From a virus, in IMG/VR virus record IMGVR_UViG_3300017951_000039, positions 1 through 37,812 of that record: a stretch of DNA of 37,812 nucleotides. One strand, 5' to 3'. Under the pieces are notes generated by a model. The model ran no database searches and was not told the origin of the DNA. It saw only the letters and a program-made list of their open reading frames with translations. Within the stretch, counting starts at the first letter, position 1. Each line of letters begins with the position of its first letter. The position numbers were made by a program, and so were the translations under genes. This document shows, piece after piece, positions 1 to 37,812 of this stretch.

Positions 1-374
1 ACATCAAACTCTTCACTTAAAGATGAAATACCTCCCCATACAATATCAATAGTTGTACTAGTAACTGTTTCTGCATATAAGTTATAAGGAGCGTGGTGTA
101 CATTATCTGCTGCACAGACGTCAATACCGTGTACAAACATTAAAGCAAACTTTTGTAGAATTTGATCAAGTCTTTCTCCAGACTCCACCTTTAAAATTCC
201 AGTTGGAGTTTCAATTCTAAAAGTTGATCCACAGTAGCTAACACATTCAGTACATTGAACATCATCACAACGTTCATTACCTGTGCTACATTCTGTATAA
301 CCACATGGTGTTGTTAAACCGTGGTCTTTACATCCACAGGGATCTGAATTACAATTACTACACTTACAAGCCAT
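1..374 (-). CDS. Cys-rich tail/appendage protein, 3' part outside window
   Basis: Partial gene entering from the left edge; the ATG is at 374-372 and about 124 residues are visible. The first 50 residues are very cysteine-rich (start MACKCSNCNSDPCGCKDHG), suggesting bound metal or disulfides. Residues about 65-85 (ESGERLDQILQKFALMF) resemble the short helical unit repeated in the neighbouring 620-residue protein. From about residue 105 the chain (NLYAETVTSTTIDIVWGG) reads like the start of a fibronectin type III domain. It is last in the fibre/appendage cluster and starts 25 bp after the preceding gene ends. A structural role is inferred from position and composition only. Confidence 0.6.
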   Translation of the reverse strand, partial: MACKCSNCNSDPCGCKDHGLTTPCGYTECSTGNERCDDVQCTECVSYCGSTFRIETPTGILKVESGERLDQILQKFALMFVHGIDVCAADNVHHAPYNLYAETVTSTTIDIVWGGISSLSEEFD

Positions 375-399
375 TTTGTTTTTTATTAATTATTATATA

Positions 400-2262
400 T
401 TAGACACAAGGACCATTTAATGTTATATTTGCTGCGCCTGATACTCCACTCAAAAATGGGTATTCTTGTGAACAAATTGTAAAATTGGTTATACCAACAA
501 CAGCTTGTGAAGCAGCATTTCCATTACAATCTGTATAGTTTACATCACCATCGTTATTTACATCATTGCTTTGAATAGTATATGACAAACAAGCACTTCC
601 ACAACTAGTACAATCAGTGAATGCATACAATACAGTTGTCGTTGATGGATTTGTTGTTGTACTAACAATCTCCCAACAATCCGTTCCATTGTCAAAAGAA
701 AGAAGAACGGCTTGACCAATAGTCAATGTACCAGAAGAATAACCGACTACAATCATATCACCTGGACTACTACAAGATCTTACATAATAGTTTGTTGTAA
801 CTGCTGGTTCTCCTGTTGTAATATTAGACGGGAAATCACAAATTCTAGTTCTACCACCAATGCTTACTTCAATAGAAATAAGATATGTTGTACTTGCAGT
901 TAATCCTGTAAGTTGCGTAAACACAGCTATACCCGGAGTAGTAATAGTATTAGAATCTACCACAATGCCCGTAGATACATCAGTTGCTTTAACCACATAG
1001 ATAGCAGTATTACCAATCCAGTTATTAAATGTAACATCTATTGTTGTAGTACTAGCTGTTTGAGTCATGTTAGAAGGACATGGGATTTCAGAAGAAACTG
1101 TTGTAGTAACTGTTTCACTACACGTGTTGACTCCATCTGTTGTACAAAAATCAGCAACAAGCGTAAATCCATCATATAAGTATAAACCACTTAATGATAC
1201 AAAAAGACCACTTGCTGAACTTTGCAAAGATGCAATGCTAAATGTAGTTGTGGTAGATGCACCATTACCATCTGTTACTGTCAATGTACTAGAACCAGTA
1301 CAATCATTATATGTTGCAGGAACAGAAGAACTAGTAAATACCGCAGTAACTCCTGTTGGAACACCATCATTGGTTTTATTTAAACTAGCTGTAAAAGCGT
1401 ATATAATAGAGTCACAAGCTCCGGGACAACAATTTGCTTGAATTGTTTGAATTGCATCATACATATCACAAATAACAACCCATGCATTTTGAACAGCGTG
1501 AGATAATGTAGATGGTGTTGCAACCCAGTCTGATAAAGAACCATATGTACCTGTACCGCTTAATACAGATGTAGAACCTGTTATGCAATTAGAGGTATTA
1601 ATTGCTAAAGAAATTAAAGCGGGGCTACCAACAGCATTTTCTAAATTACAATGAGCTTCTTCTAATGCAAGAATCATATCACTGTGTGTTGTACTTACTC
1701 CTGGAAATAAACAGTCAGAAAGAACAGATTGATCTGCAGGACCACTAGCACATGGTAATACACAGTTTTCTAAAATAACAAGTCTAGACTCATGATCTAA
1801 AATATTTGCTTGTATAACAGAAATTGTTGAAAGTATATCACATATTTCTGTAGCCAATAATTCAGCATACTCATCTAAAGGTAAAGCTGTTACTTGATCA
1901 ACAGATCCTTCCGGAGTATAGTATAAACAAGCTGGTAGATTAATTGTAGGTAATACATAATCAGGAGTTTTTGAAATATCACATACATAATCAACAATTA
2001 GTTGTATGGTTTCAGCAATTGTATCTGGAGCTGTTTGTCCATTAGGAAGAGTACATAACAAATCTAAACCAGTTAAATCTGGTTCTGCTGTTGTTGTTTG
2101 ATCTAATAGCTCACAAAGTTTTTCTGCAAGTTTTGCAATTACATCACTTACAGTGTCACCATGGCATAATCCAATACAAGGAATATCAGGTCCTTGCCAG
2201 ATTACACAATTTGATGAGATATTGGAGCAGGGTGATGTATCCCCGTTATTGATTGGTAACAT
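400..2262 (-). CDS. Large virion appendage protein with helical repeats and FN3-like domains
   Basis: 620 residues. The N-terminal third holds repeated cysteine-containing helical units such as DTVSDVIAKLAEKLCELLD and PDTIAETIQLIVDYVCDI, plus DEYAELLATEICDIL further on. The middle and C-terminal parts are Thr/Ser/Gly-rich beta sandwiches. Residues about 390-485 look like an FN3 domain (start SNMTQTASTTTIDVTF, end ITTG). FN3 and similar Ig-like domains decorate phage tails and capsids and may bind host glycans. It is the penultimate visible gene of the fibre cluster. A TTTTGTATATTATA motif lies 43-56 bp upstream, so it may have its own late promoter. Receptor binding is inferred from architecture. 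Confidence 0.7.
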   Translation of the reverse strand: MLPINNGDTSPCSNISSNCVIWQGPDIPCIGLCHGDTVSDVIAKLAEKLCELLDQTTTAEPDLTGLDLLCTLPNGQTAPDTIAETIQLIVDYVCDISKTPDYVLPTINLPACLYYTPEGSVDQVTALPLDEYAELLATEICDILSTISVIQANILDHESRLVILENCVLPCASGPADQSVLSDCLFPGVSTTHSDMILALEEAHCNLENAVGSPALISLAINTSNCITGSTSVLSGTGTYGSLSDWVATPSTLSHAVQNAWVVICDMYDAIQTIQANCCPGACDSIIYAFTASLNKTNDGVPTGVTAVFTSSSVPATYNDCTGSSTLTVTDGNGASTTTTFSIASLQSSASGLFVSLSGLYLYDGFTLVADFCTTDGVNTCSETVTTTVSSEIPCPSNMTQTASTTTIDVTFNNWIGNTAIYVVKATDVSTGIVVDSNTITTPGIAVFTQLTGLTASTTYLISIEVSIGGRTRICDFPSNITTGEPAVTTNYYVRSCSSPGDMIVVGYSSGTLTIGQAVLLSFDNGTDCWEIVSTTTNPSTTTVLYAFTDCTSCGSACLSYTIQSNDVNNDGDVNYTDCNGNAASQAVVGITNFTICSQEYPFLSGVSGAANITLNGPCV

Positions 2263-2266
2263 AAAA

Positions 2267-2370
2267 ATCCTATTTTACAACTAATAAAACTTACTAGTAT
2301 ACACTATAATATACAAAAGTTTTTATAATCAAACAAGAAGTTTAATTATAATTAAGCTGTAAAATAGGAT
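2267..2370. repeat. 13-bp perfect inverted repeat around an intergenic spacer
   Basis: ATCCTATTTTACA at 2267-2279 is the exact reverse complement of TGTAAAATAGGAT at 2358-2370. One arm covers the ribosome-binding region of the 620-residue protein gene and the other lies just after the preceding 95-residue gene. The 78-bp interval contains the candidate promoter motif. It could be a binding site pair or a folded leader if transcribed through. Confidence 0.5.
2305..2318 (-). promoter_or_regulatory. Candidate late promoter motif
   Basis: Minus strand reads TTTTGTATATTATAGTGTAT. It shares the TTTTGTATATTAT core with motifs at 11734-11746 and 13120-13132 and looser versions at 18702-18720 and 28791-28810, all shortly upstream of minus-strand genes. 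A TAAGTTTT stretch lies 20 bp downstream of TTTTG, near the host consensus TAnnTTTG. No transcription data. Confidence 0.45.
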
Positions 2371-2393
2371 CTAAGAAACTCTAATGCTGAATG

Positions 2394-2681
2394 TTATTCA
2401 ACAGGAGCCATTACTGGAGCGGGTTTAGCTTCAACTTCTGTAATAGAGCCATCAGCTAAGGAGATGTTTACTTCTCCATATTTCTCTTGTAATTCCTCTG
2501 AAAAAGCTCTCATTGCTGCTTTCATAGATGCGTGATCTTGAAGCAACTCATGTTTTGCAATTTCAATGTTTGCAAGATTGTTAACTGCATTTGCAATAGT
2601 TTGTTGCAAACCTTGCAGCTTTTCCAATTCTTCAGCTGTAATTTTTAATTCAGCAGCTTTTTTTGTTGATTTTTTTGCCAT
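2394..2681 (-). CDS. Small coiled-coil virion protein
   Basis: 95 residues. Lysine-rich start (MAKKSTKKAAELKI), then a predicted amphipathic helix/coiled coil over about residues 14-70, then an acidic Pro/Ala-rich tail ending PAPVMAPVE. No enzymatic motif. It sits among tail-fibre genes, so a structural or fibre-attachment role is likely. It has its own leader with a good Bacteroidota-type promoter (2704-2734) and ends 131 bp before the next gene. Function unknown. Confidence 0.65.
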   Translation of the reverse strand: MAKKSTKKAAELKITAEELEKLQGLQQTIANAVNNLANIEIAKHELLQDHASMKAAMRAFSEELQEKYGEVNISLADGSITEVEAKPAPVMAPVE

Positions 2682-2703
2682 GACGTTAATTAATTAATTG
2701 ATA

Positions 2704-2734
2704 CAAATATATATGTTTTGTCTTTGATATCAAA
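2704..2734 (-). promoter_or_regulatory. Bacteroidota-type promoter
   Basis: On the minus strand TTTG (2734-2731), a 19-bp spacer, then TATATTTG (2711-2704). This exactly matches the Bacteroidota primary sigma consensus TTTG-N17-23-TAnnTTTG. The start codon of the 95-residue protein follows 22 bp downstream. Confidence 0.65.
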
Positions 2735-2748
2735 TATATAAAAAAATA

Positions 2749-3228
2749 TTATCTACCGCAAGTTTGACTTTCAAATACTAAACCTTGATCATCCAAGTGA
2801 AATACATAGAAAGTTGGACAATCACATGCAGCATACCAACCAGCTGGCTGAGGTGTAGTTCCATTGGCATCCGTGTAATAACTATTACTCAATTCAGGAC
2901 AACAACTTGCTCCATCTGTCCAAACAATTGAAGTTTGACCCGTTTCACAAAATTCAGTACCAAATGCACAAGCTTCATCAGAAATTGGAAAAGGTCCTGC
3001 AATAGTACATTGTATAAGAGTTGGTCCACTTGTACAGTTATGATCATAGTTATAAAACTCTGCCATAGAATGTGGTGCTGCATTAGATGTAGGTAATGAT
3101 CCACTATTACAAGGATCTGTATTATTTGCAGCAGCAGATAAATTAGCTAAACTTGAATCTGAATTTGATAATCCAAGTTCTGCATTAATCTGACTTATAC
3201 TTATTTGACCTGAGCTCTGAAGTGGCAT
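2749..3228 (-). CDS. Tail/fibre-associated virion protein
   Basis: 159 residues. The N-terminus MPLQSSGQISISQINAELG, followed by a MAEFYNYDHNC segment at about residue 55, is the small module found at the start of many phage virion proteins (form: LxxSGxISxxxIxxELG...SLxEFY). The remainder is cysteine-rich (about 10 Cys) with a beta-strand pattern, ending FHLDDQGLVFESQTCGR. Its ATG overlaps the stop of the 1766-residue fibre gene (TAATG at 3230-3226), so the two are probably translationally coupled. It may be a fibre accessory or adhesin tip protein; the exact role is unknown. Confidence 0.7.
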   Translation of the reverse strand: MPLQSSGQISISQINAELGLSNSDSSLANLSAAANNTDPCNSGSLPTSNAAPHSMAEFYNYDHNCTSGPTLIQCTIAGPFPISDEACAFGTEFCETGQTSIVWTDGASCCPELSNSYYTDANGTTPQPAGWYAACDCPTFYVFHLDDQGLVFESQTCGR

Positions 3229-6200
3229 TACAGTCTTGAATTAAAGTTTTTTTCTAATGTCTCTAATTTAGCAGTTAAAGTATCAATCATTACTTGTTGA
3301 TCCTTCATTGCTTCTATGAGCACGCCAACCATTTTTTCATAGTCTACGGTCTTATAAGTTTTACCAGCTTCTGCATCTTCCATAAGAGGCATCTCATGCT
3401 CGTGTACAATTTCTGGTAATACTTCTTGAACCTCTTGTGCAATAAGACCTAAATCTTTTTTACCTTTTCTATAACCGCTATTCCATACGTACTCAACACC
3501 TCTTAGCTTTTTAACCTTATCTATTGCATCTGTTATAGTAACAATATCATCCTTAAAGGTTCTGTCAGAAACTGTGCTAGAATAAGCAACAACATCACCA
3601 TCTACATGGAGTGTACCATTATCTTGTAAACGCATTTCTTCAGCACCAGCTGTATACCAACGGATACCTATACTTGCGTCATAGAATGTATAGTCATGAG
3701 TATTACCTGTATAAATATCAGTAGTACTACTGTTTCTACGTCTATCATCCTCTAGTCTAAACGTAGTGCCAGATAATGTAAGACCGTAGTTACCATCAGC
3801 ACTATACGTTGTGTTTGTATTAGTGTCTGTGGAATCAATTGTAAGTTGCTTAAGAACAGGATCATATTGAACATTAGTTGCTCCCGTTCCTACAAATGTT
3901 ATTATACTTTGTGTTGTAACATTGGTTTGTTGACCACCTGCATCAATTGTCCAATAGTTATATAAATCCGCATTAGATGCACCCGTGTATCCTAATCCAG
4001 ATAAAGTTAAAGTTTTAGAAGCTAATCCAGTAATATGACCATATGTGTCAACAGTAATATCTTGAATTACTGTATTACCAGAGTTATTTACTGAAGCCTG
4101 AGAAGATGTATCTGTATGACTAAAAGTTGTACCGCTAAGTGTTAAACCACCGCCAGCAGTATAAGTTGTATTGGTATTTGTATCTGTGGCATTTAACGTA
4201 GTTCCTGATATAGATAAATTAGAACCCATTGTCAACCATTTAAATGCACCCGCACTATCGTCCCAGAAAGCCACACGATCAGCATTAGGATCTCCTAAAG
4301 ATTCAAGACCTAAATGACTTAAAGAAACTGTCACAGTACCTGAAGTACCACCCCCAGATAATCCCGTACCAGCGGTAACCCCTAAAATATCACCCGTTGC
4401 TCCGGTTGCTACAGCAGTTATTCTTCCATAAGCGTCAAGAGTAATTGTATCTATCTTAGTACCATTACCTGTAGAACCGTATGTTCCGGCTCCAGCACCG
4501 GCAGTTGCTAATGCTAAACCTGTGCTTGTTTGAGATAAACCAGTACCAGCTGCTACACTAAATGTAGTGCCTGAAAGGCTAATACCATTACCAGCACTAT
4601 AAGTGGTGTTTGTATTGGTATCTGTAGAGTTAATTGTTAATGTATTTGTTGCAGCGTCATAAATTGCTGTTGTAGCCCCAGTACCATTAACTGTAAGAGT
4701 TGCACCAGCACCCAATAGTTCAGTAGTAGCTCCGTCAGAAATTCTCCATCCACCATATGCATCAGCATTTGTAGCACCTGTATATCCTAAGTTAGCTAAT
4801 GTTAGTGTTCTAGTACCATGTGAGGTAATAACCCCATCTGTCATATAGATGTTATCTATAATAGTAGCACCTGAAGTATCAATGTCAGTGTCTGTTCCTA
4901 TGATAGTGTTGTACGTTCCTGCTAATTGATAACGTCCATCTAGATCAACCGTCACTGATCCAGAGTTTCTTGTTAATGTAAGGACACCGTCACCAGTATT
5001 AAATGATGCTCCGGTTACATATGTATTAGAGTTAGCATCACTAGTTGTTAATGAAAATGAACTTCCATCTGCTTTTACATAAGTAGTTGTATCATTTGAT
5101 ACAGTAGCAGATACAATAGGGTTAAGAGTTTTATCAGTCCAAACTTCCCTCCATCCTGGAGAATAACCAGAACCTTGATCATTATAAATATAAACCCCAT
5201 AAGCAGAACCACCAGTATTTGGAGCAATTGCAAGAGCAGTAATATTTCCACGGGTGCTGTCACTAGAATCATCTGTCCAAGTTAACCATGAAGTACCGGC
5301 AGTTTCTGTAAAGTTTCCAGCATTACTAAGATTATCATTACCTGCATATGACCAACTAGTTTTAAATGTAGAAGTATAAGAATCAAATGCACCATCACCT
5401 TCCATCTCAGAAATTAACTGGTCTGTAGTAATAGATGAATTACTTCCACCACCTGCTGTAAATGCAGTAGTACCTAATGATCTAAAATGATCATAGTAAG
5501 CTGCACCAATATCACCAGGAGTAAGAGTACGTGTACCCATACTTGTAATAACACCATCAGTAACATATATATTATCAATAATAGTAGCACCAGATGTGTT
5601 AATATCTGAGTCTGTACCAATTATAGTATTGTATGTACCGGCAAGTTGATATCTTCCATCAAGGTCAACTGTTTGATTACTAGTACCTGATACTGTTAAA
5701 GTTAATACACCATCTGATGTATTAAATGAAGCTCCATTTAAGTAATAGTTTGTATCAGTATTTGTTACTGTTTCAGTGGCTGAAGATATCCCGGTTACGT
5801 GACCGTATGTATCAATTGTAATATCTTGTATGTACGTTCTTCCTGAGTTGTTTACAGAAGAAGCACTACTTGTATCTGTGTGACTAAATGTTGTTCCAGT
5901 TAAAGTAAGACCGCTGCCTGCAGAATATGTTGTATTAGTATCAGTGTTTGTATCTGTACTTGTGATTGTTAAAGTGTTTGTTGAAGCATCATATTGAACA
6001 GTTGATGCACCCGCTCCTACAACATTTAATGTTGCGCCTGCTCCTAATAATTCTGTAGTTACAGTATCACTAATTCTCCAACCACCATAGTTATCAAATC
6101 TACCATCTAGATCTCTTGTACCAATTGCAGTAACATGACCATACGCATCAACTGTAATATCTTCTATAACAACTCCATTATTAGAACCACCATAGGCTCC

Positions 6201-8528
6201 ATTTAATGTAGAAGTGTCATTATGACTAATACTAATAGTAGCATTACTAGAAGCATTTGCCGTAAATGTACCGGATCCGCTAAGAATACCTGTGCCTTGC
6301 ACGGTAAGTGTTGCATTATTAACCGTTGGAATATCAGAAGTCAGTGCTACTGTACCCGTAGCATTTGGTAAAGTGTATGTTCTATCTGCTGTTAAAGTAC
6401 CAGCTAACAATAAACCTTCATATGCATCTGCAGCACTACCTTCAAACAAAATACCGGTTGATGTAGAAACAACTTCTACCTGATCAGTAACTGTTGTACC
6501 TGTGACAGTAAGGTTACCATTAATGGTCATACCAGCAAATGATGGAGAATCAGATGTTCTTAAATGCTGGTTAAGTGCATCAGCATATCCGTTATCTGTA
6601 AATCTACCATCTAAATCAACAGTAATATCTCCAAGACCTTGTCTTGTTAGCGTAAGTATACCATTGCTTGTACTAAAACTAGCACCTGTTAAATAGTTAT
6701 TAGTGTCTGTATTAGTGTCTGTAGAGCTAATGGTAATAGATGTACCAGATTGAGAAATAGTGGTTGCACCACCAGCAATCAAAGTTATAGTTCCACTGGC
6801 TTCATTTCCAGATGTACCAACTCTAGTTATAGTATCTGTATTAGTTACAGTTTCTGTAGCAGAAACAATACCTGTAATGTGACCGTAGGTATCTAATGTA
6901 ATATCTTGAATATAAGTTCTACCACCGTTATTAACTGATGATTGAGATGAAGTATCAGCGTGACTAAATGTAGTACCACTTAATGATAAACCGCTTCCAG
7001 CACTATATGTAGTATTAGTGTTAGTATCAGTGCTTGTAATTGTAAGTGTATTTGTACTTGTGTCATATTGAACATTTGCCGCGCCAGCACCAACAACTGT
7101 TAGTGTATCACCGGCACCAATAACTTCTGTATTTGAAGAATCACTGATTCTCCAGCCACCATAATCATCTGCTGTAGCAGAACCAGTGTAGCCTAAATTA
7201 GCAAGAGTTAAGGTTCTGGTACTATGTGACTGAATAACACCATCAGTCATATTAATTGCACTAATTACAGTTGCACCTGTGGCACTAATATCACTATCGG
7301 TTCCTATGATGGTATTATATGTACCCGCTCCTTGGTATCTACCGTCTAAATCAACAGTTAAATCAGTAAGAGCTCCTGTTCTACCAAGTGTAAGAACACC
7401 AGTTGTAGTATTAAAAGCAACTGAATCTACATAATTATCTGTATCTGTATAAGATGTTAAGTAGCCTGCGGACGCGTGATTACCCCAGCTATAAGCAGTA
7501 TTCCAGTTAGCTGAATTATCAGTAAAAATTCCCGTATGATAAATCTCACGGTTAGTACCATCTAGCTTAACATACATAGTGTTGGTAGTGTCATCATACA
7601 CAAAACCATCATTGTTGGCCATGTTTAATACTGTATCACCATCTGTAAAATAGTTTCCAGCAGGTTGATATCCAGCACTAGCATGATCACCCCAACCGTA
7701 TGCAGTATTCCATTGTGAGGAGTTACCATGTCCATTTACTGTTAAAGTACCTGGCAAGTATGATGTGGCATCTGCTCTGTTAATGTACGCACTATTACGT
7801 CCTGCCCATCCTGTTGACCAATTGTCGGGTGAAGATAAAATCTCTAATCCCGCCTCGGCATTGATATATACAATTTCTGAGGTTTGTCCCGTAGCGTAAC
7901 CTGCGGATTCTCCTGCATTTAATACAAGTTGTTGACCATTACTCTTGATATAACCATTAACCTGTAAATTACCTGTAATTGTACCCCCTGCAAGTGGTAA
8001 GTATCTACCGTCAATATCCACAGTAAATCCTGCATTACCAACACCAGTACCTGTAATAACACCAGTACTTGTGTTAAATGATGCAGCATTGATATAATCT
8101 ATATCATTGGTATCAGTATTTGTATCTGTGGAGGCAATTGTTACAACACCTCCAGCTCCGTAGCTGAGAGAGACATTAGATCCCGCTACAAGATCTAATG
8201 TTCCCCCAGACTGTACGGTAGTCCTTTGAATCCCATTTGTTTTAAGATTCCAGGACTGATAATTATCATAAGAATGCGTATGACTACTTAATGCATATCT
8301 ACCATCCAAATCAACAGTCTGATTTGCAGCTCCACTTACTGTTAAGGTCAAAACACCGTTTCCAGTATTAAATGAAGCACCACTCAAATAATAGTTTGCA
8401 GAAGCAGCAACACTTTGAAATGTTACATTTCCACTACCGTCTGTTGTTAGCACTTGACCGGCAGAGCCATCAACTGATGGCAGTTGATAAGCTCCTTGGT
8501 CAATAGCAGATAAAAATTTAATAGCCAT
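3228..8528 (-). CDS. Giant tail fibre with C-terminal S74 intramolecular chaperone
   Basis: 1766 residues, the largest gene here. Most of it consists of beta-rich repeats: at least six copies of a unit of form GASFNT-GVLTLT-TVDLDGRY, three copies starting GTYNTIIGTD, and three or more starting YGGWRISD. This is a long trimeric fibre shaft. The C-terminal 113 residues match the peptidase S74/endosialidase chaperone domain: SDRTFKDDI carries the autocleavage pair Ser1654 and Lys1659 (spacing of five, as in known members), followed by GLIAQEVQEVLPEIV and a terminal coiled coil. Known members help trimerise the fibre and then cut themselves off. It is likely a receptor-binding fibre. The gene couples to the next by TAATG. 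Confidence 0.88.
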   Translation of the reverse strand: MAIKFLSAIDQGAYQLPSVDGSAGQVLTTDGSGNVTFQSVAASANYYLSGASFNTGNGVLTLTVSGAANQTVDLDGRYALSSHTHSYDNYQSWNLKTNGIQRTTVQSGGTLDLVAGSNVSLSYGAGGVVTIASTDTNTDTNDIDYINAASFNTSTGVITGTGVGNAGFTVDIDGRYLPLAGGTITGNLQVNGYIKSNGQQLVLNAGESAGYATGQTSEIVYINAEAGLEILSSPDNWSTGWAGRNSAYINRADATSYLPGTLTVNGHGNSSQWNTAYGWGDHASAGYQPAGNYFTDGDTVLNMANNDGFVYDDTTNTMYVKLDGTNREIYHTGIFTDNSANWNTAYSWGNHASAGYLTSYTDTDNYVDSVAFNTTTGVLTLGRTGALTDLTVDLDGRYQGAGTYNTIIGTDSDISATGATVISAINMTDGVIQSHSTRTLTLANLGYTGSATADDYGGWRISDSSNTEVIGAGDTLTVVGAGAANVQYDTSTNTLTITSTDTNTNTTYSAGSGLSLSGTTFSHADTSSQSSVNNGGRTYIQDITLDTYGHITGIVSATETVTNTDTITRVGTSGNEASGTITLIAGGATTISQSGTSITISSTDTNTDTNNYLTGASFSTSNGILTLTRQGLGDITVDLDGRFTDNGYADALNQHLRTSDSPSFAGMTINGNLTVTGTTVTDQVEVVSTSTGILFEGSAADAYEGLLLAGTLTADRTYTLPNATGTVALTSDIPTVNNATLTVQGTGILSGSGTFTANASSNATISISHNDTSTLNGAYGGSNNGVVIEDITVDAYGHVTAIGTRDLDGRFDNYGGWRISDTVTTELLGAGATLNVVGAGASTVQYDASTNTLTITSTDTNTDTNTTYSAGSGLTLTGTTFSHTDTSSASSVNNSGRTYIQDITIDTYGHVTGISSATETVTNTDTNYYLNGASFNTSDGVLTLTVSGTSNQTVDLDGRYQLAGTYNTIIGTDSDINTSGATIIDNIYVTDGVITSMGTRTLTPGDIGAAYYDHFRSLGTTAFTAGGGSNSSITTDQLISEMEGDGAFDSYTSTFKTSWSYAGNDNLSNAGNFTETAGTSWLTWTDDSSDSTRGNITALAIAPNTGGSAYGVYIYNDQGSGYSPGWREVWTDKTLNPIVSATVSNDTTTYVKADGSSFSLTTSDANSNTYVTGASFNTGDGVLTLTRNSGSVTVDLDGRYQLAGTYNTIIGTDTDIDTSGATIIDNIYMTDGVITSHGTRTLTLANLGYTGATNADAYGGWRISDGATTELLGAGATLTVNGTGATTAIYDAATNTLTINSTDTNTNTTYSAGNGISLSGTTFSVAAGTGLSQTSTGLALATAGAGAGTYGSTGNGTKIDTITLDAYGRITAVATGATGDILGVTAGTGLSGGGTSGTVTVSLSHLGLESLGDPNADRVAFWDDSAGAFKWLTMGSNLSISGTTLNATDTNTNTTYTAGGGLTLSGTTFSHTDTSSQASVNNSGNTVIQDITVDTYGHITGLASKTLTLSGLGYTGASNADLYNYWTIDAGGQQTNVTTQSIITFVGTGATNVQYDPVLKQLTIDSTDTNTNTTYSADGNYGLTLSGTTFRLEDDRRRNSSTTDIYTGNTHDYTFYDASIGIRWYTAGAEEMRLQDNGTLHVDGDVVAYSSTVSDRTFKDDIVTITDAIDKVKKLRGVEYVWNSGYRKGKKDLGLIAQEVQEVLPEIVHEHEMPLMEDAEAGKTYKTVDYEKMVGVLIEAMKDQQVMIDTLTAKLETLEKNFNSRL

Positions 8529-8549
8529 ATCTTTATATTCAGATTTTTA

Positions 8550-8584
8550 CAAATCTAATTATTTATTCTATATTATCCTGCAAA
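8550..8584 (-). promoter_or_regulatory. Possible promoter of the giant fibre gene
   Basis: Minus strand TTTG (8584-8581), a 23-bp spacer, then TAGATTTG (8557-8550), 21 bp before the ATG. The -7 element fits TAnnTTTG. The spacer is at the long end of the accepted range, and the -33 element lies inside the end of the upstream gene. Confidence 0.4.
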
Positions 8585-10435
8585 TACTACAGAAACTAAA
8601 ATATCATTTGCAGTAGGTGCAACTGATCTCAATTCAAAATCATCAATAGAAATTTGAACTGTTTCAATCATCAACATTTCTCCTGTAATTGCATCAAAAC
8701 AGCTTACAATAATAGGAGAAACAGCACCACCAACACCAAATGCGGTACCCATACCATGAGCAACAGGATGAACTAAAGATCCTGCAGGCATAGTATCTGT
8801 TACTCTATAATTACTGATTCTATCAGCAACCATATCGCTAGCCGCTTTAGGAGTTACAGCACGTGCAGTATCAGTACCCGTAATGGCTTCAGCAGAAGTT
8901 GCCAATTCAACAGCACCTTTTGCAGTAGTACTAGAATCAGCAATAGAAACAGTTACAGCAGCTGTTTCAGATCCAGAACCACTAACGCTAATTGCACCAG
9001 AACCAGATACAGTTGCAACATAGTTACCAGTAGTATCAGTACCAAGAGCAACAGAGTTAGCTTGTACACCATCAACACTTACGGTCAGAGTTACGTTAGC
9101 AGAACCATCAATAGATACAGAACCAGAAGCATCACCACCAAGAGTAATAGTTCTAGCATTAGTCCATTTACTAGCATCTGCAGCAGTACCATCTAAATCA
9201 CCAATAAATGCATTAGCACGTACATCATAAGAAGCACCAAAATCCCATCTATCATCAGTTTCATTCCATATAAACTGAACATTTGCAGAAGTACCTCTTT
9301 CAACTTCAAAACCTGCGTTTTGAGAAGGAGCACCTGTTTCATCAGCATTTAATGTAAGAATTGCATCACCAATATTAACTTGATTTGAGTTAACAGTAGT
9401 TGTAGTACCATTTACAGTCAAGTTACCAGGAATAACAACCGTAGAAGTTGAACCGGCAAGAGTCAAATTATTTGCACCAATAGAAGCACCAATAGTTCTA
9501 TCGCCAGCTGCAAAATCCAATGCAGTTAGGCCAGCAATAGAAGTAGAGCTACCACCCAATGCTACAGTTGTAGTACCAAATGTTACATCATCATTTGCAA
9601 GAACGCTATTTGCCAAGTTAGATAAACCAAGGCTAATAGTACCAGCACCTGTAATAGGAGAACCTGATACAGTAATACCGTTGCTACCCGATACAGCTAC
9701 AGAAGTAACAGTACCTGTAGTACTAGAAGTACCGGCACCAATCAAAGCTCTGATTTCAGCTGCAGTTACACCACTAGCTAGAGTAGGAGTACCACCACCA
9801 GAGAAAATACCCGGTTCAGCAAATGAAGTATACCCGTTAGGGTTTGTACTATCGTAAGGAGTGTAACCTAAAGCTGTAGTTACTTGACTGCTTGTAAGTA
9901 CTAAAGTACCACCAAGAGTTAAGTTACCACTTGAAGTTACAGTACCACTTAAGGTCAATCCACTTACAGTACCAGTACCACTAACAGATGTTACAGTACC
10001 TGTATTGTTTGTAAAAGGTAAGTCAGAAACAAAACCTTTTTTAACGTTATTGTCTGTAGCATCATGGTATACAATAGTATCACCTGTTGCAATATCAGTA
10101 CCTTCAAGATTCGTTGCAGAATCAATAAAGTTGTTTGTACCAGTATAATCAAGAGAAATAGTACCAGATACTGCACCTGAAGTACCAGAAGCACTACCAG
10201 TAAGACCAGTACCACTTGATACAGTTACCGCAGTAATATCACCTGAAGCAGAAACCCATCCAGATCCATCATATACTTCTAATGAACCAGTTGATGCGTT
10301 GTAAATAATCTGACCTGCCGTAGGACTTGCAGGTCTTGTTGCAGTGGTAAGAGTGTGAATTACAGCGTTTTGTAACTCGTACCCTTGCATGTCAATGTTT
10401 AACGTCTCTAAATGAGACAAATACTTAAGAGCCAT
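8573..10435 (-). CDS. Tail fibre protein
   Basis: 620 residues. Starts MALKYLSHLETLNIDMQGYE, similar in style to the start of the giant fibre. Residues about 35-60 (RPASPTAGQIIYNASTGSLE, then VYDGSGWV) form the common phage fibre motif in which a trimeric shaft begins. The middle is a Thr/Ser/Gly-rich beta repeat region. The last about 75 residues (from YRVTDTMPAGSLVHPVAHGM) form a distinct globular head ending ILVSVVFAG, a plausible receptor-contact tip. No S74 domain. The leader is A/T-rich without a recognisable promoter, so it is probably read from upstream. Confidence 0.78.
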   Translation of the reverse strand: MALKYLSHLETLNIDMQGYELQNAVIHTLTTATRPASPTAGQIIYNASTGSLEVYDGSGWVSASGDITAVTVSSGTGLTGSASGTSGAVSGTISLDYTGTNNFIDSATNLEGTDIATGDTIVYHDATDNNVKKGFVSDLPFTNNTGTVTSVSGTGTVSGLTLSGTVTSSGNLTLGGTLVLTSSQVTTALGYTPYDSTNPNGYTSFAEPGIFSGGGTPTLASGVTAAEIRALIGAGTSSTTGTVTSVAVSGSNGITVSGSPITGAGTISLGLSNLANSVLANDDVTFGTTTVALGGSSTSIAGLTALDFAAGDRTIGASIGANNLTLAGSTSTVVIPGNLTVNGTTTTVNSNQVNIGDAILTLNADETGAPSQNAGFEVERGTSANVQFIWNETDDRWDFGASYDVRANAFIGDLDGTAADASKWTNARTITLGGDASGSVSIDGSANVTLTVSVDGVQANSVALGTDTTGNYVATVSGSGAISVSGSGSETAAVTVSIADSSTTAKGAVELATSAEAITGTDTARAVTPKAASDMVADRISNYRVTDTMPAGSLVHPVAHGMGTAFGVGGAVSPIIVSCFDAITGEMLMIETVQISIDDFELRSVAPTANDILVSVVFAG

Positions 10436-10474
10436 AATTGTTATTTATTTAATTGTTTTTATTTTTGTTGCTTA

Positions 10475-10996
10475 TTAGTTTAAGTATGCACTTCCAGCAA
10501 CAGGAATTGCAAACTTTATTGTTACTGTATTATTATCCGTATAGTCTATTTCACCCATAATATCATTCTTCAATAAGTCTTCAATTCTAACAGAAGGTTT
10601 CTTATTGAGGTTATGAATAATTGTCCAAGTTGTACTTGCAACAGGTTGATCATGTACATAATTAAGATCTTTTTCATCTTCTAGTGCAGTAGTTTCAAGA
10701 ATTTCAATTCTCTTAATTAATGCATCTATATCAGCACTTGTCCATGATGTTACACCAGTCTCTGTTGGAGTCTGACAAACAATTATACTTTGTGTTGTTG
10801 TTTTCAAATCTTCACTTGGGGTTGCAACTTGAAGTGTTAGGTCATCCCAATCACAAAGCCACTTCTTAATAGAAGCTGCTTCCATATCAACAAGACAACA
10901 TGGATCCATCCCATATCTTAAAGACATGAAGTTTTTATATACAGCAGTAGCAAACTTCTTCTCTGTTTCAATCTTCTTAATTAAGGCACTATCCAT
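10475..10996 (-). CDS. Tail fibre/virion protein with C-terminal beta domain
   Basis: 173 residues from the ATG at 10996. An in-frame ATG at 11029 would add 11 residues, but it lies inside the preceding 42-codon gene, whose stop comes just 1 bp before the chosen ATG. The N-terminal half is helical (SALIKKIETEKKFATAVY). The last about 60 residues, from VASTTWTIIHNLNKKPSV to SAYLN, match the short beta domain ending many phage tail proteins (form: TTWxIxHNLxKxPSVxxxD...YxDxNTVTIxFxxPxxGxAYLN). It probably belongs to a fibre or adaptor. Exact role unknown. Confidence 0.72.
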   Translation of the reverse strand: MDSALIKKIETEKKFATAVYKNFMSLRYGMDPCCLVDMEAASIKKWLCDWDDLTLQVATPSEDLKTTTQSIIVCQTPTETGVTSWTSADIDALIKRIEILETTALEDEKDLNYVHDQPVASTTWTIIHNLNKKPSVRIEDLLKNDIMGEIDYTDNNTVTIKFAIPVAGSAYLN

Positions 10997-10997
10997 T

Positions 10998-11126
10998 TTA
11001 TTTTTTTGTTGCTTGTAGCATGGCTTCATATTCTCCTAAACATGTCTTGTGGACAGTTGAGCCATCTGAAGCTTGTGTTTTTTGACAACCACAGCTAAAA
11101 GTTTTGTTACATTTTTTACAAGTCAT
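10998..11126 (-). CDS. 42-residue Cys-rich mini-protein
   Basis: ATG at 11126-11124, TAA at 11000-10998. The product starts MTCKKCNKTFSCGCQKTQAS and ends with a short helix (GEYEAMLQATKK). The CxxC...CxC pattern suggests a zinc knuckle and resembles the N-terminus of the protein at 1-374. It sits between two structural genes on the same strand, 20 bp after the previous stop, with its own stop abutting the next ATG. This tight packing argues that it is real. It could be an accessory virion protein. Confidence 0.6.
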   Translation of the reverse strand: MTCKKCNKTFSCGCQKTQASDGSTVHKTCLGEYEAMLQATKK

Positions 11127-11146
11127 AATGTTGGTTTATTTAAAGT

Positions 11147-11698
11147 TTAACATCCTACAGTTTTACAAGATATTTTTTGAAGTCTTTTCTTTGCATAGTT
11201 ATACAAAGCCATTCCTTCTTTAGGACTATTACAGTACTCAACCTTTGCAACCGCAGCGTCAATTACTGTCCTAATATATTTCATCTCATCAATAAGATCT
11301 TTTCTTTCACTATGAGGTTCACAATCATTCACATCAATGTGACACAATGTGTTGTAATAAGAAGTTAAAAGACTAGTTATTCTTAAATGATTGTACTCCA
11401 CATAAACTTTACTTACAGGTGCAACGCTGTATTTAATAATATAGATTCCATCTGCTAATGCTGTTCTCATAGTACCACAGTGTTCTGTCTGTGTACCTAG
11501 CAAACAACCATTAAGGTTAAGATCAAAATCAGGATCTACCTTTATAAGAACAGGGACATTATATCCAGGTGAAGTAATTAATAGTTCACCACAATCTATA
11601 TCAAGCTTATCTGTGTACTGACTAGTATCTTTTATACTAAGTATTTCACAGTTAGCCACTGTGGGAACCTCCAAACTTAATATATGCTTATCAGCCAT
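11147..11698 (-). CDS. Conserved virion protein of unknown function
   Basis: 183 residues. Start MADKHILSLEVPTVANCEI, then a beta-rich half (ITSPGYNVPVLIKVDPDFDL; GIYIIKYSVAP; VYVEYNHLRI), then a helical C-terminal half (ERKDLIDEMKYIRTVIDAAV) with scattered cysteines. I recognise this as a type of protein often found beside tail genes in Bacteroidota phages but cannot assign a function. Its leader has the TTTTGTATATTAT motif 36-48 bp upstream, and the gene before it ends in a strong terminator, so it begins a new transcription unit covering the fibre genes. Confidence 0.65.
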   Translation of the reverse strand: MADKHILSLEVPTVANCEILSIKDTSQYTDKLDIDCGELLITSPGYNVPVLIKVDPDFDLNLNGCLLGTQTEHCGTMRTALADGIYIIKYSVAPVSKVYVEYNHLRITSLLTSYYNTLCHIDVNDCEPHSERKDLIDEMKYIRTVIDAAVAKVEYCNSPKEGMALYNYAKKRLQKISCKTVGC

Positions 11699-11733
11699 GA
11701 TAATTTTTTTTATATAAATAGTATACTACATAG

Positions 11734-11746
11734 ATAATATACAAAA
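11734..11746 (-). promoter_or_regulatory. Candidate late promoter motif
   Basis: Minus strand TTTTGTATATTATCTATGTA, sharing the 13-nt core with 2305-2318 and 13120-13132. It lies between the terminator at 11766-11794 and the ATG at 11698, where transcription of the fibre operon must restart. Confidence 0.5.
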
Positions 11747-11765
11747 AAAAGATCATAATTAGAAA

Positions 11766-11794
11766 TAAAAAAGGTGGGAGATTTCTCCCCCACC
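11766..11794 (-). terminator. Intrinsic terminator after the 414-residue protein gene
   Basis: On the minus strand a GC-rich hairpin (GGTGGG/CCCACC extended by GAG/CTC, with one extra base) covers 11794-11773 and is followed by TTTTTTAT. It lies 29 bp after the gene's stop. Confidence 0.85.
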
Positions 11795-11822
11795 CTTTTA
11801 TAAAGCATTATTATTGATCTAA

Positions 11823-13067
11823 TTATTGTTGATCAATAGTTTCTTCTCTTGTCATTGGATTGCCAGAAGCATTAGCAGCAGCAACCAAGATATCCAACAA
11901 CGCTTCAATTTCACCTTGCGTTTGTTCATCATCACACTTCACAAAGATTTCATAAACGTACTGCTCATTGTCAAATACGCTAGTTGCATTGTTCAATCTA
12001 GGAACGCTGTGTTGTACATAGTAAGTCTTGTACAAAGCACTGCGGTCAATAGCACTAATTACTTCCTCAGAACCTTCAATCTCACGCATACGTACAGAAT
12101 CAACGTTACCTTGGTGGAAAGGAGCTTGTCCGTAAGACTCAGTCAACAAAAGTTTTCTAAGTACAGTTTCACCAACAGTTTGCTGCATAGTACCAGGAGT
12201 GCTAGATGCTACACCACATTCGCTACAAGAATCACCAGTTTCATCCAACAAAGAAGCTACCAATTGGATAGGCTCTTTACCGTAGTAATCACGGCTGTCA
12301 AAAGAACAGTCACCAAACTTAGTATCTACATAAGCACCTTCAAAGGTAACTTTAGCAGTTACTGCATCAGCAACAGGATCAACAGAAGGAGAGTAAGTAC
12401 CATCAAGAACTTGTTCAATAGTGTAAACAGTAGAAACACCACCAACAACTACGGTCATACCACCACCAGTTTTCTCTTTAACGAAAGGCTCAAGAATAGG
12501 ATCAGAAATCAACATGTGAGCAGCTCTTGCAAGTGCAACAGCAGGATCCAAAAACTCTTGACCATCAGCACAACAAAGTGAAGATTGCTCGTAAGGAACA
12601 CCGTCAGCATCCATTGCTACGTGAGCAGAATCACCAATAGCATAAGCATTGTGATTCAAGAAACGCAATGCAGGGGCACCTTTAACGTCCAAACGCAACA
12701 TAAAGATTTCACCACAAGGGTTACACTTAGAACCAACTGCAATAGAAGCAGTAGCAGCAGTAGCCTGAATACAAGAAGATTCCCATACTCTAGTCAAGTA
12801 TCTAGGATTGATTCCTTTTGATTTTACTGATTCTGCGTAACCACCGTGGAATTTATTTCCACCTACAGTGTCACTACCGTGCAAAGAACCTTGCACTAAA
12901 TAAGCCATACCAGGGGTAGGGAAAGCACCGGATGCGTGAGCCGTCCAGTCTGAACCATCAACCAAAGCTAATTGACCAGCAGCCAAAGCAGAAGTCTTAG
13001 TTCCATTAGCAGCAGAAGCGTCTGTTGCTAAAAAGCTTTTGTAAAAAGCATGATTAAAATAAGCCAT
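11823..13067 (-). CDS. Abundant structural protein (tail or head auxiliary)
   Basis: 414 residues, start MAYFNHAFYKSFLATDASA. Mixed alpha/beta, with a Cys pair region (SKCNPCGE) at about 113-120 and SCSECG at about 283. No enzymatic motif. The gene has its own promoter-like motif (13120-13132) and its own strong terminator, an arrangement it shares here only with the capsid operon, pointing to high expression. Codon choice is also biased towards common codons. It lies between connector-like genes and the fibre genes, so a tail tube, ring or head-decoration protein is plausible. I cannot name the family. Confidence 0.7.
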   Translation of the reverse strand: MAYFNHAFYKSFLATDASAANGTKTSALAAGQLALVDGSDWTAHASGAFPTPGMAYLVQGSLHGSDTVGGNKFHGGYAESVKSKGINPRYLTRVWESSCIQATAATASIAVGSKCNPCGEIFMLRLDVKGAPALRFLNHNAYAIGDSAHVAMDADGVPYEQSSLCCADGQEFLDPAVALARAAHMLISDPILEPFVKEKTGGGMTVVVGGVSTVYTIEQVLDGTYSPSVDPVADAVTAKVTFEGAYVDTKFGDCSFDSRDYYGKEPIQLVASLLDETGDSCSECGVASSTPGTMQQTVGETVLRKLLLTESYGQAPFHQGNVDSVRMREIEGSEEVISAIDRSALYKTYYVQHSVPRLNNATSVFDNEQYVYEIFVKCDDEQTQGEIEALLDILVAAANASGNPMTREETIDQQ

Positions 13068-13119
13068 TTTCTAAAAAATTAATGTTTAACAAATAAATAT
13101 TTGTGCGTCATGCACATAT

Positions 13120-13132
13120 ATAATATACAAAA
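13120..13132 (-). promoter_or_regulatory. Candidate late promoter motif
   Basis: Minus strand TTTTTGTATATTATATATG. Same core as at 2305-2318 and 11734-11746. It is 52-65 bp upstream of the ATG of the 414-residue structural protein gene. Confidence 0.5.
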
Positions 13133-13150
13133 ATTTGTGAAAAATAACAA

Positions 13151-13627
13151 CTAGCTAAGGAATAATAATTTGTACTTAGCTGAGTTTATCTGATCTTTAA
13201 TAAGATCAAGGTTATTTACCACCTCTGTATGAGGCATTACTTTCTGCAAATCAGCAATTTGCATAGATAATGTTCTCATATATTCCACAGCACCTTCAAT
13301 GCTCATAAGCCTTGCTGGTGCTTTATCTGGATAGTTTAATATAACTTCACAAGCACCCTGATATCCTTCAGCAATTGTATCTGCTAAATCAGGTAATGCA
13401 TCATAAATTTCATTAAGTGCTTTATGTTGTGCATATGAACCATCTCCAGTTACAGATAAATGTAACTTGTGAAAACTAGTTGCAGCATTCATTATTTCAA
13501 CAACTAACTCTGCGGTCATACCATCAACTTCTTTCATCTCAGGAGATCTTTCCATTGTTGATGTTTTTGTTGTTGGTCTAGATAAACCTTTAGAAGGCTG
13601 TGTCTTTAAAGATCTTCTGTGTTCCAT
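13151..13627 (-). CDS. Dps/ferritin-like fold protein
   Basis: 158 residues. After a basic, disordered about 30-residue start, residues 37-155 are four helices. The stretch SFHKLHLSVTGDGSYAQHKA followed by LNEIYDALPDLADTIAEGYQG has the form of ferritin-like phage proteins (DUF5856 type), where paired His/Glu/Asp residues of two helices face each other. Such proteins recall Dps (DNA protection, iron binding), but iron binding here is unproven. The ATG overlaps the stop of the upstream connector-like gene at base 13627, so they are probably coupled. A structural or packaging role is possible. Confidence 0.55.
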   Translation of the reverse strand: MEHRRSLKTQPSKGLSRPTTKTSTMERSPEMKEVDGMTAELVVEIMNAATSFHKLHLSVTGDGSYAQHKALNEIYDALPDLADTIAEGYQGACEVILNYPDKAPARLMSIEGAVEYMRTLSMQIADLQKVMPHTEVVNNLDLIKDQINSAKYKLLFLS

Positions 13628-14328
13628 TAGTTATTTCTTTCTGCTGATTGCTGATTAGTTTGATACTGATTAAAGTTCTCAATATCACCCGCAATTAATG
13701 ATGCAGCTTCATCCAAAAGAACCTCAACAATATCATCTTTAAATTCACATGTTACATCTACAAGTGTTTGAGCACCTGTGTAAGGGTTTTGGCAACCTGC
13801 TATTTCTATATTAACAGGTTGTCTATAATAAGTTAAAATCACATCTGTAATATCAAACTCTCTTTTATAAACTCTTACATTATTACCCAACCATGTACAG
13901 AATGTTTCACCCCATTCATAGTCTGGTCTTTTAAGAGGGTCTCTCATAATTAAATTAACATTAGCCTCTTCTGATAAATACACAGTCATTGATCTTGGAT
14001 CTGGACAACACTCACTAGTAGCGTATGCAGTAACCCTTTTGTATTCCATGTAATTGGCAGGAATACTAGATGACTCAAAATAGTTATCTTGCTGTGAACC
14101 AGGTAAAGTGGTTTCTTCTAAAAGAATCTGTAAATCATCAATTCTTCTTTTAGACATCTCATCACCCTCACGGTATAAATTATTACCATGCAGTTGACGT
14201 CTTACCCATTCAACTTGAGCTTTATTAAAAGCCTCTACAATTTGCCAGCACTCAATATTATCATAGTCATTGCTTGCAAGCTTGTTAAGCCTTTGCTTTA
14301 ATTTAATTTGTAGAGTTTGATTATTCAT
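13627..14328 (-). CDS. Head-tail connector/adaptor candidate
   Basis: 233 residues. The helical N-terminus (about 1-85, with NKAQVEWVRRQLHGNNLYRE and KRRIDDLQILLEE) is followed by a beta-rich middle (YMEYKRVTAYATSECCPD; VILTYYRQPVNIEIAG) and a C-terminal helix (DDIVEVLLDEAASLIAGDIE). This helix-beta-helix plan and the position after the portal/capsid module are typical of adaptor or ring proteins that sit under the portal. It shares one base with the next gene. The call rests on architecture and position, not on a diagnostic motif. Confidence 0.55.
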   Translation of the reverse strand: MNNQTLQIKLKQRLNKLASNDYDNIECWQIVEAFNKAQVEWVRRQLHGNNLYREGDEMSKRRIDDLQILLEETTLPGSQQDNYFESSSIPANYMEYKRVTAYATSECCPDPRSMTVYLSEEANVNLIMRDPLKRPDYEWGETFCTWLGNNVRVYKREFDITDVILTYYRQPVNIEIAGCQNPYTGAQTLVDVTCEFKDDIVEVLLDEAASLIAGDIENFNQYQTNQQSAERNN

Positions 14329-14339
14329 TATCTAATGTG

Positions 14340-15356
14340 TTATGCGTTCCAATAGGGTTCAACCTTGGACATCAAACTCATCAGAGTGTCTTCATTACTT
14401 GGATCTTTTAGATACTCAATTGCTTCGTTAGGTCTCTTGCCTAATTTTTCTGAGCTATCTACAGTCTCAATCCATCCTGAAGATTTTGGCACAAGGAATC
14501 TGTAAAATAAAGCATCTTTAACAAGAGCTCTTACTTTTAGATTTTCCATAGAATCTGCTGCTGCTTCAATAAATGACTGAGCTGCTCTTTTCTTATTAGA
14601 TTCTGTACCCTCACCATTAATGAACATGTCCATGTTTTCATACATAATATCATTGGGAGTTGATTTAGTATACTGAACACTATCAACGTCAACAGCTTTA
14701 GCTACATACATAAGCTTAGTAGTATCTCCGTCATATAGTTTTTGTAACTCAACCAATGCTTTATTTTTTAGTTTAGTGTATTGTGTTCTTTCACTGATGG
14801 TTTCTTCAAGCTGATCTAAATAAAATTTAGGAGGATTAGCTGATTTCTTTGCATCCTTAAGTGATCTGGCTACAATAGAAAAACCTCCTGCATTAATAGC
14901 ATAGATTTTAATTAAATCATATGGATCTTTTTCAGGATCCAAGAAAACAGGGTCATTACCACATCTCAAACTAATACGGGACCAGAACTTATCATTATCT
15001 GGCTTTAATAATGTTACTTTATTCCAAAAGTCTTTGTCTTCTGGATCAATAACATTAGCCGCAAGTTCAGCTTCAAGTTGTGCAACAACTGATCTGATTT
15101 CTTTTATTTTAACTTCACGTTCTCCAGGTGACAATCTTTTTACATCAGGAGCAAACTCATTCAATCCTGTTACATATCTTTTAACACCGTTTAACTCTAA
15201 ACAGGCTAAAGATTCTTCATGCCACACTCCTTCATGAAGTGCCATTCCATAATTCTCTAATCCCATGTTTTGTTTACTAGGATCAAAGAAAGGGCGTATA
15301 GCAATAACTTGACTTTTGTTTTGCTGATACTTTTCTACAATAGTGTAATCACTCAT
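14340..15356 (-). CDS. Conserved structural-module protein, function unknown
   Basis: 338 residues, mostly helical with a coiled-coil-like region at about 75-95 (REVKIKEIRSVVAQLEAELA). No signal peptide or catalytic motif recognised. It lies between the capsid gene and the adaptor candidate, a position where cargo, head-completion or internal virion proteins are common in this phage type. It starts after a leader with a host-type -7 element and a palindrome (15401-15418). Confidence 0.6.
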   Translation of the reverse strand: MSDYTIVEKYQQNKSQVIAIRPFFDPSKQNMGLENYGMALHEGVWHEESLACLELNGVKRYVTGLNEFAPDVKRLSPGEREVKIKEIRSVVAQLEAELAANVIDPEDKDFWNKVTLLKPDNDKFWSRISLRCGNDPVFLDPEKDPYDLIKIYAINAGGFSIVARSLKDAKKSANPPKFYLDQLEETISERTQYTKLKNKALVELQKLYDGDTTKLMYVAKAVDVDSVQYTKSTPNDIMYENMDMFINGEGTESNKKRAAQSFIEAAADSMENLKVRALVKDALFYRFLVPKSSGWIETVDSSEKLGKRPNEAIEYLKDPSNEDTLMSLMSKVEPYWNA

Positions 15357-15400
15357 CTTTCAATTGGTTTTTTTAGATTAATAATACTTGTTTTTCAACT

Positions 15401-15418
15401 CAAATATAGCCAATTGGC
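15401..15418 (-). promoter_or_regulatory. -7 element with adjacent palindrome
   Basis: Minus strand TATATTTG (15408-15401) fits TAnnTTTG and lies 44 bp before the ATG of the 338-residue protein. Next to it is the perfect 10-bp palindrome GCCAATTGGC (15409-15418), which may be an operator. I see no TTTG at the proper -33 distance, so this is either a weak or an activated promoter. Confidence 0.35.
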
Positions 15419-15442
15419 CATACTTATTATTAATATTTCTAA

Positions 15443-15462
15443 TGCCAGGGGTTAACCTGGCA
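15443..15462. other. Intergenic hairpin
   Basis: TGCCAGG (15443-15449) pairs with CCTGGCA (15456-15462) across a GGTTAA loop, giving a 7-bp GC-rich stem. No T-run follows on the minus strand, so it is not a classical terminator. It may be an mRNA-stability or processing hairpin after the 52-residue gene. Confidence 0.5.
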
Positions 15463-15494
15463 AAAGTTATTTGAGTTATAAAACTGCTTTAAAA

Positions 15495-15653
15495 TTAATT
15501 AGCTTCTTCAAGAGCTGCAATTCTTTGTTCTAAAGCGTTAATATATTTAACTAGTTCATTTAAGTGAGCAAATTTGGCTAAGCCATGCTCTGATCTTGAC
15601 GCTTTGTCAAGAACCTCATCACGGTTTTTTTGTTTAAATTTATCAAGGGCCAT
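15495..15653 (-). CDS. 52-residue coiled-coil mini-protein
   Basis: ATG at 15653-15651, TAA at 15497-15495. The product starts MALDKFKQKNRDEVLDKASR and ends with a clean heptad helix (LNELVKYINALEQRIAALEE). It resembles the small helical proteins next to capsid genes that can act as trimeric bundles, for example bases of head fibres. It sits 14 bp after the capsid terminator, so it would depend on read-through or its own start site. Confidence 0.6.
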   Translation of the reverse strand: MALDKFKQKNRDEVLDKASRSEHGLAKFAHLNELVKYINALEQRIAALEEAN

Positions 15654-15666
15654 GGTATTTTAATTT

Positions 15667-15699
15667 AAAAAAAAGGGAGGAGGTTTTACCCACCTCCCC
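15667..15699 (-). terminator. Intrinsic terminator after the capsid gene
   Basis: On the minus strand a GC-rich hairpin (GGGAGG/CCTCCC with inner ACC/GGT pairing) covers 15699-15675 and is followed by TTTTTTTT. It lies 23 bp after the capsid stop codon, so it separates the capsid transcript from the connector genes. Confidence 0.85.
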
Positions 15700-15721
15700 T
15701 TTTGGTTATTAATATCTGTTA

Positions 15722-17338
15722 TTAGAATGAACCACCAGTTACAGGGTTTCTCATAACAATTTTCAACACTTTGGTAGGATCTTTCACCCATACTGCTGGC
15801 ATGGTTTGAGTCATGTAAACTCTGTAACCATTAAAGTTACCAGAAGAAGCAAAGCCTTGAGTACGTCCCATGTAGTCCATAGTACCGTTTTGGTAGAACC
15901 ACTTCAATTGGTTATCCCAAGACAACTTCAACAAGTGAATGTTATCATTACCATTTTCAGTCACGTCAAAGATGATGAAGCTGTAAGAGCTCAAAGGACG
16001 TCCATCAATCAATGGATTCTCAACATCATTAGTGTGAAGATTATCAAATGCAGGATTCAATACAAACTTAACATTTGCCAAGAAAGGAATAGTGAAGCTG
16101 GTGTAAGCAAAACCGAAGTCAAGATCCATACCACTACCTTTAACAGCACCAATGTCAGATGCATTCTGAACTAAACCAGAACCATATACCTCATCAGCAA
16201 TAGCCTTGTTGATCAACTGCATACCACCGATACCAGTTTGAACAACCAAAGAACGCTGTGGGTCTGGTCCTTTAAATTCTACTTTACCTTGGTAGAAGTT
16301 GTACAATTCAGACTTGAACATATCAAGAGTGAAAGAAGATTTGTTGTATACTCTCTTGAATGAGTTATCCAATTGAGCCCACAAACCTACAGACAATCTG
16401 ATATCATCTGGTCCGTCTTGCTTAACCTTACCACCTTTACCCCACATGAGGTAAGTTTCAATGTCATTAGCAATTTTGCTAAGGTGAGCTGCTTCCATAT
16501 TAGTAACGAAAGTTCTGCTTAATCTACCTTCTTCAAATGCTTGACGTGCACCAGCTTTACCCATGCTAGCTACCAATTCTTCAATAGAAGAAACAGAAGG
16601 GTTACCGCTTTCATCAAAGTTTCTCCAGATTTCCGTTACAGGCACAGTACCATCAGCATTCAAACCACCTTTGATCATCAAATCAGCGCGGCTAGAAATA
16701 GAGTAGTGTACGTGTGCTTCAGCTCCACCAACAAAGTTGTAGAACTCACGGAATCCAGAACCAGTTTCAATGTCAGAGAATCTCTCACCGTATTCACCAC
16801 GTGCAGAACCTTTTCTGAAGTACTTAGTTCCAGCAGCCAAGTAAGAGTTATCTAAAGAAACAGCACTGTTGTTGTTTACCAACTGAACAGTGTAGATGAA
16901 TCCGTCACCAGCAGGAATAATGTCATCAGCAGTGATGTACATTTCCAAACCATTGTACTTATCATAAGTAATGATATCACCGTGACCAAAAGCTCTTTTA
17001 GAAAGCTTGATCTTGAAGGTAGTACCATCAACACCTTTTGCGTCATTTGCTGGCTCAATGTCAGCTACAACAAAAGGTAAATCTTGAGCGATAGGAGTTT
17101 GCCATTTGTACTCACCACGTGCGTTGTCTACCAAGATTGTATTCTTTCCACCAAAAGAAGCCATTTGATACAAAGGCATTTCTACCTTCTGGGTCATAGC
17201 CCAAAGATCAACTGGTCCCATATCCATAGGCTCGGCAGAACCAAGCATCTGGGTAAGGTGATAAGAATCAACATGAGAACTTGCTTTGTAGCTAGTATCT
17301 CTTAGGAAAATTCCATTGTTTAAAACAGGAGTTGCCAT
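15722..17338 (-). CDS. Major capsid protein candidate
   Basis: 538 residues. No short motif is diagnostic, so the call rests on context: first large gene after portal and acidic scaffold candidate, a length typical for HK97-fold capsids of large Bacteroidota phages, codon use biased to common codons, and a strong terminator right behind. Start MATPVLNNGIFLRDTSYKAS. Internal segments include EIWRNFDESGNPSVSS and a Gly-rich PDPQRSLVVQTGIGGMQLI stretch at about 360-380, ending KIVMRNPVTGGSF. It would form the icosahedral shell. Main alternative: another abundant virion protein. Confidence 0.75.
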   Translation of the reverse strand: MATPVLNNGIFLRDTSYKASSHVDSYHLTQMLGSAEPMDMGPVDLWAMTQKVEMPLYQMASFGGKNTILVDNARGEYKWQTPIAQDLPFVVADIEPANDAKGVDGTTFKIKLSKRAFGHGDIITYDKYNGLEMYITADDIIPAGDGFIYTVQLVNNNSAVSLDNSYLAAGTKYFRKGSARGEYGERFSDIETGSGFREFYNFVGGAEAHVHYSISSRADLMIKGGLNADGTVPVTEIWRNFDESGNPSVSSIEELVASMGKAGARQAFEEGRLSRTFVTNMEAAHLSKIANDIETYLMWGKGGKVKQDGPDDIRLSVGLWAQLDNSFKRVYNKSSFTLDMFKSELYNFYQGKVEFKGPDPQRSLVVQTGIGGMQLINKAIADEVYGSGLVQNASDIGAVKGSGMDLDFGFAYTSFTIPFLANVKFVLNPAFDNLHTNDVENPLIDGRPLSSYSFIIFDVTENGNDNIHLLKLSWDNQLKWFYQNGTMDYMGRTQGFASSGNFNGYRVYMTQTMPAVWVKDPTKVLKIVMRNPVTGGSF

Positions 17339-17376
17339 AATTGATTGTTATTAATTGATTATTATTTGTTTTTTAG

Positions 17377-18672
17377 TTAAAACCTTTTAAATATGTTATT
17401 GCTTCTAGGAATCTTTCTTTTTGAAGAGCTGCGTGTTTTAGTATCTTCTTCACGTTGCTCTACTCCAAGAGAGGAACCACCAGCATTTGCTTGTTCAGTC
17501 TTAAGCTTTCTTACCGTTTTCTCTACACTCTTTTGTGCTCCTTTCTCCATGATCTTGGATTTGTATCCATCAGGATCAGATAACAACCACAGTGCTTCTG
17601 AAATTAGTGTATAGTTTGGTTCAACAAACTGATACTTTTCAAGCAAGTGACCTAACAAGTTTGTATTTCTACCACTTACAGAAGGATAGTTTGGTTGAAC
17701 TAAACCGTTGTATAGCATAGACTGAGTCTTTCTATCAACTTTTAAATCACCCAAAGCACCATCTTTAAGGGTATTATATACGTTCTCCATGTATTGTTGA
17801 GAAGCTTGTTCTTGTTGTCTTTTACGCATTTCTTGTTCTTGCAATTTCTGTGCAACAACCTTTTCTTGCATTTTGTCCAACTTTGGTTTGAACTTAGCGG
17901 CTTGTTGTTCAAGCTTTCCTAAGTCTTTCCAAACTTCAATCTCCTCTGCAATCTCTTCTGCTGTTCCGTATCCTGTAGCTTGAAGGTAATCTCTGATAAT
18001 AATTTCTTGATCTCTTTCAGATTTAACATCAAGCGTTTTCTTTGTTTCCGCTTGAGCTAAAGTTGAAAATAGACCTTTCAGATCTGTACCTCCATCAGCC
18101 ACGTAACGTGCAGCAATCTGGAGTTCTTGTGGTAAACTTTCAAAGAACTGTTTGGGTGTCTCTCTTCTAACCTGATGAGCTCTCTCTTCTAAGTTAGCTT
18201 CAATGAGTTCTTCCCAGTCTTTTGCTGAATATTCTTCCAGCGGTTTATCATCATCAAAAGGAACAATCTTGTCTTCTTTAATAAGCTTGTTAAATACATC
18301 ACTTATTCCAGAAATCTTTTTTCTTCCTCTTGTTTCTTTTTTCTCATCCTCTTCATCTTCATCCTCGTCAAGTGCTTTAAAAACATCTTCTGCACTTTCC
18401 TTGGTTTCAGACTTTTTATTTTCTGTTGACTCCTCAACATCTTTAACATCTTCAGAATCTTTAGAATCTTCTAAATCTTCTGAATCTTCTGAATCTTTTG
18501 GTTCTGTAAAAGAGAAGTCCGCATCTACTGTTGGTTTGCTAAATACAGATTTAGGTTTACTTTCTTCTGGGACTGTTACGCTATCTGCACCAGCTGCACC
18601 ATCAAAAAGAGAATCTAAATCAATATCTACTTGAGCTACTTTGCTCTCTACTGTTTTAGTTTCTGTTGCCAT
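17377..18672 (-). CDS. Acidic scaffold/head-assembly protein candidate
   Basis: 431 residues. Residues about 45-120 are an extreme Asp/Glu/Ser/Lys low-complexity region (repeats such as DSEDSEDLEDSKDSEDVKD). Residues about 130-330 are helical and Gln/Glu/Lys-rich, and the tail is basic (RSSSKRKIPRSNNIFKRF). An acidic, helical protein with a basic C-terminus between portal and capsid genes is the usual profile of a scaffolding protein, whose basic tail contacts the shell. No protease motif seen. It carries the promoter-like motif at 18702-18720, so scaffold and capsid may form one transcript. Confidence 0.65.
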   Translation of the reverse strand: MATETKTVESKVAQVDIDLDSLFDGAAGADSVTVPEESKPKSVFSKPTVDADFSFTEPKDSEDSEDLEDSKDSEDVKDVEESTENKKSETKESAEDVFKALDEDEDEEDEKKETRGRKKISGISDVFNKLIKEDKIVPFDDDKPLEEYSAKDWEELIEANLEERAHQVRRETPKQFFESLPQELQIAARYVADGGTDLKGLFSTLAQAETKKTLDVKSERDQEIIIRDYLQATGYGTAEEIAEEIEVWKDLGKLEQQAAKFKPKLDKMQEKVVAQKLQEQEMRKRQQEQASQQYMENVYNTLKDGALGDLKVDRKTQSMLYNGLVQPNYPSVSGRNTNLLGHLLEKYQFVEPNYTLISEALWLLSDPDGYKSKIMEKGAQKSVEKTVRKLKTEQANAGGSSLGVEQREEDTKTRSSSKRKIPRSNNIFKRF

Positions 18673-18701
18673 AATATCGTTGGTTTTGTAATTACTAATA
18701 G

Positions 18702-18720
18702 TTACATATACAATATAAAA
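18702..18720 (-). promoter_or_regulatory. Candidate late promoter motif (variant)
   Basis: Minus strand TTTTATATTGTATATGTAAC, a looser match to the TTTTGTATATTATNTATGTA motif, 30-48 bp before the ATG of the scaffold candidate. Confidence 0.4.
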
Positions 18721-18821
18721 AAATTTTTGCTATTAAACTTACAAAATGCAACTAATGTTTTTGATTTTGTGCAGTATATAGCTATCTATATTTTTTCTTT
18801 ATGTAAATATATTTAGAAGGT

Positions 18822-21587
18822 TTATTTTTTATCTTCTTTCTTAGACTTAGAACCTTGAACATCATACTTGTTCTTATTCTCTCTTGCAATTTGAAGTTGT
18901 TTATCCGCAACCTCTCTTTGAGCTGCTAATTTTTCTCTTTCAATTTGCATTTTAGAATTCTCCATAGAGTTCTTTATAGAAGCCTGCTCTCTCTTAAAGC
19001 TAAAGTCTTCTCTTCTCTCATTGGTTCTTCTCATTTCCTTCATTGCATCTTGATAGTCTGATACTTTGTTTTCATTAATATCAACCATAGCTCCATATCC
19101 TGCAGCTCTAATTTCTGCAACCTGAAGATCTTTTTGTCTTTCTTTCTCAGATTCTGCTGCGTCAAATTGCATTTTCATTTGCTGCTCTTGAGCTTTAGCT
19201 TGAAGCTGTTGTTCTTGCATTTCTCTTTGCTGCTGCATTTCTTGTTCTCTTAATTGCAGTTGTTTGCTTTCTGCATCTTTTAAGATATCAGAAACTTCAG
19301 CAATAGAATCAGCTTTAATGATATTACCAAGATCATAGATGCTTGCGCCTGAAGTATTATTTTGAATTGCCAATTGTTTTAATTGGTCAAGAATTGCTCT
19401 ATGATTTGTTTTAGTTGTAGCAAATACGTTAAAATCCCTTAGTAAAAGATCAGTACCGTTAATTTGGAAGTTTACTTTTTCTGCAGCAGATGATATATAA
19501 GATAATCTTACACTAGGATTTGTACTATAATAAAACTGCGCAAGATCAGTACGCATCTGATGTACTCTTGGCATTAAATGATCTGAGTGTTGCGTAAAGT
19601 AAATTTCAGTTTGTGCATAAGACTGATTTAAAGCCTGTGTAACACCTGTTGCCGTTTCATTACCCATTGGTGCTCCTAGTCTCTGCGGATTAACACCAAT
19701 AGCATCAAAAGCTTGTTGTTTAAAATAATTAGCTAACTGAATGCGTGACATTAATCTATTAGTTTGCTCCATGTTTAGAGTCTGATAATGATTAAAGTTT
19801 GTTGCATTCTCTGTGTTTGTAATGGATGTGTCCAAAGGAAGCATTTGGAAATCTTTCATTGCTACAAAAGCTTTAGCATAATTTCCTCTACCCCAATCTT
19901 CACCCATAGAATGTCTAGGTAATGCGTTTTGATCAAACATAATTACAGTACCTAGTTCATCTACTAGAATATCTGCAATCTGATTATTAACCATGTTGTA
20001 TCCAACCTGATACGCTTTCATTAGATCAACAAGAGATGTAGATCTAGTATTGCGGTCAGAGAATACGCGTCCTTCTACAGGAAGCTTGCAACCATACAAA
20101 GAGTTATCACCTTTAAATTGGAAAGGAATCTTTCCTGGTTTTTCTCTATTAATACCTAAATAAATAGGATTAATATTATTGCTTGCGTCTGATTTCCAAA
20201 ATGCAGGTAAGTTTGGTCCAATCTTAACACCACCCCATACTTCATTAATCCAAATCCAATCAATATGCTCACCTTGAACTAGATTGTTTTTAGTTTTATT
20301 TTTAAAGATGGTTGTGTCATAAATTGGTTTTTCTGTAACCTTAAAGGTTTCATCAATGATCTCCTGAATTACCTCCCCTTCTTCTGTTATTTTAGTAAGG
20401 TGTCCAACTTTCCGTTGAGTTTTCCAATAAACTGTGGTGACTCTCATTAAGGACCCTTCCCCCCAATTAGGTAAATCATCTCCCTCGTTCAGAATAGAAC
20501 TGATGATATCACCCCCATATTCAGGAGAACTGTTCCAATTACTTACAAATTGTCTATAAGCCAAGCTTGGTGAACCTGTGTTCCATTCATGAGACTTTGT
20601 AGGATCATAGTATGCGCCATCATTTTGATAACCGGATACCTGATATCTACCTGATTTAGCAGGATAGATCTCCTGTAAAGACTCTAATTGCTTTTCATTC
20701 ATGAGATATCCATACTTATCAACTACATCAGCAACGGTCATTAGATCCATTTTACCCGCATAATTAGATTGGGATATATATCTGGCATCTGGTGACTTTT
20801 GATAGAATGTAAGTACAGGATTCCAAAGCTCTAACTCATAGTCATCCTCAAGCATTCTAAAATGCCAGAACTCTCTGTCTGTAATAAGCATATCTCTAAA
20901 TGCACGCTCTTCTAGTTCTTGCATTTTAAAACGTTCTTCATCAACATTCAATTGATGAGAAGCCCATTCTTCTACCAGTGATCTATAATCTTTACTGAAG
21001 AAGTCTTGAATTTCAGGAAGGGTTTTAATATTTTCAGGTGCTAGCTGTTGTTGGAATTGCTCATCATTAGGATCAGCACCCATCTCAATCATCTTGAGCA
21101 TTAGTTTATTTGAAGCATCTCTTAATAGATTCTCTTCAATCATCATTCTTTTTTGCTCTAGCATTTCATTGTAAGACAAATCATCTACAGCTCTAAACTG
21201 AACTTTTGAAAATCTTTTAGAGAATTCTCCAGATAGTACGTTTACAACATTTGGAATAATGGGGTAAAATTTAAGTTCTAAGGCTGACTCATCCTCCTTA
21301 GTAAGAACATCTACAAGATCTTTATACTCATTGTCTTCTTCTACAATGTAGTCGCTCTTATCAATAATTCCTTTTGCAAGCTTGTAGTTTTTTAAAAGCT
21401 TTCTAGAATTTTGTCTAAGGAATTGCATACCCTGCAATTCCAGCCAGTCCAAATTCCAAGCAGCCCAGTTTTCATCTTTCTTTTTAGCAGGAAGAAACTG
21501 CAAAGGCTGGGTAAGGCTTGACGTGGTTGGGTACCCGCTATCAGCTTTGGCACCGTTCTTTAATTGCATTGCATTGAATACCTTCAT
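18822..21587 (-). CDS. Portal protein
   Basis: 921 residues, long for a portal but usual for large Bacteroidota phages. It follows TerL directly (2 bp gap) and precedes the scaffold and capsid candidates. Residues about 50-730 form the mixed core with features such as WNPVLTFYQKSPDARYISQ and a long central helix zone. Residues about 780-920 are a Gln/Glu/Lys-rich coiled coil (QQREMQEQQLQAKAQEQQ) ending in KSKKEDKK. It would form the dodecameric ring at one capsid vertex through which DNA is pumped. The assignment is by context, length and architecture. Confidence 0.8.
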   Translation of the reverse strand: MKVFNAMQLKNGAKADSGYPTTSSLTQPLQFLPAKKKDENWAAWNLDWLELQGMQFLRQNSRKLLKNYKLAKGIIDKSDYIVEEDNEYKDLVDVLTKEDESALELKFYPIIPNVVNVLSGEFSKRFSKVQFRAVDDLSYNEMLEQKRMMIEENLLRDASNKLMLKMIEMGADPNDEQFQQQLAPENIKTLPEIQDFFSKDYRSLVEEWASHQLNVDEERFKMQELEERAFRDMLITDREFWHFRMLEDDYELELWNPVLTFYQKSPDARYISQSNYAGKMDLMTVADVVDKYGYLMNEKQLESLQEIYPAKSGRYQVSGYQNDGAYYDPTKSHEWNTGSPSLAYRQFVSNWNSSPEYGGDIISSILNEGDDLPNWGEGSLMRVTTVYWKTQRKVGHLTKITEEGEVIQEIIDETFKVTEKPIYDTTIFKNKTKNNLVQGEHIDWIWINEVWGGVKIGPNLPAFWKSDASNNINPIYLGINREKPGKIPFQFKGDNSLYGCKLPVEGRVFSDRNTRSTSLVDLMKAYQVGYNMVNNQIADILVDELGTVIMFDQNALPRHSMGEDWGRGNYAKAFVAMKDFQMLPLDTSITNTENATNFNHYQTLNMEQTNRLMSRIQLANYFKQQAFDAIGVNPQRLGAPMGNETATGVTQALNQSYAQTEIYFTQHSDHLMPRVHQMRTDLAQFYYSTNPSVRLSYISSAAEKVNFQINGTDLLLRDFNVFATTKTNHRAILDQLKQLAIQNNTSGASIYDLGNIIKADSIAEVSDILKDAESKQLQLREQEMQQQREMQEQQLQAKAQEQQMKMQFDAAESEKERQKDLQVAEIRAAGYGAMVDINENKVSDYQDAMKEMRRTNERREDFSFKREQASIKNSMENSKMQIEREKLAAQREVADKQLQIARENKNKYDVQGSKSKKEDKK

Positions 21588-21589
21588 AT

Positions 21590-23779
21590 TTATCTAATAT
21601 TTTTAAATGCAGATCTTTTTATTTTATGACCTCCAAGAGTAGTTTTACCACGTCCTAAATTTTTAAACGGACTATACTTTAATTTATACAAATTTTTTGA
21701 ATTATCCAAAGAATTGTCTGATTCTGACTCTCTTCTTTTCAAATATCCTCTATTTGACTCTTGAATCTTTGAAAAAGCCACTAATGCTGAAAAAGCTACC
21801 AATCTATCCACGTTAAGTCCAGGATAATATGCAAGCATTTCTTTAAGTAACATTGGATCCGGTATTCTTTCAATACCCAGAGTTGTATTTAAAACATTTC
21901 CATCTTGATCTGTCTCCACGTCAATCTCTTCTCTTAAGAATTCAATTGCATAAGAAATAAGGTGGCTTTTAAACAACGTACCTGTATTCTTCCACCCATA
22001 TTCTTGATACACAGTTCTGTTACTTCCTAGGTCTTTTAAGAAAAGAATTTGCTGTTTAGGAACCAGATACTTTTGTTTTTTCTTAGCAATCATATGCTGT
22101 ATAAAAAGAGATATGTTGTTCTCCACAAGAGTCCAAGCATTATACCATTCTATAATTAATTCCAGTTGCTCATGTGTTTTATTAATATCATCATATCTAC
22201 CACACCAAGCAGCTACAATTTTAGCAGGTTCAATAAAATGCTCAAGACCGTTTTGAGTTTCCCTAGTTATCTCTACAGAATTCTTGTAAACAAAAATACT
22301 ACATAAAGAATCTGATGTAGTTGTTTTACCTTCAGATACGGGGTCAATGGATGCATAATAAGCACCAAACTCTGGATTAGATATAGGTCTTTCCCAAACA
22401 ACCAAACAACCCGTTTTATCTTGAGCTTTCTTGTTTACAGGAAACTCTGAGATAGGTAACTTGTTTGATCTTTTAGCCATAATTCCATCTTGAACTCTTT
22501 CAAGTTCTATATGCTCATATGCATAATCTTTATCCTCAATCTTTTTAAGCTGTTTAGATATAATACCTTGAGGAAATACTGATTCTTTTCTATAAGCAAA
22601 AGCTTCTGCAATATTGGTTGGTTTCTGAGAAATACGCAGTTGATATTGCTCAGGGTTTAGATCAGCCTTCCACTTTACTCTTTCTAATCTAATTGCTTCT
22701 AATGCATCTTCTATAAGTGAATTACCATACTTGTCAATGTGAGGAGGCATAGACCACTGTTCTGGTATAAAGAGGCCTGCTAATCCAATAGTGCCGTCTG
22801 CATCCATCAGATTAGTTTCTACAGCATATATATCATTTGAGGTAGGATTTAATATCATTTCCTTTAATGGTTCACACTGATCAAGATCACCCACAGAACC
22901 AGCGGCTATAAACATACCTGTAGTTACCATACCAGAAGACATTGCAGGACGCAAATACTCATATGTCTGCATCATCTTGGGGGCAATACCAGCCTCTTCA
23001 TGAAAGAAGTAAGTTGTTGGACCACCTACACCAGTTGTTGCATTCTTTTCAAAAGAAGCACCTTGTATCTTAGATTTAAGACCTCTGGACGTTTTTCTAT
23101 TACCAACTTTAACTTCAATCTGCTGTTGCCATAGCAATACTTTCTCTGGGTTACTTGGTCTATACCAGGCCGTGTGCTCATTTAAAAATGTCTTGTATTC
23201 ATCAAGAAACTTCCAAGAACCTTTATCATTGATATAGTCTTTTAATGATGCACCAATCTTACACGTACTACCTTCTTCAAACCAGTATGTGTTAATGATC
23301 TTACCCATATGAAAGTAAGAAGATGCAATCTGACGTTTCTTTAGAATAGCAGAGTGTTTATGATTAAGTTCTGCTAGTAATTCATAAAGAGCCATGTGAT
23401 ATTGAGCATCACGTACTTTAGCAAAACCATATTTCTTTTCTTCCTTGTCATAGATAGGAAGAAAGTTTAACCACATGTAATAATCACGGGTTAAATACCA
23501 AGTATGGGAACCATCTTTATAGATAGCTCCCACACGGCATTTATTTTTTTGATCATCCCAATAATCTATAAAATCTCTAGATCTAAAAGGTGCACCGCAG
23601 TAAAACCCTTCCTTATTAAAATGAATTGCTTCTTTGTTAAATAAAAAGCTTGTTTCATTAAAATTATATAGACCGGGTTCTTTAAATATAGATAGTATAA
23701 ACTCAGAAAAATCTTGCCTTGTTTCAAAGTTTGTTAGAGTCCATTGACCACCTTCATATGTTGGGATTTCTATAAACAC
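21590..23779 (-). CDS. terL: Terminase large subunit
   Basis: 729 residues. ATPase part: Walker A-like segment KKRQIASSYFHMGK (147-160), Walker B with catalytic Glu TYFFHEEAG (256-264). Nuclease part: YYASIDPVSEGK (475-485) with Asp479 as first metal ligand and later acidic residues near GLNVDRLVAFSALVAF. It packages and cuts DNA at the portal. The start is unusual: GTG at 23779-23777, sharing a base with the TAG stop of the GroES-like gene (TAGTG). No ATG is available before residue 102, so GTG start with coupling is likely. Confidence 0.9.
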   Translation of the reverse strand: MFIEIPTYEGGQWTLTNFETRQDFSEFILSIFKEPGLYNFNETSFLFNKEAIHFNKEGFYCGAPFRSRDFIDYWDDQKNKCRVGAIYKDGSHTWYLTRDYYMWLNFLPIYDKEEKKYGFAKVRDAQYHMALYELLAELNHKHSAILKKRQIASSYFHMGKIINTYWFEEGSTCKIGASLKDYINDKGSWKFLDEYKTFLNEHTAWYRPSNPEKVLLWQQQIEVKVGNRKTSRGLKSKIQGASFEKNATTGVGGPTTYFFHEEAGIAPKMMQTYEYLRPAMSSGMVTTGMFIAAGSVGDLDQCEPLKEMILNPTSNDIYAVETNLMDADGTIGLAGLFIPEQWSMPPHIDKYGNSLIEDALEAIRLERVKWKADLNPEQYQLRISQKPTNIAEAFAYRKESVFPQGIISKQLKKIEDKDYAYEHIELERVQDGIMAKRSNKLPISEFPVNKKAQDKTGCLVVWERPISNPEFGAYYASIDPVSEGKTTTSDSLCSIFVYKNSVEITRETQNGLEHFIEPAKIVAAWCGRYDDINKTHEQLELIIEWYNAWTLVENNISLFIQHMIAKKKQKYLVPKQQILFLKDLGSNRTVYQEYGWKNTGTLFKSHLISYAIEFLREEIDVETDQDGNVLNTTLGIERIPDPMLLKEMLAYYPGLNVDRLVAFSALVAFSKIQESNRGYLKRRESESDNSLDNSKNLYKLKYSPFKNLGRGKTTLGGHKIKRSAFKNIR

Positions 23780-24060
23780 TATTCAATGCTTTCAATTATA
23801 GCAAAAACATCTCCAGCATTTATAAGTAAATGTTTTTCACCATCATGTTTCATTTCTGTTGGAACACAGTAATCTGCATATTGAATAAAATCTCCAGATT
23901 TAATCTCTTCAACTTCAGCACCTACAGCTACAACATATCCCTGATATACTTTTTCTAAAGCTGTATCTGGGATAATAATATTAGTACCAGGTATAGTTCT
24001 TTCTGCTTCTTTAGCCTTTATTAGAACCTTTTTTCCTACGGGGACTATTTTTGTTTTCAT
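23779..24060 (-). CDS. GroES-like co-chaperonin
   Basis: 93 residues, the size of Cpn10. The start KIVPVGKKVLIKAKEAE is the first beta strand. Residues 20-37 (ERTIPGTNIIIPDTALEK) match the GroES mobile loop with its hydrophobic GroEL-binding tripeptide. VYQGYVVAVGAEVEEIKSGD followed by FIQYADYC matches the barrel core (form: GxVVAVGxGxxxxxxVKxGDxVxF), ending DVFAIIE. Phage versions such as T4 gp31 replace host GroES to fold the large capsid protein in GroEL. It lies directly before TerL in the head module, consistent with that role. Confidence 0.85.
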   Translation of the reverse strand: MKTKIVPVGKKVLIKAKEAERTIPGTNIIIPDTALEKVYQGYVVAVGAEVEEIKSGDFIQYADYCVPTEMKHDGEKHLLINAGDVFAIIESIE

Positions 24061-24136
24061 TCTTTTCTTTATTTGGTTTTATATCAATGGGTTCATCCCA
24101 ATAACAGAAGACCCAGTTTTCTTTTTTGTTTGTCAT
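24011..24136 (-). CDS. 41-residue overlapping mini-protein
   Basis: ATG at 24136-24134 overlapping the TAA of the upstream gene (TAATG); stop TAA at 24013-24011, so the last 50 bp overlap the GroES-like gene in another frame. The product starts MTNKKENWVFCYWDEPIDIK and has a Lys/Asn-rich tail. Coupling by TAATG, used elsewhere in this genome, supports it, but the long overlap and low complexity tail leave doubt. No known function. Confidence 0.4.
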   Translation of the reverse strand: MTNKKENWVFCYWDEPIDIKPNKEKNENKNSPRRKKGSNKG

Positions 24137-24654
24137 TACATTTGATCATAAGCTAAACCTGCACCACCACGAACTTGGCTTTCTTGTTCCTCCTTCATAT
24201 CACTAAAGGCTCCTTTATAAGAATTCCTAATTTGTTCAAACTTGGCTGCAGCATTTACAAGTGAATTAATATTACCATCACGTCCATGCTCAATTTGAGT
24301 TGTTTCCATATATCTGGCCAATCTATCAAGCATTGACTTAATACCCACATATGCTCTATAGGTTGGTGTTTCATAGAGTTTTCTACACATGTCCAATGAG
24401 TATCTTATTTTAGAATCTTCAGTTGATTCTTCTAAACCAACCTGTTCTACTATAATATCTTCTTTCTCATGTTCTGGTAAATTAAAGAATGGATTTAAAT
24501 CAGGATTAGGACAAGACATATAAAACAAATACTGATACACACTCATGTATGTATCAGGATATTCTTCCATTAAGTCTTTTAAAAATTCTAAAGTATAACA
24601 GTGTTCTGTTGGAATCACTTTGCCATTTTGAACATCAAATAGTCTTACTATCAT
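24136..24654 (-). CDS. Conserved protein next to TerL, small-terminase candidate
   Basis: 172 residues, mainly helical. N-terminus MIVRLFDVQNGKVIPTEHC, middle helices (TPTYRAYVGIKSMLDRLARY), C-terminal helix (NAAAKFEQIRNSYKGAFSDM) and a short Gly-rich tail. It lies two short genes upstream of TerL, where a small terminase subunit often lies, and its all-helical profile would allow that. No helix-turn-helix is obvious, so this is a positional guess. It overlaps the nuclease gene before it by 4 bp (ATGA). Confidence 0.5.
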   Translation of the reverse strand: MIVRLFDVQNGKVIPTEHCYTLEFLKDLMEEYPDTYMSVYQYLFYMSCPNPDLNPFFNLPEHEKEDIIVEQVGLEESTEDSKIRYSLDMCRKLYETPTYRAYVGIKSMLDRLARYMETTQIEHGRDGNINSLVNAAAKFEQIRNSYKGAFSDMKEEQESQVRGGAGLAYDQM

Positions 24655-25466
24655 TTTTCATTATCTTTAAACCACATTATAAGACTATCAACTTCATCTT
24701 TTAAATATGGGAGATTATACATTGTAATATCTTCAATTACAGGCTCCCCGTTTACATGTTCATTAATTGGATACCCGTTCTTATCTGTTCCAACTTGTTT
24801 AAATTTTACATGTTGAATTGTAAGCTTACCTATCTTTAGTTTAGGGTTATGCTTTTTAATAATATACGCATAAATACTGAGTTGTAGGTTATAATGATTC
24901 AAATTACAATTATCAAGATGACTAACAGGATTGTACATTTTTGATGTAATACCCTCCCAATTTGTAAAACCTTTCTCTTTAATTTCTTTGTTTGTTTTGT
25001 AATCTGTAATGTTAATATGACCGTTTACAATCTCAACCAAATCAGCTTGTCCGCAAAGCCCAACAGACTTTAGATAGACAAGATGCTCTGGATATACACC
25101 TTCCCCTAGCTTTTGATTTGGTGCTAATTTTATACCATTATCATTTACTAAAGGTTTAATTATAGGTAGTTCCACACCATCACGTTCAATGGTTTTGAAA
25201 TCAAGCATATCTGCTTCTCTTTGGTTATGATACCAATTACCTAATCCAATAGCGCGTTCTGTCTCCCCATCCCATGCGGCAAGTATTTCTTTTTCAGTCA
25301 TACCATACCATTTAGAACGTTTATTTTTAGCAGACTTTTTAGCCTGTGCCTTAGCATTAAACTTAGGTTTAAACATTCCAATAAAGGAGGTTACACTAGT
25401 CCAGTTTATTTGATCCTGGTCTACACTTTCATATACATGTCCATCTTCTTTAAATATAATAGCCAT
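24651..25466 (-). CDS. PD-(D/E)XK nuclease (RecB/Cas4-like)
   Basis: 271 residues. The PD-(D/E)XK motifs are in order: His80 in GLGNWYHNQREA, Asp142 in SVGLCGQADLVEI, Asp155-x-Lys157 in INITDYKTNKEI, and Gln195 in HYNLQLSIYAYI. This is the RecB-family arrangement. Such nucleases process DNA ends in recombination, host DNA breakdown or packaging. It sits between the DNA-binding module and the terminase module. No Cys residues typical of a Cas4 iron-sulfur cluster are visible, so a plain single-domain nuclease is favoured. Confidence 0.85.
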   Translation of the reverse strand: MAIIFKEDGHVYESVDQDQINWTSVTSFIGMFKPKFNAKAQAKKSAKNKRSKWYGMTEKEILAAWDGETERAIGLGNWYHNQREADMLDFKTIERDGVELPIIKPLVNDNGIKLAPNQKLGEGVYPEHLVYLKSVGLCGQADLVEIVNGHINITDYKTNKEIKEKGFTNWEGITSKMYNPVSHLDNCNLNHYNLQLSIYAYIIKKHNPKLKIGKLTIQHVKFKQVGTDKNGYPINEHVNGEPVIEDITMYNLPYLKDEVDSLIMWFKDNEK

Positions 25467-25474
25467 AGTTATTG

Positions 25475-25663
25475 TTATTTATCATTTGTAGTATTGGTAA
25501 ACCAAATACCCATAGCTTCTAAATCTTTAAGATTATAACTAGGTTTTTCATTGGTTATCCTATACGCAATGGCATCTGCTTCTGCTCTAAGCAAAACAAC
25601 AGCTGCTTCTTCTGTGATCATTCTATATTTTAGAAGATCTTTTACAATTTCAGATACAGTCAT
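25475..25663 (-). CDS. Small conserved-type helical protein
   Basis: 62 residues. Start MTVSEIVKDLLKYRMITEEA, helical, ending GIWFTNTTNDK. The ATG overlaps the stop of the zinc-ribbon gene by 4 bp (ATGA), which supports it as an expressed member of this operon. Function unknown. Confidence 0.55.
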   Translation of the reverse strand: MTVSEIVKDLLKYRMITEEAAVVLLRAEADAIAYRITNEKPSYNLKDLEAMGIWFTNTTNDK

Positions 25664-25962
25664 AAGTCTAATTTGTTTTCTTGTTCTTCAGTTAACCAAG
25701 CACTCCATTTACCTAATGGGCATTCTGAAGATAATGATCTTGTTTTAAAGTCTAAACTGCAACCACATTCAGCACAACATGGTTGCGTTCCGGGAGCCAA
25801 ACAGTTAACTCCCTCAGTATCAAGCTGTTCACATTTTTGACATATTTCAAATCTTCCAGCAGCAATCACCTCAATCTCTTTTTTCTTAAAAATTGAATTA
25901 AGAACACCAGCTGTAATCTTATCAGCGTTCTTAAATGCAGTCATTAGATTTTTAAGTTTCAT
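25660..25962 (-). CDS. Small zinc-ribbon protein
   Basis: 100 residues. Basic helical N-terminus (MKLKNLMTAFKNADKITAGV), then four or more Cys clusters: CQKC, NCLAPGTQPCCAECGC and SSECPLGKW. These suggest one or two zinc sites. It lies between the HU/IHF-like and PD-(D/E)XK genes and overlaps both neighbours by 4 bp, so it belongs to the same DNA-handling operon. It may bind nucleic acid or act as an adaptor. Function unknown. Confidence 0.65.
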   Translation of the reverse strand: MKLKNLMTAFKNADKITAGVLNSIFKKKEIEVIAAGRFEICQKCEQLDTEGVNCLAPGTQPCCAECGCSLDFKTRSLSSECPLGKWSAWLTEEQENKLDL

Positions 25963-26318
25963 TTATTCTTCTTTCTAAAGTTTGTTTTTTCTTGCTTTTC
26001 AATATCTATCATCTCTTTCATATTTTCAAGAGCTTCTAGTTTCTCCTTTATACCCACATGTTTTTCATATCCGTGATATGTAGTTTTTGCCAGGTTTCCA
26101 AGAATGCTTTTTGTTTTCTTTATTTCTTTATCCAGTATTTTTTGTCTAATATTAAAAGTACCCAAACCGGTTATGTTTATACTAGGGTAAGTTAAATTAG
26201 ATAAGTTTTTTCTGAGCTTTGCATAATAAAAATTTACAAAGTCATCAACTACATCAGGGTGTACTCCAACCTCTTCTGCAATACCTTCTTTAAAATCTTT
26301 ATGACTCTTGGGATTCAA
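25959..26318 (-). CDS. HU/IHF-like DNA-binding protein
   Basis: 119 residues. N-terminal helices (KEGIAEEVGVHPDVVDDFVN) and the strand INITGLGTFNIRQK (residues 47-60) match the HU/IHF fold and its GxGxF signature. A basic region follows in place of the DNA-bending arm, then a lysine-rich extension. Bacteroidota phages of the crAss type carry such a protein. It bends or compacts DNA, perhaps for packaging or late transcription. The start is TTG at 26318-26316: no in-frame ATG exists before residue 94, and a stop codon lies two codons upstream. It overlaps the upstream gene by 20 bp. Confidence 0.75.
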   Translation of the reverse strand: MNPKSHKDFKEGIAEEVGVHPDVVDDFVNFYYAKLRKNLSNLTYPSINITGLGTFNIRQKILDKEIKKTKSILGNLAKTTYHGYEKHVGIKEKLEALENMKEMIDIEKQEKTNFRKKNK

Positions 26319-26670
26319 TGCCTAAAATTTTATAGTCCAGTAGTACATTACCTGTTGTCTGAACATTCATACTCTTATTAAGGTAAATCTTCTTTCTATT
26401 CTTGCCATCTTTAACAACAAGATCTTTTTTACTTGCCTTTGTAATTGCGTTACGTGCTGACTGAGGACTTTTAAAAATCCCCAGATCAGTCACGTGAAGG
26501 CAGAAAAAAGTAAGCTCAACCTCTCCTATTTTTGCAAGCTCGGCTAAACATTTTAAATCTGAATTGCTTATTTGCAAATTATTGAAGAAGCAGTATGTAA
26601 CAATTTGATACTGGATTGTTGTATCCAGATCTACTTTTGCTTTTTGATCTACTTTATTTACTATTGCCAT
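26299..26670 (-). CDS. Conserved winged-helix-like protein
   Basis: 123 residues. Residues about 30-105 read as helices followed by a beta wing: SNSDLKCLAELAKIGEVELT, then FKSPQSARNAITKASKKDLV, then KDGKNRKKIYLNKSM. The SPQSARNAITKASKK segment looks like a recognition helix region. It may therefore bind DNA. It lies between the amidase and HU/IHF-like genes in one operon. I do not recognise a named family; fold-level guess only. Confidence 0.55.
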   Translation of the reverse strand: MAIVNKVDQKAKVDLDTTIQYQIVTYCFFNNLQISNSDLKCLAELAKIGEVELTFFCLHVTDLGIFKSPQSARNAITKASKKDLVVKDGKNRKKIYLNKSMNVQTTGNVLLDYKILGIESQES

Positions 26671-26671
26671 A

Positions 26672-27589
26672 TTATAAACTTAATAGCATATCTATCAAGT
26701 CAGGATGCGGGTAACAATCAAACTTATCTCTTCTAACATTAGTATGCGTTAGAAGACCTTTAACTTTACCATAGTATGCATCATCTTGAAATTCAAATGC
26801 TTTTGTTGGTCCTAATTTTTTAATCCATTGTACTAAACCAATTCTGATATCAATGTTATCACGTTCAGCAATGTACTTTAACCACTTCTCTAGTTCTTCA
26901 ATTTGTCTAGTAGAATAGTTATGCCAGTTAGTATAACCTTTAAAAGGCTCTGCTAATTTACAGATCTGAGATTCATGTGCAGTCTGCCCAGCATATGTCT
27001 TCATTTCAGAAGTCAAATAACCAAAGTTGTTGATTTCAATACCAACTGAGTGACGGTTCATAAAACCACTCCCCGTTTTACCAAGGTGCCAACCTTGACC
27101 ACCTTCTGGAAAAGCTTGAACCATTACCCCATCATAATCATCAGATCCATTGGTAACTCTTTGTCCACCAAGTACAAATTCAGTGGCAACACGTCCGCGG
27201 CTATCTCTACCCCATTGATCAATACACTTGTATGGATTCTCCCAACCAGCCGTATGATGTAAGAATACATAGTCATTAGTCACAGGACCTTCAATATATT
27301 CTCCTTTTGGAAGAAAGTGTCTGTGAATTGTTTGACCATAAGGAGTTGTGAAGTACTGTTCCATAGTATCAGTATCTTCATCAATAGCTTCACGTTCTGG
27401 TCCTCTAGTAAGGAGGAGAGTCCATGTCTCATTTCCTACAATACCATCTGTAGAAAGGTTTGCTCCTAGTTGAAACCTAACTACGGCCTTTTTAGTAGCG
27501 GGACCAAACACGCCATCCGCACTAACGCCCAGCAAACCTTGAAGTTTTTTTACTTCAGGACCTCTTGATCCTTCTTTTAACATCTCCAT
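26672..27589 (-). CDS. N-acetylmuramoyl-L-alanine amidase endolysin
   Basis: 305 residues, two domains. Residues 5-60 form a peptidoglycan-binding domain type 1 (LKEGSRGPEVKKLQGLLGV; FGPATKKAVVRFQ). Residues about 100-300 form an Amidase_2 (T7 lysozyme-like) domain: VFLHHTAGW gives the first zinc His (111/112), GIEINNFG holds Glu185, and LLTHTNVRRDKFDCYPHP supplies His282 and Cys292. It cuts the bond between MurNAc and L-Ala. No signal peptide, so a holin or other export route is needed. It sits in the late operon before the head genes. Confidence 0.9.
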   Translation of the reverse strand: MEMLKEGSRGPEVKKLQGLLGVSADGVFGPATKKAVVRFQLGANLSTDGIVGNETWTLLLTRGPEREAIDEDTDTMEQYFTTPYGQTIHRHFLPKGEYIEGPVTNDYVFLHHTAGWENPYKCIDQWGRDSRGRVATEFVLGGQRVTNGSDDYDGVMVQAFPEGGQGWHLGKTGSGFMNRHSVGIEINNFGYLTSEMKTYAGQTAHESQICKLAEPFKGYTNWHNYSTRQIEELEKWLKYIAERDNIDIRIGLVQWIKKLGPTKAFEFQDDAYYGKVKGLLTHTNVRRDKFDCYPHPDLIDMLLSL

Positions 27590-27590
27590 T

Positions 27591-27893
27591 TTAGTTGCGC
27601 TTTAATGTTCTAGTACGAGTTTCACCTTCTTCTGCCATGGCCATCTCAAATTCTCTAGCTGCTTCGGATGGATCTTCTTGTGGTTCTTCTTGACCAGCTC
27701 CATAAGCTTGTGCCAAAAACATTTGAGATTGAATTCTTTCTGCACGAGCTTGTTCAATGTCTCTTAAAAGTTCTTCATACTCTTTCTGAACTTTGAGATG
27801 TTTGATGTTCTCCTTGTAGAAGGCAGTGATTTCTTCTCTACGCTTCTGTAACTCCTCTTTAGTGAGTTCTTTTGGTTGTTCTTGTTTTGACAT
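27591..27893 (-). CDS. Helical charged protein, first gene of the amidase operon
   Basis: 100 residues. A long charged helix/coiled coil (KELTKEELQKRREEITAFYK through LLRDIEQARAERIQSQ) is followed by an acidic Gln/Glu/Pro-rich stretch and a basic end (TRTRTLKRN). No membrane segment, so it is not a typical holin. One bp separates it from the amidase gene, and it has a perfect host-type promoter (27920-27951). Function unknown. Confidence 0.6.
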   Translation of the reverse strand: MSKQEQPKELTKEELQKRREEITAFYKENIKHLKVQKEYEELLRDIEQARAERIQSQMFLAQAYGAGQEEPQEDPSEAAREFEMAMAEEGETRTRTLKRN

Positions 27894-27919
27894 AATTGTT
27901 GATTTTATATGTTCAGTAA

Positions 27920-27951
27920 CAAATATAACAAATCAAGTTTAAATACAAAAA
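27920..27951 (-). promoter_or_regulatory. Bacteroidota-type promoter
   Basis: Minus strand TTTTTG (27951-27946), an 18-bp spacer, then TATATTTG (27927-27920), a perfect match to TTTG-N17-23-TAnnTTTG. The ATG of the 100-residue gene lies 26 bp downstream. It probably drives the amidase, DNA-binding and terminase genes. Confidence 0.7.
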
Positions 27952-27980
27952 GTTTAAAGGATTAATTCCAAAAAATTTTT

Positions 27981-28430
27981 TTAGAGTATGATTTTTACCC
28001 CTACTACGAGGTGACTCATACCTACGGTTTGATAATATGCAACATTACCATACAAACATCCAAGCAGTTTCTTTCTTCCCGATATGTATCCAACTGGAGA
28101 CACCCTATTATCATTCACCCTAAGACCTCCCCCTATACCGAGTAATCCATCATATCCCCCCACTATATAAGCTTCTTCTGGCATTCTCATAGTCCTATAT
28201 CTAGCAGGACGCATTAAAACCGTTTGAACACTCACATCCTTGTAGTGCAAACCTGCAGTATATCCATCATAATGATAGCACATACCCATAGAGACAGAAT
28301 ACCTAATAGGGGATTTAGTATCCCACCATATTGTACGTGGGCTTTTGTAGGGACTACATTCTTGACCATACGTTGTATTGCATATTGCGATAAGCAATAT
28401 CACCAGTAATTTGTACAGTCTATTCAACAT
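27981..28430 (-). CDS. Exported outer-membrane-like small protein
   Basis: 149 residues. The N-terminus MLNRLYKLLVILLIAICNTT followed by YGQ is a good Sec signal peptide with cleavage likely before Glu24-Cys25. The mature part has alternating beta strands with Gly/Tyr-rich turns (YIVGGYDGLLGIGGGLRVN; YGNVAYYQTVGMSHLVVGVK) and ends in a hydrophobic strand, resembling a small outer-membrane barrel or periplasmic beta protein. A phage protein placed in the host envelope suggests superinfection exclusion or lysis help; this is inference. It overlaps the upstream gene by 11 bp. Confidence 0.65.
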   Translation of the reverse strand: MLNRLYKLLVILLIAICNTTYGQECSPYKSPRTIWWDTKSPIRYSVSMGMCYHYDGYTAGLHYKDVSVQTVLMRPARYRTMRMPEEAYIVGGYDGLLGIGGGLRVNDNRVSPVGYISGRKKLLGCLYGNVAYYQTVGMSHLVVGVKIIL

Positions 28431-28767
28431 ATGGCAGCATTTTGTGGATCACTGCACATTTCTCATACTCCTCCTTTTCCTGAAAGTAAAGAATAATATT
28501 TTGTAATTCATTTAGACTAGGACCGTTTTCAACGTCATGTACAATTGTAGTGTAACCATCTCCGTCTGGTCCGAAATGGTTTTTTGCTAGCAACTCCTCA
28601 AAAGTTACACGCTTAGTAATAATATCATAAGAGTTATTAAATGCACTCTCTAGGATCTCATCCTCTCTTTCCATCCTCTCAATTTCACTGAGGCCGTCAA
28701 AGAGTGCACCATCCATATCATCAAATGCATCAAAGTCTTCGTTATCATCTGAGTTATCCCAATCCAT
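28420..28767 (-). CDS. Acidic conserved-type protein
   Basis: 115 residues. The first about 40 residues are strongly acidic (DWDNSDDNEDFDAFDDMDG). The C-terminal helices include LNELQNIILYFQEKEEYEKC, reminiscent of the short UVR-type helical hairpin, but this is weak. First gene of the minus-strand block, preceded by a TTTTGTATCTTAT-type motif. It may mimic DNA or bind a basic partner; unproven. Confidence 0.6.
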   Translation of the reverse strand: MDWDNSDDNEDFDAFDDMDGALFDGLSEIERMEREDEILESAFNNSYDIITKRVTFEELLAKNHFGPDGDGYTTIVHDVENGPSLNELQNIILYFQEKEEYEKCAVIHKMLPYVE

Positions 28768-28790
28768 AATACCCTATTTAGAGAAACATC

Positions 28791-28810
28791 TACAATAATA
28801 AGATACAAAA
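28791..28810 (-). promoter_or_regulatory. Candidate minus-strand promoter motif (variant)
   Basis: Minus strand TTTTGTATCTTATTATTGTA, similar to the core seen at 2305, 11734 and 13120, 24 bp before the ATG of the first minus-strand gene. The divergent plus-strand block starts about 180 bp away. Confidence 0.4.
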
Positions 28811-28990
28811 TTTTACCCCCATAAAAAATTAAATCTCTGTTTCTATACACAGAAGGATTGTTTTTTTCTGCCCCCGGACCTGCAAAAATTCTGTGTTTGG
28901 CATTGGCAGTACCCCATAATGTACGGCTCCCCTCCTAAAATTTGACAGGGGGGTGCCCCCAAGATGTATAACTTAACTTAATTTAAGCAA
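28811..28990. promoter_or_regulatory. Divergent control region with GC-rich blocks
   Basis: The spacer between the late (minus) and early (plus) blocks. It is AT-rich but contains isolated GC blocks at 28869-28881 and 28924-28960. GGGGG (28948-28952) can pair with CCCCC (28956-28960), or AGGGG (28947-28951) with CCCCT (28929-28933). TTGACA at 28942-28947 and TATAAC at 28967-28972 (19-bp gap) could act as a sigma70-like promoter, or TTTG at 28941 with the same TATA box. No TAnnTTTG element seen on the plus strand. The first early gene starts at 28991. Confidence 0.4.
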
Positions 28991-29332
28991 ATGGCAAATT
29001 CAGTTTTTTTCCGCAAGCTGCTTATCAATGAGACTACAAAGAATGTAACTCTCTATGTGACAAGCAAACCACTTTCAACACAAGAAGTAGACTTCATGGG
29101 TATGAAAGTTCAAGTTCGTGTCCAAGATACTATTGTATCTGGCCAACTCAACATGGTAGACCCTTCAACTGGGACCAGTATGAAGAGTGACCATTCAATT
29201 GTAAAGAAGCTCAAGACCCTCAAGCCGGGCACAGAGCTTAAGGGCTTTACAATCAACACAGATGCACCAGTGCGTGACCTGGAAACAGGTGAACCACTGC
29301 GCAATCTGTACTGGGTTGAGGCTGCACAATAG
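28991..29332 (+). CDS. First early gene: conserved-type beta protein, function unknown
   Basis: 113 residues, start MANSVFFRKLLINETTKNVT. Largely beta strands, including EVDFMGMKVQVRVQDTIVSG and LKPGTELKGFTINTDAPVRD, ending LYWVEAAQ. An OB-like or nucleic-acid-binding fold is possible but not shown by any motif. Its codon use is visibly more G+C-rich than its neighbours (many AAG, CTC, GAC), as in a strongly expressed gene. It is the first gene of the plus-strand block. A hairpin (CTGCAC/GTGCAG) straddles its TAG stop. Confidence 0.7.
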   Translation: MANSVFFRKLLINETTKNVTLYVTSKPLSTQEVDFMGMKVQVRVQDTIVSGQLNMVDPSTGTSMKSDHSIVKKLKTLKPGTELKGFTINTDAPVRDLETGEPLRNLYWVEAAQ

Positions 29333-29337
29333 TGCAG
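29322..29337 (+). other. Hairpin straddling the stop codon
   Basis: CTGCAC (29322-29327) and GTGCAG (29332-29337) pair across AATA; the TAG stop (29330-29332) lies at the loop and first stem base. Similar stop-spanning hairpins occur at 29725-29740 and 30162-30178. Confidence 0.6.
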
Positions 29338-29345
29338 TTCTCACC

Positions 29346-29410
29346 CAATTAGTGGATGAACATTGTTACGTCCACTTCAAGGATTCAAACTTGTTACTGA
29401 TTCCTAATTG
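29346..29410 (+). ncRNA. Candidate three-way-junction RNA with twin loops
   Basis: CAATTAG (29346-29352) pairs with CTAATTG (29404-29410). Inside are two hairpins: AGTGGA/TCCACT (29351-29356 with 29371-29376) and GGATTCA/TGATTCC with one mismatch (29381-29387 with 29398-29404). Both loops carry nearly the same sequence, AACATTGTTAC and AACTTGTTAC. A few bases are shared between helices, so exact pairing needs modelling. The 195-bp spacer has no gene. It may be a leader or an independent small RNA. Confidence 0.5.
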
Positions 29411-29500
29411 ATTGTAAAAATTTATTTATTTGTGTGTTGCATTGTGTGTGAATGGTCTAAATCACCACTTTTACCCACTTTGTAACACTCAAATAGTTTC

Positions 29501-29514
29501 TATTCACCTAAATA
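29501..29514 (+). repeat. 14-mer TATTCACCTAAATA, copy 1
   Basis: Identical to 30466-30479. Both copies lie just before the start codon of a short early gene (13 bp here, 9 bp for copy 2). Possible early promoter or translation leader. Confidence 0.55.
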
Positions 29515-29527
29515 TATAGATATAGCT

Positions 29528-29734
29528 ATGAATAATAATAGCACTAAGGTTTATACACCTATAGATGAACTCACTGATTATGTTAACTCTATACATGAGT
29601 TATATAACAATCTATCTCCTTATGCTCATAACCTACATAGAGCATGTGGTGGTAATCAGTCTTTGTTATTATATATTAATTCCTTTAAGCAGGTAGTATA
29701 TAATAACCCGGCTTTTAAAACGGACCAAGCGTGA
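29528..29734 (+). CDS. Small early protein, unknown
   Basis: 68 residues, helical, Asn/Tyr-rich: start MNNNSTKVYTPIDELTDYVN, middle ELYNNLSPYAHNLHRACGGN. No motif recognised. Good A/T-rich leader with the 14-mer element. The TGA stop lies in the loop of the hairpin CCAAG/CTTGG, and untranslated structured RNA follows. Small early phage proteins often redirect host machinery; nothing here shows which. Confidence 0.55.
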   Translation: MNNNSTKVYTPIDELTDYVNSIHELYNNLSPYAHNLHRACGGNQSLLLYINSFKQVVYNNPAFKTDQA

Positions 29735-29920
29735 ACTTGGAGCTACTTGGAAATAGCTTAATAATAGAACCTTAATGGTTGCTACCATGTTTGATTTTTC
29801 CAACTCTCATCCAATTGCAGGCATTTAGTACGTAGAGGCTACGAGGCTGAATCCAATAACAGGAAGTGGTTCAAATCCACTCACTAATATTAGTTCAAGG
29901 GTTGCAACCTTGTGAGAGTT
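29725..29920 (+). ncRNA. Candidate multi-branched structured RNA
   Basis: A run of hairpins: CCAAG/CTTGG (29725-29740, over the stop codon), AGCTA/TAGCT (29741-29758), AACC/GGTT (29768-29780). Then AACTCTCA (29802-29809) pairs exactly with TGAGAGTT (29913-29920), enclosing TTAGT/ACTAA (29825-29829 with 29883-29887), CGTAG/CTACG (29831-29843), AGTGG/CCACT with loop TTCAAAT (29865-29881, a perfect tRNA T-arm shape) and CAAGG/CCTTG (29896-29912). The enclosed part resembles a cloverleaf but is not a canonical tRNA. No gene fits here. Family unknown. Confidence 0.55.
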
Positions 29921-29951
29921 CTATATTAAGATATTTCAAATATTAAGTCTT

Positions 29952-30170
29952 ATGGTAGTACTAAAAACACCAAGTCAACGTGATTCATTCATTAAGCGTA
30001 TGACTAAAAAACATACATATTCACACCATGAAGGTTGTGGATGTTGCTGGTACCACAAAAGTGTTACACGTTCAAATAATAGAATAATATTAGAGAGCGT
30101 ATCATCACATGCTGGTAGTGTAAGAGCTTCTGCTAAAGTATTAGCAGTTTTGAAAAGACGTGCAAGGTAG
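29952..30170 (+). CDS. Small basic early protein, unknown
   Basis: 72 residues, basic (ends AKVLAVLKRRAR), with a His/Cys patch HTYSHHEGCGCCWYHKS at residues 21-37 that could bind metal. Possibly nucleic-acid binding, but no known family. The TAG stop lies in the loop of GCAAGG/CCTTGC. Structured RNA surrounds it on both sides. Confidence 0.5.
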   Translation: MVVLKTPSQRDSFIKRMTKKHTYSHHEGCGCCWYHKSVTRSNNRIILESVSSHAGSVRASAKVLAVLKRRAR

Positions 30171-30460
30171 CTCCTTGCTGGGTACATTTCATGGATGTAT
30201 CATAGTCACAAGTCACAAGGTCATGTCTTGTTCAAGGTTGGTTACCTTTAGACCCTGGATTTGGGTCTTGTTCAACAAGTGGGATTTAGAGTATTGGCTT
30301 AGCAGTCTTACGCTCTAAGTCTTGCGTAATTTATTAACCCGTTACCTGGAATCAAACACTTTTATTATGATGTGAGCCTTAATCCAGGGCACAAAGTAGG
30401 TACCTACTGTGCGAGGCAAAGAAATATACCTGAGCATGTATCCAAACTGCTCTTTTTTTT
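30162..30460 (+). ncRNA. Long structured non-coding RNA with terminator
   Basis: A 318-bp gene-free stretch. Hairpins seen: GCAAGG/CCTTGC over the stop (30162-30178), TACAT/ATGTA (30183-30199, 7-nt loop), AAGGT/ACCTT (30234-30248), AGACCC/GGGTCT (30250-30268, 7-nt loop), TTAGAG/CTCTAA (30286-30318), CCTGGA/TCCAGG (30345-30388), and GCAC-AGTAG/CTACT-GTGC (30389-30412). It ends in the terminator at 30432-30460. Dense pairing plus a terminator favours a stable RNA made separately or processed. I find no tRNA, RNase P, tmRNA or group I intron signature. Confidence 0.6.
30432..30460 (+). terminator. Intrinsic terminator of the long ncRNA
   Basis: GAGCA (30432-30436) pairs with TGCTC (30448-30452), followed at once by eight T. 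It closes the structured region; the next gene starts 28 bp later. Confidence 0.75.
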
Positions 30461-30465
30461 AAACA

Positions 30466-30479
30466 TATTCACCTAAATA
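30466..30479 (+). repeat. 14-mer TATTCACCTAAATA, copy 2
   Basis: Identical to 29501-29514. It lies between the terminator and the next start codon, exactly where a new promoter would be needed. Confidence 0.55.
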
Positions 30480-30488
30480 CTTTTTAAA

Positions 30489-30692
30489 ATGAAATTAACA
30501 AAAACAATGCTCATTGGGATTGCAACCTTAATTGCTACCTGGTTGTTCTTAACAACCGTACTGTGGTTGTGTGCAGAATTCGCAACCTTTAGACACTTTC
30601 TAACACATCCGGCTATGTTCGTGGGAATGTTATTCGTTGGTTGGATACCTGCTTTTATTGTAGCTGGTGAATACTATGAGAATTATGGATAA
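30489..30692 (+). CDS. Small two-helix membrane protein
   Basis: 67 residues. Two hydrophobic segments, about 8-30 (IGIATLIATWLFLTTVLWLC) and about 42-60 (MFVGMLFVGWIPAFIVAG), separated by a short His/Phe-rich loop. An inner-membrane protein with a holin-like layout is possible, but many early membrane proteins look similar. It overlaps the next gene by 17 bp, so the pair is coupled. Function unknown. Confidence 0.6.
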   Translation: MKLTKTMLIGIATLIATWLFLTTVLWLCAEFATFRHFLTHPAMFVGMLFVGWIPAFIVAGEYYENYG

Positions 30693-30909
30693 GTATTTTA
30701 AATACTTTGTCCTTTTCATACTCTGTTATGGATGCTTCCAGTATGGTCGTATTCATGATGAAGGTATCAAAGTAAATCAGCCTGAGTATAACCACGTTGT
30801 TTATGTAGACAACTGTGAGATCGTATCTGATACTAGTGGTAATATTAATTGCATCTGGTATCGTGATAACGTTTACACTATTGATACAACCTTTTTAGAA
30901 AATTTATAA
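30676..30909 (+). CDS. Small membrane-anchored protein
   Basis: 77 residues from ATG 30676 (another ATG at 30685). A hydrophobic helix near the start (YFKYFVLFILCYGCFQYGRI) serves as uncleaved anchor or signal, followed by a soluble beta-like domain with two Cys (VYVDNCEIVSDTSGNINCIW). Overlaps the preceding membrane protein gene. Both may work together at the host membrane. Unknown function. Confidence 0.55.
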   Translation: MRIMDKYFKYFVLFILCYGCFQYGRIHDEGIKVNQPEYNHVVYVDNCEIVSDTSGNINCIWYRDNVYTIDTTFLENL

Positions 30910-30911
30910 CC

Positions 30912-31202
30912 ATGCGTATACATATTACACACCCAGATTACTTTGCCCGTTTAGGGACAAAGATTGTATTAGTATTTGATAACCCAGCAGGTCCTAACAA
31001 ATCACTAATACGTAGAGAAAATGGAGATTTTGACACTGTTTTATCTGAAAAGTTAGAATCAGTGGAACTTGGAGAGTTAACTCAAACACTAATGAGTAAC
31101 GTCACACTACGTGAGATGGCACAAAACGAAGGTCTTATTGACATTGGTGATGTGCACACAGATGATAGTAATTATATTACTATGTTCTGGAGACACTCCT
31201 AA
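30912..31202 (+). CDS. Early protein of unknown function
   Basis: 96 residues. Start MRIHITHPDYFARLGTKIVL, then VFDNPAGPNKSLIRRENGDF, and a helical middle with VELGELTQTLMSNVTLREMA. No motif recognised. Starts 2 bp after the previous stop, so same operon. A short hairpin (GGAG/CTCC) immediately precedes its stop. Confidence 0.6.
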   Translation: MRIHITHPDYFARLGTKIVLVFDNPAGPNKSLIRRENGDFDTVLSEKLESVELGELTQTLMSNVTLREMAQNEGLIDIGDVHTDDSNYITMFWRHS

Positions 31203-31277
31203 ATTGTTTACAATTGTGGTGATTTATCACCGCTTATTCCTAAGATGTAAAAAGGTGGGGTTGTAATAATCCCACCT
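31202..31277 (+). other. Three consecutive hairpins after an early gene
   Basis: AATTG/CAATT with a TTTA loop (31203-31215), GGTGA/TCACC with a TTTA loop (31218-31231) and GGTGGG/CCCACC with an 11-nt loop (31254-31276). On the plus strand no T-run follows the last; on the minus strand TTTTT follows it. Could be a processing or attenuating region. Confidence 0.5.
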
Positions 31278-31310
31278 ATTACTTATCTTAGCTCTATAAA
31301 CTTATTAATC

Positions 31311-31460
31311 ATGGAAGATAGAGAATGTGTTTACTTGTACTACAGAGATGGTTCTGAATTCATTACACCATCTTTAGATCACGCAATTGAAAGAACAGAC
31401 CAAAAACAAATCACAATGAAATGTGAGGACGGTGAGGTTAGACAAATATCACTAACATGA
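31311..31460 (+). CDS. 49-residue early mini-protein
   Basis: ATG 31311, TGA 31458. Start MEDRECVYLYYRDGSEFITP, end EDGEVRQISLT; short beta-rich. The stop overlaps the next ATG (ATGA), which supports it. No known family. Confidence 0.5.
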   Translation: MEDRECVYLYYRDGSEFITPSLDHAIERTDQKQITMKCEDGEVRQISLT

Positions 31461-31612
31461 AAAACTTATTTAAAATAGTATTAATGACAGGAGCACTCTT
31501 TACGGGTGCTTTTGTTTTTTATAAAATATCTAGTATTATGTTAAACATTATAGTTGTTATGCTAAAGATTATAGTTAGCATGATCACAGGAATACCAATT
31601 GAATCCTTATAA
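31457..31612 (+). CDS. 51-residue membrane mini-protein
   Basis: ATG 31457 overlapping the previous TGA. Almost entirely hydrophobic: MKNLFKIVLMTGALFTGAFV followed by IMLNIIVVMLKIIVSMITGI, i.e. one or two membrane helices. Holin-like size and composition, but early position and no lysis neighbour nearby. Function unknown. Confidence 0.5.
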   Translation: MKNLFKIVLMTGALFTGAFVFYKISSIMLNIIVVMLKIIVSMITGIPIESL

Positions 31613-31622
31613 TTATTACATC

Positions 31623-31742
31623 ATGAAGAAATTTTCAACAGACATCCAATTTGCTGAGTTTATCGGCTTTGGTATTGCCTGGCAACACAAGCGTGTTGCT
31701 GTATGCATACCGTTTGTAATGTTTGAACTGTCATGGGCATGA
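31623..31742 (+). CDS. 39-residue early mini-protein
   Basis: ATG 31623, TGA 31740. Start MKKFSTDIQFAEFIGFGIAW; amphipathic and aromatic. It fits between two genes on the same strand with short gaps (10 and 6 bp). No homolog recalled; could be a spurious ORF. Confidence 0.4.
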   Translation: MKKFSTDIQFAEFIGFGIAWQHKRVAVCIPFVMFELSWA

Positions 31743-31748
31743 ACATTT

Positions 31749-32324
31749 ATGCGTAGTTTGATAGATCAAATAAGAAATGTAGAGAAAAGTAATGATAGAT
31801 TTCATACTAATGTCTCTAAGATCCTACACTTTGATAGAGGAACCTTGTTTAAAGGTCACTCTGGCAGCGTGTATCACGGTACTTTAAACAACAAAGATCA
31901 ATACTTGAATATATTCAACAAGTATTTTGATGTTTCTATAAGTACTGAATATAATTTTGAATCTGGTAAGAGTATAATAAGCCTGTTTATTGACTCACCA
32001 ACACCTAAATACTTGAAGAATTTTATTGATACCATATCAAATAATGGTACAATGGATGTCAGAGCTAAAGAAGGCAGTGAACTTAACTATGCTTTTTCTG
32101 ATCACATGACCACAATACACTACAGCCTCAGTTATGATGGCTTTGTTGTGTTTGGTCACTATGATAACTTACGTCTCGCAAAGAAACTAAGAACTAGCTT
32201 GAAGGTATTTAAGAGTATTATCAGAGAGAATGGAGAAGATCCGGAGTTCTGCAAAGCAGTTGTGTTGCCTTATAAGGACAAAAAACGTGACTGTATTGCA
32301 TTATCTGATGGGTTGTTTAAATAA
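31749..32324 (+). CDS. Early protein of unknown function
   Basis: 191 residues. Start MRSLIDQIRNVEKSNDRFHT. Mixed alpha/beta, with beta-like DVSISTEYNFESGKSIISLF and a C-terminal part DCIALSDGLFK. No catalytic motif that I can name. It is the largest gene of this early stretch and is followed by a structured, repeat-containing spacer. Start chosen as the first ATG after the previous stop. Confidence 0.6.
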   Translation: MRSLIDQIRNVEKSNDRFHTNVSKILHFDRGTLFKGHSGSVYHGTLNNKDQYLNIFNKYFDVSISTEYNFESGKSIISLFIDSPTPKYLKNFIDTISNNGTMDVRAKEGSELNYAFSDHMTTIHYSLSYDGFVVFGHYDNLRLAKKLRTSLKVFKSIIRENGEDPEFCKAVVLPYKDKKRDCIALSDGLFK

Positions 32325-32403
32325 AAAGTGCAATATACTGCACACTAACAGTACCAGTATACTAAGAGAGAGTATATAGTATAAGAAAAGTGCAATATAT
32401 TGC
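32324..32403 (+). repeat. 18-nt direct repeat pair with inner hairpin
   Basis: AAAAGTGCAATATACTGC (32324-32341) and AAAAGTGCAATATATTGC (32386-32403) differ at one base and are 62 bp apart. Between them TATACT/AGTATA forms a 6-bp stem with a 7-nt loop. The first copy can also fold as GTGCA/TGCAC, and the second contains the palindrome GCAATATATTGC. Possible binding sites in the leader of the next gene. Confidence 0.55.
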
Positions 32404-32417
32404 CTATTTAGGTGATG

Positions 32418-32505
32418 AATTATAGTTTGTTCCACTGTTGTTAACGGTTTCAGATCTCATAATCAGGACGCAAGCTAGACGCATCTAGGCAAACTATAAT
32501 TTTTT
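32418..32505 (+). ncRNA. Candidate structured RNA closed by a 12-bp helix
   Basis: AATTATAGTTTG (32418-32429) pairs perfectly with CAAACTATAATT (32490-32501), followed by a T-run. Inside lie ACTGTT/AACGGT (32434-32448) and CTAGA/TCTAG with a CGCA tetraloop (32475-32488). The closing helix plus T-run looks like a large terminator or attenuator. It ends 12 bp before the next ATG, so it may control that gene or be a separate small RNA. Confidence 0.55.
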
Positions 32506-32517
32506 AATTAGAATCTT

Positions 32518-33009
32518 ATGAAAGTATCTAAAAGAACAATTACAAACATGCTTGCAACAGCTCTTAGTAACAAGAGTGTAAATTATCACCTAGCAGTAGA
32601 GGCTATTGTGAACAATATGGCTGACAGTTCTTTAGAGTACATGCTGCACATGCTTACTTCTAAAGAACCAGAAACCCTTATTTACCCTGGTAGTTATGTG
32701 AAAATTCCTATGGATAAGTATCATTCAAGTAAATACTTTGATTATGGTACTTTAAAAGACATGGGTTTGGTTACAGAAGACGGTATGGTATACGCAGAAG
32801 TCATTGGTGATTCATCATGGAGTACTGAGTACAATCCCTTTTATGGCTCAATGAAAGTAAAGTACTTGTACCATGATGATGATAAACAATTAAAGTTTCA
32901 TGAAGACAGTATAAACACATCAGATTTAACTTTGATTGATAAACTTGATATAGAATATTTTAAAAGTTTAAACCATGGCAAAAATATCACACCAGCTCTT
33001 GAGATCTGA
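32518..33009 (+). CDS. Early/middle protein of unknown function
   Basis: 163 residues. Helical N-terminus (MKVSKRTITNMLATALSNKS), then beta-like segments (ETLIYPGSYVKIPMDKYHSS; MVYAEVIGDSSWSTEYNPFY). A SH3-like barrel or small regulatory domain is possible; no family named. It overlaps the next gene by 35 bp in another frame, which is long for this genome. Confidence 0.55.
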   Translation: MKVSKRTITNMLATALSNKSVNYHLAVEAIVNNMADSSLEYMLHMLTSKEPETLIYPGSYVKIPMDKYHSSKYFDYGTLKDMGLVTEDGMVYAEVIGDSSWSTEYNPFYGSMKVKYLYHDDDKQLKFHEDSINTSDLTLIDKLDIEYFKSLNHGKNITPALEI

Positions 33010-33175
33010 GGTAAAAAATTGGGGAACAATTAAAAGAATGTTCTCTAGACAAACACATAGCTTTGGAAGCTATATGAACAAGAAGTATCATATGACTGAT
33101 ACTAACTTAGCAGAGGCTGAAACAAGCTTTGCTGCTATTAGAATACTACTTGATAGACATGTCATATTCCAATAA
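32975..33175 (+). CDS. Small basic helical protein
   Basis: 66 residues, basic, start MAKISHQLLRSEVKNWGTIK, followed by a helix with AEAETSFAAIRILLDRHVIF. Overlaps the gene before (35 bp) and the HTH protein gene after (17 bp). No known family. Its good start and its place in the chain argue for expression. Confidence 0.5.
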   Translation: MAKISHQLLRSEVKNWGTIKRMFSRQTHSFGSYMNKKYHMTDTNLAEAETSFAAIRILLDRHVIFQ

Positions 33176-33407
33176 ATTTGGTATTGTCAATCAAGATGTT
33201 TTACAAGACCCTGAATTGAGTATCCAGGCTAAAGGACTTTACAGTTTGTTATGTACATACGCTGATAAAAATAGACAGTGCTTTCCATCTATAAGCACCC
33301 TTGCAGATCACTGCAATAAATCAGTAAGAACCGTATCATACTTAATAGAAGAACTAAAAGCAAAAGGATATGTAAAAAGAAGAGGTCGTGTATTAATTTT
33401 AAGATAA
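33159..33407 (+). CDS. Helix-turn-helix protein, replication-initiator type
   Basis: 82 residues from ATG 33159. The domain LSIQAKGLYSLLCTYADKNR followed by QCFPSISTLADHCNKSVRTV and SYLIEELKAKGYVKRRGR is the HTH_36-type winged helix found at the start of plasmid and phage replication initiators: serine/threonine-rich turn, recognition helix SVRTVSYLIEELKAKG, and wing. It ends right after the domain, so it is either a stand-alone regulator or initiator remnant. It lies in the early/middle block. DNA-binding is well supported; its target is unknown. Confidence 0.75.
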   Translation: MSYSNKFGIVNQDVLQDPELSIQAKGLYSLLCTYADKNRQCFPSISTLADHCNKSVRTVSYLIEELKAKGYVKRRGRVLILR

Positions 33408-33517
33408 ATACTTAGCTATATGTATGCTAATTATTTGTAGATCTTATCCCTTTAACTCTTAATTATACTGTTCTAGTAACATTACTATTCTTATTTTTAC
33501 AACTATTGTTGTAGATA

Positions 33518-33802
33518 ATGATATATCAGTTACCAAATGGACGTATAATTGAACTTTCTGTAGAACAGTTCCTAGAACTGGATGATATAGAGGTTAGAGA
33601 GCTTAATGGTTTAAGTTCCACATACAGTCTTGAGTGTAGCAATCCTTTTTATAATTTATATTCAACTGGTTCAACAGCTGATAAATTAGTTGTAGAAGAG
33701 TTATTACATGATGATGAGTTTGAACCGGACTTATTTGATTATGTAAACTTAGATCCAACAAATAAATTTAAAGATGATTACTTTCACCCAGATGACATTT
33801 AA
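33518..33802 (+). CDS. Small acidic conserved-type protein
   Basis: 94 residues, start MIYQLPNGRIIELSVEQFLE, acidic throughout, ending DDYFHPDDI. The start (form: MIYQLPNGRxIxLxxExxLxLxD) is one I associate with small proteins of crAss-like phages, of unknown function. It lies after a 110-bp spacer with a small hairpin (ACAAC/GTTGT at 33500-33513). Confidence 0.6.
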   Translation: MIYQLPNGRIIELSVEQFLELDDIEVRELNGLSSTYSLECSNPFYNLYSTGSTADKLVVEELLHDDEFEPDLFDYVNLDPTNKFKDDYFHPDDI

Positions 33803-33829
33803 GTAGAACCTTTAATAATTTAAAAAAAA

Positions 33830-34402
33830 ATGCAAAACAAAGTTCAAATTGTTCCCGATGAATTGGGGAACGTAATCCGTGTGTCTCAAAACAATTCAGA
33901 ATTTGGTCACGTTAGACTACAACAAGAGCGTGTAACCTTTGGCAATACTGGCTGGGTTAACCGTAAGACTGTCAGCACATTACTTCATGGTAAAGTAGAA
34001 GATCTTCGTGATATGGGTATTCATAACATGAAAGAATTAGCAGGTAAAATTGTAGTACGTGAGTCTCTTGAACCATTTAACACTAATGATCCTGATCGTG
34101 ATCTTAAGATTGCTGGTGACACTGGTATTATTTGTTGCCAAGACGGACAACCTATTTATAGGAAAACAGTCTTTACTGCAGATACAAATGCAGAAGATGT
34201 ATTAGTAGCCCATGACAATGGTGATGCTATCCGTGAGGCAAATCAAGACACATCTAGTAACAAAATCAAGGCAGCTACTACATCAGAAGCATTTGATGCA
34301 GAAGAAAGTCAAATTGATTTAGAAGACTCTATTGCTGAAGTACAAGCTGAAGCACAAGAGGAAGAGTTAGAAGAAGTAGAAGACTCTACTTTTGAACTAT
34401 AA
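33830..34402 (+). CDS. Conserved acidic-tailed protein, possible ssDNA-binding role
   Basis: 190 residues. Residues about 1-125 are beta-rich (QIVPDELGNVIRVSQNNSEF; FGNTGWVNRKTVSTLLHGKV; GTIICC-type strand GDTGIICCQDGQPIYRKTVF). The C-terminal about 45 residues are very acidic (EESQIDLEDSIAEVQAEAQE) and end in EDSTFEL. A beta domain plus acidic, aromatic-ended tail is the layout of many phage ssDNA-binding proteins, but no sequence motif proves it. Codon use suggests high expression. A structured RNA with terminator follows. Confidence 0.6.
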   Translation: MQNKVQIVPDELGNVIRVSQNNSEFGHVRLQQERVTFGNTGWVNRKTVSTLLHGKVEDLRDMGIHNMKELAGKIVVRESLEPFNTNDPDRDLKIAGDTGIICCQDGQPIYRKTVFTADTNAEDVLVAHDNGDAIREANQDTSSNKIKAATTSEAFDAEESQIDLEDSIAEVQAEAQEEELEEVEDSTFEL

Positions 34403-34594
34403 TAGTACTTACTACGCTATCCATTATAACAGCGTCCCAGAGTAAGTCTTTTATCAAGAGGCAGTGAAGCTGTAAAAGTATGATACAGGTAAAGGTTAAC
34501 CTCATACTAAATTCTTAGGAATTAGCAGTAACCTTGAAAGACCCGAAACCTCTTAAACATTGAGGGCTGGCAGAAATGCTGGCCCTCTTTTTTT
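34403..34594 (+). ncRNA. Structured non-coding RNA with terminator
   Basis: A 218-bp gene-free spacer with consecutive helices. ACTTACT (34407-34413) pairs with AGTAAGT (34441-34447), and directly inside ACGCT/AGCGT (34414-34435). CTTTTA/TAAAAG (34448-34478) holds CAG/CTG. TATG..AGGT pairs with ACCTCATA (34479-34506). CTAAATTC pairs with GAATTAG around TTAG (34507-34525). Then comes the terminator at 34562-34594. Nearly every base up to 34525 is in or next to a helix. I do not recognise a family. It may be an independent small RNA or the 3' end of the preceding mRNA. Confidence 0.65.
34562..34594 (+). terminator. Intrinsic terminator
   Basis: GAGGGC (34562-34567) pairs with GCCCTC (34582-34587), extended by CAG/CTG with a bulge, and followed by seven T. 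It ends the structured RNA unit and the transcript of the acidic-tailed protein. Confidence 0.85.
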
Positions 34595-34620
34595 CTCACT
34601 GAACAATAACAACTAAAGAT

Positions 34621-35133
34621 ATGCTAAGTAATGAACAAAAACAGATCCTGGAAACTGAGAAAAATATCAGACTCCTTCAACAACGTACTGAACGTTATGA
34701 GTATTTAGGTTTACTATCTGAATATCAGTTACAACCTAAGATAATCTTACAACGTTTAGATTACACCAAGCTCAATCCAACACAACACTTTCTATTTAAG
34801 AGAGTATTGCACGGGTTAAATGTTTATACTCCTGAACAAGTGAGTAAACTTCATTGGGATAAGAAAAGAAGAATAAAGAAAGTATGGCAACGTGGACAGT
34901 ATGAAGTTAATTTGTGGAAACAAGTTATCTGTAATAAACGTGCACAAAGTATTTTTAGTATCTTTAAAGGATCACAACTGGCAGAAGAACTTAACAGTTT
35001 GTCTGTTTATGATGTGGACCCTGATTATACTAATAAGCTAACTTTCAAAGAATTAGGAATAAGTTATGAAGATTTAATTCTTTTCTACATGAAGAAAGGT
35101 TTATTACCTAAAAACTATTTGACTCTAAAATGA
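34621..35133 (+). CDS. Conserved-type protein of unknown function
   Basis: 170 residues, helical and basic: start MLSNEQKQILETEKNIRLLQ, middle LHWDKKRRIKKVWQRGQYEV, end YMKKGLLPKNYLTLK. The basic helices suggest contact with nucleic acid. I associate this type with the replication block of Bacteroidota phages, but cannot assign a function. Its stop overlaps the start of the HNH/NinG-like gene (ATGA), so the two are coupled and may act together. Confidence 0.6.
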   Translation: MLSNEQKQILETEKNIRLLQQRTERYEYLGLLSEYQLQPKIILQRLDYTKLNPTQHFLFKRVLHGLNVYTPEQVSKLHWDKKRRIKKVWQRGQYEVNLWKQVICNKRAQSIFSIFKGSQLAEELNSLSVYDVDPDYTNKLTFKELGISYEDLILFYMKKGLLPKNYLTLK

Positions 35134-35534
35134 TTGAGAGAAAAAAGAAACTGTGTAACAATTGCAATACTGAGCAATTTATCTGGAAGAATGATAAAGG
35201 AAGTCGGTATTGCAAGAGTTGCTGGTTGAAATCTAAGGCACCTGATGCTACACCATTAAAGAAGAAACCTATCAACCCTAAATCTAAGAAGATGGCTATA
35301 CTAGATGCAGTATATACCAGACTTAGAAGAAAATTTATGGAATCTAAACCAATGTGTGAAGCAGCATTACCTGGTTGTAGTAGATCATCTACCGATGTAC
35401 ATCACAAAAAAGGTAGAGGTAAATATTATTTAGAAGAAAATACATGGTTATCAGTATGCAGACAATGTCATATTTACATAGAAGAACATCCTGAAGAAGC
35501 AATTGAGTTAGGATTCTCAGAAAAGAGAATTTAA
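35130..35534 (+). CDS. HNH/NinG-like zinc nuclease or recombination protein
   Basis: 134 residues. N-terminal zinc ribbon: Cys9, Cys12, Cys28, Cys31. Basic middle (KKKPINPKSKKM). C-terminal HNH-like part: Cys76 and Cys83 (MCEAALPGC), VHHKKGRG with His91/His92, then WLSVCRQCH with Cys110, Cys113 and His114. This is the order seen in lambda NinG/Rap-like and HNH proteins, which cut branched DNA or serve recombination. A nuclease role is likely but not certain. Confidence 0.7.
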   Translation: MIERKKKLCNNCNTEQFIWKNDKGSRYCKSCWLKSKAPDATPLKKKPINPKSKKMAILDAVYTRLRRKFMESKPMCEAALPGCSRSSTDVHHKKGRGKYYLEENTWLSVCRQCHIYIEEHPEEAIELGFSEKRI

Positions 35535-35551
35535 TTTAGCCCATAATTTAT

Positions 35552-35625
35552 GGCCTCATAGCTCAATTGGATAGAGCAACAGCCTTCTAAGCTGTAGGTT
35601 CAAGGTTCGAGTCCTTGTGGGGTCA
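35552..35625 (+). tRNA. tRNA-Arg(TCT)
   Basis: Full cloverleaf: acceptor GGCCTCA/TGGGGTC, D-arm GCTC/GAGC, anticodon arm ACAGC-CTTCTAA-GCTGT with anticodon TCT (35586-35588), T-arm CAAGG-TTCGAGT-CCTTG, discriminator A. CCA not encoded. It reads AGA, the usual Arg codon of AT-rich genomes. Confidence 0.95.
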
Positions 35626-35631
35626 CTAGAT

Positions 35632-35717
35632 GGCCGGATGATGGAAGTGGTAGACATGACAGACTTAAAATCTGTTGGGTAGTAATACCCGTGTGGGTTC
35701 AAGTCCCACTCCGGCTA
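35632..35717 (+). tRNA. tRNA-Leu(TAA)
   Basis: Acceptor GGCCGGA/TCCGGCT, T at position 8, anticodon arm ACAGA-CTTAAAA-TCTGT (anticodon TAA), long class II variable arm, T-arm GTGGG-TTCAAGT-CCCAC, discriminator A. It reads TTA, the main Leu codon here. Only 6 bp after tRNA-Arg. Confidence 0.93.
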
Positions 35718-35721
35718 CTTA

Positions 35722-35795
35722 GCTCTCTTAGCTCAGTTGGTCAGAGCACTCCGCTCATAACGGATAGGTCACAGGTTCAAGCCCTGTAGGGAGCA
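35722..35795 (+). tRNA. tRNA-Met(CAT), elongator type
   Basis: Acceptor GCTCTCT/AGGGAGC, D-arm GCTC/GAGC, anticodon loop CTCATAA, T-arm ACAGG-TTCAAGC-CCTGT, discriminator A. The sequence after the anticodon (AGGTCACAGGTTCAAG) resembles bacterial elongator tRNA-Met; the lysidine-modified tRNA-Ile(CAT) is the alternative. Followed by CC but not a full CCA. Confidence 0.9.
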
Positions 35796-35822
35796 CCTAT
35801 GTTTCACATAAAAAAAAAGAAA

Positions 35823-36404
35823 ATGTTTTACAAGTACAACAAAAAAGAATTAAGATTTGAATCTTGCAGTAAATATATACGCAAGATTAGCATAGGAGCA
35901 GTGCTTATATTTATAAGTGGTGCAGCTATATCGTTTAAATTTGGTGAGTCTACAGCTGAAACTAAGTATGTAGAACTTGAAGGGTCAATGCATGTAGTTA
36001 GAGAAGAAAAAGAACCCTTTTCAAAAGAAGCTTTAGTTTCTATGATTAAAGAGCTTGGAATTAAGCATCCTGAAATTGTGTTAGCACAATCAATATTGGA
36101 AACCGGTCATTGGACCAGTACCGTATTCAAAGAGAATCATAATCTTTTTGGTATGAAACAAGCTAGATCAAGAATTAGAACAGCTAAGGGCACACAACTT
36201 AATCACGCTTATTATCATAGCTGGCAAGAAAGTTTATATGACTATGCTTTCTATCAGTGCAGATATCTAAGCAAGATTAATAATAAAAAAGATTACTTTG
36301 CAGCGTTAGATGCATCCTATGCGGAAGCTAATAACTACTCTATATACTTGAAAGAAATAATAGAAAAAGAAGAATTAAAAAAATTATTCTATGACGCACC
36401 GTGA
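35823..36404 (+). CDS. Membrane-anchored GH73 glucosaminidase
   Basis: 193 residues from ATG 35823, preceded by an A-rich leader. An ATG at 35799 would add 8 residues but lies 3 bp after the tRNA end. A single membrane helix (KISIGAVLIFISGAAISFKF, about residues 21-40) anchors it. The domain from about residue 66 matches the glucosaminidase family (GH73): AQSILETGHWTS with catalytic Glu93, NLFGMKQAR, and a helical end with WQESLYDYAFYQCRYL. It would cut peptidoglycan glycan strands at the inner-membrane face of the periplasm. Early-side position is unusual for a lysin. Confidence 0.83.
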   Translation: MFYKYNKKELRFESCSKYIRKISIGAVLIFISGAAISFKFGESTAETKYVELEGSMHVVREEKEPFSKEALVSMIKELGIKHPEIVLAQSILETGHWTSTVFKENHNLFGMKQARSRIRTAKGTQLNHAYYHSWQESLYDYAFYQCRYLSKINNKKDYFAALDASYAEANNYSIYLKEIIEKEELKKLFYDAP

Positions 36405-37488
36405 GTTAGTACAAAAAGATGCTTTAGATATAGCATCACAACATAATCGCTGTGGATTAGGTATATCTATGGGTGTTGGTAAGACAAGAATTGCAATCCA
36501 ACATTTTCAAAAGAATTATGATCCGTTTATAAAAGCATTGGTTGTAATACCAAAAGTATCTATCAAAGAAGCCTGGTTAACAGAGCTTGAGAAGATGAAC
36601 CTGGAACACTTACAACCACACTTTACCTTTACAACTTACTTATCTATCAATAAGCATAATCCTATGGAGTATCAGATTGTTTATTTAGATGAGTGTCATA
36701 GTTTACTAGAGAGTCATGAACCATTTTTATCTGCATATGCAGGTAAGATCCTTGGCCTCACTGGTACACCTCCAGCACGTAAAGGAACAGAGAAATATAG
36801 AATGGTAGAAAAATACTGTCCTATTAAATATGAGTTCTCTGTAGATGATGCAACAGATAACAACATTCTGAATGACTACAAGATTGTAGTTCATATGCTT
36901 GAACTTGCAAAGACACCAACTTATAAAAAGAAAAATAAGAGTGGTGGCTTTTGGTACACCTCTGAATATAGAGACTATGCTTATTGTAATTCACGTATGG
37001 CTGAAGCTAATACACCGAAACAACAGCAGTTTGCTTCTATAATGAGGATGAGAGCTTTGATGGATTACACAACTAAAGAAACATATGTCAAATCTATTCT
37101 ATCCAATGTTAGCTCTAAATGTATTGTATTTGCAAACACACAAGATCAAGCCGATAGAATCTGTAGACATTCCTATCATTCTAACAATCCTAACTCTGAA
37201 GAAAACTTCAAACTATTCAGTGACGGACGCATAGATAAGATGTCTTGTGTACTTCAGCTTAGTGAAGGTGTTACAATACCTAATCTTAAGCAGGGAATTA
37301 TCATGCATGCGTATGGTAATGAGAGAAAGACGGCACAACGTATTGGTCGTTTGTTAAGATTGAATCCTACAGAGACAGCTACTTGTCATATCCTTTGTTA
37401 TAAAGGAACACAAGATGAGTATTGGGTAAAGAATGCTCTAAAAGGATTTGATGAAAGTAAAATTAAATATTATAATCCTTTAGAATAA
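36391..37488 (+). CDS. SF2 helicase (SNF2/UvsW-like)
   Basis: 365 residues. Motif I GISMGVGKTRIAI (24-36), motif II VYLDECHSL (97-105, DECH), motif III LTGTPPAR (123-130), and in the C-terminal lobe KCIVFANTQDQADRICRH and motif VI AQRIGRLLRLNP. It hydrolyses ATP to move on DNA, acting in replication, recombination or fork repair. Short compared with full UvsW, so a compact core. Starts 14 bp inside the end of the glucosaminidase gene, so the two are coupled. Confidence 0.9.
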   Translation: MTHRELVQKDALDIASQHNRCGLGISMGVGKTRIAIQHFQKNYDPFIKALVVIPKVSIKEAWLTELEKMNLEHLQPHFTFTTYLSINKHNPMEYQIVYLDECHSLLESHEPFLSAYAGKILGLTGTPPARKGTEKYRMVEKYCPIKYEFSVDDATDNNILNDYKIVVHMLELAKTPTYKKKNKSGGFWYTSEYRDYAYCNSRMAEANTPKQQQFASIMRMRALMDYTTKETYVKSILSNVSSKCIVFANTQDQADRICRHSYHSNNPNSEENFKLFSDGRIDKMSCVLQLSEGVTIPNLKQGIIMHAYGNERKTAQRIGRLLRLNPTETATCHILCYKGTQDEYWVKNALKGFDESKIKYYNPLE

Positions 37489-37691
37489 TGGGAAGAATGA
37501 AAGAGCTCTTCATGGAAATGTTAGAGCAAGAACCACTTAATGTACCACAGGAATATCCTGTCTATAAAACTGACACACTGTGTCCAAACTGTACAGAATC
37601 AACTCTTGTACAAATGTCACATGATGAATATGCATGTGATAGATGTGCTTATAACTTTGTATCAGTAGAAGGAAGTTTAAGATTTAAGTAA
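37488..37691 (+). CDS. Small zinc-ribbon protein
   Basis: 67 residues (or 64 from the ATG at 37497). TLCPNCTESTLVQMSHDEYA followed by CDRCAYNF is a clear CxxC...CxxC zinc ribbon of the transcription-factor/primase type. It overlaps the helicase stop (TAATG) and so is coupled to it. Likely nucleic-acid or helicase partner; specific function unknown. Confidence 0.72.
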   Translation: MGRMKELFMEMLEQEPLNVPQEYPVYKTDTLCPNCTESTLVQMSHDEYACDRCAYNFVSVEGSLRFK

Positions 37692-37711
37692 ACCTTTAAC
37701 ACCAAAGAGAA

Positions 37712-37812
37712 ATGACAACAGAAAGAATTAAAGAAATACAAAACAAGACTGCTTACCCCGAAAGTGCAAGTGTACAACAAGCCTTATTACAAGTTTGGAA
37801 TGAAGTAGCGCA
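37712..37812 (+). CDS. Early/replication-block protein, 3' part outside window
   Basis: ATG 37712; 33 residues visible before the window ends. Start MTTERIKEIQNKTAYPESAS, then VQQALLQVWNEVA. Helical, reminiscent of small conserved proteins of this phage type. A clean A-rich leader (ACCAAAGAGAA) precedes it. Function unknown. Confidence 0.65.
   Translation, partial: MTTERIKEIQNKTAYPESASVQQALLQVWNEVA

Follow-up and report, generated by a model that had tools for sequence, protein, structure and literature searches.

Early-region gaps of a phage genome carry several unrelated families of conserved, base-paired RNA

The gaps between the early genes of the phage analysed here carry no fewer than four folded-RNA families, each recurring in dozens to more than 100 other virus contigs, which are partly related to one another so that the family counts are not counts of independent events. 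The four families, named H, E, F and K (Table 1), have no match in Rfam 15, in keeping with an earlier note on this DNA that no described RNA set fits its gaps. They are conserved, base-paired RNAs in which the cores are fixed and the terminal stems covary, with 29 distinct outer stems in E, 22 in H and 12 in F. The window, which is the whole 37,812-nt stretch that was analysed, has 26% of its bases outside ORFs in the early region at 29322-34594 (1378/5273) compared to 4.8% in the late region (1369/28767), confirming that the early region is rich in gene-free DNA. The 6-kb region had no BLAST match among cultivated phages, and none of E, H, F and K was found in the cultivated phage with the best portal match, Leptolyngbya phage Lbo-JY46.

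The earlier note had described every one of these gene-free stretches as full of helices. Pairing beyond chance was found at 29802-29920, 32418-32501, 30345-30417, 30425-30454 and 34403-34594, and it was not found at 29738-29800 or 30171-30316. Covariation, the check that the note had proposed for structured RNA, was strong for E, H and F and weaker for K and for the modules at 32418-32501 and 30345-30417. The suggestion of one small-RNA family was not supported: neither sequence nor fold relates the modules to one another, and their combinations vary from phage to phage. The gaps are filled by several unrelated, exchangeable units rather than by a single family.

Table 1. Features of the early region. 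Values of z compare the fold of a stretch with that of shuffled sequences.
Feature	Positions	Strand	Evidence
Possible structured stretch behind ORF 28991-29332	about 29340..29412	+	z -2.3; near-identical homologues only
F RNA	29802..29920	+	frame in ~100 loci; stem covariation; fold z -3.2
Stretch listed in the earlier note, structure unsupported	30171..30316	+	z -0.8
Candidate pseudoknot CCTGGA/TCCAGG crossing GCCTT/GAGGC, hairpin GTAGGTACCTAC	30345..30417	+	four phages
K RNA, small H-type pseudoknot TATACCTGAGCATGTATCCAAACTGCTCTT then T run	30425..30454	+	stem covariation
Candidate RNA, outer stem ATTATAGTTTG/CAAACTATAAT	32418..32501	+	z -2.45; matched stem changes in relatives
H RNA, 44-nt hairpin	34405..34448	+	model R2 match, 66 bits (training set includes L002, the same phage as the window); covariation; 22 paired outer stems
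E RNA	34456..34554	+	model R1 match, E-value 6.2e-8; covariation of outer stem and pseudoknot (48 members)
Intrinsic terminator common to the clade	34562..34594	+	scanner call; z -4.6

In E, the outer stem AAGAGG/CCTCTT encloses AGUGAAGCUGUAA and a hairpin loop, AAAGGUUA, which is followed by UAACC-UUGAAAGACCCGAA. The window copy was recognised by model R1, which was trained on 12 other phages with the window copy left out. Its outer stem encloses both AGUGAAGCUGUAA and CCUUGAAAGACCCGAA, and its inner hairpin loop pairs with the strand preceding UUGAAAGACCC to form the pseudoknot GGUUA/UAACC. The outer stem pairs in 48/48 members, with the full 6/6 pairs in 45, and pairing over the distinct outer stems was 5.97 compared to 4.68 in shuffles. 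The pseudoknot is likewise paired in 48/48 members, in four versions. The helices covary, and sliding them by one base abolishes the covariation; the core comprises ~40 fixed residues. Folded alone, E is not significant (z -0.86), so it is recognised only by comparison. One copy was present in each of 10 phage records tested, and the long form was all but missing from 257 Gb of prokaryote genome sequence. Cultivated phages with E members are Klebsiella phage RaK2, Vibrio phage KVP40, Listeria phage LP-125 and the crAss-like Cellulophaga phage phi14:2, and in the last three, in phi14:2 within the tmRNA, E is circularly permuted. We also considered E as an rRNA mimic. In E. coli 23S, 13 nt of the KVP40-type core recur at 2163 (L1 stalk) and 12 nt of the E type at 668; as the two sites are not the same and shuffled sequences gave matches of 11 and 12 nt, the similarity was treated as chance.

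H has the layout GUAC-stem / CGCU-loop-AGCG / UCCCAG / stem-GUC, and in the window the fixed core CGCU..AACAGCGUCCCAG lies within the covarying stem. All of its distinct outer stems pair, and covariation was 0.448 compared to 0.166 in shuffles. H occurs once in each of 12 records, and no convincing match was found in cultivated phages or plasmids. F is defined by the frame AACTCTCA-TCCAATTGCAGG ... TCAAGGGTTGCAACCTTG-TGAGAGTT, which surrounds an inner domain that can be exchanged. The 12 distinct 5' stems pair at 7.83/8 compared to 6.43 in shuffles (shuffle maximum 7.5), and the window copy contains the closing stem, the CAAGG-GUUGCAA-CCUUG hairpin and TCCAA(GC/TTGC)AGG. The hairpins immediately 5' of F, at 29738-29800, were not above chance (z -0.7). 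Cultivated phages gave one weak 28-nt match to F only.

K is known in 11-17 distinct versions. Its first stem varies as TAC/GTA, TTC/GAA, ATC/GAT, GTC/GAC and CAC/GTG, with shuffles equal or better in 0.6%, and its second stem is GAGCA/TGCTC or AAGCA/TGCTT in most versions. This part of the region had been read as one of two intrinsic terminators. The downstream one, at 34562-34594, was called by the scanner, and in most relatives a hairpin stands at this position with its stem changed yet still paired. The upstream one, GAGCA..TGCTC with a T run at ~30430-30462, has an 11-nt loop, was not called by the scanner and coincides with the K pseudoknot; K may double as a terminator.

Support for the modules at 30345-30417 and 32418-32501 is modest. 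The former is conserved in three relatives, where one change is clearly compensatory, from GCCTT/AAGGC to GTCTT/AAGAC in L005, and a scan returned true matches in close relatives only. The latter also contains GTTCC/GGAC, a hairpin GCTAG..CTAGGC and the fixed element GACGCAAGCT, and its stem is altered but paired in L003, L005, L009 and L011; the viral scan found it in the same phage only. The stretch at 29340-29415 folds better than its shuffles, the relatives found are near-identical only, and CATTGTTACGTCCA is common to the L009-type relatives. For 30171-30316, whose fold is not above chance, no homologues were found outside the same phage.

The genomic neighbours of E and H are often tRNA genes. 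In 22/50 cases a tRNA stands no more than 15 nt from E, on the same strand in 22/22, and H lies 3-5 nt behind a tRNA in 15/49 cases, on the same strand in 15/15. tmRNAs usually carry pseudoknots behind the stop codon of the tag. The phi14:2 tmRNA, which has tRNA-like ends and a tag frame, carries E as a domain directly at this position, and in L120 an E core, identified by eye, likewise falls within a tmRNA, after the stop codon of the tag. A tmRNA and a group I intron in the window itself were rejected for lack of a match (ARAGORN and Rfam for the tmRNA). The tRNA-array and tmRNA contexts favour a role in translation or RNA processing over one in decay.

Collectively, these results make it probable that the gaps serve as slots that house small RNA genes, and that these modules are released as small RNAs from early transcripts and tRNA arrays. 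The early region would then be a one-strand array that mixes short protein genes with mutually unrelated structured RNA modules exchanged between phages, in which the slot behind ORF 33830-34402 would hold H, E and the clade's ordinary terminator and the slots near 29.8 and 30.4 kb would hold F and K. The modules would be co-transcribed with early genes or tRNAs, cut free by tRNA-processing enzymes or by self-cleaving ribozymes of the kind that relatives carry in equivalent slots (Hatchet and Pistol), and would last as discrete RNAs of ~45-125 nt with the closed terminal stem as protection. Consistent with this reading, a dedicated promoter-like site, TAnnTTTG, lies 14-19 nt upstream of E in L006, L008, L048, L068 and L171. 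More tentatively, E may act in trans on the translation machinery, a proposal that draws on its fixed core residues, circular permutation, tRNA neighbours and place as a domain of the phi14:2 tmRNA.

One alternative casts H, and possibly E, as new self-cleaving ribozymes whose task would be to trim the 3' ends of tRNAs and to cut mRNAs after the stop codon. The spacing of H, which is 3-5 nt in all of its tRNA cases and 2 nt after the stop codon of ORF 33830-34402 in the window, would suit this, as would the Hatchet or Pistol ribozyme that two F-bearing relatives have in a similar gap, 8-12 nt after a stop codon. H and E share with typical ribozymes their small size and fixed core, and E also its circular permutation. 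Theta (HDV-like) ribozymes, for which such an action on phage tRNAs is proposed and which are described beside these genes (PMC10879173), provide a precedent. However, the window itself gave no ribozyme, and the Rfam models of known self-cleaving ribozymes matched neither it nor any H or E member. In addition, E has its ~40 fixed residues and sits between tRNAs with a closed stem at the junctions, an arrangement that puts no cleavage site at the tRNA end. We regard this alternative as unlikely.

It is equally unlikely that the modules are cis elements, such as riboswitch-like leaders, 3' stabilisers or processing signals, that yield no free RNA. In several phages modules stand directly behind stop codons or ahead of start codons, the T run after K could terminate transcription, and the E slot closes with a terminator. 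E precedes a gene in L006, L008, L065, L090 and L119 and could act in cis in these contigs. Against a cis role, the contexts of E and H vary among phages, from tRNA arrays to positions behind stop codons, before unrelated genes or inside tmRNA, with no constant position before a constant class of gene as expected of a riboswitch or leader, and a single copy per genome is ill-suited to a general stabiliser. That the modules are tiny MITE-like mobile DNA elements with pairing ends as terminal inverted repeats is very improbable: F does have inverted-repeat ends and an exchangeable interior, and modules do switch places between related phages, but E and H are single-copy, the fixed single-stranded cores and covarying pseudoknot suit RNA rather than DNA ends, and E and H lie on the same strand as the neighbouring tRNAs.

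A toolkit of small RNA machines shared by phages with very different hosts and sited in tRNA arrays and among short early genes, in which H would be a new class of self-cleaving ribozyme freeing tRNA and mRNA ends and E a ribosome-acting domain, alone or as an interchangeable tmRNA part, is a speculative and improbable proposal.

Among known systems, theta, Pistol and Hatchet ribozymes resemble these modules as small pseudoknotted or junction RNAs by phage tRNAs or behind genes, but their models matched none of E, H, F and K. The sharing of RNA modules between tRNA arrays and early gaps, with Hatchet and Pistol in equivalent slots, suggests a setting for these ribozymes. GOLLD and ROOL, structured RNAs whose function is unknown, lie near phage tRNA islands (PMC12286853), and GOLLD shares an array with E in two contigs, L071 and L105. 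They are several hundred nucleotides long, whereas E, H, F and K measure 30-160 nt, and their Rfam models matched neither the window nor any of the four families. Unlike a tmRNA, E outside phi14:2 and L120 stands alone, with no tag frame or tRNA-like end. The T4 species 1 and 2 RNAs (rnaC, rnaD) are, like E and H, small stable phage RNAs (119-139 nt) adjoining same-strand tRNA genes. They match E and H neither in sequence nor by model: R1 scored only 14 bits in the T4 tRNA region, inside a coding gene, and R2 gave nothing there, and kinship was rejected. To our knowledge, the function of these long-annotated, stable, structured RNAs of a phage tRNA cluster is still not known. Since E shows strong covariation, has a defined core and permuted forms, and occurs in cultivated phages, the question of phage tRNA-cluster RNAs is open to laboratory testing.

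The earlier note had described 29322-34594 as an early region with gene-free stretches full of structured non-coding RNAs. The gene-free part held: the non-coding share is 26% in 29322-34594 versus 4.8% in the late region. Single-sequence folding against shuffles bore out the structured part for 29340-29415, 29795-29930, 32418-32510 and 34403-34453, and did not for 29738-29800, 30171-30316 or 34455-34556, which holds module E. Because this outcome was mixed, comparison across phages was decisive. E, H and F are almost certainly conserved structured RNAs and K likely is; for the 32418 and 30345 modules this is plausible and somewhat favoured.

RNA modules of the window and related features in other records (L-numbers, other virus contigs carrying related genes or RNA modules)
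Feature	Record	Position (strand)	Remark
F	window	29802-29920 (+)	
30345 module	window	30345-30417 (+)	candidate pseudoknot
K	window	30425-30454 (+)	
32418 module	window	32418-32501 (+)	candidate RNA
H	window	34405-34448 (+)	2 nt behind ORF 33830-34402 stop codon
E	window	34456-34554 (+)	
tRNA genes Arg-TCT, Leu-TAA, Met-CAT	window	35552-35797 (strand of E)	three genes, ~1 kb behind E
E	L006	4120-4245 (-)	
E	L008	5418-5523 (-)	
E	Klebsiella phage RaK2		cultivated
E	KVP40	between tRNA-His and tRNA-Cys	cultivated
E	Listeria phage LP-125	within tRNA array	cultivated
E	Cellulophaga phage phi14:2		cultivated
tmRNA-like gene	L120	about 360-1010	
Freshwater-1 RNA (Rfam)	L079	5023-5084	phage tRNA array also holding E
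GTAGTTGCAAAT-loop hairpin	L061, L086, L203, L205, L220, L230, L248, L257, L307		
Hatchet ribozyme	L480	10327-10463	8 nt behind stop codon of short gene
Pistol ribozyme	L491	1122-1190	12 nt behind stop codon of short gene

The window represents part of a crAss-like phage genome. Matches to PHROG head families were obtained for both its portal and its major head protein; the portal shares ~23% identity with annotated crAss-like portals and is best matched by Leptolyngbya phage Lbo-JY46 (34%). Early genes lie on the plus strand and late genes on the minus strand. The divergent early/late intergenic region, 28860-28990, is kept in most of the 44 related contigs with conserved gene order that were reached via ORF 33830-34402, a broader conservation than for any other gap tested. 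Of these contigs, L002 represents the same phage and L003-L005 are close to it; the others are more distant, with protein identity of that ORF down to 30%. In most relatives the gap behind this ORF is 62-139 nt and holds little except one hairpin. Both in the nearer relatives and in many of the rest, this hairpin consists of a stem with a U run after it, its sequence varying and its pairing kept. The gap in the window (34403-34620) is 218 nt because two modules stand ahead of the terminator. Elsewhere in the region, 29411-29527 (GTGTGTTGCATTGTG ... TAACACTC ... AAATATAGATATAGCTAT) is common to L003, L004, L005 and L017, preceding different genes. At 32325-32417 a core kept in distant relatives, CTAACAGTACCAGTATA, lies between two copies of a GTGCAATATACTGCAC-like palindrome; the palindrome varies among phages, both copies changing together (GGAACTATAGTTCC in L003 and L005), a pattern as might be seen for an operator with phage-specific binding.

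Part of E matches L006 and L008 on the opposite strand at a different location, where E comes first in a leftward transcript and lies 17-19 nt downstream of a TAnnTTTG site of Bacteroidetes type. Scanning 2.9 million viral contigs with the pattern CCTTGAAAGACCCGAA yielded 83, of which over half contain the motif in full. The outer stem, which the pattern did not include, is paired at 6/6 bases in 45 of 48 aligned members and at 5/6 in three; the 29 distinct outer stems average 5.97 pairs versus 4.68 with shuffled partners (maximum 5.14). The loop-to-strand pseudoknot is paired in 48/48 members, in four sequence versions. In twelve aligned long members every helix has two-sided pair changes, and their covariation score, twice the value for shuffles, is destroyed when the partners are slid by one base; a model built from these twelve matched the window copy at 6.2e-8. 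Ten phage records were searched over their full length, and each contains a single copy. A second scan, with the hairpin-plus-strand core, revealed a permuted form in ~25 further contigs, including KVP40; the KVP40 and LP-125 forms were assigned by reading of the pairing, their model scores not being significant. The 20-nt hairpin loop of the LP-125 form is common to 54 Listeria records. Across 257 Gb of prokaryotic genome sequence, the hairpin-plus-strand pattern matched once, in a short MAG contig, and the forms it describes are therefore essentially virus-restricted.

E also occurs inside a tmRNA of phi14:2, predicted by ARAGORN (tag GSSVQKLAMVA) and matched by Rfam at an E-value of 3.6e-15, one bit short of the gathering score. 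There E directly follows the stop codon of the tag and is opened at another helix than the free form. The same order is seen in L120 after a tag-like frame ending FEPKLQMAA; this gene, identified by eye through its resemblance to phi14:2 rather than called by ARAGORN, appears to contain both the E domain and, further on, a group I intron.

Both the window and L074 have the same 44-nt H hairpin upstream of E, the two being neighbours. A weaker model match to H (E-value 0.008) stands just upstream of E in L061, so they are probably neighbours there too. Among the matches listed from a scan for the H core, one spacing of the 31 allowed is common to 51 of 119, which chance would not give, and pairing is complete or almost complete in 22 distinct outer stems. 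In 31 aligned members 97.3% of cells are paired, with a covariation score of 0.448 versus 0.166 in shuffles. Twelve H-bearing records hold one copy each. A model match in L496 (E-value 3e-4) has the otherwise fixed inner stem altered on both sides. In L003-L005 the E slot contains an H-like hairpin, which was recognised only by eye and gives no model match. Phage tRNA arrays contain a further recurrent hairpin, with a GTAGTTGCAAAT loop and a varying stem, which often directly follows H.

F makes up the 3' part of the stretch at 29.7-29.9 kb; its frame consists of a closing stem plus a hairpin. The hairpin pattern alone found 116 contigs, most keeping the whole frame; with no pairing filter, 7 or 8 of the 8 bases are paired in 15 of 17 stem combinations. 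Within the constant frame, the inner domain forms ~23 sequence clusters: the content is exchanged and the frame retained. K, a small pseudoknot, often lies 11-18 nt ahead of F; in a small sample its second stem is broken in two versions. We found no description of the E, H, F or K families in the open-access literature; most subscription papers lay outside this scope, and an earlier description is possible.

A tRNA lies within 15 nt, always on the same strand, in 22/50 cases for E and 15/49 for H (partly related contigs), with ~7% expected on either strand; in the H cases H is always 3-5 nt behind the tRNA. The modules probably act as separate RNAs rather than as cis elements. An action of E on translation is a tentative suggestion drawn from its position only. 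The window yielded no ribozyme. In two F-bearing relatives the slot behind a short gene is occupied by a known ribozyme, Hatchet in one and Pistol in the other, which suggests a possible route for separating such RNAs from the transcript.
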